From an uncultured Faecalibacterium sp. (GTDB lineage Bacteria > Bacillota > Clostridia > Oscillospirales > Ruminococcaceae), in contig CAJFNF010000049.1 of the NCBI GenBank assembly GCA_904394215.1, forward strand, positions 1 through 32,132: 32,132 bases of DNA, read 5' to 3'. A program made the translations under genes and the position numbers. Shown here in pieces: positions 1 through 32,132 of this stretch. The notes below the pieces were generated by a model. It was not told where the DNA came from. It ran no database searches and worked only from the letters and a program-made list of their open reading frames with translations. Positions within the stretch are counted from its first letter, which is position 1, and every line of letters begins with the position of its first letter.

Positions 1-137
1 TGGCTCCGCTCTCGCTTCGCCAGGCCAGTCTTTGATTCGTTTATTCCACCCCTTGCAGGCTTCTTTTTTGTACTGTCCGCACAATATGGGGCGGTTCAAA
101 TCCGGAAGGGCTCTTTTTGTTGCATGGTCGGAACCGG
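1..137. other. Left edge, non-coding
   Basis: No gene can be supported here. The stretch lies downstream of the trigger-factor-like lipoprotein on the minus strand. It has short T-runs but no convincing hairpin, so I cannot place a terminator for that gene. Confidence 0.5.
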
Positions 138-1265
138 TCAGGAGACCTGGACGCCATCCCGCAGGGTGGACAGGACGCAGTCCTGGAGAGCCAGCAGGTG
201 GACGTAGCCCTGGCCCATGCTGTCGGCGTAGCTGGCGTACTGCTCCAGCTGGGCGTCGGTGGGGGTCAGGTTCAGGCTCTCGGCGATGGCCTGGAAGATC
301 AGCAGCTGATGGCAGGACTTCACCACATCGTCCTCGGTGTCGGCCAGCAGGGCGTCGGCGTTGTCGTAGCCCAGGAAGCCGGAGAGGAACTCATCCAGGC
401 TGTTGTAGCCGAACATGGATGCGTAGTTGCTGTAGTAGCTCAGCTGGCTGTTGACCTGGTAGTTCAGCACCACATCGGGGATGCTGGACACCTTGGCGTT
501 CTCGGTCAGATAGTCCACAATGGCGTTGGTGACGTTGGACTGGTAGAGGCCGTCGTAGAAGTACTGGTCCACCTGGTCCACTGTGTGCAGGTCATTCTGG
601 GTGCCGAAATTCTCCTCTACCCAGGCGTCGGTGGCCTCGGGCAGGACGCTGACCGACAGGCTGTTGAGGGTGACATGGAACACAGCCTCTTTGCCCGACA
701 GGGTGACGGTGTTGCCGTCGGCATCGGTGGAATCGCCGTAGTCGTCGGGGAAGGTGACGGTGACGTCAAAGCTGTCCCCCACGTTGTGGCCCACAATCTG
801 GTCCTCGAAATCGTCCACAAAGCTGCCGCTGCCCAGGGTCAGGTCATAGCCGGTGGCAGTGCCGCCGGTAAAGGCCACCCCGTCCACCGTGCCGCTGTAG
901 TCGATGTTGGCAATGTCGCCGTTCTCGGCGGCCCGGCCGGTCACCGGCTCGTTGACCCGGTAGTTTTCCAGCAGGCTGTCCCACTGGGCCTGGATGTCAT
1001 CTTCCGAGGGCTCCACATCCGCCTTCTTCAGGGAGATGGCGGTGTAGTCGTCGGGCAGGGTCACATAGTCCAGAGCGGTGACCCCTTCCCAGTGGCCGTT
1101 GTCGTCCAGCCCCTGGCTGTAGCTGAAGTTCTGGTAATCGTAGTTGGAGGCAGGGCCCAGCAGAGAGCTGGAGGACGCCGAAGAGGCGGCCCCGCCGCAG
1201 CCGGCCAGCGAGACGGCCAGCGCCAGCGCTGCGGCCGCGGCCGCAGCAGAACGAAGATGCTTCAA
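138..1265 (-). CDS. Trigger-factor-like (FKBP-type) peptidyl-prolyl isomerase lipoprotein
   Basis: The 375-residue product is probably an extracytoplasmic folding factor anchored to the outer face of the membrane. The start is a TTG codon chosen because GGAGG lies 8 nt upstream and a clean lipoprotein signal peptide follows: MKHLR, an alanine-rich hydrophobic stretch, and lipobox LAGC with Cys23. A Ser/Ala-rich linker comes next. Residues about 110-200 resemble the trigger factor PPIase domain (GDIANIDYSGTVDG, then GSGSFVDDFEDQIVG and VTFPDDYG). The C-terminal half resembles the helical trigger factor arm, rich in Tyr, Gln and Asn. Cytosolic trigger factor has an N-terminal ribosome-binding domain, which is replaced here by the signal peptide and linker. 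The gene stands alone and diverges from the malic enzyme gene. The family call is fairly sure; isomerase activity is inferred. Confidence 0.85.
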   Translation of the reverse strand: MKHLRSAAAAAAALALAVSLAGCGGAASSASSSSLLGPASNYDYQNFSYSQGLDDNGHWEGVTALDYVTLPDDYTAISLKKADVEPSEDDIQAQWDSLLENYRVNEPVTGRAAENGDIANIDYSGTVDGVAFTGGTATGYDLTLGSGSFVDDFEDQIVGHNVGDSFDVTVTFPDDYGDSTDADGNTVTLSGKEAVFHVTLNSLSVSVLPEATDAWVEENFGTQNDLHTVDQVDQYFYDGLYQSNVTNAIVDYLTENAKVSSIPDVVLNYQVNSQLSYYSNYASMFGYNSLDEFLSGFLGYDNADALLADTEDDVVKSCHQLLIFQAIAESLNLTPTDAQLEQYASYADSMGQGYVHLLALQDCVLSTLRDGVQVS

Positions 1266-1502
1266 ATTGAAAACCTCCTGATGCTATGCCGCGCAGCCCC
1301 GGGGCCGCGCCGGCTTCAGATCTCAAAAAACCGCCCGGACGGGCCGGGTCTATCTTTCACAGTATAACGGAGAATTCTGAAAAAGAAAAGTTCTTTTACA
1401 AAATTCCCATAAACTTTCGACAGATCTTCCCCTGCGGGTGGAAAACCCCCGGCCCTTTGTGCTACAATAGGAAAAAATATCCCAGACACGGAGGAGAGTT
1501 CT
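1266..1502. promoter_or_regulatory. Divergent intergenic region with malic enzyme promoter
   Basis: For the rightward operon, TGGAAA (1439-1444) and TACAAT (1463-1468), 18 bp apart, form a moderate sigma-A-like promoter. GGAGGAG at about 1491 is the malic enzyme ribosome binding site. For the leftward lipoprotein gene there is a TATACT -10 on the minus strand near 1364, without a clear -35. The positions are consensus matches only. Confidence 0.45.
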
Positions 1503-2675
1503 ATGGATTACAATCAGGCAGCCCTGGAAATGCATGAGGCCCACCACGGCAAGGTGGGGATTGTCAGCAAGGTGGAGGTCAAGACCCGGGATGATCTGGC
1601 CACCGCCTACACCCCCGGCGTGGCAGAGCCCTGCCGCAAGATCGCCGCCAACCCTGCGGACGTCTACCGCTATACCTTTAAGAGCAACATGGTGGCGGTG
1701 GTGTCCAACGGCACCGCCGTCCTGGGCCTGGGGAACATCGGCCCCGAGGCCGCCCTGCCGGTGATGGAGGGCAAAGCCGTCCTGTTCAAGCAGTTCGGCG
1801 GGGTGGACGCCTTCCCGGTCTGCATCGACGCCCACGACGCCGCCAGCGTCATCGCGGCCTGCAAGGCCATCGCCCCCACCTTTGGCGGCATCAACCTGGA
1901 GGACATCAAGAGCCCCGAGTGCTTCGAGATCGAGCAGACCCTGGAAAAGGAGCTGGACATCCCGGTATTTCACGATGACCAGCACGGCACCGCCATCGTG
2001 GTGACCGCCGCCCTCATCAACGCCCTGCGGGTGGTGGGCAAGAAGATGGAGGACGTCCACATCGTCCTGAACGGCCCCGGCGCAGCCGGCACCGCCATCA
2101 TCAAGATGCTGATGACCGCCGGCGCCAAAGACATCATCGCCGTGGACCAGTTCGGCACCCTGTACAAGGGCTGCAACAGCGCCGAGGCCCACAAGAACTG
2201 GCTGGGCGAAGTCACCAACCCCCGCCAGGTCAAGGGCGGCCTGGCCGAGGCCATCGAGGGGGCCGACGTCTTCATCGGCGTCTCCAAGCCCGGCTGCCTG
2301 ACGGTGGAGATGTGCCGCCATATGGCCAAGGACGCCATCGTCTTTGCCATGGCCAACCCCACCCCCGAGATCATGCCCGACGAGGCCAAGGCCGGCGGTG
2401 TCCGGGTGATTGCCACCGGCCGCAGCGACTTCCCCAACCAGGTGAACAACGTGCTGTGCTTCCCCGGCCTGTTCAAAGGCGCCCTGTCGGTGCGGGCCCG
2501 GGACATCAACGACCAGATGAAGCTGGCCGCCGCCTACGCCATCGCCGACCTGATCACCGATGAAGAGCGCAGCGACGAGTACATCATCCCCAACGCCTTT
2601 GACCCCCGTGTGGCCGAGAGCGTGGCCAACGCCGTGGCCAAGGCTGCCAAGGAAACCGGCGTGGCCCGGCTGTAA
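1503..2675 (+). CDS. Malic enzyme, NAD(P)-dependent (malate to pyruvate plus CO2)
   Basis: This 390-residue cytoplasmic enzyme of the short bacterial type oxidatively decarboxylates malate to pyruvate. Visible signatures are YTPGVAEPCR with the catalytic Tyr37, a conserved glycine-rich stretch GLGNIG (75-80), the catalytic lysine in EGKAVLF (Lys91), the metal-binding acids in NLED (131-134) and FHDDQHGT (156-163), and the dinucleotide-binding GPGAAG (191-196). The ATG follows a strong GGAGGAG. The stop is 12 nt before the fumarase alpha start, so malic enzyme and both fumarase subunits are probably cotranscribed. Together they connect fumarate, malate and pyruvate. NAD versus NADP preference cannot be read safely from the sequence. 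Confidence 0.95.
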   Translation: MDYNQAALEMHEAHHGKVGIVSKVEVKTRDDLATAYTPGVAEPCRKIAANPADVYRYTFKSNMVAVVSNGTAVLGLGNIGPEAALPVMEGKAVLFKQFGGVDAFPVCIDAHDAASVIAACKAIAPTFGGINLEDIKSPECFEIEQTLEKELDIPVFHDDQHGTAIVVTAALINALRVVGKKMEDVHIVLNGPGAAGTAIIKMLMTAGAKDIIAVDQFGTLYKGCNSAEAHKNWLGEVTNPRQVKGGLAEAIEGADVFIGVSKPGCLTVEMCRHMAKDAIVFAMANPTPEIMPDEAKAGGVRVIATGRSDFPNQVNNVLCFPGLFKGALSVRARDINDQMKLAAAYAIADLITDEERSDEYIIPNAFDPRVAESVANAVAKAAKETGVARL

Positions 2676-2687
2676 GGAGGGAATGCC

Positions 2688-3527
2688 ATGAGAACCATTT
2701 CCGCCCAGCGGATCACCGATGCGGTGGCAGCCCTCTGTATCCAGGCCAACACCCACCTGCCCACCGATGTGGAGGCCGCCCTCCGGGCGGCCCGGGCCTC
2801 TGAGCCCTGGCCCCTGGCCAAGACCACCCTGGGTTTCCTCTGCGACAACCTGGACGCCGCCGGCCAGGCCAACCTGCCCATCTGCCAGGACACCGGCATG
2901 GCCTGCGTCTTTGTGGAGCTGGGCACCGACGTCCACATCGAGGGGGACTTTGAGGCCGCCATCCACGAGGGGGTCCGCCGGGGCTACACCGACGGCTACC
3001 TCCGCAAGAGCATTGCCGCCGATCCTCTGCGCCGGGGCAACACTGGGGACAACACCCCCGCCGCCATCACCGTCCACCTGGTAAACGGGGAGGGCTGCAC
3101 CATCACGGTGGCCCCCAAGGGCTTCGGCAGCGAGAACATGAGCCGGATTGCCATGCTGAAACCCGCCGACGGGGTGGAGGGCTTCAAACAGTTTGTGGTG
3201 GACACCGTCCGTCAGGCCGGGTCCAACCCCTGCCCCCCGGTGATCCTGGGGATAGGCGTGGGCGGCAGCTTTGACAAGGTGGCCTATCTGGCCAAGAAGG
3301 CCCTGCTGCGGCCCCTGGACGTCCCCAACCCCGACCCCTACTATGCCGACCTGGAGCGGATGCTGCTGGAGGAGATCAACGGCCTGGGCATCGGGCCCCA
3401 GGGCTTCGGCGGCCGCACCACCTGCCTGGGCCTGGCCATCGAGCAGATGCCCACCCACGTGGCCGGCCTGCCGGTGGCCGTCAACGTCTCCTGCCACGTC
3501 ACCCGCCGGGCCACCGCCCAGCTGTGA
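2688..3527 (+). CDS. fumA: Class I fumarate hydratase, alpha subunit
   Basis: This is the N-terminal (alpha) half of the two-subunit, oxygen-sensitive [4Fe-4S] fumarase that interconverts fumarate and malate; 279 residues. The three cysteines expected to hold the cluster are visible at Cys66 (CQDTGMACVF), Cys182 (NPCPPVILGIGVGG) and Cys269 (NVSCHVTRRA), with spacing like the homologous cysteines of class I fumarases. The related L-tartrate dehydratase shares this architecture and cannot be fully excluded. The malic enzyme neighbour favours fumarase. Start ATG 2688 follows TAAGGAGGG at the end of the malic enzyme gene. Confidence 0.92.
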   Translation: MRTISAQRITDAVAALCIQANTHLPTDVEAALRAARASEPWPLAKTTLGFLCDNLDAAGQANLPICQDTGMACVFVELGTDVHIEGDFEAAIHEGVRRGYTDGYLRKSIAADPLRRGNTGDNTPAAITVHLVNGEGCTITVAPKGFGSENMSRIAMLKPADGVEGFKQFVVDTVRQAGSNPCPPVILGIGVGGSFDKVAYLAKKALLRPLDVPNPDPYYADLERMLLEEINGLGIGPQGFGGRTTCLGLAIEQMPTHVAGLPVAVNVSCHVTRRATAQL

Positions 3528-3565
3528 CCTGCATTTACCTGTCATATAAAAGGAGTCTAACCCCT

Positions 3566-4120
3566 ATGGAATACAAACTGACAGCCCCCTGCACAGCCGC
3601 CGACCTGGCCCCCCTGCGGGCCGGGGACACAGTGCTGCTGTCGGGCGTGGTATACACCGCCCGCGACCAGGCCCACAAGCGGATGCTGGAAGCCCTGGAC
3701 GCCGGCCAGCCCCTGCCCTTCCCCATCGAGGGCAGCGCCATCTACTACGTGGGCCCCACCCCCGAGCGCCCCGGCCAGGTGATCGGTTCCGCCGGCCCCA
3801 CCACTTCGGGCCGGATGGACGCCATGTCCCCCCGGCTGCTGGACCTGGGCAACAAGATCATGATCGGCAAGGGCAAGCGCAGCGACGCCGTCAAGGCCGC
3901 CGTCCAGCGCAACGGCGCCGTCTATCTGGCTGCCCTGGGGGGCGCCGGGGCCCTGATGGCCCGGAGCGTCACCTCCCTGGAAGTCATCGCCTGGCCCGAC
4001 CTGGGCTGCGAGGCGGTCCGGCGGCTCACCGTTGAGAATATGCCTCTCACCGTCATCCTGGACAGCGTGGGCGGGGACCTGTACCAGTCCGGCCCCGCCG
4101 CCTACCTGGCCAGCCTGTAA
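3566..4120 (+). CDS. fumB: Class I fumarate hydratase, beta subunit
   Basis: The 184-residue C-terminal (beta) half of the two-subunit class I fumarase supplies part of the substrate site. Typical motifs are VVYTARDQAHKRM, YYVGPTPERPG, GPTTSGRMDAM and MIGKGKRSDAV. I start at ATG 3566 because AAAGGAG lies 10 nt upstream; an in-frame ATG at 3524 overlaps the end of the alpha gene and lacks a ribosome binding site. It lies 38 nt behind the alpha subunit in the same operon. The symbol denotes the beta subunit and is not the E. coli single-chain FumB. Confidence 0.92.
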   Translation: MEYKLTAPCTAADLAPLRAGDTVLLSGVVYTARDQAHKRMLEALDAGQPLPFPIEGSAIYYVGPTPERPGQVIGSAGPTTSGRMDAMSPRLLDLGNKIMIGKGKRSDAVKAAVQRNGAVYLAALGGAGALMARSVTSLEVIAWPDLGCEAVRRLTVENMPLTVILDSVGGDLYQSGPAAYLASL

Positions 4121-4235
4121 AAACGGCCCTTCACCCCGCCCGATTCCGGCCCCGGCCCTTGCGTCAAAGGCCGGGTTGTGGTACTCTTATAGCAATCACC
4201 TGCCCGCCGGGCAGAAAACAGGAGGCAGAATCATC

Positions 4236-4640
4236 ATGATCATCCACCAGTCCGCAGAAGATTATCTGGAAACCATCCTGATGCTGACCGAGCGCCAGGG
4301 CAAGGTGCGCTCCATCGATGTGGTCAATGAGCTGGGCTTCACCAAGGCCAGCGTCAGCATCGCCATGAAAAAGCTGCGGGAAAACGGCTACATAGCGGTG
4401 GACGGAGAGGGCAACCTGACCCTTCTGCCCCCGGGCCAGGAAATTGCAGAGCGGATCTACAGCCGGCACCGGCTGCTGACCCACTTCTTCATCCAGCTGG
4501 GCGTGGACGAAAAGACTGCCGCCGAGGACGCCTGCCGGGCAGAACACGTCCTCAGCGAGACCACCCTGGCCAAAATCCGGGAGCGGGCCCTCCTCACCGA
4601 CGCCCAGAGCTCCTGCCGGGAGGCCGGCCAGCCCGAATAA
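4236..4640 (+). CDS. DtxR/MntR-family metal-dependent transcriptional regulator
   Basis: This 134-residue regulator has an N-terminal winged helix (SAEDYLETILML, then the recognition helix region TKASVSIAMKKL) and a helical metal-binding dimerisation domain. It lacks the SH3-like third domain of DtxR. Candidate ligands are Asp9, Glu12, His78, Cys100, Glu103 and His104. Cys-x-x-Glu-His matches the iron-responsive DtxR pattern, where MntR has Glu at the Cys position, while Asp9 and Glu12 are MntR-like. Iron or manganese sensing is therefore plausible and undecided. ATG 4236 follows AGGAGG. It sits just after the Fe-S fumarase genes, 115 nt downstream, with a possible own promoter (TTGCGT 4159-4164, TACTCT 4182-4187, 17 bp spacing). 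Confidence 0.88.
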   Translation: MIIHQSAEDYLETILMLTERQGKVRSIDVVNELGFTKASVSIAMKKLRENGYIAVDGEGNLTLLPPGQEIAERIYSRHRLLTHFFIQLGVDEKTAAEDACRAEHVLSETTLAKIRERALLTDAQSSCREAGQPE

Positions 4641-4660
4641 TCGTTCCAAAACAAAGCAAA

Positions 4661-4698
4661 AAGCCCGCCGCCCTTTTTTCGGGGCGGCGGGCCTTTTT
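4661..4698. terminator. Bidirectional terminator between regulator gene and pckA
   Basis: A GC-rich stem AAGCCCGCCGCCC / GGGGCGGCGGGCCTT is flanked by A-rich and T-rich tracts, so it can terminate both converging genes. Confidence 0.9.
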
Positions 4699-4725
4699 AT
4701 CTTTTATGCTGCGGGGAGAGCTGCC

Positions 4726-6186
<1,461 letters not shown>

Positions 6187-6270
6187 TGCTTACGTCCCTC
6201 CGTTTAATGTTGTTCCATAGACAAGACGCCGCCATGGATCCAGGCGGCAGATACCTATCCGGTCAGTGTC

Positions 6271-6300
6271 ATTATACCACAGATTTCAGCTCTATTACAA
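6271..6300 (-). promoter_or_regulatory. pckA promoter
   Basis: On the minus strand TTGTAA (6295-6300) and TATAAT (6271-6276) are 18 bp apart. The leader to the pckA ATG is about 80 nt. Confidence 0.65.
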
Positions 6301-6419
6301 GAGCGCAGGACCCTTTTTGGATGCTCCCACAACAAAAGGGGCCGGCTTTGCCAAATGTTTGTCGATCTGCCCCCAGGCGTAAACTTTTTGTGAACATCCG
6401 TCTTTCGTCCCCTTTCCTC
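6301..6419. other. Spacer between pckA and clpB promoters
   Basis: Part of the nearly 500-nt interval between the pckA and clpB start codons. No gene or structured element is evident in this part. Confidence 0.5.
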
Positions 6420-6448
6420 TTGACATGGCGGGTCCGTTGGCGTATACT
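6420..6448 (+). promoter_or_regulatory. clpB promoter (sigma-A consensus)
   Basis: TTGACA (6420-6425) and TATACT (6443-6448) are separated by exactly 17 bp, immediately followed by the CIRCE element. Confidence 0.85.
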
Positions 6449-6449
6449 C

Positions 6450-6476
6450 TTAGCAGTCGTAAGGCTAGAGTGCTAA
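6450..6476 (+). promoter_or_regulatory. CIRCE operator (HrcA-binding site)
   Basis: TTAGCAGTC, 9 nt, GAGTGCTAA. The known CIRCE consensus is TTAGCACTC-N9-GAGTGCTAA; only one base of the left arm differs. It begins 2 nt after the -10 box and covers the start of transcription, so HrcA should repress clpB transcription in the absence of heat or protein-folding stress. Confidence 0.88.
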
Positions 6477-6498
6477 AATCATCAGGGAGGTGGGCATC

Positions 6499-6564
6499 AT
6501 GATCCAATTTAAATTACTGTACGCCCGCTTTGGGCCGGGCTCGTTCCCGGCGCCGGGTTGTTAG
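6499..6564 (+). CDS. Candidate 21-aa leader ORF upstream of clpB
   Basis: A short ORF in the clpB leader starts with ATG behind AGGGAGGTGGGC, a better Shine-Dalgarno than many genes in this window. It encodes MIQFKLLYARF followed by GPGSFPAPGC. It begins only about 45 nt after the expected transcription start and ends about 120 nt before clpB. I know no family for it. It could be a real micropeptide, a leader whose translation affects the downstream structure, or chance. Confidence 0.35.
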   Translation: MIQFKLLYARFGPGSFPAPGC

Positions 6565-6645
6565 CAGCCTGTCGCATCGAGTGACAGTGCCGCTCGTCAA
6601 TCGGGCGGCAGCCCTGCAACGTTTCAGGCATCACTGCACCCCCGC

Positions 6646-6661
6646 GTGCGCCGAGGCGCAC
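6646..6661 (+). promoter_or_regulatory. Hairpin just upstream of the clpB ribosome binding site
   Basis: GTGCGCC-GA-GGCGCAC forms a perfect 7-bp stem with a tiny loop, ending 8 nt before the GGAGGG of clpB. It could influence ribosome access in the long clpB leader. No function is shown by sequence alone. Confidence 0.4.
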
Positions 6662-6682
6662 CGGTGAATGGAGGGAAGCATT

Positions 6683-9295
<2,613 letters not shown>

Positions 9296-9333
9296 AGCCT
9301 TTGTAAAAGGGGGCGGCCCCAAGGCCCCGCCCC

Positions 9334-9362
9334 TTGCACACATGGGCTAAATATGCTATGAT
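9334..9362 (+). promoter_or_regulatory. Possible promoter downstream of clpB
   Basis: TTGCAC (9334-9339) and TATGAT (9357-9362) are 17 bp apart. A transcript starting here would meet a strong terminator within about 50 nt. Confidence 0.45.
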
Positions 9363-9369
9363 AGCATTG

Positions 9370-9417
9370 AAATGTGCTTTCCGTCGCCGGAAGCCGGCGC
9401 CGGGGGGCACATTTTTT
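9370..9417 (+). terminator. Intrinsic terminator, possibly an attenuator, between clpB and the CorC-like gene
   Basis: Outer stem AAATGTGC (9370-9377) / GCACATTT (9407-9414), inner stem CGCCGG / CCGGCG (9385-9399), ending in a T-run to 9417. It may simply end clpB. Because a promoter-like pair lies immediately upstream, it could also produce a very short RNA or attenuate the next gene. Confidence 0.75.
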
Positions 9418-9544
9418 GGTTGGATTTTCCACCTTTCCGCAGGGAACGGAACTGCATGAACCAGGCTGTTCCCCCCGGGCTGGCCTGCGGCCCCCGGAGG
9501 CCTGTTGTATCGGATCAAAAGAAAGTTGAGTTGATTTATCCATT

Positions 9545-10855
9545 ATGGACGATGGCAGTATGATGATCGTTGCAGCGCTGGTGGTGCTGATTGCCCTTTC
9601 CGGCTTTTTCTCCGCTTCCGAGACGGCTTACTCCTCTCTGAACGAGATCCGGCTGAAGAACCGGGCCGAAAACGGCGACGCCCAGGCAGCGCGGGTGCTG
9701 GCACTGGTAAGTCAGTATGACAAGCTCCTGTCCTCCATCCTGATCGGCAACAACATCGTGAACATCACCGCCTCTTCTCTGGGCACAGTCCTCTTTATCA
9801 ATCTGCTGGACCCGGAACGGGGTCCCACCGTCTCCACCATTGTGCTGACGGTGGTGGTGCTGATCTTCGGCGAAGTCACCCCCAAGAGTCTGGCCAAGGA
9901 ATCCCCCGAATCCTTCGCCACCGCGGTGGCCCCCATCCTGCAGGTGATTGTCACCCTGCTGACCCCCCTGAACTGGCTGTTCTCCCAGTGGAAAAAGCTG
10001 ATCGGACACTTCTTCCACGCCCAGGAGGAGCCCGACACCATCACCGAGGGTGAACTGATCACCATGGTGTCGGAGGCCGAGAGCGAGGGTGAGCTCACCG
10101 ACCGGGAAGGGGAGCTGATTCGCAGCGCCATTGAGTTCGACGACGTGGAGGTCCAGGAAATCCTGACCCCCCGTGTGGACGTGGTGGCGGTGAAGGACAC
10201 CATCCCCCTGGAAGAGCTGGCCCAGGTCTTTGCCGAATCGGGCTACTCCCGTCTGCCGGTCTATCACGGCACCATCGATGACATCATCGGCGTGGTCCAC
10301 GAAAAGGACTTCTATCTGGCCCGCCTCCACAAGCAGACCACCCTCCAGAGCCTGGTGACCCCCGCCCTCTTCACCACCGGCACCACCAAGATTTCCGCCA
10401 TGCTCCGCACCTTCCGGGAGGAGCACCATCACATGGCGGTGGTGGTGGACGAATACGGCGGCACCGAGGGCATCATCACCCTGGAGGACATCCTGGAAGA
10501 GCTGGTGGGCGAGATCTGGGACGAACACGACGAGGCGGTGGAGGACTTCCGCCTCCAGTCGGACGGCAGCTGGCTGGTGTCCGGCTCGGCCAGTGTGGAT
10601 GACCTGTATGAGAAACTGGACATCCCGCCCCAGGACAGCGACTCCAACACGGTGAACGGCCTGCTGCAGGACATCACCGGCCATCTGCCCAAGGTGGGAG
10701 ACGGCTTCCGCCTGGGCAACTACAGCGGCGTGGTCACCCACACCGCCCGCCGCCGGGTGGCGGAAATCCGCCTCACCCCCATCCCGCCCCGGCCCGAGGA
10801 CAGCGAGAACCCGGCCCCCCGCCGGTTCTCCCGCAGCACCCCGGAATCGGACTAA
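9545..10855 (+). CDS. CNNM/CorC-family (HlyC/CorC) membrane protein, putative divalent cation transporter
   Basis: This 436-residue integral membrane protein of the CNNM/CorC family is usually linked to Mg2+ or Co2+ transport. It has an N-terminal DUF21/CNNM membrane domain at about 1-190 with the signature SGFFSASETAYSSLN and the conserved IFGEVTPKSLAKE. A CBS-domain pair follows at about 205-330 (LTPRVDVVAVKDTI, GYSRLPVYHG, then HMAVVVDEYGGTEGIITLEDILEELVGEI). The C-terminal CorC_HlyC domain (DGSWLVSGSASVDDL onward) ends in a proline/arginine-rich tail. The start is uncertain: ATG 9545 and in-frame ATGs at 9560 and 9563 all have weak ribosome binding sites. Substrate is not readable from sequence. 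Confidence 0.92.
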   Translation: MDDGSMMIVAALVVLIALSGFFSASETAYSSLNEIRLKNRAENGDAQAARVLALVSQYDKLLSSILIGNNIVNITASSLGTVLFINLLDPERGPTVSTIVLTVVVLIFGEVTPKSLAKESPESFATAVAPILQVIVTLLTPLNWLFSQWKKLIGHFFHAQEEPDTITEGELITMVSEAESEGELTDREGELIRSAIEFDDVEVQEILTPRVDVVAVKDTIPLEELAQVFAESGYSRLPVYHGTIDDIIGVVHEKDFYLARLHKQTTLQSLVTPALFTTGTTKISAMLRTFREEHHHMAVVVDEYGGTEGIITLEDILEELVGEIWDEHDEAVEDFRLQSDGSWLVSGSASVDDLYEKLDIPPQDSDSNTVNGLLQDITGHLPKVGDGFRLGNYSGVVTHTARRRVAEIRLTPIPPRPEDSENPAPRRFSRSTPESD

Positions 10856-10867
10856 CTGCATCAACCA

Positions 10868-10904
10868 AAAGGCCCGCCGGTTTTCCCAGCCGGCGGGCTT
10901 TTTC
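10868..10904. terminator. Bidirectional terminator
   Basis: Stem GCCCGCCGG (10872-10880) / CCGGCGGGC (10890-10898), with A-run before and T-run after, between two converging genes. It reaches into the stop codon of the MerR-family gene. Confidence 0.88.
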
Positions 10905-11730
10905 ATGCCTGGTTTTCCACATAAAATGCAATCTTGGTGATATATTCGCTTTTGTCGCCGCTGGTCAGGTAGTCGTTGATGCAAAACTCATAGGAATCCG
11001 ACACAATCCGCAGCCCCTGCGCCCGGCACCAGTCCAGCAGCCGCCGGTAGGACCGGCCAATGGAGGGGTAGTCCCCCACATGATAGATGCAGGCCCGCAG
11101 CCCCGGCGCCAGCCGACGGACCCCGGGGGTTTGGCAGGGGCCCTCCACCGGCAGGAACGCCTCGGAAGCCTCGGTATACCGCCCCGCCTGAATCCGCTCC
11201 AGGGGCACCGTCACCCCGCACTGGAAGAACACCGGCAGCTTTTGCTGGAAAGCCCCGGAAAAGCAGGCCTTGGTGGCGATGCTGATCTCCCGCAGGCTGT
11301 AGGGTGGTTCCACCGGGCAGCAGAACAGATCCTGCTCCCCCGCCTGCTCCAGCTGGATATCCTGGTCCCGGCGGCAGCGGTCCAGCGCCGACTCCATCTG
11401 GCTGCACCGGCTCTGGACCCGGCTGCGGATCATCCGCAGCTCCTGGATTTTCTGGTCGATGACGTCCAGCTGCCTGCGGAACAAGGCCAGGCTGCTGTCC
11501 AGATCGTAGCGCTCCATGTGGGCCCGGATCTCGGCCAGGGAAAAGCCGATCTTTTTCATAATGAGGATGGTGTCCAGATCGTCGATCTGGCTGGCGCTGT
11601 AATAGCGGTACCCGTTGTCCGGGTCCACCCAGGCCGGGCGGAACAGCCCGATCTTATCGTAAAAGATCAAAGTCTGCTTGGAAATCTTCTGGTACCGGGC
11701 CAGCTCCCCGATGGAAAAGAGGTCTTGCAT
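10903..11730 (-). CDS. MerR-family transcriptional regulator with effector-binding domain
   Basis: This 275-residue regulator has an N-terminal MerR winged helix (SIGELARYQKISKQTLIFYDKIGLF, then GYRYYSASQIDDLDTILIMKKIGFSL), a long dimerisation helix at about 75-120, and a C-terminal domain consistent with the GyrI/BmrR-like effector fold. That makes it a small-molecule-responsive BltR/BmrR-type activator. It is divergent from a YitT-like membrane protein gene whose promoter has the 19-bp spacer typical of MerR-controlled genes. The inducing ligand is unknown. Confidence 0.9.
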   Translation of the reverse strand: MQDLFSIGELARYQKISKQTLIFYDKIGLFRPAWVDPDNGYRYYSASQIDDLDTILIMKKIGFSLAEIRAHMERYDLDSSLALFRRQLDVIDQKIQELRMIRSRVQSRCSQMESALDRCRRDQDIQLEQAGEQDLFCCPVEPPYSLREISIATKACFSGAFQQKLPVFFQCGVTVPLERIQAGRYTEASEAFLPVEGPCQTPGVRRLAPGLRACIYHVGDYPSIGRSYRRLLDWCRAQGLRIVSDSYEFCINDYLTSGDKSEYITKIAFYVENQA

Positions 11731-11740
11731 GGTCTCCCCC

Positions 11741-11771
11741 TTGACATTATAGTTGCTATATCCCTTATACT
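11741..11771 (+). promoter_or_regulatory. MerR-type promoter (19-bp spacer) with palindromic operator
   Basis: TTGACA (11741-11746) and TATACT (11766-11771) are separated by 19 bp instead of the usual 17. The inverted repeat TATAG-TTG-CTATA (11748-11760) lies inside the spacer. This is the classical layout of promoters activated by DNA distortion by MerR proteins. It reads into the YitT-like gene. Confidence 0.8.
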
Positions 11772-11813
11772 ATGATTGTACTCGAAACAACATCCATTGC
11801 AAGAGGAGTTCGT

Positions 11814-12467
11814 ATGGTTCGCATTGCTTTGTCCCGCCAGGTCCGCCGGCTGCTGGACGGTATCACATTCCGGCGGATGGGCCTGATTGCCCTGGGGGCC
11901 ATGATCGCCACCTTCGGCATCCACAACATCCATCAGCAGACCGGCATCACCGAGGGCGGCGTCATCGGCCTGATGCTCTTTGTGGAGCACTGGCTGGGAG
12001 TATCCCCCGCCTTCATCACCCCGGTGCTGGATCTGACCTGCTATCTGCTGGCCTTCAAGTATCTGGGCGGGCGGTTCATCAAAATTTCCGCCCTGTCCAC
12101 CCTCAGCGTCTCCCTCTTTTATAAGTTGTGGGAGCAGTTCCCGCCCATGCTGCCCGACCTGTCGGGCCATCCCCTGGCAGCGGCGGTGCTGGGTGCCCTG
12201 TTTGTGGGCATCGGGGTGGGGATCATCGTCCGGCAGGGCGGGTCCAGCGGCGGCGACGACGCCCTGGCCCTCACCATTGCCCGTGTCACCCGCTGGCGGC
12301 TGGCCCGGTGCTACCTGTTCACCGACCTGGTGGTGCTGATGCTGTCCCTCAGCTATATCCCGGTGCGGCGGATCGCCTTTTCCCTGGTGACCGTCACCCT
12401 GTCTTCCTGGATCATCGACCGGGTCCAGAGCTTCACCTTCCGCCCGTCGGTGGGGGACGCCCCCTGA
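11814..12467 (+). CDS. YitT-family membrane protein (truncated form)
   Basis: This 217-residue membrane protein has several hydrophobic segments, starting with MGLIALGAMIATFGIHNIH, then conserved QTGITEGGVIGLMLFVEHWLG and GIGVGIIVRQGGSSGGDDALAL, which fit the YitT/DUF161 family. The usual C-terminal DUF2179 soluble domain is missing; the protein ends shortly after the last hydrophobic segment. Its biochemical role is not established in the family. I start at ATG 11814 behind AGAGGAG; an upstream in-frame ATG at 11772 sits next to the -10 box. It is probably the target of the divergent MerR regulator. Confidence 0.8.
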   Translation: MVRIALSRQVRRLLDGITFRRMGLIALGAMIATFGIHNIHQQTGITEGGVIGLMLFVEHWLGVSPAFITPVLDLTCYLLAFKYLGGRFIKISALSTLSVSLFYKLWEQFPPMLPDLSGHPLAAAVLGALFVGIGVGIIVRQGGSSGGDDALALTIARVTRWRLARCYLFTDLVVLMLSLSYIPVRRIAFSLVTVTLSSWIIDRVQSFTFRPSVGDAP

Positions 12468-12473
12468 CACAGC

Positions 12474-12510
12474 AAAACGGCAGCCGCCCTGAGGGCAGCT
12501 GCCGTTTTTT
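12474..12510 (+). terminator. Terminator after the YitT-like gene
   Basis: Stem CGGCAGC (12478-12484) / GCTGCCG (12498-12504) with an inner GCCC/GGGC, followed by a T6 run. Confidence 0.88.
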
Positions 12511-12524
12511 GCAACCGGGGGATT

Positions 12525-13406
12525 TTATTCCGCTTGTTCCTTTTTGCAGTACTCCACAATATGGTGGAACATCTGCTCCACCGCCGGGGCCATGGCTGCC
12601 GGCCGGGGCAGCGCCAGGCCCACCACCCGCTCTTCGGCGGGCTCGATGGGGAAGACCTGGATGTTGGCCCTGCAGTCCTTGATGGTCAGCTGGGGCAGGA
12701 TGGACATGCCGATCCCCGCCTCCACCATGGCGATGTTGGCCATATCGTCGATGACGTGGCAGCAGCGCTGGACGCTGATCTTGTACTTTTTCAGGAAGCG
12801 CCGCATATCGGCATCGGTGGCGTCACCCTGCACCACAAAGTTCTTCTGGCTCATCATGGCAGGCGTCATCACCCCGTCGGGAGGTGCGGGCCAGTCCGCC
12901 GGCAGCAGGCAAAGCAGCGGCTCCCGCAGCAGCTCGGTCAGGGTGAATTCCTCCTGGCAGCTGGAAGCCAGGAACCCGATGTCCACCTGGCCGCTGCGGA
13001 GCCATTCTTTCACGTCGTCATAGGTGCCCTGGTAGACCTCCACCTCAATCTGGGGATACTGGGCCTTGAAGCTCTGCAGGATGCCGGGCAGCAGGTGGGT
13101 GCACACCGAGCTGAAGGTGCCCAGCCGGACCTTGCCCTTTTCCAGGCCGTTGAGGCGGGCGATGCTCTGCTGCAGGGCCTCGTCGCTGTTCAGCACCGCC
13201 CGGATGGCCGGGTAGAGGGAGGCGCCATAGCTGGTCATGGTCACGCCGCTTTTGCCCCGGGTGAACAGGGCAAAACCCAGCTCCTCTTCCATCACCGCAA
13301 TGGCGTGGCTGATGGCGGAGGGCGTTAAATGAAGCTGCTGGGCAGCTTTGTTGAAGCTGCCCTGCCGTGCCACCGCATCAAAGATCTCATACGAAAACAA
13401 AGTCAT
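12525..13406 (-). CDS. LysR-family transcriptional regulator
   Basis: This 293-residue regulator has an N-terminal LysR helix-turn-helix (FDAVARQGSFNKAAQQLHLTPSAISHAIAVMEEELGFALFTR) and a periplasmic-binding-protein-like effector domain (KVRLGTFSSVCTHLLPGILQSF onward). I start at ATG 13406, preceded by GGGGAAG at 8 nt; a GTG 33 nt upstream lacks a ribosome binding site. No metabolic gene is divergent from it, so the target is not obvious. Neighbours are a YitT-like gene and a phage-type lysis cassette. Its own promoter is strong, and a 7-bp dyad lies in the leader. Confidence 0.92.
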   Translation of the reverse strand: MTLFSYEIFDAVARQGSFNKAAQQLHLTPSAISHAIAVMEEELGFALFTRGKSGVTMTSYGASLYPAIRAVLNSDEALQQSIARLNGLEKGKVRLGTFSSVCTHLLPGILQSFKAQYPQIEVEVYQGTYDDVKEWLRSGQVDIGFLASSCQEEFTLTELLREPLLCLLPADWPAPPDGVMTPAMMSQKNFVVQGDATDADMRRFLKKYKISVQRCCHVIDDMANIAMVEAGIGMSILPQLTIKDCRANIQVFPIEPAEERVVGLALPRPAAMAPAVEQMFHHIVEYCKKEQAE

Positions 13407-13435
13407 CGGATACACTTCCCCACTGTGAATCTTTT

Positions 13436-13456
13436 TCACCTTTTATGTGAAGGTGA
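13436..13456. promoter_or_regulatory. Inverted repeat in the LysR gene leader
   Basis: TCACCTT-N7-AAGGTGA is a perfect 7-bp dyad between the LysR promoter and its start codon. It may be an autoregulatory site or an mRNA hairpin. Confidence 0.45.
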
Positions 13457-13473
13457 TGAAGTCCTTTGTGTTG

Positions 13474-13502
13474 AGTGTACTATCTCCCCCGCCCTTTGTC
13501 AA
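13474..13502 (-). promoter_or_regulatory. LysR gene promoter
   Basis: Minus strand TTGACA (13497-13502) and TACACT (13474-13479), 17 bp apart. Confidence 0.75.
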
Positions 13503-13526
13503 GCGGTAACCCCCGGGTTTCACCGG

Positions 13527-13763
13527 TCATTTGTTCCGGAAGGCCTCCAACGTCTGATCCGCCCGGATGGCCGCCGGGGTGAAGCTATTGTTCTTCCACC
13601 AGGCCGCCAGGGACGCCGCCACCGTCAGGCCGGTGGTCACCAGGCTCTCCAGCTGGCTGTCCTCGATGGGCAGGACCGGCTTGCCGGCTGCCGACAGGAT
13701 CTGGTTGGTGAGAGCCAGGGCCAGGCAGGCGGTGCGGGCAATGGTTCCAATGGATACGTTCAT
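13527..13763 (-). CDS. Phage holin, SPP1-like family
   Basis: This 78-residue protein resembles phage SPP1-type holins. It has a hydrophobic segment IARTACLALALTNQILSAAG, then PIEDSQLESLVTTGLTVAASLAAWWKNNSFT, giving two membrane segments and a polar tail. Holins form inner membrane lesions that let the endolysin reach the wall. The start overlaps the end of the preceding gene by 4 nt (ATGA type), showing translational coupling in the three-gene lysis cassette. Confidence 0.85.
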   Translation of the reverse strand: MNVSIGTIARTACLALALTNQILSAAGKPVLPIEDSQLESLVTTGLTVAASLAAWWKNNSFTPAAIRADQTLEAFRNK

Positions 13764-14008
13764 CCAATCCCTCCTTTCTGCTGGACACAGTGTTCCAGTT
13801 TTTGTTCCAGGTCTTCGATGCGGTGGTCAGCGACTTTGAGCTTTTCTTCCAGCACCGGTACCCGCTGGGCGAAGTTGTTGTGGGCCCGGACCTCCCGGGT
13901 CAGCTCTTCCAGCTTGGTGTCGGTGACGGCCTGGTTTTTGCCGTTGGCGATCAGGACGCCGATGAGGGTCACTGCCCCCGACACGGCGGCTGCAATGATG
14001 CTCTCCAT
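13760..14008 (-). CDS. Phage lysis-cassette protein, one TM plus coiled coil
   Basis: This 82-residue protein has an N-terminal membrane segment (IIAAAVSGAVTLIGVLIANG) followed by a polar coiled-coil region (TDTKLEELTREVRAHNNF, then VPVLEEKLKVADHRIEDLEQKL). Small proteins of this layout commonly sit between holin and endolysin genes in Firmicutes prophages. It may assist the holin as XhlA-type proteins do, although XhlA has its membrane segment at the other end. It is 4 nt from the endolysin gene and overlaps the holin gene. Confidence 0.75.
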   Translation of the reverse strand: MESIIAAAVSGAVTLIGVLIANGKNQAVTDTKLEELTREVRAHNNFAQRVPVLEEKLKVADHRIEDLEQKLEHCVQQKGGIG

Positions 14009-14012
14009 CCTC

Positions 14013-14636
14013 TCACCCCCGCAGGCAGGTCAGGCCTGCCCGGGTGATGACGGACGGGTAGTCCTTGTAGACGTGGGAGATGTCCACATTGCCGGTGATG
14101 CCCTCCAGCTGCCCGGTGCTGGTGTACTGCCACATCCCGTGCTTGCGGGAGGGGCGGCTGGCCCGGTAATCGGCGATCCACAGGTCATAGGCCGCCAGCC
14201 GGTCCATGTTCAGTTCGGTCTGGTTGTAATAAGTGTAGGTGTACACCATGGCATACAGCCCCCAGCTCTCGATGGTGTCAGCGGCCTGGATCACCAGCTC
14301 GGTGAGGGCGTCGGCCGAGAGGGGCTTCAGCTTGTTATCCTCCACGTCCACCGCCACCGGCAGGGTGAAGGTTTTCCCGGTCAGGGCTTCCTTCAATTTG
14401 GCCAGCTCGGCTTGCACCGTGGCGGCGTCCTGGGCGTAGGTGTAGTAGTACACCCCCACCGGGATGCCCAGCCGCTTGCATTCGGCATAGTTGCGCTCGA
14501 ACTGAGGGTCGATGTAGATGCCGCCGAAACTCTTGTTGGTGGACACTGTCTTGAGCATGGCGCCGCCGATCTTCCCGGCCAGCTTGTCCCAGTGGATGGT
14601 TCCCTGGTACCGGCTGACGTCAATGATATCTTTCAT
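14013..14636 (-). CDS. GH25 muramidase, phage-type endolysin
   Basis: This 207-residue protein is a bare GH25 catalytic domain without signal peptide or wall-binding repeats, as expected for a holin-dependent endolysin. Key features are IDVSRYQG with Asp6, the VYYYTYAQ strand, and the acidic catalytic strand PVAVDVED (Asp97, Glu99), then WIADYRASR and MWQYTSTG near the end. ATG 14636 follows AGAAAGGAG. It leads the cassette endolysin, TM/coiled-coil protein, holin. No capsid, tail, integrase or repressor gene of a phage adjoins it, so it is a prophage remnant or a domesticated module. Confidence 0.9.
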   Translation of the reverse strand: MKDIIDVSRYQGTIHWDKLAGKIGGAMLKTVSTNKSFGGIYIDPQFERNYAECKRLGIPVGVYYYTYAQDAATVQAELAKLKEALTGKTFTLPVAVDVEDNKLKPLSADALTELVIQAADTIESWGLYAMVYTYTYYNQTELNMDRLAAYDLWIADYRASRPSRKHGMWQYTSTGQLEGITGNVDISHVYKDYPSVITRAGLTCLRG

Positions 14637-14908
14637 GGTACTCCTTTCTCCGTCATGGGTTTTTGATTTCGGTTTAAGGGTAGCACCAGCCCCGGAGGGC
14701 CGCCAGCCCGTCCTTCGGGCGGCAGTTTTGGGCGGATTTTCCTCCATAAAACGTCGGACTTTTGCCATACAGCAGGATGGGGGCAGTATATCAAATCTAT
14801 ATTTGATTTTCTGTGTCGAAAGGAGTAAACTAGGATGCGTTTGCATCTGACGGGCCCTGGGGCCCTCTTTGATTCTTTAAAATTGCGGAAAGAAGGTACG
14901 TACAATTC
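14637..14908. promoter_or_regulatory. Divergent control region between the lysis cassette and the MATE gene
   Basis: The perfect palindrome ATCAAAT-CTAT-ATTTGAT (14790-14807) sits at its centre. On the minus strand a TATACT -10 (14785-14790) abuts it, and the palindrome fills the 17-bp spacer exactly, with a poor -35 (AGAAAA, 14808-14813). A GCCCG/CGGGC hairpin near 14710-14720 lies in the lysis cassette leader, and GGGCCC-TG-GGGCCC near 14851-14864 in the MATE leader. ATG 14835 behind AAAGGAG opens a 49-codon ORF that overlaps the MATE start out of frame. Confidence 0.5.
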
Positions 14909-16273
14909 ATGCGGCATTCTCCTGATGTGGATATGTGCAACGGCCCTCTGGTGGGCAACCTGCTGCGCTTTTCCATCCCGTTGATGGCCTCGGGCATCCT
15001 ACAGCTTCTGTTCAACGCTGCCGATATCATCGTGCTGGGCCAGTTCGCCAGCAGCAGCGCCATGGCTGCTGTGGGCGCCACCTCCTCTCTGAACAGCCTG
15101 ATGGTCAACCTGTTCCTGGGCCTGTCCATCGGGTGCAGCGTCGTGATGGCCCACAGCTACGGCGCCCAGGACTGGCGCCGGGTCCATGACACGGTCCACA
15201 CTGCTGTCCTGCTGGCCCTGATCTGCGGTGCGGTGCTGGTGGTGGTGGGCATTCCTCTGCTGCCCGTCCTGCTGCGCCGGATGGACACCCCTGCCGATCT
15301 GCTGGACCAGTCCATCCTCTATATGCGAATCGTCTTTGTGGGCATGCCGGCCATGATGCTCTATGACTTCGGCGCCGGCATCCTGCGGGCCACCGGCGAC
15401 ACCCGCCGGCCCCTGTTCTTCCTGACCGCCGCCGGCATCACCAACGCTACCCTCAACGTTATTTTCGTGCTGGTGTTCCAGCTGGATGTGGCAGGCGTGG
15501 CCCTGGCCACCTCCATCTCCCAGTACCTGTCGGCCTTCCTGATCCTCCGGTGCCTCAGCGAGCCGGGCACCCACTACCAGCTCCATCCCCGGGAAATGCG
15601 GATCTGCCCGCCGGTGCTGGTGCAGATCATCCGGGTGGGCCTGCCCGCCGGCATCCAGAGCGTGGTGTTTTCCATCTCCAACGTGCTGATCCAGTCCTCC
15701 ATCAACACCTTCGGCACCCTGGCGGTGGCCGGCAGCACTGCCTCCTCCAACATTGAAAACTTCGTCTACACCGCCATGAACTCGGTGTACCAGGCGGCGC
15801 TGAACTTCACCAGCCAGAACATCGGCGCCGGCAAGAAGGACCGCATCCCCCTGATCCTCCGTGACTGCCTGATGATTGTGACGGTGATCGGCCTGGTGCT
15901 GGGCGGCCTGGCGGTGTTCTTTGGCCGCCAGCTGCTGTCCATCTATTCTTCCGACCCCCAGATCCTGCCCTATGGCCTGGAGCGCATCCGGGTCATCTGC
16001 CTGACCTACTTCCTGTGCGGCCTGATGGACGTCACCTGCGGCGTGGTCCGGGGCATGGGCGCCGCCGTCACCCCCACCATCGTCTCCCTGACCGGCGCCT
16101 GCGTGCTGCGGGTGATCTGGATCTATACCGTCTTTGTGGCCTTCCACAGCCTGTTTGTGCTGTACCTGTCCTACCCGGCGACCTGGGTGGTCACCTGCGC
16201 CGTCCACCTGATCTGCTTCTCGATCTTCTACCGGCGTCTGCGCCAGAGTTCAGCGGTCTCGGTGCGGGATTAA
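14909..16273 (+). CDS. MATE-family multidrug/organic cation efflux transporter
   Basis: This 454-residue membrane protein with about 12 hydrophobic segments belongs to the MATE family, which exports drugs or metabolites by Na+ or H+ antiport. Typical features are the N-terminal PLVGNLLRFSIPLMASGILQLLFNAADIIVLGQF, a pseudo-repeat in the second half (IRVGLPAGIQSVVFSISNVLIQSSIN), and ASSNIENFVYTAMNSVYQAALNFTSQNIGAGK. The ribosome binding site (GAAAGAAGG) is distant at about 12 nt. The substrate cannot be inferred. Confidence 0.93.
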   Translation: MRHSPDVDMCNGPLVGNLLRFSIPLMASGILQLLFNAADIIVLGQFASSSAMAAVGATSSLNSLMVNLFLGLSIGCSVVMAHSYGAQDWRRVHDTVHTAVLLALICGAVLVVVGIPLLPVLLRRMDTPADLLDQSILYMRIVFVGMPAMMLYDFGAGILRATGDTRRPLFFLTAAGITNATLNVIFVLVFQLDVAGVALATSISQYLSAFLILRCLSEPGTHYQLHPREMRICPPVLVQIIRVGLPAGIQSVVFSISNVLIQSSINTFGTLAVAGSTASSNIENFVYTAMNSVYQAALNFTSQNIGAGKKDRIPLILRDCLMIVTVIGLVLGGLAVFFGRQLLSIYSSDPQILPYGLERIRVICLTYFLCGLMDVTCGVVRGMGAAVTPTIVSLTGACVLRVIWIYTVFVAFHSLFVLYLSYPATWVVTCAVHLICFSIFYRRLRQSSAVSVRD

Positions 16274-16294
16274 CATTTCCGGAACTCCCTTCAG

Positions 16295-16319
16295 GGCCGT
16301 GCACTGCACGGCCTCTTTT
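16295..16319 (+). terminator. Terminator after the MATE gene
   Basis: GGCCGTGC-ACT-GCACGGCC stem followed by TCTTTTG. Confidence 0.85.
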
Positions 16320-16360
16320 GTTATGTGCAAACTGCATAGCAGCCTATTGCAGACAGGTAT

Positions 16361-16389
16361 TTGCTATTTTGTCCCGCCGGCCTTATACT
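16361..16389 (+). promoter_or_regulatory. Promoter of the cyclophilin-like lipoprotein gene
   Basis: TTGCTA (16361-16366) and TATACT (16384-16389), 17 bp apart. Confidence 0.65.
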
Positions 16390-16438
16390 GATGGCAGAAG
16401 CCAAAAACACTTACATTCATCCGAAAGGCGGTTCTGCC

Positions 16439-16927
16439 ATGCGTTCTCTGCTCCTTCGTCTGCCAGTGCTTGTCCTGGCAGCTGCTGTGCTGGCCGGCTG
16501 CGGCGGCGGCCTGCCTTCCAGCGCTGTTTCCACCGGCGCCGCAGCTTCATCCACCACCCAACAGGAGGAAACCACCATGCACATTCAGCTACAGGTCAAC
16601 GGCGCATCCTTTACCGCCGCATTGGAACAAAACGCTGCGGCCCAGGCCCTGGCCCAGCTGCTGGCCCAGGGGCCGGTCACCATCCAGATGGACAATTACG
16701 GCGGCTTTGAAAAGGTAGGTGCCCTGGGCCAGAGCCTCCCGGCCAGCGACGTCCAGACCACCACCGAGCCGGGGGATATCGTCCTGTACCAGGGGGATCA
16801 GATTGTAATCTTCTACGGCTCCAACAGCTGGAGCTATACCCGGCTGGGCCATGTCACCGATCTAACCGGCTGGGCCGACGCCCTGGGTTCGGGGGACGTA
16901 TCGGTAACCTTCTCCCTGGCAGAATAA
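16439..16927 (+). CDS. Cyclophilin-like fold lipoprotein
   Basis: The 162-residue lipoprotein has a signal peptide MRSLLLRLPVLVLAAAVLAG with lipobox LAGC (Cys21), a Ser/Thr/Ala linker, and a C-terminal domain of about 115 residues. The domain resembles the small cyclophilin-like family (IQLQVNGASFTAALEQNAAA, LPASDVQTTTEPGDIVLYQGDQIVIFYGSNSWSYTRLG). These proteins share the cyclophilin barrel, but isomerase activity is not established. I start at ATG 16439 (GAAAGGCGG upstream). An in-frame ATG at 16391 would sit at the transcription start and spoil the signal peptide. Confidence 0.82.
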   Translation: MRSLLLRLPVLVLAAAVLAGCGGGLPSSAVSTGAAASSTTQQEETTMHIQLQVNGASFTAALEQNAAAQALAQLLAQGPVTIQMDNYGGFEKVGALGQSLPASDVQTTTEPGDIVLYQGDQIVIFYGSNSWSYTRLGHVTDLTGWADALGSGDVSVTFSLAE

Positions 16928-16938
16928 AAAGCATACAA

Positions 16939-16975
16939 AAAGCGGCAGGCCTGACGGCCCGCCGCTTTCTTTTTG
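16939..16975 (+). terminator. Terminator after the cyclophilin-like lipoprotein gene
   Basis: AAAGCGGCAGGCC / GGCCCGCCGCTTT stem with a TCTTTTT tail. Confidence 0.85.
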
Positions 16976-16993
16976 GGACAATGGAAATAAAAC

Positions 16994-17031
16994 AAAAACA
17001 CCAGAAACCATCCTGTGGTTCCTGGTGTTTT
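16994..17031 (-). terminator. tRNA-Ser terminator
   Basis: A long stem AAAACACCAG...CTGGTGTTTT, 16 bp with one mismatch. On the minus strand it is followed by TTTTTGTTTTA, just 1-2 nt after the tRNA CCA end. Confidence 0.88.
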
Positions 17032-17032
17032 C

Positions 17033-17123
17033 TGGCGGAGTAGGAGGGATTTGAACCCTCGCGCCGGTTTCCCGACCTACGCCCTTAGCAGGGGCGCCTC
17101 TTCGGCCTCTTGAGTACTACTCC
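17033..17123 (-). tRNA. tRNA-Ser (anticodon GCU)
   Basis: Acceptor stem GGAGTAG / CTACTCC with discriminator G and encoded CCA. D stem CTC/GAG. Anticodon stem CGCCC/GGGCG around loop CTGCTAA (anticodon GCT). Long class II variable arm (GTCGGGAAACCGGC). T arm GAGGG-TTCAAAT-CCCTC. All parts are intact. It reads AGU/AGC codons. It is transcribed from the promoter at 17226-17254 through the truncated tRNA upstream. Confidence 0.96.
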
Positions 17124-17127
17124 AGAA

Positions 17128-17188
17128 CGGTGCGTTGCCGCACGGCAGTTTTCAAGACTGCTTCCTTAAACCACTCGGACATCTCTCC
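17128..17188 (-). pseudogene. Truncated tRNA-Ser (anticodon UGA), 3' third missing
   Basis: Reading leftward: acceptor 5' strand GGAGAGA, D arm TCC-loop-GGA, anticodon stem GCAGT/ACTGC with loop CTTGAAA (anticodon TGA), and a perfect variable arm GTGCG-GCAA-CGCAC. The T arm, the acceptor 3' strand and the CCA are absent. After CCG only TTCT separates it from the intact tRNA-Ser(GCU). It cannot form a mature tRNA as it stands, although promoter and 5' two-thirds are perfect. This is a deletion in the strain or an assembly error. Confidence 0.85.
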
Positions 17189-17225
17189 TCGTGGGCACCC
17201 CATACGCCGTACCGAATGCCCATTT

Positions 17226-17254
17226 ATGATACCAGCTTTTTAGTACAATGTCAA
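17226..17254 (-). promoter_or_regulatory. tRNA-Ser promoter
   Basis: Minus strand TTGACA (17249-17254) and TATCAT (17226-17231), exactly 17 bp apart, about 38 nt before the truncated tRNA-Ser(UGA). Confidence 0.82.
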
Positions 17255-17646
17255 GAGGAAATTTCAAAAAGATTCCGGCGTCCGCTGTTTTGCTTTTGCT
17301 GCGGGGCATCCCCTCCGGGGAATGCGCTGTGGGCTGCCCCTTCCGGTTCCGGGCTGCGCGGGGCTGCAAGGCCTCACAGCAGAGGTCGTTGTTTTTATTT
17401 TTGATCGAAACCCGCCCGCCGCCGGGCTGGACATCAAACGAAAAATCCCCGCCCCAGGAAGGAGCGAGGATGGGTTTACTGTGGTGTGCGGTTGAACTGT
17501 GGTGTGGGGTTGAATGATTGGGTCAGACAAGCGTCCCCGGATCCTCGGGCACAGCCCAAACGTGGACGAAGAGCGGCAAAGTGTGCCGCCCCCAAGGTGT
17601 AGCGTGAGTGGGAGCAGTTGCCCGGTACCCAGTAAAAAGTCTTTTG
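17255..17646. other. Non-coding interval with short tandem repeat and small hairpins
   Basis: About 390 nt without a supportable gene. It holds a two-copy 18-bp tandem repeat (17478-17495 and 17496-17513, one base different), the hairpin GCGGCA/TGCCGC (17573-17589), and the near-palindrome CCCCGGATCCTCGGG near 17536-17550. It has no coding signature and may carry dispersed intergenic repeat sequence of this lineage. Confidence 0.45.
17478..17513. repeat. 18-bp tandem repeat, two copies
   Basis: ACTGTGGTGTGCGGTTGA is followed directly by ACTGTGGTGTGGGGTTGA, differing at one position. Confidence 0.8.
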
Positions 17647-17670
17647 CCTACTTTTCTTCAGAAAAGTAGG
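17647..17670 (-). terminator. Terminator of the HAD phosphatase gene
   Basis: CCTACTTTTC-TTCA-GAAAAGTAGG, a perfect 10-bp stem touching the stop codon. On the minus strand it is followed by CAAAAGACTTTTTA. Confidence 0.75.
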
Positions 17671-18510
17671 TTAGTGGGCGGGGGAGAAGTCGGTGGGGGC
17701 GACCCAGCCGTCCTGGTCCAGGACCTGGCGCATGATGCGGACCACTCCCTGGTCCCAGTGGGGCGGCGCCAGGAAGGGGACACGGTCCCGGAGATCCCGG
17801 CTCCCGTTGGCCACCAGGAACCCATACTTGGCCGTGCAGAGCATCTCGGCATCGTTGTAGGTGTCCCCAAAGGCCATCAGGTTGGCCGGCTGCAGGCCCA
17901 GGCTGCGGCCCAAAGCCCGCAGGGCTGCGCCCTTGTCTACGCCGTGGTTCATGATGTCCACCCAGTTGGGCCCCGCTACCGCCACCGAAAACCGCTGGCC
18001 GTAGAGTTTGCCGTAGGTCTTGCTGTAGGCCTCCTGGGCGTTGCCCCGGGGCAGGTAGATGGTGTACTTGTCGGCCGCCACGTCCAGGGCCGTCAGGTCC
18101 TCCACATAGGTGACACGGGTGTAAAACTGGCTCATCACCCGGCCGTAATTCTGGTACTGCTGCTCCACATAGGCGCTTTCCAGCCCGCAGAGGACGCCTA
18201 CGTCCCCCGCTTCCCGGGTGGCACGGGCCATTTCGCGGTAGTCTGCCGCCGGCATCCGGGACTGGTAAATGTCCCGGCCCCGCCAGCGGATGGCGCCGCC
18301 GTTGTCCCCGATCAGGGCCATATGATCCCGCAGGTCTGCAAACATGGCCTCCAGGGTATACAGGGGCCGGCCGCTGGCTGCGGCAAAGTAGATGCCGCAT
18401 TCCTCCAGCGCCCGGACCAGCCGGGCAAACCCCTCGGGCAGATGCCCGTTTTCATCCAGCAGGGTGTAATCCATATCCGAGGCGATCAGGCCGATGTGGT
18501 CACGGTCCAT
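17671..18510 (-). CDS. HAD-superfamily phosphatase, Cof-type
   Basis: This 279-residue cytoplasmic phosphatase of the Cof subfamily usually acts on sugar phosphates or other small phosphomonoesters. Motif I is ASDMDYTLLD, with the nucleophile and general acid aspartates. Motif II is in AAASGRP, the motif III lysine in NHGVDKGAAL, and motif IV is GDTYNDAEML. A Cof-type cap domain lies at about 80-195. I prefer ATG 18510 (GGGGGC at 7 nt) over a TTG five codons upstream. It lies 37 nt behind the GH25 gene on the same strand, with a small CCGCAC/GTGCGG hairpin between them, so cotranscription is likely. Substrate unknown. Confidence 0.92.
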   Translation of the reverse strand: MDRDHIGLIASDMDYTLLDENGHLPEGFARLVRALEECGIYFAAASGRPLYTLEAMFADLRDHMALIGDNGGAIRWRGRDIYQSRMPAADYREMARATREAGDVGVLCGLESAYVEQQYQNYGRVMSQFYTRVTYVEDLTALDVAADKYTIYLPRGNAQEAYSKTYGKLYGQRFSVAVAGPNWVDIMNHGVDKGAALRALGRSLGLQPANLMAFGDTYNDAEMLCTAKYGFLVANGSRDLRDRVPFLAPPHWDQGVVRIMRQVLDQDGWVAPTDFSPAH

Positions 18511-18547
18511 AGCGTTTGCCCCCAACTGTCCGCACAGGGTGCGGCTG

Positions 18548-20011
18548 TTATCCCATGTAGCTGATGTTCAAATCCAAACCGCTGCTGCTGACGCCGCTGA
18601 GGGTGCCGGTACAGCTGCCCTGCCAGATGTCGCAGTTCATGCTGGGTGCGCTGATGCCATAGTGGGCATTCCAGATCCGGTACCCCTTCAGGGCCGACAG
18701 GTCCAGATGGTTCTGGAACCAGCTGGTGGATGCGTAGACGCCCGGCTCGTAGCCGTACTTCTTCAGCTCCTCGCAGAAGGCCACTGCACAGGCGGTGCGC
18801 TGGGCCTTGGTCAGGTTGTCGGCCCGGCCGGTGTGGGAGGAAGTGCTGTACTCGCTGTCAAAGAACACCGGGTAATCCAGCTTCCGGCCGTTCAGCACAT
18901 AGGCGCAGGCAAAAGCTTCTTCCCGCGCCTCATCCTCGTTGATGGCCTGGCTGAAGATGTAGACGCCCACCTTCAGGCCCGCCGCCTTGGCGCCGGACAG
19001 ATGGCTCTCAAACATGGAATCCAGCACCAGGGCGCCGCTGCCGTAGCCGCGGTAGCCGATGCGGATGATGACAAAGGAAGCACCGGCAGCCTTGACCTTT
19101 TTCCAGTCCACCTTCTGCTGGTAGCGGGAAACGTCAATGCCGAAGGTCACGTTGTCCTGGCGGACGCCGTTGGCGTCGAAGTAGTAAATCTTGTCGTCAA
19201 TGGTCTGCAGGCCGGTGACCTTCTGATGGGTGGTGGCGTCGTAATAGTAGGTCTTGCCCCCCTCGGTCCGCCAGCCGGAATAGGCCGGGGTTTCCTTCTC
19301 GGGGAACAGCCAGTTGAACAGCCAGTTGAAGAACCAGGTGAAGCAGTTTTCCTTGTCCCAGTCGATGCTCTGGTTTTCCAGGGCCAGGCTGAACTGCTCA
19401 GGGGTCAGGGTAATCTGGCCGTTCTTGTCGGGGGTAATGGTGGTGGCCTCATAGCGGGCCGCCAGCGGGTCCTCCTGGGCCAGGGCGTCGGTCATCTCCT
19501 GCCAGACAGTGCCGTTTTCGGCGGCGAAGGCCACAGCCTCACCCGCCGCAGGCAGGCTGTTTTCCTCGGCAGAAGGGGCCGCAGCCTGCTGGGTCCCGGT
19601 CGGGGCAGGCTCGGCGGGCTGAACCGCTTCCTCCGCGGACTGGGCTGTGTCGGCCTGGCCGGCTGCCGGCTCCCGGGCCGGCTGGGCCTCAGGCTGGGCA
19701 GGCTCGGCGGGCTGGGCCTCGGCTTCTGCCTGCCCTCCATCAGCCTGGTCCGGGGTCTCTGCAGGGGCTTCCTGGGCACCGGCAGTCTCCTGTTCCTGCT
19801 CGGCGAGCTGGGCCTCTTGGGTTGCGCTCTCTTCTTTATAAGTAGCCACAGGCTCCACCAGGAGCGCCTGGGGCTCAAAAAGGGACGCCGCAAAACCGGC
19901 GGCCCCTGTCACAGTCAAGGTCAGAGCGATAACCAGCGCTGCAGCGCACTGGCCCAGATCGCGGCCCTTTCCTGATTTTCTTGAAAACAAGGTCGAAATC
20001 TTCCGTCTCAT
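18548..20011 (-). CDS. Membrane-anchored GH25 muramidase with wall-binding repeats
   Basis: This 487-residue surface lysozyme has a basic N-terminus, one hydrophobic segment (CAAALVIALTLTVTGAAGF), and a long Glu/Gln/Ala/Pro-rich linker at about 55-165. A hydrophobic aromatic stretch follows (FTWFFNWLFNWLF), then a choline-binding-like repeat pair (GWRTEGGKTYYYD, then KIYYFDANG). The C-terminal GH25 domain begins at GIDVSRYQ and has the catalytic strand PVFFDSEYS. It probably acts in wall remodelling or predation on other cells. I start at ATG 20011, which has GGAGG upstream at a long 14-nt spacing. ATG 20032 is in frame but would leave a leader of about 14 nt without ribosome binding site. 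Confidence 0.9.
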   Translation of the reverse strand: MRRKISTLFSRKSGKGRDLGQCAAALVIALTLTVTGAAGFAASLFEPQALLVEPVATYKEESATQEAQLAEQEQETAGAQEAPAETPDQADGGQAEAEAQPAEPAQPEAQPAREPAAGQADTAQSAEEAVQPAEPAPTGTQQAAAPSAEENSLPAAGEAVAFAAENGTVWQEMTDALAQEDPLAARYEATTITPDKNGQITLTPEQFSLALENQSIDWDKENCFTWFFNWLFNWLFPEKETPAYSGWRTEGGKTYYYDATTHQKVTGLQTIDDKIYYFDANGVRQDNVTFGIDVSRYQQKVDWKKVKAAGASFVIIRIGYRGYGSGALVLDSMFESHLSGAKAAGLKVGVYIFSQAINEDEAREEAFACAYVLNGRKLDYPVFFDSEYSTSSHTGRADNLTKAQRTACAVAFCEELKKYGYEPGVYASTSWFQNHLDLSALKGYRIWNAHYGISAPSMNCDIWQGSCTGTLSGVSSSGLDLNISYMG

Positions 20012-20054
20012 TCCGTTTTGCTCAGCCTCCATTACATCCGAAATGTGTGCTCTA

Positions 20055-20084
20055 AGTATACACCAGAATGCGCTCTGCCGTCAA
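20055..20084 (-). promoter_or_regulatory. Promoter of the GH25 muramidase gene
   Basis: Minus strand TTGACG (20079-20084) and TATACT (20055-20060), 18 bp apart. Confidence 0.7.
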
Positions 20085-20241
20085 TCTTGAATGGGGTCCG
20101 CGGGGACGTGCCGCAGCCGTCCCCGCTGCCGGCCCGTCTGCTCCGGTCAGGATGCACTGGCTCTAAAACGCTTCAGGAGCCAGAATCATTGCACGATTTT
20201 CCGGCAATTTCTGGCAGATCGCCCAAATTATGGTTTCCTTC
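20085..20241. other. Divergent spacer with two hairpins
   Basis: Between the GH25 and PTS_EIIC-like promoters lie two inverted repeats: GCGGGGACG/CGTCCCCGC (20100-20126) and CTGGCTC/GAGCCAG (20157-20183). Neither has a T-run. No gene is seen. Confidence 0.5.
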
Positions 20242-20270
20242 TTGCTGTCTTGACACCTGTATGGTATACT
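20242..20270 (+). promoter_or_regulatory. Promoter of the PTS_EIIC-like gene
   Basis: TTGCTG (20242-20247) and TATACT (20265-20270), 17 bp apart. A TTGACA inside the spacer is too close to the -10 to serve it. Confidence 0.6.
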
Positions 20271-20337
20271 GTTTGCCGCCTGATGCAGAACATTTGGGGG
20301 CCACCATCGGCCCGTGGACCGGAAAGGCGGTAAAAAG

Positions 20338-21396
20338 ATGGAAAATGTGAAAGATTTCTTAAAACGAAAAGATATTGTGATTACACCCCAGCGGTACCTG
20401 ATTGAGGCGCTGGGTGCCATGGCCCAGGGCCTGTTTGCCAGCCTGCTGATCGGCACCATCCTGAACACCCTGGGCCAGCAGCTGGGGGTGGAGGCCCTGA
20501 CCACCATCGGCGGCTACGCCTCTGCCATGAGCGGCCCCGCCATGGCCTGCGCCATCGGCTGCGCCCTCCATGCCCCTAACCTGGTGCTGTTCAGCCTGGT
20601 GACGGTGGGCTGGGCTTCCAACTCCCTGGGCGGGGCGGGCGGCCCGCTGGCCGTCCTGCTGATCGCCATTGTGGCCGCTGAGCTGGGCAAGGCCGTCAGC
20701 AAGGAGACCAAAATCGACATCCTGGTGACCCCGCTGGTGACCATCTTTGCCGGGGTGGCCCTGGCCCTGCTGATTGCCGCCCCCATCGGCGAGGCCGCCA
20801 ACCAGGTGGGCACCCTGATTATGTGGGCCACCGAGCAGTCGCCCCTGATCATGGGCATCCTGGTGTCGGTGATTGTGGGTGTGGCCCTGACCCTGCCCAT
20901 CTCCTCGGCGGCCATCTGCGCCGCCCTGGGCCTCACCGGCCTGGCCGGCGGCGCCGCTGTGGCGGGCTGCTGCGCCCAGATGGTGGGCTTTGCGGTGATG
21001 AGCTACCGTGAAAACGGCGTGGGCGGCCTGGTGAGCCAGGGCCTGGGCACCAGCATGCTCCAGATGGGCAACATCGTCCGCAACCCCCGGATCTGGATCG
21101 CCCCCACCCTGGCCAGCGCCATCACCGGCCCTCTGGCCACCTGCCTGTTCCACTTCCAGATGAACGGCGCCGCGGTTTCCTCCGGCATGGGCACCTGCGG
21201 CCTGGTGGGCCCCATCGGCGTCTACACCGGCTGGGTCAGCGACATGGCCTCCGGGGCCAAGGCCGCCATCACCCCCTGGGACTGGGCCGCCATGGTGCTG
21301 CTCTGCTTTGTGCTGCCCGCCCTGCTCAGCGTCCTGTTCTGTGAGATCGAGCGGAAAATGGGCTGGATCAAAGAGGGGGACCTGAAGCTGAACTGA
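20338..21396 (+). CDS. PTS_EIIC_2 / PfoR-like membrane protein
   Basis: The 352-residue protein has 8-10 hydrophobic segments rich in Gly and Ala. Its sequence style (GAMAQGLFASLLIGTILNTLG, IGGYASAMSGPAMACAIGCAL, then TGPLATCLFHFQMNGAAVSSGMGTCGLVGPIGVYTGW) matches the PTS_EIIC_2 family, which includes the perfringolysin regulator-like PfoR proteins. No EIIA or EIIB gene is near and no phosphorylation site is visible, so sugar transport by a complete PTS is unproven. ATG 20338 follows GGAAAGGCGG. The gene stands alone with its own promoter and terminator. Confidence 0.85.
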   Translation: MENVKDFLKRKDIVITPQRYLIEALGAMAQGLFASLLIGTILNTLGQQLGVEALTTIGGYASAMSGPAMACAIGCALHAPNLVLFSLVTVGWASNSLGGAGGPLAVLLIAIVAAELGKAVSKETKIDILVTPLVTIFAGVALALLIAAPIGEAANQVGTLIMWATEQSPLIMGILVSVIVGVALTLPISSAAICAALGLTGLAGGAAVAGCCAQMVGFAVMSYRENGVGGLVSQGLGTSMLQMGNIVRNPRIWIAPTLASAITGPLATCLFHFQMNGAAVSSGMGTCGLVGPIGVYTGWVSDMASGAKAAITPWDWAAMVLLCFVLPALLSVLFCEIERKMGWIKEGDLKLN

Positions 21397-21424
21397 CAGC
21401 CCTCCCCTGACCGCGCATCCCCCA

Positions 21425-21460
21425 AGCCTCTGCCCCAGCCTTTGGGGCGGAGGCTTTTTT
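21425..21460 (+). terminator. Terminator after the PTS_EIIC-like gene
   Basis: GCCTCTGCCCC / GGGGCGGAGGC stem followed by T6. Confidence 0.9.
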
Positions 21461-21738
21461 CGCCCCCTTGTCAGATCGCCCGTCTGTATAAATATCTCCT
21501 TTTATACAGCCAGCAGAAAACAATGGGCGGACGCTGTTTTTGCCTTGTTTTGGCATTTCCGGCCTTTATACGCGCTTTTTTGCAGGATTCACAAAAAATT
21601 CATACCTAACTCATAATCCGTCTCTATTTTTCTGATAGAAGAGTAGTGAGCCTCCTGCCGGCCCGCCGCAGGGCCGAAAAAACCAGACTTTTGCGCCGGT
21701 ATATGCATAAATTTTACCTTCCAACCGCAAAAAGCATC
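21461..21738. other. AT-rich non-coding interval before the tat operon
   Basis: Contains the inverted repeat CTGTATAAA-N8-TTTATACAG (21484-21509). A weak promoter-like pair is TTCACA near 21590 with CATAAT near 21613. No coding signal is seen, and base composition is clearly more AT-rich than the flanks. Confidence 0.45.
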
Positions 21739-21767
21739 TGGTCAAGACCAGCGGATTATGCTATACT
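21738..21767 (+). promoter_or_regulatory. Likely tat operon promoter with overlapping palindrome
   Basis: A TATACT -10 (21762-21767) lies 17 bp after TGGTCA (21739-21744). The perfect palindrome CTGGTC-AA-GACCAG (21738-21751) covers the -35, as an operator would. The leader to the first tat gene is about 115 nt and contains GGCCGGC/GCCGGC complementary arms. Confidence 0.5.
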
Positions 21768-21888
21768 TGCTGTGTCCGCAATTTGGCCGGCACCTGGAAT
21801 CCCCGGGGCCGGCACAGGCGGGGCATATCAATGCAGTCAAAGCAGCCGGTTTCCGGCCGGCCAGGAGACGGAAAGGAATCGTGTAAAC

Positions 21889-22440
21889 ATGAAGATCGGA
21901 TTTACCGAGCTGGTCGTCATCGTGATCGTGGCGTTTATATTCATCGGCCCCAGCCAGATGCCGGAATACGCACGCAAGCTGGGCAAGATGCTCCGCGATC
22001 TGCGCAAGTACACCAGCACCGCGTCCAAAGATATTCAGGAGAACATCGTTGAGCCGCTGAACGAGATCCAGCAGCCCCTGAAGGAGGCCATCTCCCCCCT
22101 GACGGATATCAAAAAGGATCTGGACAACAGTGTCAAGGACGTGACCAAGAGCTTTGCCGGCATCGGCAAGACCAGCAAGGACGAGGCTGAGGCCCAGGCT
22201 GCTGCCGCCGAGGAACCGGTGGAAGAGCTGGAGGAACTGAGCGAGGAGACCCCCGCCGTCCCTGAGGCCCAGGCTGCGCCGGCAGCTGCCGAAGCTGCCC
22301 CTGAAGCCGAGGCTGCACCCGCCGCTGCTGAAGCCGCCCCTGCCGCCGAGGCTGCACCCGCTGCCGAGGCTCCGGCCGAGCCCGCCGCAGCACCCGCCGA
22401 GGCTCCGGCCGAAACCGACAAGACCAGCGCTTCGGTTTAA
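21889..22440 (+). CDS. TatA/TatB-like translocase subunit with long Ala/Glu/Pro tail
   Basis: The 183-residue protein begins with a TatA/B-type membrane helix and hinge (FTELVVIVIVAFIFIGPSQMPEYARKLGKML). An amphipathic region and a charged helical stretch follow to about residue 100 (IVEPLNEIQQPLKEAISPL). The last 75 residues are almost only Ala, Glu and Pro. In Tat systems such subunits form or recruit the channel for folded proteins. Length and extended helices suggest a TatB-like role, with the next gene as TatA, but this is inference. GGAAAGG lies upstream. It heads a three-gene operon. Confidence 0.85.
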   Translation: MKIGFTELVVIVIVAFIFIGPSQMPEYARKLGKMLRDLRKYTSTASKDIQENIVEPLNEIQQPLKEAISPLTDIKKDLDNSVKDVTKSFAGIGKTSKDEAEAQAAAAEEPVEELEELSEETPAVPEAQAAPAAAEAAPEAEAAPAAAEAAPAAEAAPAAEAPAEPAAAPAEAPAETDKTSASV

Positions 22441-22535
22441 GCCCCAGTCCATCAACCCTGCAGCAAGCCGCAGAACGCGGCTGTGTAGACTAGTGTGACG
22501 GGCCCTGAGCCCGGAAAGTAAAAAGGAGAATTTCT

Positions 22536-22727
22536 ATGAAGATCGGCACTACTGAAATTGTCATGATTCTGATCGTCGTCCTGATCATCTTTGGACCCAA
22601 GAACCTGCCCAAGCTGGGCAAGATGTTCGGCCAGACCATGAAGGGCTTCAAGGAAGGCATCGACGACGATGATAACGCCGCCAAGAAGACTGAGACCAAG
22701 ACCGACAGCAAGAACGACGAGGAGTAA
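22536..22727 (+). CDS. tatA: Twin-arginine translocase subunit TatA
   Basis: This short 63-residue protein has the canonical TatA layout: N-terminal helix TEIVMILIVVLIIFGPKNLP with the FG-P hinge, the amphipathic helix KLGKMFGQTMKGFKEG, and a charged Lys/Asp/Glu tail. AAAAAGGAG lies upstream. Its stop is 2 nt before the tatC start. With the preceding TatA/B-like gene and tatC it makes a minimal Tat translocon. Confidence 0.95.
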   Translation: MKIGTTEIVMILIVVLIIFGPKNLPKLGKMFGQTMKGFKEGIDDDDNAAKKTETKTDSKNDEE

Positions 22728-22729
22728 TT

Positions 22730-23530
22730 GTGGCCACGAAATTTAAGCACAGAAAAGGCGCTGAGGAGATGGGCGACGACGGCAGCATGACGCTGAGCGG
22801 CCATCTGAGGGAGCTGCGCAACCGCGTGGTGATCTGTGCGGTCATCTATATCGTGGCAGCCGTCGGTTTCCTGGCCATCGCTGACCAGCTGATCGACTTT
22901 CTGACGGCCATGGCCGACGGAGCGTACAACTTCATCTCCATTGACCCCCAGGAAAAGCTGATCCAGTATTTCCGGGTCGCCTTGCTGGCCGCTCTGGTGG
23001 TCACCATCCCCTTCATCGCTTACCATGTATACGCCTTTGCCAAGCCCGGCCTGAAAAAGAGCGAGAGCTTTTTCTTCGGCCTGGTGCTGGTGATGGGCCT
23101 GGGCCTGTTTGTGGTGGGCGTGCTGTTCGCCTACTTCATCTCGCTGCCCTTCATGCTCAACTTTATGGGCACCCTGGCCGGCGCAGATTACATTGTCCAG
23201 ACCACCAGTATTGCCAGCTACATCAGTTTCTGCATCACCATCTTTTTGATCTTCGGTGCGGTCTTTGAGATGCCGCTGGTGGTCATCATCCTGGCCCGGA
23301 TGGGCATTGTCAGCCCCCAGCTGATGAAGAAGGCCCGCGGCGTCATGATCGTCCTGATCTTCTTTGTGGCGGCTGTCATTACTCCGCCCGATATCGTCTC
23401 CCAGACCATGGTGGCTCTGCCCATGTGCCTGCTGTATGTTATCAGCACGTACCTGTGCAAGATCTTCTACAAGAAGCCTCTGCTGGGCGGGGACGACGAC
23501 GAAGACGAGGAAGAGGAAGAGGAAGACTGA
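22730..23530 (+). CDS. tatC: Twin-arginine translocase subunit TatC
   Basis: The polytopic receptor of the Tat pathway for twin-arginine signal peptides; 266 residues with six membrane segments. Seen are the N-terminal LSGHLRELRNRV (the HLxELRxR hallmark), the conserved cytoplasmic loop FAKPGLKKSESFF with its glutamate, and VFEMPLVVIILARMGIVSP. It ends in an acidic tail of Asp and Glu. The start is GTG 22730 behind GAGGAG. An internal ATG at MGDDGSM is possible but less well placed. Confidence 0.95.
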   Translation: MATKFKHRKGAEEMGDDGSMTLSGHLRELRNRVVICAVIYIVAAVGFLAIADQLIDFLTAMADGAYNFISIDPQEKLIQYFRVALLAALVVTIPFIAYHVYAFAKPGLKKSESFFFGLVLVMGLGLFVVGVLFAYFISLPFMLNFMGTLAGADYIVQTTSIASYISFCITIFLIFGAVFEMPLVVIILARMGIVSPQLMKKARGVMIVLIFFVAAVITPPDIVSQTMVALPMCLLYVISTYLCKIFYKKPLLGGDDDEDEEEEEED

Positions 23531-23556
23531 TCCCCGCGCCCATACAAATACGACAA

Positions 23557-23606
23557 AACCCGGCAGACGGGCGGTGCAAACCGCTGTCTGCCGGGTTCTT
23601 TTTATC
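23557..23606. terminator. Terminator between tatC and the flavoprotein gene
   Basis: AACCCGGCAGAC / GTCTGCCGGGTT is a perfect 12-bp stem followed by CTTTTTAT on the plus strand and preceded by A-rich sequence. It may serve both converging operons. Confidence 0.88.
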
Positions 23607-23609
23607 GGT

Positions 23610-24839
23610 TTAGTTTTTGGCGGCCGACCGGCCTGCCGTCAGGCCCGAGCCGAAGGCCCAGTGGAGGTTAAAGCCGCCGCAACTGCCGGCACAGTCCAGG
23701 GTTTCCCCCACAAAATACAGCCCGCGGCAGCCCTTCAGCTGGAAATCCGGCTCCAGCTCTTCCAGGGACAGACCGCCGCCGGTGGTCTGGGCCTGCTTCC
23801 AGCCGCAGAGGGTGGGGTTTTCAAACCGCCAGTCCTTGCACCGGGCCGCCAGGGCCTGCCAGTGGTCGGGCCCGGCCTGGGCCGGGCTGCCCAGGCCGGC
23901 GGCGGCCCAGAGGGCATCCCCCAGGCGCTGGTCCAGCAGCCCCTGCCAGAAGGTCCCGGGGCGGGGCAGGCCGGCGGCACGGCGGGCAAACAGCCCGGCC
24001 AGGGCCGGGACATCCCGGTCGGGGAACAGGTCCACCGCCAGGGCAGGCTGTTGCGGGCCACGGCCCGGGGCCAGCAGCCCCGACAGCTGCATCACGCAGA
24101 TCCCCGACAGGCCATAATTTGCAAACTGGATCTCCCCTTTTTCCCGGGCCAGGGGCTTGTCCCCATCCAGCAGGGCGACGGTGCCCCGGACCCGGATCCC
24201 CGACAGCTTTTGCAGCAGAGCCGGGTCCCCGCAGCGCAGAGGGGTCAGGCAGGGGTAGAGGGGTTCGCATTTGCCCCCGCACCGCCTGGCCAGGGCAGGG
24301 CCAAAGCCGCCGGTGCCAAACTGGGGCCCGGCGCTGCCTCCCAGGGCGCAGATCACCCGGTCCGCCGTCAGCAGCTGGCGCTTTCCTTCCTGTTCCACCT
24401 GGACGGCGTAGCGGCGGCCCTTCTGGCCCAGTTCCAGGATCCGGCAGCCGGTGCGGGACTGGATCCCCAGGGCTTCCACCCACTGCAGCAGCAGGCCGGT
24501 GAGGTCGGCGGCCTGGTTGGAGTAGGGGTACAGCCGGCCCTCCTCATCGGTGCGGGTCACCAGGCCCAGCCGCTCCCACCAGCCCAGCACATCGGCCTGG
24601 TCAATCACCCCCAGCAGGGCCGCCAAGGCCCCGGGGGCTGCGGTAAAATACCGGCCGGGATCGCTGCTGGCGGCGTTGTCCAGATTGCACCGGCCGTTGC
24701 CAGTGGCCAGCAGCTTTTTGCCGGGGGCGGGGTTCTGGTCCACCAGGGTCACACGGACCCCCTTGCCGCCGGTCTGGGCTGCGCCGATGGCGGCGGCCAG
24801 CCCCGAGGCACCCCCGCCCAGTATCAGGATTTCTTTCAT
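23610..24839 (-). CDS. BaiN/HI0933-family FAD-dependent oxidoreductase
   Basis: This 409-residue flavoprotein begins with the FAD-binding motif ILILGGGASGLAAAIGAA and has the family signature PGKKLLATGNGRCNLDN. The C-terminal FAD-binding segment is GLYFVGETLDCAGSCGGFNLHWAFGSGLTAG. The family (HI0933, YhiN, BaiN) has few assigned functions; some members reduce unsaturated bile acid intermediates. It lies 58 nt downstream of the DUF4130 gene, same strand, and is probably the last gene of the S24-repressor operon. An electron-donor role for the radical-SAM enzyme is conceivable but only inference. Confidence 0.88.
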   Translation of the reverse strand: MKEILILGGGASGLAAAIGAAQTGGKGVRVTLVDQNPAPGKKLLATGNGRCNLDNAASSDPGRYFTAAPGALAALLGVIDQADVLGWWERLGLVTRTDEEGRLYPYSNQAADLTGLLLQWVEALGIQSRTGCRILELGQKGRRYAVQVEQEGKRQLLTADRVICALGGSAGPQFGTGGFGPALARRCGGKCEPLYPCLTPLRCGDPALLQKLSGIRVRGTVALLDGDKPLAREKGEIQFANYGLSGICVMQLSGLLAPGRGPQQPALAVDLFPDRDVPALAGLFARRAAGLPRPGTFWQGLLDQRLGDALWAAAGLGSPAQAGPDHWQALAARCKDWRFENPTLCGWKQAQTTGGGLSLEELEPDFQLKGCRGLYFVGETLDCAGSCGGFNLHWAFGSGLTAGRSAAKN

Positions 24840-24897
24840 CTCGCCCGACCTCCTGTTGTGTTGCTGGCTTCAGTATACCATAGCCCCGGCTGCCAAA

Positions 24898-25671
24898 TCA
24901 AACCTGATCCCGCAGCTCGGTGAGGTCGGCCCAATACCGCTTGGGGCAGTTGTTCCGACGGCACCGCTCATTCCGGCGGCCCGCAATGGCCAGGGTGTCA
25001 TAGAACTGTTTCCACAGCTTCTGATATTCCGACTCGGCGGCGTCGGGTTCGGGCAGGGACAGGGGGGCGGTGACCCGCTCCAAACGGGTCTGCCCCGCCT
25101 GATGCAGCAGGGCTTCCCGGTGGGTGGCGTCATAAATCAGAAAATCTTCTCCCCCCAGCCGGGCGCAGAAAAAAGGCCGCAGCAGGGGCAGAACGTGGTT
25201 TTTGGGGTGGATCACCGCGCCCAGCATCCCCTGGCTCTCCTCAAACCGGACAAAGCCCCGGTATTTTTCCGCCTCCCACTCCACGCTGCGCACCAGCCCC
25301 TGGGCCTGGGCCACCTCGGGGCGGCCCAGCTGCCGGAGGGCTGCCGGGCCCTTTCCAAACCCGTGGTGGAGGTACCGCAGCAGGACCAGCTCTTTATCCG
25401 GCTGCCCCGACAGGAAGCCGATGGCCGCCGTTTTGGAGGCAGCAGGGCCCAGCTTTTCCCGGATGCCCCGCCGGACCCGGCCCGCCCGGCCGGCATCGGT
25501 GACAATCTCCCGCGCCGGGCAGAGGGAGGGCTGTTCCTCCTCCGGGGGCCAGATGGCAAAGGGCAGTTCCCGCCGGGCAAAGCTCTCAAAGACGCAGCTG
25601 AAAAAGCCGGCCAGGCTGCCGTCGTAGCAGTAGATGACGTCGGCTTCCCTCACAGGGTGTTGGCCAGACAT
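24898..25671 (-). CDS. TIGR03915/DUF4130-family DNA metabolism protein
   Basis: The 257-residue protein matches the family labelled probable DNA metabolism protein: start VIYCYDGSLAGFFSCVFESF, middle VRRGIREKLGP and HHGFGKGPAALRQLG, then WEAEKYRGFVRFEE and a C-terminal RYWADLTEL preceded by two cysteines. In other bacteria the domain is fused to uracil-DNA glycosylase-like (UdgX-type) modules or sits beside the TIGR03916 radical-SAM protein. Here it stands alone and overlaps that gene by 22 nt. ATG 25671 follows AGGAGGAGG. Biochemical function is not known to me. Confidence 0.88.
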   Translation of the reverse strand: MSGQHPVREADVIYCYDGSLAGFFSCVFESFARRELPFAIWPPEEEQPSLCPAREIVTDAGRAGRVRRGIREKLGPAASKTAAIGFLSGQPDKELVLLRYLHHGFGKGPAALRQLGRPEVAQAQGLVRSVEWEAEKYRGFVRFEESQGMLGAVIHPKNHVLPLLRPFFCARLGGEDFLIYDATHREALLHQAGQTRLERVTAPLSLPEPDAAESEYQKLWKQFYDTLAIAGRRNERCRRNNCPKRYWADLTELRDQV

Positions 25672-27011
25672 TGGACCGCCTCCTCCTGGACCAGACGGCC
25701 CGCCAGCCGGGGCGGGGTGCCCTGGGCGGCCAGCTGCTGGACCGCAGGCGCGCTGAACAGGCTCAGCTGTTCGCAGCCTGCATTGAATACGCCGGGGTCG
25801 ATGAGGGCCCGGGCAATCCGCTGGCGCCGGGCGCTGCCCCGGCCGCCGCCGGCCCCGGTGAATCCCCGGCAGGTGATGAAATACTGGGCCCGCTTGAGGA
25901 CTACCCCCATCCGCTTCAGTTCCTCCAGGCCCAGGGAGCCCTGGCGCCGGGCGGTGCGGATCCGCTGGGCGCTCTTGACGCCGATCCCCGGCACCCGCAG
26001 CAGCATCTCATAGGGGGCACGGTTGATATCCACCGGAAACTGTTCCAGGTGCTGCACCGCCCAACCGCACTTGGGGTCCAGGTAGGGGCTGAAATAAGGG
26101 CTGGAGGGGTCCAGGATTTCCTCGGCCCGGAACTGGTAAAACCGCAGCAGCCAGTCTGCCTGGTACAGCCGGTGCTCCCGCACCAGGGGCGGCCTGGTGT
26201 CCAGGGCGGGCAGGCGGCTGTCCTCTGCCACCGGGATATAGGCCGAATAAAAGACCCGCCGCAGGCTGTATTTGTGGTACAGCCCTTCGGTGAGGCGGAG
26301 GATCTGATAGTCGGTCTCGGGGGTTGCCCCCACAATCATCTGGGTGCTCTGGCCCGCCGGGGCAAAGGCGGGTGCATGGCGGTAAAGGGACAGCTCCTCC
26401 CGGCTGGCAGCAGCCGCGGCGGCAATCTGGCCCATGGGGCGAAGGATCTCCCTGCGGCCCTTGTCGGGGGCCAGCAGGTTCAGGCTGCGCTCACTGGGCA
26501 GCTCTATATTGACGCTGAGGCGGTCGGCCAGGCAGCCCAGCCGCTGGATCAGGGCAGGGCTGGTGCCTGGGATGGCCTTGGCGTGGATGTAGCCGTGGAA
26601 GCCGTATTCTTCCCGCAGCAGCCGCAGCACCTCGATCATCCGTTCGGTGGTGTAGTCGGCTGTGCCCAGCACAGCGCTGGACAAAAACAGCCCCTCGATG
26701 TAGTTGCGGCGGTAAAAGGCAATGGTCAGGTCGGCCAGCTCCCGGGGCGTAAAGGTGGCCCGGGGCAGGTCGTTGCTGCGGCGGTTGACGCAGTAGGCGC
26801 AGTCAAAGGAGCAGCAGTTGGTCATCAGCACCTTCAGCAGGCTGACGCACCGGCCGTCGGCGGTAAAGGCGTGGCAGCAGCCGGGGGCATAGCAGCTGCC
26901 CAGGCCCCCGGCCTTGCCGCTCCGGCGGGTGGAACCGCTGGAGGTACAGGCCACATCGTATTTGGCGCTGTCGGCCAAAATGGTCAGCTTTTCCATCACC
27001 GACTGTTCCAT
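25650..27011 (-). CDS. TIGR03916-family radical-SAM DNA modification/repair protein with HhH motif
   Basis: The 453-residue protein carries the radical-SAM motif Cys67-SFD-Cys71-AY-Cys74 for a [4Fe-4S] cluster. Extra cysteines in the N-terminal segment (GSCYAPGCCHAF) could hold another metal centre. A helix-hairpin-helix at about 340-395 (INRAPYEMLLRVPGIGVKSAQRI) is a non-specific DNA-binding element. The family is annotated as putative DNA repair/modification; the substrate lesion or base is unknown. ATG 27011 has GGAGGG 6 nt upstream. It is 25 nt behind the S24 repressor and overlaps the DUF4130 gene, so the three are translationally close. Confidence 0.92.
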   Translation of the reverse strand: MEQSVMEKLTILADSAKYDVACTSSGSTRRSGKAGGLGSCYAPGCCHAFTADGRCVSLLKVLMTNCCSFDCAYCVNRRSNDLPRATFTPRELADLTIAFYRRNYIEGLFLSSAVLGTADYTTERMIEVLRLLREEYGFHGYIHAKAIPGTSPALIQRLGCLADRLSVNIELPSERSLNLLAPDKGRREILRPMGQIAAAAAASREELSLYRHAPAFAPAGQSTQMIVGATPETDYQILRLTEGLYHKYSLRRVFYSAYIPVAEDSRLPALDTRPPLVREHRLYQADWLLRFYQFRAEEILDPSSPYFSPYLDPKCGWAVQHLEQFPVDINRAPYEMLLRVPGIGVKSAQRIRTARRQGSLGLEELKRMGVVLKRAQYFITCRGFTGAGGGRGSARRQRIARALIDPGVFNAGCEQLSLFSAPAVQQLAAQGTPPRLAGRLVQEEAVQCLANTL

Positions 27012-27036
27012 GGCGCACCCTCCCTGGGGCCGGGGG

Positions 27037-27669
27037 TCACCACTTGGTCTTGGTTTCCACCACCCGGCCTGCAATGTGGAGCCGGTTCAGGTCCTCGCCT
27101 TTGATGACCAGCTCGCTGTAATTGGGGTTGAAGGGCTGCAGCACAACGCTGTTGCCCCGCTGGATGTAGCGCTTGAGGGTGCCTTCACCCTCGTCGCCGT
27201 AGATGATAACCCCCAGGTCCCCGCTTTCCAGGGTGTCCTGGCGGTGGACCAGGGCCAGGTCCCCGTCCTGAATCCGGGGCTCCATGCTGTCCCCCCGGAC
27301 CACCAGATAGAAGTAGTTGGCCGGGTCTTTCACCCGGGCATATTCCTTGCCGTAGTCCTCCTCAAAGGCCAGGGCACCATAGCCCGCCTTGACGGTGCCG
27401 ATCACCGGAATCAGGCTCTCGGCATAGCCCCCAAAAAAGCGGCTTTCGGTTTCGGTGAGGTCGGCGGCGGGCTGGTACAGTCCCAGCAGATAGTCGGCCG
27501 TGGTGCCCAGAATCCCCGCAATCCGGGCCACGGTGGAGGGGTCGGGGGAGGACTTGCCGCTCTCCCACTTGCCCACCGCCTGCTGGGTCACCCCCAGCCG
27601 GGCGGCCAGCTCGGCCTGGCTGATCTTCTGCTTTTTGCGGCACTGCTTCAGCAGCTCAGAAAATGACAT
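27037..27669 (-). CDS. CI/LexA-like repressor: HTH_3 plus S24 self-cleaving peptidase
   Basis: The 210-residue regulator has an N-terminal Cro/CI helix-turn-helix (ISQAELAARLGVTQQAVGKWESG) and a C-terminal S24 domain. Residues needed for RecA-stimulated self-cleavage are present: a candidate Ala95-Gly96 cleavage site (VKAGYG), Ser128 (GDSMEP) and Lys166 (GTLKRY). It should repress until DNA damage triggers cleavage. It is the first gene of a minus-strand operon with the radical-SAM repair pair. A palindrome covers its own -10, consistent with autorepression. The HTH is CI-type, so it is not the housekeeping LexA; prophage origin is possible. ATG 27669 follows AAAGGGG. Confidence 0.9.
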   Translation of the reverse strand: MSFSELLKQCRKKQKISQAELAARLGVTQQAVGKWESGKSSPDPSTVARIAGILGTTADYLLGLYQPAADLTETESRFFGGYAESLIPVIGTVKAGYGALAFEEDYGKEYARVKDPANYFYLVVRGDSMEPRIQDGDLALVHRQDTLESGDLGVIIYGDEGEGTLKRYIQRGNSVVLQPFNPNYSELVIKGEDLNRLHIAGRVVETKTKW

Positions 27670-27710
27670 GTAGAACGCCCCTTTGTTCGCCGGCATACTG
27701 CCGGTTATTC

Positions 27711-27748
27711 TTTGGTTTTATTATACAACCAAAAAGTGTCCCTGTAAA
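27711..27748 (-). promoter_or_regulatory. Repressor operon promoter with palindromic operator
   Basis: Minus strand TTTACA (27743-27748) and TATAAT (27720-27725), 17 bp apart. TTTGGTT-N9-AACCAAA (27711-27733) is a perfect palindrome spanning the -10, the expected position for autorepression. A CCGGC/GCCGG hairpin (27690-27704) lies in the leader. Confidence 0.75.
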
Positions 27749-27789
27749 GGACCGCTTTAAAAAAACATGAAAAAAAGTTGTATTTTGTC

Positions 27790-27818
27790 TTGACAACAAC
27801 CAGCGTTTGGTTTATCAT
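27790..27818 (+). promoter_or_regulatory. Divergent promoter with related operator in the spacer
   Basis: TTGACA (27790-27795) and TATCAT (27813-27818), 17 bp apart. AACCA-N5-TGGTT (27798-27812) occupies the spacer and shares TTGGTT/AACCA half-sites with the operator on the opposite promoter. ACAAC-TTACA-GTTGT (27831-27845) lies just downstream. Confidence 0.75.
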
Positions 27819-27884
27819 AGAGGCGCAAGAACAACTTACAGTTGTCCATTCAGTTGTAAAACCGTGCTGAGGAGGCTTTGTGAT

Positions 27885-28157
27885 ATGAAGTGCCTGTTGT
27901 GGAAATGCTGGATTCTGACAGTGGCCCTGGGCCTGCTGATGGCGCTGGGCGCTTTTGCCGAGGGAACCATTGGGCTGGCATCTGCCGCCGCCTGCACCCT
28001 CGGTGCGGTTTATCTGATGCGCTGGTCCTGGGCCATGGAGCAGCGGGCGGAACGTCAGGCCGCCCTGCGCCGCCGCAAAGCCCATCCTGTCCCCCGAAAC
28101 GCCTCCGTCAGGCCTTCGGTCTCCGCCTCCCGCGATGCTTTGCAGGCAGCTTCCTGA
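27885..28157 (+). CDS. Small membrane protein divergent from the S24 repressor, unknown function
   Basis: This 90-residue protein has an N-terminal hydrophobic part (ILTVALGLLMALGAFA, then IGLASAAACTLGAVYLM, one or two membrane segments) and a basic cytoplasmic-type tail (RAERQAALRRRKAHP). I do not recognise a family. ATG follows GAGGAGG. Its consensus promoter carries an operator-like repeat similar to that of the S24 repressor, so it is probably part of the same regulon. In SOS systems small membrane proteins often arrest division or depolarise membranes; that role here is only a hypothesis. Confidence 0.7.
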   Translation: MKCLLWKCWILTVALGLLMALGAFAEGTIGLASAAACTLGAVYLMRWSWAMEQRAERQAALRRRKAHPVPRNASVRPSVSASRDALQAAS

Positions 28158-28167
28158 CCTTTTTCCA

Positions 28168-28226
28168 TGAAAAATACCCCATCTGTCCGCGGGAACGCGC
28201 CGCAGGGCAGATGGGGTATTTTTTAG
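28168..28226. terminator. Bidirectional terminator with 15-bp stem
   Basis: AAAATACCCCATCTG (28171-28185) pairs perfectly with CAGATGGGGTATTTT (28208-28222), and T-runs follow on both strands. It separates the two converging small genes. Confidence 0.9.
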
Positions 28227-28235
28227 ATCATCGGA

Positions 28236-28427
28236 TTAGTACATCGCGACGCCGAACAGGGCATGGAAGCAGCGGATCAGCATCTCCCACAGGGACATGG
28301 GCCGCAGCATGATGTTCTCCAGGTCCACCATAATGCCGTTGCCGGCTGCCATAGCGGGCATCACACAGCATGCGGTCAGGATGACCACCATCAGGGCTGC
28401 GCGCTGAATCTTTTTGTTCCGGTTCAT
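28236..28427 (-). CDS. Small secreted or membrane peptide with signal sequence, unknown function
   Basis: The 63-residue product has a clear signal peptide: basic MNRNKKIQR, hydrophobic AALMVVILTACCVMP and a likely cleavage site AMA-AGN. The mature part would be about 35 residues (GNGIMVDLENIMLRP, then SLWEMLIRCFHALFGVAMY), amphipathic to hydrophobic with one cysteine. AAGGAG lies 6 nt before ATG. A GCCTGCC/GGCAGGC hairpin (28443-28460) lies directly upstream of the ribosome binding site. I know no family; a bioactive or signalling peptide is possible. Confidence 0.65.
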   Translation of the reverse strand: MNRNKKIQRAALMVVILTACCVMPAMAAGNGIMVDLENIMLRPMSLWEMLIRCFHALFGVAMY

Positions 28428-28520
28428 AGGTAACTCCTTGCCGCCTGCCGGTGGGCAGGCCTTTGATTTTGTGTTGTACGGGGCCTGCGGCTGGCAGGAC
28501 CGGGCCCTGGTGCCCATCCC

Positions 28521-29150
28521 TCAGAGGGTCTGGGCTTGCTGGATCAGGCTCCGAATGTGGTGCACCAGCATCTCCAAAGCGGGGCCATTCTCCCCGCCAT
28601 TGGGGACGATGATGTCCGCGTTGCGCTTGCTGGGCTCCACAAAGGCCTCGTGCATGGGTTTAACGGTGGTGCGGTACTGGGTGATGACACTGTCCAGGGA
28701 CCGGCCCCGCTCCTTGACGTCCCGCAGAATCCGGCGCAGAATCCGTTCGTCGGCGTCGGTATCCACGAAAATCTTGTAGTCAAAGAGGGCCAGCAGTTCC
28801 GGCTCGGTGAAGGGGAGGATCCCCTCCACAATCAGTACCGGGGCCGGCTCGATGTGCTGCACCTGGTCGGACCGGTTGTGGATCGAGTAGTCGTAAATGG
28901 GACAGTCGATGGCTCGGCCCGCCTTCAGCTCCTTCAGGTGGTGGACCAGAAGGTCATTGTCAAAGGCGTCGGGGTGATCGTAGTTCAGCAGGCACCGCTT
29001 TTCATAGGGCAGCTCATCGTGGCGCTTATAGTAGCTGTCGTGGGGAATCAGACGGACCTCTTCTTCCCCAAAACGCGCTTTCAGCCGCAGCGCCAGGGTG
29101 GTCTTGCCGCTGCCCGAACCGCCCGCAATTCCGATGATCAGACTGTTCAT
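28521..29150 (-). CDS. udk: Uridine kinase
   Basis: The 209-residue enzyme phosphorylates uridine and cytidine to UMP and CMP in pyrimidine salvage. The P-loop IAGGSGSGKTTLA is at residues 8-20. The family motifs are HDSYYKRHDELP, NYDHPDAFDNDLL, CPIYDYSIHNR with the nucleoside-binding region, and VEGILPF. RTTVKPMHEAFVEPSKRNADIIVP is typical of uridine kinases. AGGAGGAAC precedes the ATG. Phosphoribulokinase is a distant relative, but the motifs favour uridine kinase. Confidence 0.95.
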   Translation of the reverse strand: MNSLIIGIAGGSGSGKTTLALRLKARFGEEEVRLIPHDSYYKRHDELPYEKRCLLNYDHPDAFDNDLLVHHLKELKAGRAIDCPIYDYSIHNRSDQVQHIEPAPVLIVEGILPFTEPELLALFDYKIFVDTDADERILRRILRDVKERGRSLDSVITQYRTTVKPMHEAFVEPSKRNADIIVPNGGENGPALEMLVHHIRSLIQQAQTL

Positions 29151-29261
29151 AATGTTCCTCCTGCGTGGTCTGGCGCAGCAGACCGCTTTGTAGTATACTG
29201 GTCCCAGCGCCCGCCCCCAGGGAGGGAAAGGCCGCTGTTTGTTCTTCTTTTAATCATACCA

Positions 29262-29278
29262 CAAAACGTTCCGTTTTG
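29262..29278. promoter_or_regulatory. Palindrome between udk and the C39-like peptidase gene
   Basis: CAAAACG-TTC-CGTTTTG, 7-bp arms, in the divergent intergenic region. It could be an operator; no strong promoter overlaps it. Confidence 0.4.
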
Positions 29279-29310
29279 ACAGTCTATACCACGCTACAGG
29301 AGGAATTTCC

Positions 29311-29928
29311 ATGAAAAAGATCATCTCTGCCCCCTACATCGACCAGACCGAGCGGTGGGTCAACGGCTGCGAGAGCATCAGCGCCGTTATGGCGCTGGGC
29401 GCAGCGGGGGTCCAGGTGGACCCCGACACCTTCATTGAGCGGGACCTGCCCCATGCCCCCTTCTGGGAGCAGGACGGGGAGCTGTGGGGCCCCGACCCCC
29501 ACTACGTCTATCCCGGCGACCCCCACGACCACACCGGCTACGGCTGCTATGCACCCTGCATCTGTCAGGCCATGCAGAGCGCCCTGGACGCCGCCGGCGT
29601 CTCGGACCGCTGGGAAGTGGTGGATGAAACCGGCCTCACCGCCGCCCAGCTGTGCGAAAAGTACATCGACGCCGGGCTGCCGGTGGTGTTCTGGGCCACC
29701 CTGGACTTTCAGCCGGTGCCGGGTGTGGACCGCTGGCGGCTGCCCAACGGCCGCTGGTTCGACTGGAAACTGAATGAGCACTGCCTGCTGCTGGTGGGCT
29801 ACGATGACGACAACTACTGGTTCAACGACCCCTGGCACAACCACGGGGTCTGTCCCCAGCCCAAAGCCCTGGTCGAGGCCTGCCACCAGGCCCAGGACCT
29901 GTACGCCGTAGCCCTTCGCCGCAAATGA
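29311..29928 (+). CDS. C39-like (papain-fold) peptidase family protein
   Basis: This 205-residue protein resembles the Peptidase_C39_2 family. The N-terminal ISAPYIDQTERWVNGCESISAVMAL holds the likely catalytic Cys25. The histidine strand is NEHCLLLVGYDDDNYWFNDPW, with Asp or Asn completing a triad. There is no signal peptide, transmembrane segment or ABC transporter, so it is a cytoplasmic or non-classically exported protein and not a bacteriocin-processing exporter. AGGAGG lies 7 nt before ATG. The gene is monocistronic. The substrate is unknown. Confidence 0.8.
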   Translation: MKKIISAPYIDQTERWVNGCESISAVMALGAAGVQVDPDTFIERDLPHAPFWEQDGELWGPDPHYVYPGDPHDHTGYGCYAPCICQAMQSALDAAGVSDRWEVVDETGLTAAQLCEKYIDAGLPVVFWATLDFQPVPGVDRWRLPNGRWFDWKLNEHCLLLVGYDDDNYWFNDPWHNHGVCPQPKALVEACHQAQDLYAVALRRK

Positions 29929-29930
29929 CA

Positions 29931-29977
29931 AACCGCCCGCCGTTCCCATATAGAGAACGGCGGGCGGCTTTATTTTA
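29931..29977. terminator. Terminator between the C39-like gene and glgA
   Basis: ACCGCCCGCCGTTC / GAACGGCGGGCGG stem followed by CTTTATTTTATT on the plus strand. It can also serve glgA from the other side. Confidence 0.88.
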
Positions 29978-30002
29978 TTGCGTCAGTCAGATATTACCGG
30001 GG

Positions 30003-31421
30003 TTACCAGAGGTTGGCGGTCTCGTTGTACAGGCCCTCATAGCTCTTGGCCGAGACACCCCAGCCGAAGTCGCAGTTCATGGCGTACTCCACCAGGTTCT
30101 CCCAGTTGCCCTTGTCGTAGTAGGCGGCATTGGCACGGCAGCAGGCGTCGTACAGCTCATGAGCGCTGTAGCCGGCGAAGGTGAAGCCGTTGCCCTCGCC
30201 CAGGCTGGAATCGTGGATGGAGTCCCGCAGGCCGCCGGTCTCACGGACAATGGGCGGAGTGCCGTAGCGGCAGGCCACCATCTGGGACAAGCCGCAGGGC
30301 TCGCTCTTGGACGGCATGATGAAGCTGTCCGAGCCGGCATAGATCTGCTGGGCCAGGGCGTTGTTGAAGCCGATGTAGACGCCCACGCGGCCGGGATGGC
30401 GTGCGGCCAGATCCGAGAAGAAGCCCTCGTACTGGCTCTCGCCGGTGCCCAGAATCACCAGCTCGATGCCCAGGTCCACCAGGCCGTCGGCGATGCTCTG
30501 GACCAGATCAAAGCCCTTCATGCCCACCAGGCGGCTGACCATCGAGAAGACGGGGCTGCCGTCTTTGTGGAGGCCGAACTGATCCTGCAGGGCGGACTTG
30601 CAGGCCGCCTTGCCCTCCCGGAAGTTGGAGGTGTCGTAGTTGTAGGGGATAGAGGGATCGGTGGCCGGATTGTTGGCGTCCATGTCGATGCCGTTCAGGA
30701 TGCCGCACAGCTTGTACTGCTTTTCACGCAGCAGGGCGTCCAGGCCGTAGCTGAACCAGGGGTCCAGGATCTCCTGGGCGTAGGTGGGGCTGACGGTGGT
30801 GATCTTGTCGGCAGTCTCGAAGGCACCCTTCATGAAGTTGGCACAGCCGTCGTACTCCACAATGTGCTGATCCCGGCGGCCGATGCCGCAGGTGTCCTCC
30901 AGGATGTCCAGACCATACTTGCCCTGGTAGGCGATGTTGTGGATGGTGAAGATGGTCTTGATCCGGTTGAACTTGTCCAGGTGACGGTAGTACAGGTTCA
31001 GGTAAACCGGGACCAGGGCCGTCTGCCAGTCGTTGCAGTTGATGATGTCGGGGGTGAAGTCCAGATAGAACAGGGTCTCCAGCACCGCGCGGGAGAAGAA
31101 GGCGAACCGCTCGCCGTCATCGTAGAAGCCGTACAGGCCGCGGCGCTTGAAGTAATACTCGTTGTCCAGGAAGTAGTAGGTCACGCCGTCCCACTCGGCC
31201 TTGAACAGGCCGCAGTACTGGCTGCGCCAGCCCACCGGCACCGAATAGTTGGTCACATACTCCAGGTGATCCCGGAAGCCCAGATCGCCGTACAGCGGCA
31301 TGATCACGCGGGCGTCCACACCATCCTGGACAAGGGCCTTGGGCAGAGAACCTGCCACGTCAGCCAGACCGCCGGATTTGGCAAAAGGCGTGGCCTCCGA
31401 TGCAGCGTAAAGAATCCTCAT
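30003..31421 (-). CDS. glgA: Glycogen synthase (ADP-glucose)
   Basis: This 472-residue GT5 enzyme transfers glucose from ADP-glucose to the growing alpha-1,4-glucan. The ADP-glucose-binding KSGGLADV motif is at residues 15-22. Further motifs are NCNDWQTALVPVYL, FTIHNIAYQGKYG and LNGIDMDANNP. In the C-terminal Rossmann domain are SMVSRLVGMKGFDL and MPSKSEPCGLSQMVACRYGTPPIVRETGGLRDS with the conserved glutamate. GAGGAGG precedes the ATG. It lies 39 nt after glgD on the same strand, an operon typical of Firmicutes glycogen synthesis. Confidence 0.97.
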   Translation of the reverse strand: MRILYAASEATPFAKSGGLADVAGSLPKALVQDGVDARVIMPLYGDLGFRDHLEYVTNYSVPVGWRSQYCGLFKAEWDGVTYYFLDNEYYFKRRGLYGFYDDGERFAFFSRAVLETLFYLDFTPDIINCNDWQTALVPVYLNLYYRHLDKFNRIKTIFTIHNIAYQGKYGLDILEDTCGIGRRDQHIVEYDGCANFMKGAFETADKITTVSPTYAQEILDPWFSYGLDALLREKQYKLCGILNGIDMDANNPATDPSIPYNYDTSNFREGKAACKSALQDQFGLHKDGSPVFSMVSRLVGMKGFDLVQSIADGLVDLGIELVILGTGESQYEGFFSDLAARHPGRVGVYIGFNNALAQQIYAGSDSFIMPSKSEPCGLSQMVACRYGTPPIVRETGGLRDSIHDSSLGEGNGFTFAGYSAHELYDACCRANAAYYDKGNWENLVEYAMNCDFGWGVSAKSYEGLYNETANLW

Positions 31422-31460
31422 ATGCGCAAATACCTCCTCGTTTTTTGATGGGTCAGACGC

Positions 31461-32132
31461 TCAGACCATGTGGTTCTTCTGAACGTAAACCGGGAAACTG
31501 GTGGTGCCGGAAAGCTTCTTGCCGGCGGTGATCTTGACATTCTTGTCGGTGACCACGTAATCCATCTCCACGTCCTTTTCCACCACGGTATCCTGCATCA
31601 GGACACAGTTGCGGACCACAGCGCCCTTCTTGACCTGGACGCCGCGGAACAGCACGCAGTTCTCCACGGTGCCCTCGATGGTGCAGCCATCGGCCAGCAG
31701 GGAGTTGGAAACCTTGGAGCCCTTCACGTAGCGGGTGGGGTTGTCGTCGCGGATCTTGGTGTAAACGGGGCTGCTCTTGGGGAACAGGGCGTCCAGATTC
31801 TTCTCATCCAGCAGCTTCATGTTCTCGTCGAAGTAGCTCTTCATGTCGCAGATATGGGCCACATAGCCGGTGTACTCCACAGCCTTGACGTTCAGGATGT
31901 TGACGTTGTGGGCCAGGATATCCCGCTCGAAGTAGATCAGGCCGCGGGCGGTGGCGTCCTTTACCAGGCGGATCAGGGTCTCGCGCTCCAGCACATAGAT
32001 GTTCAGGTCCAGGTTCTGGACGCCGGGGCGGTAATCGTTCAGCAGCAGCTCGGTGACCCGGCCGTCGCCGTCGATGGTCAGGGTGTAGTTGTCATCCTTG
32101 CGGCCCTCGGGGATCTCGGTCTTCTGGTAGGC
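31461..32132 (-). CDS. glgD: Glucose-1-phosphate adenylyltransferase, GlgD subunit (C-terminal part, cut by window edge)
   Basis: The last 223 residues are present; the N-terminal half, with the nucleotidyltransferase core, lies beyond the right edge. The visible part has the LNLDLNIYVLERETL segment, a linker with KSYFDENMKLLD, and the left-handed beta-helix repeats (KGSKVSNSLLADGCTIEGTVENCVLFRGVQVKKGAVVRNCVLM). GlgD is the regulatory or non-catalytic partner of GlgC in Firmicutes ADP-glucose synthesis. I assign GlgD over GlgC from the divergent C-terminus and the position before glgA; without the N-terminus this is likely but not certain. Confidence 0.85.
   Translation of the reverse strand, partial: AYQKTEIPEGRKDDNYTLTIDGDGRVTELLLNDYRPGVQNLDLNIYVLERETLIRLVKDATARGLIYFERDILAHNVNILNVKAVEYTGYVAHICDMKSYFDENMKLLDEKNLDALFPKSSPVYTKIRDDNPTRYVKGSKVSNSLLADGCTIEGTVENCVLFRGVQVKKGAVVRNCVLMQDTVVEKDVEMDYVVTDKNVKITAGKKLSGTTSFPVYVQKNHMV

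Follow-up and report, generated by a model that had tools for sequence, protein, structure and literature searches.

REP, an S24 repressor with a 434-type helix-turn-helix domain, as a probable stand-in for LexA in Faecalibacterium and its nearer relatives

REP, an S24 autopeptidase repressor, most likely takes the place of LexA in Faecalibacterium and its nearer relatives, as judged from the positions of its predicted operators, the absence of LexA and the distribution of the two repressors across genomes. We assign a probability of roughly 0.85 to the reading that REP holds this role in Faecalibacterium and in those relatives, among them Gemmiger, Subdoligranulum and Fournierella, that share at least 67% identity in REP, controlling recA, uvrB and an adjacent gene pair that encodes a radical-SAM protein (rSAM) and a DUF4130 protein. 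REP would bind ACAAC-N5-GTTGT and thereby repress itself, the pair, recA and uvrB, and probably also a Y-family polymerase operon, as judged from two genomes examined. Upon DNA damage, RecA filaments would trigger cleavage of REP at Ala95-Gly96 by Ser128 and Lys166, and the genes would be released. From sequence comparison we infer the DNA binding, the RecA-dependent cleavage and the induction, as well as what reaction the pair carries out and in what order events took place.

The repressor and its operator

The window, that is, the whole 32,132-nucleotide stretch of DNA that was analysed, carries four minus-strand genes lying in the order REP (27037..27669, 210 aa), rSAM (25650..27011, 453 aa), the DUF4130 protein (24898..25671, 257 aa) and an HI0933-like flavoprotein matching the family model TIGR00275 (23610..24839). 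A 25-nt gap separates REP from rSAM, rSAM and the DUF4130 gene overlap by 22 nt, and a 58-nt gap precedes the flavoprotein gene; coordinates, spacing and families were confirmed as the first-pass annotation had described them. In Pfam, REP consists of a Cro/C1-type HTH_3 domain at residues 7-61 followed by Peptidase_S24. The cleavage bond Ala95-Gly96 and the dyad Ser128-Lys166 sit at the positions named in that annotation and were invariant in 15 aligned orthologs, out of 28 in the genus. The closest PDB match of the HTH was the 434 repressor, and the recognition helix has TQQ in both proteins; TQQ was likewise invariant across the 15 orthologs. The operator of the 434 repressor runs ACAA...TTGT. 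Against the LexA model TIGR00498, REP scored 65.9 bits (cut-off 110.95), with a match spanning model positions 77-196 only. REP resembles canonical LexA in its Ala-Gly bond, its Ser-Lys dyad and the genes at which its operators are predicted (its own, recA and uvrB), but differs in having a Cro/C1 HTH in place of the winged-helix N-terminal domain, in scoring below the cut-off and in its operator, ACAAC-N5-GTTGT.

Read by eye, the REP operon promoter (27720..27748, minus strand) comprises a -35 TTTACA (27748-27743), a 17-nt spacer and a -10 TATAAT (27725-27720), and similar -35/-10 elements were seen in other upstream regions of the genus. The palindrome TTTGGTTGTATAATAAAACCAAA (minus strand, 27733-27711), which had been proposed as an operator covering this -10, was intact in only 1 of 28 Faecalibacterium REP promoters, and TGGTT-N9-AACCA was found in 4 of 28; the palindrome was rejected. 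The conserved element is instead ACAAC-N5-GTTGT, which occurs at REP as one exact copy, ACAACTTACAGTTGT (27831..27845), and one two-mismatch copy, ACACT-TTTTG-GTTGT on the minus strand, between the -35 and -10 (27725..27739). The exact copy lies 3' of the -10 of a divergent plus-strand promoter, TTGACA-N17-TATCAT (27790..27818, read by eye), and the site scan placed a further two-mismatch operator inside the spacer of this promoter (27796-27810). REP would bind the element through its 434-type recognition helix.

An exact operator was present at the REP promoter in 64 of 78 named REP loci; in 14 of the 28 Faecalibacterium REP promoters the best operator was a one-mismatch site. Across 31 genomes of the genus, 48 of the 52 exact copies were located at REP (16), recA (30) or uvrB (2). 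The element exceeds chance expectation: shuffling the 30 recA upstream regions that carry an exact operator produced one in 2 of 9000 shuffles. Operators with up to one mismatch numbered 31, 48 and 39 in genomes G000, G017 and G030, respectively, and were exceeded by a reversed-pattern control (127, 142 and 129), so that a lone one-mismatch operator means little. Among the sites with up to one mismatch that were inspected (11 stretches of G000, L333 and L335-L344; the G017 uvrB stretch L334 and 14 further G017 stretches), repair genes were apparent only at uvrB and in the polymerase operon, and the others appeared coding or were left unassigned.

The operator might instead belong to another regulator and REP be merely one of its targets, which we consider improbable. 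One candidate is a second S24 family with Cys-Gly at the place of the cleavage bond: S24 matches other than REP, below the LexA cut-off, occur in most genomes of the genus, and of the members read one (in G008) has an exact operator in its promoter and two (in G030 and G002) have one-mismatch operators nearby. However, the members read have an HTH unlike that of REP and promoters that look different by eye, exact operators recur at REP promoters at the frequency given above, and the invariant TQQ is what a constant operator would predict; these points argue for REP as the owner.

Predicted targets and the distribution of REP and LexA

In 30 of 31 Faecalibacterium genomes an exact operator precedes recA; its first base lies 77-119 bp ahead of the RecA start, and the half-sites are invariant around 10 different N5 cores. 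Predicted operators at both its own gene and recA, as expected of an SOS master repressor, were thus found for REP in Faecalibacterium. Upstream of uvrB, 24 readable starts gave 8 exact, 11 one-mismatch and 1 two-mismatch operators and 4 regions with no operator; this count leaves out G019, in which the start is missing, and five genomes with no uvrB match. The Y-family polymerase operon had a one-mismatch operator in both genomes examined. Outside the genus, where 30 of 59 recA loci of REP-bearing genomes were examined, an operator was present at recA in 18 of the 28 such genomes with a recA match. No operator with 0-1 mismatches was found within 220 bp of recA in the other 10, and these are exactly the genomes whose REP is 56-63% identical; hence the operator occurred at recA in 18/18 genomes with REP at least 67% identical and in 0/10 below. 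For the more diverged REP-bearing genera, support is limited to control by REP of itself and the pair, so that recA apparently either joined the regulon at a later stage or dropped out of it.

REP was found in 28 of the 31 Faecalibacterium genomes, none of which had LexA (TIGR00498) above the cut-off, compared with 6 of 14 control genomes. In a family sample of 247 genomes, 39 had a strong REP and none of these 39 a full-length LexA, whereas LexA was found in 130 of 201 REP-less genomes, the remaining 71 having no full-length LexA. Seven further genomes had a weaker REP (241-262 bits), and five of the seven also have LexA. Two strong-REP genomes, G171 and G240, contain S24-only matches above the LexA cut-off, which were kept out of the LexA tally because their coverage is limited to model positions 79-198. 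Kinship among genomes inflates the operator and distribution counts. Searches of the open-access literature in PMC brought up no paper on a replacement for LexA in either Faecalibacterium or Gemmiger.

That REP is a prophage repressor still answering mainly to a prophage, with the recA and uvrB sites secondary, would fit its phage-like HTH and architecture but is very improbable, given that its neighbours hold no genes recognisable by eye as prophage genes, that it is present in 28/31 genomes of the genus, and that 769 of 770 matching phage records are below 60% identity (at most 36% among the matches listed); the exception, with 82%, is an unannotated faecal record of 4.6 kb.

The rSAM/DUF4130 pair and the genes around it

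Both members of the pair scored well above the cut-offs of their families: rSAM, a radical-SAM protein with a HhH domain, had 647.3 bits against TIGR03916 (rSAM_link_UDG; cut-off 343.5), and its partner 209.4 bits against TIGR03915 (cut-off 112.25). The rSAM motifs C67-x3-C71-x2-C74 and P341-G342-x-G344 were invariant in the 31 sequences aligned out of 50, and the two genes were adjacent in 50/50 loci. At E 0.001, rSAM matched TIGR03916, the generic Radical_SAM model and HHH_3 but not the SplB family model, and no UDG domain was seen in the partner with Pfam and NCBIfam models. The structure model of the DUF4130 protein, built from an alignment of 41 of 50 sequences, reached a pLDDT of 92.7, and Foldseek returned weak matches to it (TM-scores at most 0.34), with DHH-type phosphoesterases (8a8k, RecJ, PggH and NrnA) making up most of the top of the list. 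The rSAM model was poor (pLDDT 69.8).

The adjacency of REP, rSAM and its partner turned out to be conserved across relatives. The pair occurs in 20 of the 31 Faecalibacterium genomes, with REP upstream in 20/20 loci; in the family sample, REP and the pair share a strand and are no more than about 1.1 kb apart in 30 of the 36 genomes having both, although in two of the 30 another gene separates them. Among 80 named REP loci, rSAM follows within 1.3 kb on the 3' side in 65, and 7 more are too short to tell. Where the pair is unlinked from REP, it carries its own REP operator (3/3). Among 64 loci in which the pair does not follow REP, the LexA-type box GAAC-N4-GTTC was found upstream in 36 and ACAAC-N5-GTTGT in none; such boxes numbered 42 in 18,866 upstream bases versus 0 in 76,767 rSAM coding bases. 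The exact box was absent from lexA itself in all 10 lexA loci read, and a one-mismatch form lay near lexA in 2 of 9 placed loci. Because of the LexA-type boxes in relatives and the REP operators at unlinked pairs, the pair is most likely a conserved SOS gene whose regulator changed, and the proposed tie between pair and damage response looks sound on the same two observations. It would be an SOS effector that relatives control through LexA-type boxes, the operator having changed together with the regulator.

The strong adjacency of REP and pair, together with the ten most diverged REP-bearing genomes in which no recA site was found, would also suit a local regulator dedicated to its own operon, the recA sites belonging to something else. 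We regard this as quite unlikely: REP is present in eight Faecalibacterium genomes that lack the pair, exact operators stand at recA in 30/31 genomes, and 19/24 uvrB regions have operators with 0-1 mismatches. Of the earlier proposal that a dedicated self-cleaving regulator stands in front of the pair, the S24 repressor is borne out, but "dedicated" is not, since REP occurs alone in the eight genomes and its operator is also found at recA and uvrB. REP as the LexA substitute, with the pair among its targets, remains the preferred reading.

The flavoprotein had been suggested as an electron donor for rSAM. It directly follows REP in 4 genomes that lack the pair, and in the other subclade a different gene takes its place behind the pair. 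From this neighbourhood comparison, we rejected it as a functional partner; it is a clade-specific neighbour outside the module.

Divergent from REP, the window encodes a 90-aa small membrane protein ending in LQAAS (27885..28157, plus strand), which matched no family in Pfam or NCBIfam. In 69 of 78 named REP loci an ORF filter picked up a comparable small membrane ORF on the upstream side of REP (L168 and L207, of 80, were dropped for too little upstream sequence), 66 of the 69 ending in Ala, compared with 32 of 990 control windows, 6 of the 32 ending in Ala. A small membrane protein divergent from an SOS repressor gene is the arrangement of SosA/YneA, and SosA turnover is governed by its C terminus, according to the part of PMC6851548 available. 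Having no family match, the protein here differs from SosA/YneA and is only a candidate SOS division inhibitor. With about even odds, LexA was swapped for a 434-type S24 repressor in Faecalibacterium, Gemmiger and their near kin and the SOS response rebuilt around a new operator, REP and the pair coming first and recA, uvrB and the Y-family polymerase later, with a checkpoint of its own in which a new family of Ala-ended small membrane proteins would halt division and be removed by C-terminal proteolysis.

Related systems and implications

Several known repressors share features with REP. HdiR of Streptococcaceae, an S24 repressor of Firmicutes lacking LexA, controls its own gene and, in S. 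thermophilus, also the cinA-recA and umuC loci, as described in the available part of PMC8565304. Like REP, it combines an HTH with S24 and acts in a Firmicute without LexA, and recA is among the predicted targets of REP; it is an analogue only, and that part mentions no uvrB, rSAM/DUF4130 pair or divergent small membrane protein for HdiR. The same part reports that the non-canonical LexA of Bacteroidetes controls an SOS network in bacteria that lack canonical LexA, and reports no relatives beyond Bacteroidetes. That repressor resembles REP in its phage-type HTH (PF01381) joined to S24 and its N5-spaced palindromic operator, but its motifs, GGA-N5-TCC and CTAA-N5-TTAG, differ from ACAAC-N5-GTTGT. 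The terms "Faecalibacterium", "Clostridi-" and "uvrB" are absent from the text of PMC8565304. FddR of Francisella, in the portion of PMC13148647 at hand, groups with lambdoid phage repressors and does not have recA induced; like REP, it is a PF01381-S24 repressor in a lineage without LexA, with a role in the damage response that for REP is predicted. The pair belongs to the TIGR03915/TIGR03916 and DUF4130 families of PMC3765255; unlike what the available part of that paper describes, the pair here is linked to SOS by the operators of two different repressors, and no UDG domain was seen in its DUF4130 member.

The SOS genes of Faecalibacterium and Gemmiger would probably escape a search that relies on the classical Gram-positive LexA motif; one survey of SOS genes in the gut used such a motif and leaves Faecalibacterium unmentioned in its main text, as far as the accessible portion goes (PMC3998124). 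A testable operator is now available for work on DNA damage, prophages and mutagenesis in these commensals. The orphan rSAM/DUF4130 pair gains a functional context from its SOS-type operators, which are those of two distinct repressors. With LexA-bearing genera standing next to REP-bearing ones, the family would offer a case of within-family replacement of a regulator with part of its regulon kept.

The repressor and its predicted operator

The four minus-strand genes lie where the first-pass annotation placed them, with the gaps and overlap it described, and encode an HTH_3 plus Peptidase_S24 repressor (27037-27669), a TIGR03916 radical SAM protein (25650-27011), a TIGR03915/DUF4130 protein (24898-25671) and an HI0933-like flavoprotein (TIGR00275, 23610-24839). 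The window lies on contig 49 of a 2.42-Mb assembly, and near-identical repressors among named records come from Faecalibacterium. With residues counted from the ATG at 27669, the repressor carries the proposed self-cleavage residues, an Ala-Gly bond at 95-96 and a Ser128/Lys166 dyad, and these do not vary across an alignment of 15 orthologs (the window's own and 14 others, 75-98% identical to it). A protein 82% identical to the repressor is also encoded by MT839076.1, a 4.6-kb unannotated faecal record in a phage collection, which is probably Faecalibacterium DNA. Convergent with the flavoprotein gene are two TatA-like frames and one TatC-like frame (21646-23530, plus strand), identified by eye.

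Comparison of the repressor promoters within the genus revealed a 15-bp palindrome, ACAAC-N5-GTTGT. Exact copies occurred in all 31 Faecalibacterium genomes, at 1-4 per genome and 52 in total. Thirty of them precede recA, a single copy in each of the 30 genomes covered by the recA search (all of the 31 but G010, an 80%-complete assembly), and start 77-119 bp before the RecA start codon as placed by alignment. The half-sites of these recA copies show no variation at any of their ten bases, around ten different N5 cores; of 9000 shuffled sequences derived from the 30 upstream regions, 2 contained an exact copy. Sixteen exact copies were found in repressor promoters, two before uvrB and one within the promoter of a different S24 gene, in G008; three more occurred in G001, G010 and G015. 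The best site within 250 bp in 28 repressor promoters had no mismatch in 13, one in 14 and two in one (G007), where an exact site is present further upstream. The best PDB match of the repressor's HTH is the 434 repressor, with the TQQ of the recognition helix common to both; the 434 operator runs ACAA...TTGT, which would be consistent with the predicted operator.

A scan of named genome contigs found 85 repressor loci, of which 80 were kept, some from the same genomes as the genus set; they come from Faecalibacterium, Gemmiger, Subdoligranulum, Fournierella, Ruthenibacterium and others (56-100% identity). An exact operator lay within 620 bp upstream of the repressor in 64 of 78 such loci. Outside the main genus block there were 59 loci; the recA search covered 30 of them and found the gene in 28, 18 of which carried the exact operator: all 18 with a repressor of 67-74% identity and none of the ten at 56-63%. 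These ten relatives lacking the operator at recA (L209, L210, L224, L225, L229-L233, L235) have the most diverged repressors, yet seven of them carry an exact site near the repressor (L193, L194, L196, L197, L200, L201, L206); this suggests that recA was recruited stepwise.

Among 30 chosen repressor-bearing or Faecalibacterium genomes, uvrB was found in 25 and its start was readable in 24; the operator there was exact in 8, with one mismatch in 11, with two in one and absent in 4, and where present mostly lay just downstream of the -10, as read by eye. In both G000 and G017, the two genomes examined, a two-gene operon whose last gene encodes a Y-family polymerase (Pfam IMS match in G017) also has a one-mismatch operator at its promoter. 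In both, a protein of about 100 aa precedes the polymerase under this operator (L336:1518-1850, L376:1163-1500); the copy tested had no Pfam match.

Absence of LexA

LexA (TIGR00498) was above cut-off in none of the 31 genus genomes versus 6 of 14 control genomes. The sub-cut-off matches in the genus included the repressor and other S24 proteins; those of the latter that were read (L251, L253-L255, L081-L084) carry Cys-Gly in place of the Ala-Gly cleavage bond and an HTH unlike the repressor's, and one of them is the G008 gene with an exact ACAAC-N5-GTTGT in its promoter. In the family sample of 247 genomes, repressor orthologs scoring at least 274 bits occurred in 39 genomes of 17 genera. Full-length LexA was found in 0 of these 39, S24-only matches over the LexA cut-off in G171 and G240 not being counted as such, and in 130 of the 201 genomes without a repressor of at least 241 bits. 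Seven genomes form a grey zone (241-262 bits), and LexA also occurred in five of them.

The radical SAM/DUF4130 pair as one of several predicted targets

TIGR03916 was detected in 20 of the 31 genus genomes and TIGR03915 in the same 20, always with the repressor directly upstream. The repressor itself (at least 75% identity) was present in 28 and was retained without the pair in 8, so the proposal of a repressor dedicated to the pair did not hold. In these eight it stands directly before the flavoprotein gene (4 genomes) or a gene named by eye as cyclophilin-like (4 genomes), indicating that the pair behaves as a removable unit and that the flavoprotein, previously proposed as its possible electron donor, tracks clade rather than pair. 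Of the 80 named loci, 65 have the radical SAM gene within 1.3 kb downstream in the same orientation, DUF4130 being seen in 61 of the 65; 7 lie on contigs ending too soon, and 8, seven of them Faecalibacterium, have no radical SAM gene behind the repressor. The pair was above cut-off in 36 of the 39 family-sample genomes with a strong repressor: in 30 it shares the repressor's strand and lies no more than about 1.1 kb away, in 3 it is nearby on the opposite strand, and in 3 it is unlinked. In both of two loci read among the 30, another gene separated repressor and radical SAM gene. Loci L345 and L346, from two genera, have a histidine-phosphatase-like gene (named by eye) in this place.

The promoters of all three unlinked pairs contain two copies of ACAAC-N5-GTTGT, one exact and one with a single mismatch. 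Among the opposite-strand pairs, G194 and G260 carry an exact operator 347 and 386 bp upstream of the radical SAM gene, together with a frame, read by eye, ending ..RAA just before it; G105 has no site at up to two mismatches in 420 bp upstream. At 64 pair loci not behind the repressor, two of which had no upstream sequence, ACAAC-N5-GTTGT was found upstream of none, and GAAC-N4-GTTC, which we take to be the Gram-positive LexA box, within 300 bp upstream of 36 (33 of 55 with LexA, 3 of 9 without). This box occurred 42 times in 18,866 upstream bases versus 0 in 76,767 coding bases. One finding counts against the simplest picture: none of the ten lexA loci read (L283-L292) held an exact box; a one-mismatch box lay near lexA in 2 of 9.

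The radical SAM protein keeps C-x3-C-x2-C and a helix-hairpin-helix, and the DUF4130 protein is confidently predicted (pLDDT 92.7) to adopt a fold that resembles DHH phosphoesterases only weakly. DUF4130 has been associated through context with radical SAM proteins and UDG and predicted to be a mutagenesis-related enzyme (PMC3765255); family searches of the window's proteins found no UDG domain at this pair. Most likely, the pair constitutes a predicted SOS-induced lesion-processing step.

A small membrane protein and the predicted reach of the repressor

Divergent from the repressor, at 27885-28157 (plus strand), lies a gene for a 90-aa membrane protein with a hydrophobic segment, whose promoter region carries the operators. 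A comparable ORF was found upstream of the repressor in 69 of 78 named loci, not in eight F. prausnitzii-type loci and L184. It ended in Ala in 66 of the 69 and in AA or AAS in 51. The filter used length, hydrophobicity and ribosome site but not the C terminus; a few picks, e.g., L202, look spurious. Among 990 control windows drawn from loci of this set, 32 held a comparable ORF, 6 of which had an Ala end. In position and predicted regulation the gene is like sosA and yneA, both oriented divergently from lexA (PMC6851548), and its product may be a division inhibitor.

The damage-responsive operon of the first-pass annotation was a real observation, but an underrated one, as the repressor's predicted reach is wider than the pair operon. 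Replacement of LexA by an S24 repressor has been described in Streptococcaceae and Bacteroidetes (PMC8565304) and Francisella (PMC13148647); the open-access literature searched contained no account of the present repressor as a LexA stand-in, of its operator and targets, or of its links to the pair and to the small membrane protein. The window probably encodes the SOS master repressor of Faecalibacterium and its close relatives.
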